This document shows positions 1 to 10,198 of a stretch of 10,198 bases of DNA, in pieces. How positions within the stretch are numbered: the first letter of the stretch is position 1; every line of letters begins with the position of its first letter. The position numbers and the translations under genes were made by a program. The notes under the pieces were generated by a model. It searched no databases. It saw only the letters and a list, made by a program, of their open reading frames with translations, and had not been told where the DNA came from. The DNA comes from a bacterium (GTDB taxonomy: Bacteria; Krumholzibacteriota; Krumholzibacteria; LZORAL124-64-63), in NCBI GenBank assembly GCA_030592025.1, contig JAUUZX010000014.1, positions 1 through 10,198 on the forward strand, given 5' to 3'.

Positions 1-402
1 CCCCAGCATGAGCACGTAGGCCGCCGGTGCGGTCATGACGAAGATGACGACGGCGCCCACCAGGGCCGCCGGCCGGCCGTACCGCCGCTCCAGCAGGTCC
101 GGCACCGTGAGGACGGCGCTGCGGCGGGCGCGGCGGGCCAGCCACAGGGCGAAGAGGCCCGCGTACAGGTAGTAGGGCACACCGAAGACGAGCCAGTTGC
201 TCACGCCGAATTTCCAGGTGTACTCGCCGACGCCGAGGATGCCCCCGTACCAGGTGGTCACCAGGGAGGCCGTGAAGGCGGGCAGGGTGAGGCGACGGCC
301 GGCCACGAGGTAGTCGACGGCATCGCTGGTCGTCGACCGGAAGAGGCGGATCACCACGAAGAGCAGGAACAGGACGTAGACCAGAACGGCCGGGTGGATC
401 AC
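1..402 (-). CDS. Sodium:solute symporter (SSS/SLC5 family), N-terminal fragment, probable thiamine transporter
   Basis: Partial gene: the first 134 codons are visible and the frame stays open to the left edge. It is predicted to be an inner-membrane Na+-coupled uptake carrier. The start is hydrophobic (VLVYVLFLLFVVIRLF), followed by DYLVAGRRLTLPAFTASLVTTWYGG at residues 30-54, typical of the first helices of SSS transporters. TVPDLLERRYG at 99-109 matches the family's loop before the third helix. Translation starts at GTG (402-400), which overlaps the TGA stop of the thiamine pyrophosphokinase gene as GTGA, so coupled translation is likely. Third gene of a TPP-riboswitch operon, so the substrate is inferred to be thiamine or a precursor. 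A predicted SSS/PanF-like thiamine-precursor transporter (ThiV) is known from comparative genomics, but I cannot test whether this is its orthologue. The family call is firm; the substrate rests on context. Confidence 0.88.
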   Translation of the reverse strand, partial: MIHPAVLVYVLFLLFVVIRLFRSTTSDAVDYLVAGRRLTLPAFTASLVTTWYGGILGVGEYTWKFGVSNWLVFGVPYYLYAGLFALWLARRARRSAVLTVPDLLERRYGRPAALVGAVVIFVMTAPAAYVLMLG

Positions 403-1127
403 GGCTCGAGGTCCCCGAACACATCGCCCGAAATCTCCGCTTTCCGGTCCACCGTTACCAGCAGCGAACCTTCGCCCACGGTGATCAGCAGCGGCGACAT
501 GGCCACCCGGTTGCTGACCGTGGCGAAGGCGCCGGTCTGGAGCGTCTCGCCCAGCAACGGGTAGAGGGCGCCCTCCATGACGATGCCCTCGACCGTCCCG
601 GCCAGGGGCAACAGGGAGAAGCGCGTGCCCTCGGGCAGATCCCAGGAGGCGCTCATGCCCGGGCCCAGGCGCACCATGTCGGCGAAGGGGCCCGCGATGC
701 ACAGGCGCAGACGGTCGGCGAAGCGCTCGAGCAGGTGGCAGTTGTAGATGGTGTGGTCCAGGCGCCAGCCCGTGGCCCCCAGCAGAATCGCCTCGGTGAT
801 GCCGTGGTCGGCCAGGTACAGCAGGGCCTTTTCGCTGTCGGTCGTGCTCTGGTCGTCGACCTGCAGGTAGCGCGGCCCGTCACGGCCGTCGATGATGCGG
901 CCGGCCAGGGAGTCGAAGTCGCCGATGACCAGGTCGGGCACCCGCGGCAGTTCGTCGTAGGGATGGCCGGCGCCGTCGGCGCAGACGAAGATGTCGGCGC
1001 CCTCGAGCCAGTACTCGAGCAACTCCGGCTCGGGGGGCGGGCCGTCGCACAGCACGACGGCACGGGTTCCCTTGCGCGGGAAGATGGGGCAGGTGGCGCC
1101 GCCGGGTTCGCGATCCGTGTCAGTCAT
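399..1127 (-). CDS. thiN: Thiamine pyrophosphokinase
   Basis: Cytoplasmic enzyme of 242 residues that transfers pyrophosphate from ATP to thiamine, giving TPP directly; it is a salvage enzyme. Visible family motifs: CADGAG (49-54), IGDFDS (68-73) with the metal/nucleotide-binding acidic residues, DDQSTTDSEKAL (91-102), and GATGWRLDHTIYN (117-129), corresponding to the usual G-GGR-DH motif with a tryptophan in place of one glycine. The C-terminal half (about 165-228) is beta-rich and ends in GTVEGIVMEGALYPL and GAFATVSNRV, matching the thiamine-binding domain and its SN motif. Length is normal for a bacterial enzyme. The ATG overlaps the stop of the upstream receptor gene by one base (TGATG), and no Shine-Dalgarno sequence is visible before it, which points to termination-reinitiation. 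Its position behind a TPP riboswitch independently supports the function. Confidence 0.95.
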   Translation of the reverse strand: MTDTDREPGGATCPIFPRKGTRAVVLCDGPPPEPELLEYWLEGADIFVCADGAGHPYDELPRVPDLVIGDFDSLAGRIIDGRDGPRYLQVDDQSTTDSEKALLYLADHGITEAILLGATGWRLDHTIYNCHLLERFADRLRLCIAGPFADMVRLGPGMSASWDLPEGTRFSLLPLAGTVEGIVMEGALYPLLGETLQTGAFATVSNRVAMSPLLITVGEGSLLVTVDRKAEISGDVFGDLEP

Positions 1128-3400
1128 CAGAAGTCGTAGTCCAATCCGGCGACGAAGTTCCGTCCGCCCGCGGGTGTGTAGTGGTTCTCACCGTACCAGT
1201 ATCCCCATGTTTCGTACTCGGTGTCAGCAATATTCCTCAGATGGAGGAAGGCCGTCGCGCCCTCCAGCGGCGCGAACCCCGACTTGCCGACGTCGAGCCA
1301 CAGGGACAGGTCGACGGTGGTCCAGGGGTCGATGGTGCGGTCGTCGTCCCCCGTGTTGTCCAGGTGCTGGCGGCCCGTGTTGCGCAAACGAAGGCGCGTG
1401 CGCAGGCCACCATGCCAGGAGCGGCCCCAGGTGGCCATGACCAGGTGCTGGGGGAACAGGGCGATGGGGTTGCCCGCGTAGTCGTGGACGGACCCGTCCC
1501 AGTCGTGGAAAAGGAACGTGTCGAACTCGTCCCAGCTGCGGCTGCCGGCCACCGCGATGTGGTCGTCCTCGCTCAGCTGTACACGCAGGCCCAGTTCGAC
1601 GCCCCGGTGCAGGGTCTGGCCCGCGTTGCCGCGGATCGAACTGCCGTCCTCGCCCACGCCGCCCAGGGGCACGATCTCGTTCTCGAAGTCCATCCAGTAA
1701 CCGCCCACGGTGAGGCTCGCCTTCTCACCGCGCCAGGAAAAGCCCACCTCGTAGTCCGTGACCTCCTCCTCCTGCACCAACGGGTCGGACCACTCGGTGT
1801 AGGCGACGGAGCCGTCGGCGTTGCGCACCTGGCGGGAGTTGCGGAACAGGGGCTGGACCCCCAGGTCGGACCCGCTCTGCCAGGTGTCGAAGAGCTCGCC
1901 GTCGGTGGGCTCGCGGTGGTTCACGCCCACCGAGCCGTACACCTGCAGGTCGCCGTTCCAGGGACGGGCGGGCACGGTCCAGTTCAGCGCCCCCTTGGGG
2001 TTGAAGAAGTCCCAGTCGACGGTGTAGGCGTTGAGCTGGTCGCCGGTGAAGTTCTTCTCCTCCAGTTGACGGAACGCGTACTCCTTGTGCTGGAAGTGGA
2101 GGTCGGCCGTGAGGGTGAGGCCCGGCGCCACCTCGTAGCGCTGGTTGGCGTAGAGGGAGAAGGCGTCCTTGTCACCGGTGTACTGGTGGTACTTGAACTC
2201 GTCGCTGAAGTCGGCCGTGGAGAAGCCCTCGGCCCACAGGACCTTGCCCCAGTGGTTCGAGTGGAAGGTGTACCAGTCGCCCCCCACCAGCAGACGGCCC
2301 CGGTCCTGCTCCCAGGTCAGGCTCGGCACCCAGCCCACGTGTTCCTTGCGCACCCATTTCTGGCGGATGAGGTCGACCTCGTCGTCGGACCCCACCCCCG
2401 GCAGGGTGTCCAGGGAGTAGGCGTGGGCGTCGGCGCCCTCCTTGAAGTTCTCGTAGAAGCCCTCGCCCATGATGTAGTAGACGCGGCTGTCCAGGGTGAC
2501 CCGGTCGCCGAGGTAGAACGTGTTGCCCAGGGTGTAGTGGGGCTGCCGGAAGTCGTCGACGGCGTTGTGGTAGGTCTCCACATTGGCCCGACGGTTCACG
2601 GCCAGCACCGACTCGGGAACCGCGTCCCAGGCGTGCCGGGTGACCTCGCGACCGGTCCACACGTCGACCCGCGTGGTCTGGCGATCGGTCTCCCACAGGC
2701 CGGTCCAGAACAGGCCCCAGCCATCGTGGCCGCTGCGGTCGCGGTAGCCGTCGCTCTCCTGGCGGGAAAGGCGAAAGCTGGACGACAGCCCCTGGCCCAG
2801 ATCACCGGTCTCGTAACCGACGGCCTGGCGCTGGTAGCCGTAGCTGCCCGTGCCCAGGGAGACGCGACCGGCGGGTTCATGGCCCAGGCGTCGCGGCTCG
2901 ATGTTCACCGTGCCGCCGATGGCGGTCATGCCGCCCACCGAGTTGGTGACGCCGCGCTGGATCTGGATGTCCTCGACGCTCCCGGCCAGGTCGGGCATGT
3001 CCACCCACCAGATCTGGTGGTCCTCGGGATCGTTGAGGGGGACGCCGCCGAACAGCACGCCGACCCGGCGCTGGTCGAAACCGCGGACCTTCAGGTAGGT
3101 GTAGCCTAGGCCGCTGCCCGCGTCGCCATAGGCGAAGACGCCGGGTTGGGACTGGAGCAGCATGGGCAGCTCCAGGTCGGGCTCCCGCAGGTCGAGCTCG
3201 GCCCGCCCGATGTTGGTGACGGCCAGTTGGGTCGCGGTGTCGTAACGGCTGGCCGTGACGAGGATGTCGTCCGCCCGGTGGAGCGTCGTGTCCCGCGGCG
3301 CGTCGGCGGCGAGCACCGGCGAGGCGAGGATGTAGCCGATGATCACGACCGTGACGAAGGCCGCCGTGAAGGCCAGAGCCCGGTATAGAAAGGAACGCAT
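1127..3400 (-). CDS. TonB-dependent outer-membrane receptor, probable thiamine receptor
   Basis: Outer-membrane gated beta-barrel of 757 residues, energised by TonB-ExbB-ExbD. I place the start at the ATG at 3400: it opens a clean signal peptide (MRSFLYRALAFT, a hydrophobic core, cleavage near VLA/AD around residue 31). A GTG nine codons upstream keeps the frame open but has no RBS and would bury the signal peptide. A TonB-box-like DDILVTASR lies at residues 44-52. The plug domain follows, with LQSQPGVFAYGDAGSGLGYTYLKVRGF, then VGVLFGGVPLND and IQRGVTNSVGGMTAIGGTVNI. The rest is barrel with alternating aromatic strands, ending RNFVAGLDYDF with a terminal Phe. It is first gene after a TPP riboswitch and overlaps the kinase gene, so thiamine is the likely ligand. 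This parallels the riboswitch-controlled receptor-PnuT-kinase operons described in Bacteroidetes. Ligand identity is inferred from context, not from binding residues. Confidence 0.93.
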   Translation of the reverse strand: MRSFLYRALAFTAAFVTVVIIGYILASPVLAADAPRDTTLHRADDILVTASRYDTATQLAVTNIGRAELDLREPDLELPMLLQSQPGVFAYGDAGSGLGYTYLKVRGFDQRRVGVLFGGVPLNDPEDHQIWWVDMPDLAGSVEDIQIQRGVTNSVGGMTAIGGTVNIEPRRLGHEPAGRVSLGTGSYGYQRQAVGYETGDLGQGLSSSFRLSRQESDGYRDRSGHDGWGLFWTGLWETDRQTTRVDVWTGREVTRHAWDAVPESVLAVNRRANVETYHNAVDDFRQPHYTLGNTFYLGDRVTLDSRVYYIMGEGFYENFKEGADAHAYSLDTLPGVGSDDEVDLIRQKWVRKEHVGWVPSLTWEQDRGRLLVGGDWYTFHSNHWGKVLWAEGFSTADFSDEFKYHQYTGDKDAFSLYANQRYEVAPGLTLTADLHFQHKEYAFRQLEEKNFTGDQLNAYTVDWDFFNPKGALNWTVPARPWNGDLQVYGSVGVNHREPTDGELFDTWQSGSDLGVQPLFRNSRQVRNADGSVAYTEWSDPLVQEEEVTDYEVGFSWRGEKASLTVGGYWMDFENEIVPLGGVGEDGSSIRGNAGQTLHRGVELGLRVQLSEDDHIAVAGSRSWDEFDTFLFHDWDGSVHDYAGNPIALFPQHLVMATWGRSWHGGLRTRLRLRNTGRQHLDNTGDDDRTIDPWTTVDLSLWLDVGKSGFAPLEGATAFLHLRNIADTEYETWGYWYGENHYTPAGGRNFVAGLDYDF

Positions 3401-3452
3401 GGCACACACCCCAGTGGTGGTGGCCACGCCGGTTGCAGTGGGACAGGGACAG

Positions 3453-3478
3453 AAAACGGCACCCGAAGATGGGTGCCG
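3453..3478 (-). terminator. Intrinsic terminator of the TPP riboswitch expression platform
   Basis: On the minus strand an 8-bp perfect stem (CGGCACCC / GGGTGCCG, arms 3471-3478 and 3457-3464) closes a six-base ATCTTC loop and is followed directly by TTTTCT. It lies 8 bases after the aptamer's P1 3' strand and about 50 bases before the receptor ATG, the expected place for a riboswitch attenuator. The T-run is short (four plus one). The aptamer's GGGTG (within 3564-3568) could pair with the CACCC of the 5' arm and serve as a weak antiterminator; that pairing is inference. Confidence 0.75.
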
Positions 3479-3486
3479 AGTGAGGC

Positions 3487-3575
3487 CCGTTTCCCTACGC
3501 CGGCATGATCCGGTTCAGGTTCGGAGGGTCTTTCTCAGACGGCCCGCTCATTGGCGGGACGTCACCCCTAACGGT
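3487..3575 (-). ncRNA. TPP riboswitch (THI element) aptamer
   Basis: Cis-regulatory RNA that binds thiamine pyrophosphate and lowers expression of the downstream operon. Conserved blocks appear in order on the minus strand: CCGTT (P1 5' strand, 3570-3574), AGGGGTG, a CCCGC/GCGGG hairpin in the variable P3 extension, the invariant CTGAGA (3533-3538), ACCCT, GAACCTGA (3515-3522), CCGGATCATGCCGG, then CGTAGGGAA, and AACGG (3487-3491), which closes P1 with CCGTT. CTGAGA is the pyrimidine-binding core; the region around GGATCATGCCGGCG corresponds to the diphosphate-binding arm. Followed by an intrinsic terminator, so control is most likely by transcription termination. The receptor, kinase and transporter genes downstream agree with a thiamine regulon. 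Confidence 0.96.
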
Positions 3576-3582
3576 CGCCGGA

Positions 3583-3611
3583 AAGGTAGCGAGCCAAGCC
3601 ATGGGTGTCAA
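3583..3611 (-). promoter_or_regulatory. Sigma70-like promoter of the thiamine operon
   Basis: On the minus strand a perfect -35 box TTGACA (3606-3611) is separated by exactly 17 bases from TACCTT (3583-3588), which keeps the TA...T of the -10 consensus. The expected transcription start falls around 3575, at the first base of riboswitch helix P1, so the transcript would begin with the aptamer. This positional fit is the best argument that the promoter is real. Confidence 0.65.
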
Positions 3612-3642
3612 CGAGGAGCGCGACCAACCAGGGGAGGATGGA

Positions 3643-3674
3643 GTGTCCCGGACTGGGACATGGGCTCGGGACAC
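3643..3674. repeat. Inverted repeat upstream of the thiamine operon promoter
   Basis: Two perfect 8-base arms, GTGTCCCG (3643-3650) and CGGGACAC (3667-3674), are separated by 16 bases. The first arm also pairs with a nearer GGGACA (3655-3660), giving a second dyad, TGTCCC-N5-GGGACA. A further GGGACA occurs at 3795-3800. The repeat starts about 32 bases upstream of the -35 box of the operon promoter. It could be a regulator binding site or an RNA hairpin in a longer leader; no regulator is identified. Confidence 0.4.
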
Positions 3675-3842
3675 AATGGGTCATTCTGGCACACACGCCA
3701 CGATAGCTATGATCGCAACTCATTATACTGCTACGCGTTTCGGCATACTTGCTTTGCGGCCCACGCCTTGCATCCGGGGATTTGACAGCGAAGTGGGACA
3801 CGAGGGGTGACAAGGGGGATACCGTGCACCAGACCATTCATC

Positions 3843-3858
3843 TCGCCGGGCCCGGCGA
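3843..3858 (-). terminator. GC-rich palindrome after the phosphatase gene, possible terminator
   Basis: A perfect 16-base palindrome, TCGCCGGGCCCGGCGA, begins about 32 bases past the TAG stop of the phosphatase gene (minus-strand direction). As RNA it could fold into a short, very stable hairpin. No T-run follows, so this would be an atypical or factor-assisted terminator, or simply a chance GC-rich dyad. Its position at a transcription-unit boundary is the only support. Confidence 0.3.
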
Positions 3859-3889
3859 CGGCGTGTTGTAGATAGATGAGCCCGATTGA

Positions 3890-4561
3890 CTACTGCTCCA
3901 CCACCACTCCCGGATAGGTCGTCATCTCCCAGGGAATGTGACCACTGTCGGCAAAGCTGATGAGCTTGGTCGAGCCATCGGCGCGCACCTGCACCACCGT
4001 CAGGCTGCAGTTGGCGATGCTGGCCTCCAGCCAGTTGAGGGGGTCGTTCGCCAGCACCCGGGCGGTGAACCAGCGGATGACGTTGCCGTGGCAGACGATC
4101 ACGTCGTGTTCGTCGGCGTCCGCCGTCGCCGGCCGGAAGATCCGCGCCCAGGCCGCCTCGAGCGCGGCTTCGCACGCCTCCGCCTCCCCCGGCTCCAGGT
4201 CGTCCATGATGTCCTGACGGGTGGTCGCCGGCGTGCATTCGCGAATATCGTCGTGCAGCGCCGGTTCGAGCCCCGGGAAACGCGAGGCGATGAGCTCCGC
4301 CGTCTCACGGGCCCGGTTCATGGTGCTCGCCTGGATCGACGTGATCGTCACCGGCTGCGCATCCAGGCGCGCCGCCACGAGCCGGGTCTGCTGACGGCCC
4401 AACGCCACGAGTTCGCCCTCGTCGGGCGTGTCGACACCGTGCTCGTACTCGCCGTGGCGGATCAGGTAGATGTTGCGGACCGGCTCGTCGCGGGTGGGCA
4501 GGACGGCAAGAGCCGAAGCCGCGCCGACAACGAGAAGCAGCAGTACGATCACGAAACGCAT
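3890..4561 (-). CDS. Exported or membrane-anchored PGAM5-like histidine phosphatase
   Basis: Histidine phosphatase superfamily (phosphoglycerate-mutase fold), 223 residues. The first 20 residues (MRFVIVLLLLVVGAASALAV) form an uncleaved anchor or signal peptide, so the catalytic domain is probably periplasmic. The RHG motif is IYLIRHGEY (31-39), with His36 the expected phosphohistidine nucleophile and Arg35 its partner. STMNRARETAE (79-89) is the second motif with Arg83, RECT (107-110) supplies the likely acid Glu108, and IVCHGNVIRWF (155-165) carries His158. The CH-NVIR block and the late ADSGHIP resemble PGAM5-type Ser/Thr phosphatases more than glycolytic mutases. All expected catalytic residues are present. 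The substrate is unknown; secreted relatives such as Ais act on lipopolysaccharide phosphates. No clear Shine-Dalgarno precedes the only plausible ATG. It lies 82 bases after the PorV-like gene on the same strand and may share its transcript. Confidence 0.85.
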   Translation of the reverse strand: MRFVIVLLLLVVGAASALAVLPTRDEPVRNIYLIRHGEYEHGVDTPDEGELVALGRQQTRLVAARLDAQPVTITSIQASTMNRARETAELIASRFPGLEPALHDDIRECTPATTRQDIMDDLEPGEAEACEAALEAAWARIFRPATADADEHDVIVCHGNVIRWFTARVLANDPLNWLEASIANCSLTVVQVRADGSTKLISFADSGHIPWEMTTYPGVVVEQ

Positions 4562-4643
4562 AGTGGACGACTTTCGACGGGGCCGCTCAGGAGCCGGATC
4601 CCCTTCAGGCTAACGCCTCGGCCACCTTCACGGCAAGGCAACC

Positions 4644-5705
4644 CTAGAAAATGTACGCCACCCGCGCACCCCAGCCGTCCTCGGTGTGGTCATCCCCGGT
4701 GTCGTAGAGATCGCCGTACCCGATGCGGACCCAGTGGAGCTCCACCCGCCACGGTCCCATGGCCGGCTCCGCCAATCGCAGACCCAGGCCCCAGGTGGTC
4801 GCGTGGTCCGGCAGGGACTGGTCCGTCCCCCAGCGCAGGGAGAGCACCTGCAACGCAGTGACCTCGGCGCCCCACTGGCTCTCGTCCGACCACGCGCTGT
4901 CGATGAATTCGGTGCGGGTGAACGCCGCCCGGACGGCCACGGCGTCCCGGTCTCGGCCCTCGGGGCGGAAGCCGGCGCCGAAGGTGAAGCCCAGGCGCAC
5001 GTGGCGCGGAAGGAGAGCCTCCCGCTCATCGAACGAGACCTTGGCCTTAAAGATGTTCTGCCAGGCCGCGGCGCAGGCCACGCTCGTCCAGCCGCCGACA
5101 TGATCCCGCCGCCAACCGAACGTCGCCCCCGCGTCGATGCCCTCAGTCGTCTTGTTCATCGTCTCTTCATCGTTGAGTTCGCTCTTCATCTCATAGTGCC
5201 GGTAGTTCATCCCGAACGCCCACTGGCGTCGGGTCGAATCGCCGCGATGGTCGCCATCACCCAGGCTCAGGCCCACGACGGTCAGGCGTTCATGGCCGCG
5301 GATGTAGTCGCCCGTGCCACTTGGCTCGTACGCGGTGCGGAGCTCGTTCTCCCAACTGATTTCATTGCGCGCCACCGTCACCCGCCACGACCCCAGGGAA
5401 ACACCGGCCGCCAGGGTCTCCAGGTCGATCTCCGCCAGGTAGTTCATGCGGTCGTAGGAAACCGTGGCGGCGGGGCCCTCATCCAGGTACGCGGGGTTGA
5501 CCAGGACGGCCTGGGGACCACCGCCCTCGGCCAGATCAGCATTGCCCATGGCGGTCCGGCGGGCGTCGGTGAAGAGCCCCTCCCACCGGAGCACATAGGT
5601 GCCCGCGTTGGCGAACCCGGCGGCCGTCGCCAACTGTGGGACAACCCCCGCGACGAGCACGAGAGCCGCGGCCAGGAACAGGTGGGTCACAGGACGGCGG
5701 GGCAT
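4644..5705 (-). CDS. PorV/FadL-like outer-membrane beta-barrel protein
   Basis: Predicted outer-membrane barrel of 353 residues. The start at 5705 is chosen because an AGGAGG lies 7 bases upstream and the protein then opens with a standard signal peptide (MPRRPVTHLF, a hydrophobic core, cleavage near ATA/AG at about 29). A start at 5753 would fall at or upstream of the predicted transcription start. Just after cleavage comes the block DARRTAMGNADLAEGG followed by VLVNPAYL, which matches the conserved N-terminal signature of PorV/PorQ/UPF0164-type proteins (ordinarily G-R-AMGGA ... NPA-L). The rest alternates charged and aromatic residues typical of barrel strands and ends VAYIF with a terminal Phe. 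PorV is a type IX secretion component, but many family members are not, and no T9SS gene is visible here, so I do not assign that role. Transcribed away from the spermidine-synthase-like gene. Confidence 0.78.
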   Translation of the reverse strand: MPRRPVTHLFLAAALVLVAGVVPQLATAAGFANAGTYVLRWEGLFTDARRTAMGNADLAEGGGPQAVLVNPAYLDEGPAATVSYDRMNYLAEIDLETLAAGVSLGSWRVTVARNEISWENELRTAYEPSGTGDYIRGHERLTVVGLSLGDGDHRGDSTRRQWAFGMNYRHYEMKSELNDEETMNKTTEGIDAGATFGWRRDHVGGWTSVACAAAWQNIFKAKVSFDEREALLPRHVRLGFTFGAGFRPEGRDRDAVAVRAAFTRTEFIDSAWSDESQWGAEVTALQVLSLRWGTDQSLPDHATTWGLGLRLAEPAMGPWRVELHWVRIGYGDLYDTGDDHTEDGWGARVAYIF

Positions 5706-5712
5706 GGGATAT

Positions 5713-5718
5713 CCTCCT
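5713..5718 (-). promoter_or_regulatory. Shine-Dalgarno site that fixes the PorV-like start
   Basis: AGGAGG on the minus strand (within CGAGGAGGATATCCC) sits 7 bases before the ATG at 5705. An upstream in-frame Met at 5753 has no such site and would place a charged segment before the signal peptide. Confidence 0.8.
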
Positions 5719-5751
5719 CGAATACGCAGGGGTTCCTGATATGGGTGTTTC

Positions 5752-5781
5752 ACACTAGGCGATTCCGACGATCGTTGTCAA
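5752..5781 (-). promoter_or_regulatory. Sigma70-like promoter of the PorV-like gene
   Basis: On the minus strand a perfect TTGACA (5776-5781) is followed after 18 bases by TAGTGT (5752-5757), which keeps the TA...T of the -10 box. Transcription would start near 5745, giving a leader of about 40 bases that contains the strong RBS. It has the same architecture as the thiamine-operon promoter in this window (perfect -35, weak -10). Confidence 0.55.
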
Positions 5782-5808
5782 CGGCGCCTCGCCCCCGGTT
5801 TCGGCCCA

Positions 5809-5817
5809 TGGTATGCT
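5809..5817 (+). promoter_or_regulatory. Possible extended -10 promoter of the spermidine-synthase-like gene
   Basis: TGGTATGCT fits the extended -10 pattern TG-N-TATAAT with four of six bases in the hexamer. No good -35 box lies upstream, as is allowed for extended -10 promoters. Transcription would begin near 5824, about 45 bases before the chosen ATG at 5868, and after the alternative ATG at 5808. Confidence 0.3.
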
Positions 5818-5867
5818 GCCCACGTCTCGCGATGCGTGAACGGCCCACCCCAACCCTGGACAGGACC

Positions 5868-7394
5868 ATGCTGCGTATCTACCTGCCCGCGTCGGTCATC
5901 GTCAGCGGCGCCACCGTGCTGGCCGTCGAGCTCCTGGGCACCCGGGTCATCGGCCCGTGGTACGGCGTCGGCCTCTACCTGTGGTCGGCCCTCATCGGCG
6001 TGACCCTGGCCGCCCTCAGCGCCGGATACGCCCTGGGAGGCCGCTGGGCCGACCGGGGGCCCGACCTGGACCGCTACAGCCTGCTCTTCCTCCTGGCCGG
6101 CGTATGGATCTCGCTGGTGCCCTGGCTGCGCGACCCCGTGCTGGCGGCGAGCGAGCCTCTCGGCCTGCGGGGCGGCGTGCTCGCCGCGGCGACGGTGCTC
6201 TTCTTCCCGCCCCTTGTCCTGCTGGGCATGGTCAGCCCCTACGCCATCCGTCTCAAGGCCTCCTCCCTGGACGAGGTGGGCCGCACCGCCGGCAACCTCT
6301 ACGCCCTGTCCACCCTGGCCAGCGTCGTGGCGGCCATCGCGACGGGTTTCTGGCTCATCCCCAACCTCGGGGTGGCCCGCCTGCTCGCGGTGTTGGGCGG
6401 CCTGCTGGTGGCGACCGGATTGTGGGGACGTCTGGCGGGACGCGGACGGGCGACCGCCGCAGCCGGCGTGCTGCTGCTGCCGCTGCTGGCCGGAGGCGCC
6501 GGGGTGCTGACTCCGGGCGAGACCCCCGCCCCGGAGCGCGGTCTGCTGGCCATCGAGCAAAGCGCCTACGCCGAGATCCGGGTCCTCGAGCACAAGGGCC
6601 AGCGCTACATGCTCATCGACGGCGCACCCCACACCATCGTCGACCCCGTCGACTGGCGATCCGACTACCCCTACGTCGATGTGCTGGAGATCGGCAAGCA
6701 CCTGCTTCCGGAACCCGGTCGCATGCTGCTGGTGGGGTTGGGTGGCGGGTCGGTGGCCAAGAACTACGCCGCGGACGGCTGGCGGGTCGATGCGGTGGAG
6801 ATCGACCCCGTGGTCACGGCCATGGCCCACCGGTTTTTCGGCCTGACCATCGACGAGGCGACAGTCCACGAGGAAGACGGCCGCAGCTTCCTCAACCGGC
6901 AGGCTCCCGCGAGCTACGACCTCATCGTGCTGGACGCCTTCGGCAGCAGCTCGATCCCCTTCCACCTGGTGACCAAGGAAGTCTTCGGGCTGATCCGCTC
7001 ACGGCTGGCGCCGGACGGTCTGCTGGCGGTGAACGTGGAAGCGGTGGGCTGGCACGACCCCCTCGTCCATGCGGTGGCCGCGACCCTGGGGCAGGTTTTT
7101 GCCGAGGTGAGTGTCCTGCCCATCGCCGAGCCGCCCAACACCCTGGGCAACCTCATCGTGCTGGCGGCCGACACATCCCTCGACCTGGCCGAGGACCTGG
7201 CGGCGCCCACGTCGCGCTGGTCAAGGCAGTACAACCTCATCCACGCCTGGCAGAACCGGTTCGAGGTGGACGACCCGTCGGCAAGGATCCTCACCGACGA
7301 CCTCAACCCCGTGGACGTCTGGTCCGACCGCGTGAACGTCGTGGCCCGAAACCAGCTGCACACTTTCTTCGGGCGCAGCGGACTCGATCGCTAG
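5868..7394 (+). CDS. Polytopic membrane protein fused to a spermidine-synthase-like domain
   Basis: Fused protein of 508 residues, of the type annotated as 'fused MFS/spermidine synthase'. Residues 1 to about 210 are hydrophobic with several helices (for example ASVIVSGATVLAVELLGTRV, LYLWSALIGVTLAALSAGYALG, GVLAAATVLFFPPLVLLGMVSPYAIRL). Residues about 225-495 form a Rossmann methyltransferase/aminopropyltransferase-like domain: LLVGLGGGSVAK (287-298) is the nucleotide-binding glycine loop, AVEIDP (309-314) the acidic ribose-binding motif, EEDGRSFL (335-342), then YDLIVLDAFGSSSIP (350-364) and ILTDDLNPVD (474-483). True aminopropyltransferases have a D-S-DP-type loop where this has DAFGSS, so spermidine synthesis is doubtful. 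The substrate is unknown. The start at 5868 puts the first helix at the N terminus; ATGs at 5808 and 5832 are in frame but lack an RBS, and the RBS at 5868 is also weak (GGACAGGA). Only plus-strand gene here; it converges with the lipoprotein gene, 15 bases apart. Confidence 0.85.
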   Translation: MLRIYLPASVIVSGATVLAVELLGTRVIGPWYGVGLYLWSALIGVTLAALSAGYALGGRWADRGPDLDRYSLLFLLAGVWISLVPWLRDPVLAASEPLGLRGGVLAAATVLFFPPLVLLGMVSPYAIRLKASSLDEVGRTAGNLYALSTLASVVAAIATGFWLIPNLGVARLLAVLGGLLVATGLWGRLAGRGRATAAAGVLLLPLLAGGAGVLTPGETPAPERGLLAIEQSAYAEIRVLEHKGQRYMLIDGAPHTIVDPVDWRSDYPYVDVLEIGKHLLPEPGRMLLVGLGGGSVAKNYAADGWRVDAVEIDPVVTAMAHRFFGLTIDEATVHEEDGRSFLNRQAPASYDLIVLDAFGSSSIPFHLVTKEVFGLIRSRLAPDGLLAVNVEAVGWHDPLVHAVAATLGQVFAEVSVLPIAEPPNTLGNLIVLAADTSLDLAEDLAAPTSRWSRQYNLIHAWQNRFEVDDPSARILTDDLNPVDVWSDRVNVVARNQLHTFFGRSGLDR

Positions 7395-7409
7395 TTTTCA
7401 CACGGAGAG

Positions 7410-7748
7410 CTAGGACTCGTCGGGCTCTTGCCCTTCCATCGGCCGGAACTCCCCGCTCACCTCGATGTCCACCGGGTGGCCGTCGAGGCGCGACGGCAAT
7501 TGCGCACGCAACTCGTCCGTCATCTCGATGACGTAGATCCGCACGCAGAGCTCACCGGTCGGCAACTCGCCCACCGCCACCCCCACCACGCCCTCGATGT
7601 CGATGAGCCGGGGCGCGTGTTCGTCGACCACCGTCATGATGTCCTTGTCGGGCATGTCGTCCCCGCTTCCCGATTGGCAGGCCCCCAGGACAAGGGCGCA
7701 GCCGGCCAGGATGACCACCATCGTCCACCGGGCCATCTTGCGTTTCAT
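7410..7748 (-). CDS. Small lipoprotein with a domain like the N-terminal domain of the adjacent protease
   Basis: Predicted lipoprotein of 112 residues. The signal peptide (MKRKMARWTMVVILAGCALV) ends in the lipobox LGAC, with Cys24 the lipidated residue. The start is supported by AAGGAGG at 7754-7760, 5 bases upstream. After a short acidic linker, residues 41-104 form one small domain: HAPRLIDIEGVVGVAVGEL, then TGELCVRIYVIEM, then LPSRLDGHPVDIEVSGEF. This pattern (VGVAVG, a beta-strand, LP--LDG-PV) can be aligned with residues 60-122 of the protease encoded 167 bases upstream, and resembles the N-terminal segment of bacterial NAL1-like trypsin-fold proteases. No catalytic residues are visible and the function is unknown; a periplasmic partner or inhibitor-like role for the protease is speculation. 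A GC-rich hairpin lies between the two genes. Confidence 0.75.
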   Translation of the reverse strand: MKRKMARWTMVVILAGCALVLGACQSGSGDDMPDKDIMTVVDEHAPRLIDIEGVVGVAVGELPTGELCVRIYVIEMTDELRAQLPSRLDGHPVDIEVSGEFRPMEGQEPDES

Positions 7749-7807
7749 GGGATCCTCCTTCGCGCCTGGGGATCAGGCAGCGGCGCCGTCCCCGTTGCTC
7801 GCTCCTG

Positions 7808-7836
7808 ATTCAACAACGGATCGCCGCCGGGACCAA
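7808..7836 (-). promoter_or_regulatory. Weak candidate promoter of the small lipoprotein gene
   Basis: On the minus strand TTGGTC (7831-7836) and TTGAAT (7808-7813) are separated by 17 bases, each box matching four of six consensus bases. It lies after the hairpin that ends the protease gene and about 60 bases before the lipoprotein ATG. Support is position and spacing only. Confidence 0.25.
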
Positions 7837-7848
7837 GCTCTATGACGA

Positions 7849-7878
7849 AACCGGCCCCCGCATGTGCGGAGGCCGGTT
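7849..7878 (-). terminator. Strong hairpin between the protease and lipoprotein genes
   Basis: Arms at 7865-7878 and 7849-7862 pair over 14 positions with one G-T wobble (minus strand AACCGGCCTCCGCA ... TGCGGGGGCCGGTT) around a two-base centre that would open to a four-base loop. Only TTT follows on the minus strand, so the T-run is poor. It begins 38 bases past the protease stop codon, which suits a terminator or an RNA-stabilising 3' hairpin. Confidence 0.5.
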
Positions 7879-7915
7879 CGTGGGAACGGACGGCGCGGAG
7901 CCGCCGATCTGACGT

Positions 7916-9034
7916 CTAGTTGCCGACCATGGTGGCCCCGAAGAAGCCCAGGACCTCGTCGATGGGATTGGCGATGGCCGTCTGGGACGAACCGGCAAAC
8001 AGCAGGCCCACCGCGCACGGGTCGGTGAGCACGTCCTCGACCATGAGCGAACCCGAGTCGCCGCCGCCCAGGAACTTGCTGGCCCGGTTGGTGATGACGA
8101 TCTGGCCGGTGTAGGTCTGGGTGAAGGCCGCTTCGCCGGCACACTCGTTCTCGTAGGCCACGCTGATGGTGGCGTTGAGGGCCGAGACCGAACTGCGGGT
8201 CAGACCCGTCGTGCGGCCACTCTTCTTCACGGGCTGGCCGATGTAGGCTGCCACGGTCTGGGCACTCAGGGTGCCGATCTCGAGGATGGCGCCGTCGGCC
8301 GAGACCATGCCGTCGATGATGGTCGCCGTCGAGGCGTCCACGTTGGAGCCCGGGATCGAACTCGTCACCACGAGGGTCGCCACTTCCTGGGCCGACCCGG
8401 CGTTGCAGGCCACGTCGATGAGACCCGGTTGGATGATCGGATCACCCGTCGTGGCCACTCGGTCGTTGCCGCCGGCGACGATATCCGCCTCGAACACATG
8501 ATAGTTGCTGAGGATGCGCTTCTGGCTGCCGACCTGGATCAGCGAACCCAGGGTGCCGCCGCAGCAGTAGCCGTTGGCCAGATCGTAGGCCCAACCGCCG
8601 GAGGTGCCGAGCTGGATCGGCGGCGTCTGGATGACCGTGTGCGACGGGCCGCTGGAGGGCGGGCCCTTCATGGCGACGATCCTGTCGGTGATCAGCACCT
8701 GGACCTTCACGCCGTCCAGGTCCCTCGGCATGCGGTTCCGGGCTTTGTCCGAAAGCACCAGCAGCAGCACGGCGGGCTGGCCGTCGTCACCGATGGTCGT
8801 CGCGGTGCCGATGACGTCGGCGTCGGCCATCAGCGCGGGCGTGTAGTGGTCCTGGACGGCCATGACCGCACGGATGTTCGCGTTGGCCGCGCTCTTGGAT
8901 GCGGCGTCGGTCAGCTCCGTCGTCGGTGACAGTGGCGAATGGTCCGAGTCCGAGCAGCCCCAGACGCCGGCCAGTACGACCAGCAATCCGATGACGAGCA
9001 CGAAGGAGGTGTGGCGAGAATTGAGGAGTCGCAT
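7916..9034 (-). CDS. Exported NAL1-like trypsin-fold serine protease
   Basis: Secreted or lipid-anchored serine protease, 372 residues. The signal peptide (MRLLNSRHTSFVLVIGLLVV) runs to Cys27 in LAGVWGC, a lipobox with an unusual Trp at -2, followed by a Ser/Asp-rich linker. Residues about 60-122 are a small N-terminal domain (VIGTATTI, LPs-like MPRDLDGVKV). The protease domain covers about 144-370: LSNYHVF gives His179, NVDASTATI gives Asp233, and GGGDSGSLMV gives Ser327, so the triad order and motifs are those of a chymotrypsin-fold enzyme. This layout matches bacterial NAL1-like proteases. Cysteines at 157, 158, 210, 297 and 340 could form disulfides outside the cytoplasm. The start has AAAGGAG 8 bases upstream. 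Substrate unknown. Downstream hairpin at 7849-7878; next on the strand is a lipoprotein with a similar N-terminal domain. Confidence 0.87.
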   Translation of the reverse strand: MRLLNSRHTSFVLVIGLLVVLAGVWGCSDSDHSPLSPTTELTDAASKSAANANIRAVMAVQDHYTPALMADADVIGTATTIGDDGQPAVLLLVLSDKARNRMPRDLDGVKVQVLITDRIVAMKGPPSSGPSHTVIQTPPIQLGTSGGWAYDLANGYCCGGTLGSLIQVGSQKRILSNYHVFEADIVAGGNDRVATTGDPIIQPGLIDVACNAGSAQEVATLVVTSSIPGSNVDASTATIIDGMVSADGAILEIGTLSAQTVAAYIGQPVKKSGRTTGLTRSSVSALNATISVAYENECAGEAAFTQTYTGQIVITNRASKFLGGGDSGSLMVEDVLTDPCAVGLLFAGSSQTAIANPIDEVLGFFGATMVGN

Positions 9035-9178
9035 ACGTCAGTCTCCTTTGAGCGAGCGGGTGTAGGACAACATGCCACGGCATCTGTGCGGTCGTCAGAC
9101 CCGCATACTGAGGTCGCTCCCCAGGGACCTTCGTAGTGGGCGGATGAGTTTTTATGATACTTAGGCACCGAAGACGTG

Positions 9179-9208
9179 ACCGTACTTCGCCGGTTGGAAC
9201 TCCGTCAA
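9179..9208 (-). promoter_or_regulatory. Candidate promoter of the protease gene
   Basis: On the minus strand TTGACG (9203-9208, five of six) is followed after 18 bases by TACGGT (9179-9184), the same good -35/weak TA...T -10 pattern as the two better promoters in this window. It would give a leader of roughly 140 bases before the ATG at 9034. An alternative -10, TATCAT, lies further downstream around 9152-9157 without a good -35 partner. Confidence 0.3.
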
Positions 9209-9254
9209 TGGAATTATGACGAATAATGTCTAGTATTAACGTGGGATATACGTT

Positions 9255-10198
9255 TCACGGGCGCGATTCACCGCCAAGCAGCGGCCGATAGAACTCGCGC
9301 CGCACCTCGTCCGCGAACCGCTCGATCTGCTGGTCGGGCACCTTCAGGTGCAGCAGGGCCTGGCGGGTCACCTCGAGCCCGGCCTCCATCTGGGGCAGGA
9401 CCACCTCATGAATGCCCAGCTCGTGCAGCTCCTCCAGCAGCCCGTCCGACTCGGCCCGCGCGACGATGTGCAGTTCCGGCCGCAGTTGCCGGGCGTGGCG
9501 GGCGATGGCGCGGGTCACCACCGGCGAAGGGGTGGTGATCAGCAGCACGCAGGCCCGGTCCAGCCCCGCGGCCTCGAGGACCAGCGGATGGGAGGCGTCA
9601 CCGTAGATGACGGCCAGGCCCTTCGTGCGGCAGGCCTCCAGGCGGTGCTGGTCCAGCTCGATGGCCACGAACGGCAGGCCCAAACGCTGCAGCACCCGGG
9701 CCACCGTGTTGCCCATGCGCCCGGCTCCCGCAACGATGACGTGGTCCCGCAACTTGTCGCGATCGATGTTGATGGTCTGGACCGGCTCGTCCCGACGGCG
9801 GCCCTGGAGGAATCCGTAGATCGGTGCGGTGGCCCGGGACACGAAGGGCGTCAGGAACATGGAGACCAGGGTGACCGCCATGATCAGCGAGTAGAGATCG
9901 GTGCCGATGCTGCCCGTGGCCAAACCGACCCGACCGATGACGAAGGCGAACTCGCCCGCCTGGAACATGGTCAGGCCCAGGGCCAGCGGCACGACGTTGC
10001 GGTAGCCGAAGGCCCGGCCCACCCCGGCGCAGATCAGGCCCTTGGCCAGGGAGACCACCGTCACCAGCCCCAGCACCAGCAGCAGGTTCTCCCGCACGAA
10101 CTGCGGATCGAGCAGCATGCCGACCGAAGCGAAGAACAGCAGCCCGAAAATGTCGCGCAAAGGGATGATATCGCTCAGGGCCTGGTGGTTGTGTTCCG
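9255..10198 (-). CDS. KefB/KefC-type CPA2 cation:proton antiporter with RCK/TrkA-N domain, C-terminal part
   Basis: Partial gene: the 5' part lies beyond the right edge, and the frame stays open to 10198, reading EHNHQALSDIIPLRDIFGLLFF. About 313 residues are visible. It is an inner-membrane monovalent-cation/H+ antiporter. Visible membrane segments include FGLLFFASVGMLLDP, LLLVLGLVTVVSLAKGLICA, VPLALGLTMFQAGEFAFVIG and LYSLIMAVTLVSMFLTPFV; ALSDIIPLRD, SVGMLLDP and FQAGEFAFV are hallmark CPA2/Kef motifs. After a basic linker comes a Rossmann RCK_N (TrkA-N) domain starting HVIVAGAGRMGNTVARVLQ (GxGxxG) with VAIELDQHRLEA (acidic end of beta-2) and VIYGDASHP. The tail after about visible residue 270 is short and may not be a full TrkA-C domain. 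The RCK domain suggests gating by NAD(H) or a related ligand, as in Kef. It is separated from the protease gene by 220 bases, so it is probably a separate unit. Confidence 0.92.
   Translation of the reverse strand, partial: EHNHQALSDIIPLRDIFGLLFFASVGMLLDPQFVRENLLLVLGLVTVVSLAKGLICAGVGRAFGYRNVVPLALGLTMFQAGEFAFVIGRVGLATGSIGTDLYSLIMAVTLVSMFLTPFVSRATAPIYGFLQGRRRDEPVQTINIDRDKLRDHVIVAGAGRMGNTVARVLQRLGLPFVAIELDQHRLEACRTKGLAVIYGDASHPLVLEAAGLDRACVLLITTPSPVVTRAIARHARQLRPELHIVARAESDGLLEELHELGIHEVVLPQMEAGLEVTRQALLHLKVPDQQIERFADEVRREFYRPLLGGESRP

What the first reader, a model, noticed from the sequence alone, without database searches (positions are those of the whole stretch)
1..3611. Compact riboswitch-controlled thiamine salvage operon: receptor, kinase, SSS symporter
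The sequence shows a promoter whose start site falls on the first base of a TPP aptamer, then a terminator, then a TonB-dependent receptor, thiamine pyrophosphokinase and an SSS symporter overlapping by 1 and 4 nt. Together these would cover outer-membrane uptake, inner-membrane uptake and trapping as TPP. Riboswitch operons of receptor, PnuT and kinase are known in Bacteroidetes; the SSS carrier in the PnuT slot makes this a variant layout.
Basis: partly seen in the sequence, partly recalled or inferred. Interest (0 to 1): 0.7.

Follow-up and report, generated by a model that had tools for sequence, protein, structure and literature searches.

The report
Vitamin B1 salvage operon with riboswitch
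This is a vitamin B1 (thiamine) uptake operon from a Krumholzibacteriota-like bacterium, probably switched by a vitamin-sensing RNA; its gene set was already described in one species of another phylum and is found here in three phyla.

Summary
RF00059 hits window 3475-3579 (-) at 63.7 bits (cut-off 54.3), behind a TTGACA-N17-TACCTT promoter and before an intrinsic terminator. Next come a TonB-dependent receptor (TBDR), thiamine pyrophosphokinase (TPK) and a window-truncated SSS symporter, overlapping by 1 and 4 nt. The promoter recurs at the same place in 22 of 22 Krumholzibacteriota leaders, a terminator-like hairpin in 24 of 24 leaders compared.

In 69 genomes of that phylum, TPK and this SSS occur in the same 33, side by side. 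None of the 33 has ThiC, ThiE or a strong ThiG match. PnuC-type carriers are nearly absent. This supports thiamine salvage by an auxotroph, with SSS as inner-membrane carrier.

The layout is neither rare nor new. The same SSS clade occurs in 40 of 82 KSB1 and 114 of 395 Bacteroidota genomes, and in 15 of 40 and 25 of 40 loci examined the order is TBDR-TPK-SSS. A TPP-riboswitch locus with these three gene types was published for Caldithrix abyssi (PMC5317091).

Open: I found no assay of this SSS clade, its relation to ThiV was not tested directly, and no conserved antiterminator was found.

The parts
3583..3611 (-). Promoter: -35 TTGACA (3611-3606), 17 nt, -10 TACCTT (3588-3583)
   Evidence: same position relative to the aptamer in 22 of 22 Krumholzibacteriota leaders; not listed by the consensus scan
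3475..3579 (-). TPP riboswitch aptamer RF00059 (P1 from 3574 to 3487)
   Evidence: 63.7 bits, cut-off 54.3
3453..3478 (-). Intrinsic terminator following the aptamer
   Evidence: terminator-like hairpin in 24 of 24 leaders against 5.8% of shuffled copies
1127..3400 (-). TonB-dependent receptor gene, 757 aa from ATG 3400 (the ORF is open from GTG 3427)
   Evidence: PF00593 1.7e-22, PF07715 3.7e-10; recurring ATG context (by eye)
399..1127 (-). Thiamine pyrophosphokinase gene, 242 aa; its start overlaps the TBDR stop by 1 nt
   Evidence: TIGR01378 102.2 bits, cut-off 76.4; PF04263, PF04265
1..402 (-). 5' part (134 codons) of an SSS-family symporter gene, GTG start, overlaps TPK by 4 nt; cut by the window end
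   Evidence: 87.5% identity over residues 23-134 to the L001 relative, whose full protein hits PF00474 at 1.3e-29

Best explanation
A TPP-repressed thiamine salvage operon in a thiamine auxotroph. When cellular TPP is low, transcription from the promoter reads through the terminator into TBDR, TPK and SSS. The TBDR brings thiamine across the outer membrane, the SSS symporter carries it across the inner membrane with sodium, and TPK converts it to TPP and so traps it. When TPP is high it stabilises the aptamer and transcription stops at the terminator. Shown by sequence: the aptamer, promoter and terminator sequences, gene identities, tight overlaps, conservation, and the pathway gaps of related genomes. 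Inferred: the off-switch logic, sodium coupling, and thiamine rather than a precursor as the substrate of TBDR and SSS.
For: RF00059, with conserved promoter and terminator. TBDR-TPK-SSS in the same order and on one strand in 24 of 26 Krumholzibacteriota loci; in L018 and L026, two contigs of one assembly, the contig end cuts off SSS or TBDR. RF00059 over cut-off on the TBDR side in 21 of these 26; L002 has a sub-threshold hit of 47.4 bits, and in L003, L006, L011 and L026 the contig ends before the leader. In 69 genomes of the phylum TPK (E 1e-3) and SSS (E 1e-30) occur in the same 33, within 100 nt in 32 of 33 and 171 nt apart in G060; an RF00059 hit lies 2.2-2.7 kb upstream on the same contig in 29 of 33, G002's being the sub-threshold one. 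None of the 33 has ThiC, ThiE or ThiG over 330 bits; 31 of the 36 others have ThiE. Without ThiE, HMP or thiazole could not be joined to TMP by the known route, which leaves thiamine as the vitamer that TPK can use. PnuC-type carriers: 1 partial hit in 69 genomes (29.5 bits, cut-off 27.3; G052, one of the 33). The SSS model (of L001) has the SSS fold: 177 PDB chains at E 0.001 or less, SGLT2 and CHT1 first, a sodium-sialic acid symporter at TM 0.77. Ser314-Thr315 align to residues 392-393 of SGLT1 by my counting in a weak segment and are invariant in 33 of 33 relatives; that these SGLT1 residues belong to the Na2 site is recalled.
Against: No transport or expression data were found for this operon. 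No conserved antiterminator pairing was found. In 9 of 40 KSB1 loci the SSS follows the TBDR with no TPK detected beside it, and in 13 of 40 neither was detected beside it, so the substrate may differ in some members. PF05690 (ThiG) gives weak partial matches in most of the 33 genomes, several over Pfam's low cut-off of 23 bits; I discount them. TPK was sought with the clade's own alignment A1, so a distant TPK in the other 36 genomes could have been missed. The window's own genome is not held, so the auxotrophy is shown for relatives only. The genomes are related and may be incomplete, so the counts are not independent events.
Confidence: 0.87

Rival explanations
1. The SSS carries a thiamine precursor (HMP or a degradation product), as proposed for SAR11 ThiV, and not thiamine.
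For: SSS proteins under TPP riboswitches were proposed as HMP carriers in SAR11 (PMC11452348, passages) and left open between HMP and thiamine by McRose et al. (PMC4260697, passages). Some KSB1 members have no TPK beside them.
Against: All 33 Krumholzibacteriota genomes with this SSS lack a ThiE match, so HMP has no known route to TPP there, and the gene is tied to TPK in 33 of 33.
Confidence: 0.08
2. The SSS is a passenger with an unrelated substrate such as proline, pantothenate or choline.
For: Profile hits to PanF and PutP, far below their cut-offs (77 against 328 and 60 against 516 bits); the choline transporter CHT1 is among the best structures. The Verrucomicrobia sequence L125 falls on the clade's side of the tree, and I saw no thiamine gene in its 4.3-kb locus (by reading the ORFs).
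Against: Beside TPK in 33 of 33 Krumholzibacteriota, 18 of 40 KSB1 and 35 of 40 Bacteroidota loci. The sequences from these three phyla, with L074 and L125, are split from eight other SSS proteins by a branch with 99/99 support; most of those eight are long branches.
Confidence: 0.04
3. The riboswitch controls only the TBDR, and TPK and SSS are made from another promoter.
For: Not excluded by sequence; there are no transcript data, and a promoter inside the TBDR gene was not sought.
Against: The genes overlap by 1 and 4 nt here. In 25 relatives SSS starts from 4 nt inside to 42 nt after TPK; the TBDR-TPK distance is larger in some, up to about 90 nt.
Confidence: 0.04

Closest known systems
Caldithrix abyssi thiamine locus Cabys_3975-3977 (PMC5317091, 2017; passages seen)
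   Same: [quoted passage not shown] interpreted as thiamine transport in a likely thiamine auxotroph.
   Different: Another phylum (Calditrichaeota). The passage does not state the order of kinase and symporter, and I did not compare the sequences.
Bacteroidetes OMthi-PnuT-Tnr3 operon (BT2390, BT2396, BT2397; PMC5613172, passages seen)
   Same: TPP riboswitch, outer-membrane receptor, inner-membrane carrier and TPK; a single operon in most genomes of that study.
   Different: The inner-membrane carrier is PnuT, not SSS, and it precedes the kinase. One of 69 Krumholzibacteriota genomes has a PnuC-type match, a partial one.
ThiV / SSSP sodium:solute symporters (SAR11, Methylobacillus, algae; PMC11452348 and PMC4260697, passages seen)
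   Same: SSS family, TPP riboswitch control, role in B1 metabolism.
   Different: HMP is the proposed substrate in SAR11. No match to the present clade at E 1e-45 among 385 alphaproteobacterial genomes; no ThiV sequence was in hand for a direct comparison.

Membership tests
TPP riboswitch (RF00059) | Covariance-model score over the gathering score | tested here: met
   63.7 against 54.3 bits, model 1-105 of 105; the optional small arm after CUGAGA (P3a, name recalled) is missing, as it is in L027, L028 and L002
TPP riboswitch (RF00059) | TPP-dependent control of downstream expression | not testable with these tools
   Terminator conserved, antiterminator not identified
Thiamine pyrophosphokinase (TIGR01378) | Profile score over the curated cut-off | tested here: met
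   102.2 against 76.4 bits; both Pfam TPK domains over cut-off
TonB-dependent receptor | Plug and beta-barrel domains | tested here: met
   PF07715 and PF00593 over cut-off
SSS symporter (PF00474) | Full-length profile match and SSS fold | tested here: met
   Tested on the full-length relative L001, not on the truncated window gene: 103.8 against 22.8 bits; fold match
SSS symporter (PF00474) | Sodium-coupled transport | not testable with these tools
   Ser314/Thr315 invariant in 33 of 33 relatives; not a transport test
ThiV / SSSP | Clusters with ThiV/SSSP rather than with other SSS | tested here: inconclusive
   0 of 385 Alphaproteobacteria at E 1e-45, no positive control, no ThiV sequence in hand
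PnuT (PF04973) | PnuC-type carrier in the operon | tested here: not met
   The third gene is SSS; 1 of 69 genomes of the phylum has a PF04973 match, partial, 29.5 against 27.3 bits

The most novel reading that the evidence does not exclude
The SSS proteins of these loci form a phylum-spanning clade of sodium-coupled thiamine importers for which my searches show no assay. In Krumholzibacteriota, KSB1 and part of Bacteroidota they do the work that PnuT does in gut Bacteroides, so a large share of environmental thiamine auxotrophs would depend on a transporter group that is not yet recognised as a thiamine carrier family.
Probability: 0.7. Interest if true: 0.5.

Novelty: new member of a known kind. 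Interest (0 to 1): 0.3.

Why it matters
It names the likely thiamine uptake route of an uncultured phylum and shows that phylum split between ThiE-bearing genomes and TPK-plus-SSS salvagers. It also shows that an SSS carrier linked to TPK, reported for one species, occurs in three phyla. That gives a defined target for a transport assay and, if confirmed, a further marker besides PnuT for predicting B1 auxotrophy from genomes.

Tried and rejected
Own-genome test: no genome is held for the window, so thiC, thiG and thiE were sought in relatives. ThiG with PF05690 gave 47 of 69 genomes (45 over the 23-bit cut-off), but only 10 exceed 330 bits; the others are partial matches of 19-37 bits, which I do not count as ThiG. 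Antiterminator: folding of 18 nascent leaders gave pairings of the terminator's 5' arm with different aptamer parts and no common partner. A conserved fourth gene after SSS: among 21 loci, the ORFs of 90 aa or more within 3.5 kb had relatives in at most 3 other loci. PDB search with the truncated SSS gave only chance-level hits; the TBDR has no PDB relative at 1e-3.

Literature: 10 searches of an open-licence library only. No held paper joins Krumholzibacteri- and thiamin. Rodionov et al. 2002 was seen only as cited in other papers. All papers used were seen as passages found by terms, none in full; besides those named above, PMC2211319 and PMC6593275 (both mention ThiV as a THI-regulated or B1 transporter), PMC2771747, PMC6281302 and PMC9870897. 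The other papers listed and PMC6977713 were seen as listings only.

Limits: the KSB1 table has 40 loci, of which L137, L165, L166 and L179 were not run through Rfam. Of 114 Bacteroidota genomes with a match I fetched 40 loci (the 20 best and 20 picked down the list), and 16 of the 40 went through Rfam. In some searches the riboswitch was sought with a core pattern of my own, which missed it in L220, L226, L228 and L239, where Rfam found one. A general TPK profile was not searched in the phylum, only alignment A1.
Full report
What is there. On the minus strand, from 3611 down to the window edge, lie a promoter, a TPP aptamer (RF00059, 63.7 bits), a terminator, a TonB-dependent receptor gene, a thiamine pyrophosphokinase gene (TIGR01378 over its cut-off) and the first 134 codons of an SSS symporter gene. 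The overlaps of 1 and 4 nt are real. The SSS fragment has no Pfam hit by itself; its identity comes from its relative L001, 87.5% identical over residues 23-134, whose full protein hits PF00474 at 1.3e-29. The predicted structure of that relative (mean pLDDT 84.7) matches SGLT2, CHT1, vSGLT and a sodium-sialic acid symporter.

Beyond chance. A search of one genome per species with the TPK alignment kept 80 loci of 442 that matched; the 26 closest (L001-L026) are of this group. They show TBDR-TPK-SSS on one strand in 24 of 26; L018 lacks SSS and L026 lacks TBDR at contig ends. RF00059 over cut-off lies upstream in 21 of 26. Of the other five, L002 has a 47.4-bit sub-threshold hit and L003, L006, L011 and L026 end before the leader. 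The promoter sits at the same place in 22 of 22 Krumholzibacteriota leaders, window included, and a terminator-like hairpin is found in 24 of 24 leaders when two from KSB1 are added; the KSB1 promoter matches are weaker (8 of 12) and further from the aptamer.

Pathway context. In 69 genomes of the phylum, RF00059 is over cut-off in 45, ThiC is found in 24 (21 over cut-off), ThiE in 31 (30 over cut-off), ThiG over 330 bits in 10, TPK in 33, this SSS in 33 and a PnuC-type carrier in 1, partial, in G052, one of the 33. TPK and SSS fall in the same 33 genomes; ThiC, ThiE and strong ThiG fall in none of these, while 31 of the 36 others have ThiE. The five left are G043 (ThiC, no ThiE) and G057, G058, G063 and G068 (none of TPK, SSS, ThiC, ThiE). 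G057 has the riboswitch and a TBDR of this kind, so there the genes may only be missing from the assembly. The 33 look like thiamine auxotrophs that salvage thiamine itself. The genomes are related and may be incomplete, so the Fisher value does not stand for independent events.

Beyond the phylum. KSB1 loci L027 and L028 have RF00059 at 79.4 and 80.0 bits and the three genes in the same order. The SSS clade is present in 40 of 82 KSB1 genomes, all at 433 bits or more. Among their 40 loci, 15 show TBDR-TPK-SSS, 9 TBDR-SSS, 3 TPK-SSS and 13 SSS with neither. RF00059 is over cut-off before the TBDR in 8 of the 15 and 7 of the 9, of which L179 was not scanned. In Bacteroidota 114 of 395 sampled genomes match at E 1e-45 or better, all but one at 311 bits or more. 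Of 40 loci fetched, 25 show TBDR-TPK-SSS, 10 TPK-SSS and 5 SSS with neither. RF00059 is over cut-off in 10 of the 16 scanned, among them 9 of 10 with TBDR-TPK-SSS; in L228 it lies 2.6 kb before the receptor match. In a tree of 70 SSS proteins, 62 are split with 99/99 support from eight other SSS proteins, two of these from the KSB1 genomes of L027 and L028; the 62 are all those of the three phyla plus L074 and the Verrucomicrobia sequence L125, in whose locus I saw no thiamine genes. The 13 Krumholzibacteriota sequences form one clade (100/99); three KSB1 sequences fall among those of Bacteroidota, which suggests some gene transfer. In Alphaproteobacteria 0 of 385 genomes match at 1e-45, without a positive control.

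Mechanism. Low TPP lets transcription run into the operon; high TPP favours termination. Receptor, SSS and TPK would form a path from outside to trapped TPP. The switch mechanism is inferred: I found no common antiterminator in 18 leaders. Sodium coupling is inferred from the family and from Ser314-Thr315.

Comparison. A locus with TPP riboswitch, TonB-dependent receptor, sodium-solute symporter and thiamin pyrophosphokinase was reported for Caldithrix abyssi in 2017 (PMC5317091, passages). The gut Bacteroidetes version uses PnuT (PMC5613172, passages). SSS proteins under TPP riboswitches are known as ThiV/SSSP. The window is thus a new member of a known kind. What is added here is the breadth of the SSS version, its exclusive pattern against ThiE in Krumholzibacteriota, and the point that these genomes leave thiamine as the likely substrate.

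Noticed in passing
window 3890-4561 (-): Histidine phosphatase gene directly upstream of the operon; a relative is found in loci L002, L005, L009 and L018 of the 26 examined, so it is a partly conserved neighbour outside the riboswitch unit.
   Followed up: partly
L173, L174, L177, L178, L179, L180, L183, L184, L189 (KSB1): TBDR-SSS pairs without a detectable TPK beside them, 7 of 9 with RF00059 over cut-off (L179 not scanned); the carrier may handle a precursor, or TPK may lie elsewhere.
   Followed up: no
L074 2262-5136: TPK, one ORF (reads like a FecR-domain protein, not tested), then an SSS of the same clade (43% identity to L001) with the Ser-Thr pair replaced by Ala-Ala and no RF00059 match at E 0.05.
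   Followed up: partly
L024: Deposited as a Gemmatimonadales bacterium, but its genome (G012) is listed in the phylum of G001 and its SSS groups inside the Krumholzibacteriota; the deposited name looks outdated or wrong.
   Followed up: partly
window 4644-5753 (-), 5832-7394 (+), 7916-9034 (-), 9255-10196 (-): Other genes: weak PorV/PorQ-like protein, fused MFS/spermidine synthase, a protein with a Nal1_C match, and the C-terminal part of a KefB/YbaL-type potassium efflux transporter.
   Followed up: no
G017, G022, G023, G025, G071, G072 (Krumholzibacteriota genomes): In ThiC-bearing genomes a TPP riboswitch hit lies a few hundred bases upstream of thiC on the same strand (over cut-off in G017, G071, G072, below it in G022, G023, G025; coordinates), so within one phylum the riboswitch serves synthesis genes in some genomes and salvage genes in others.
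   Followed up: no
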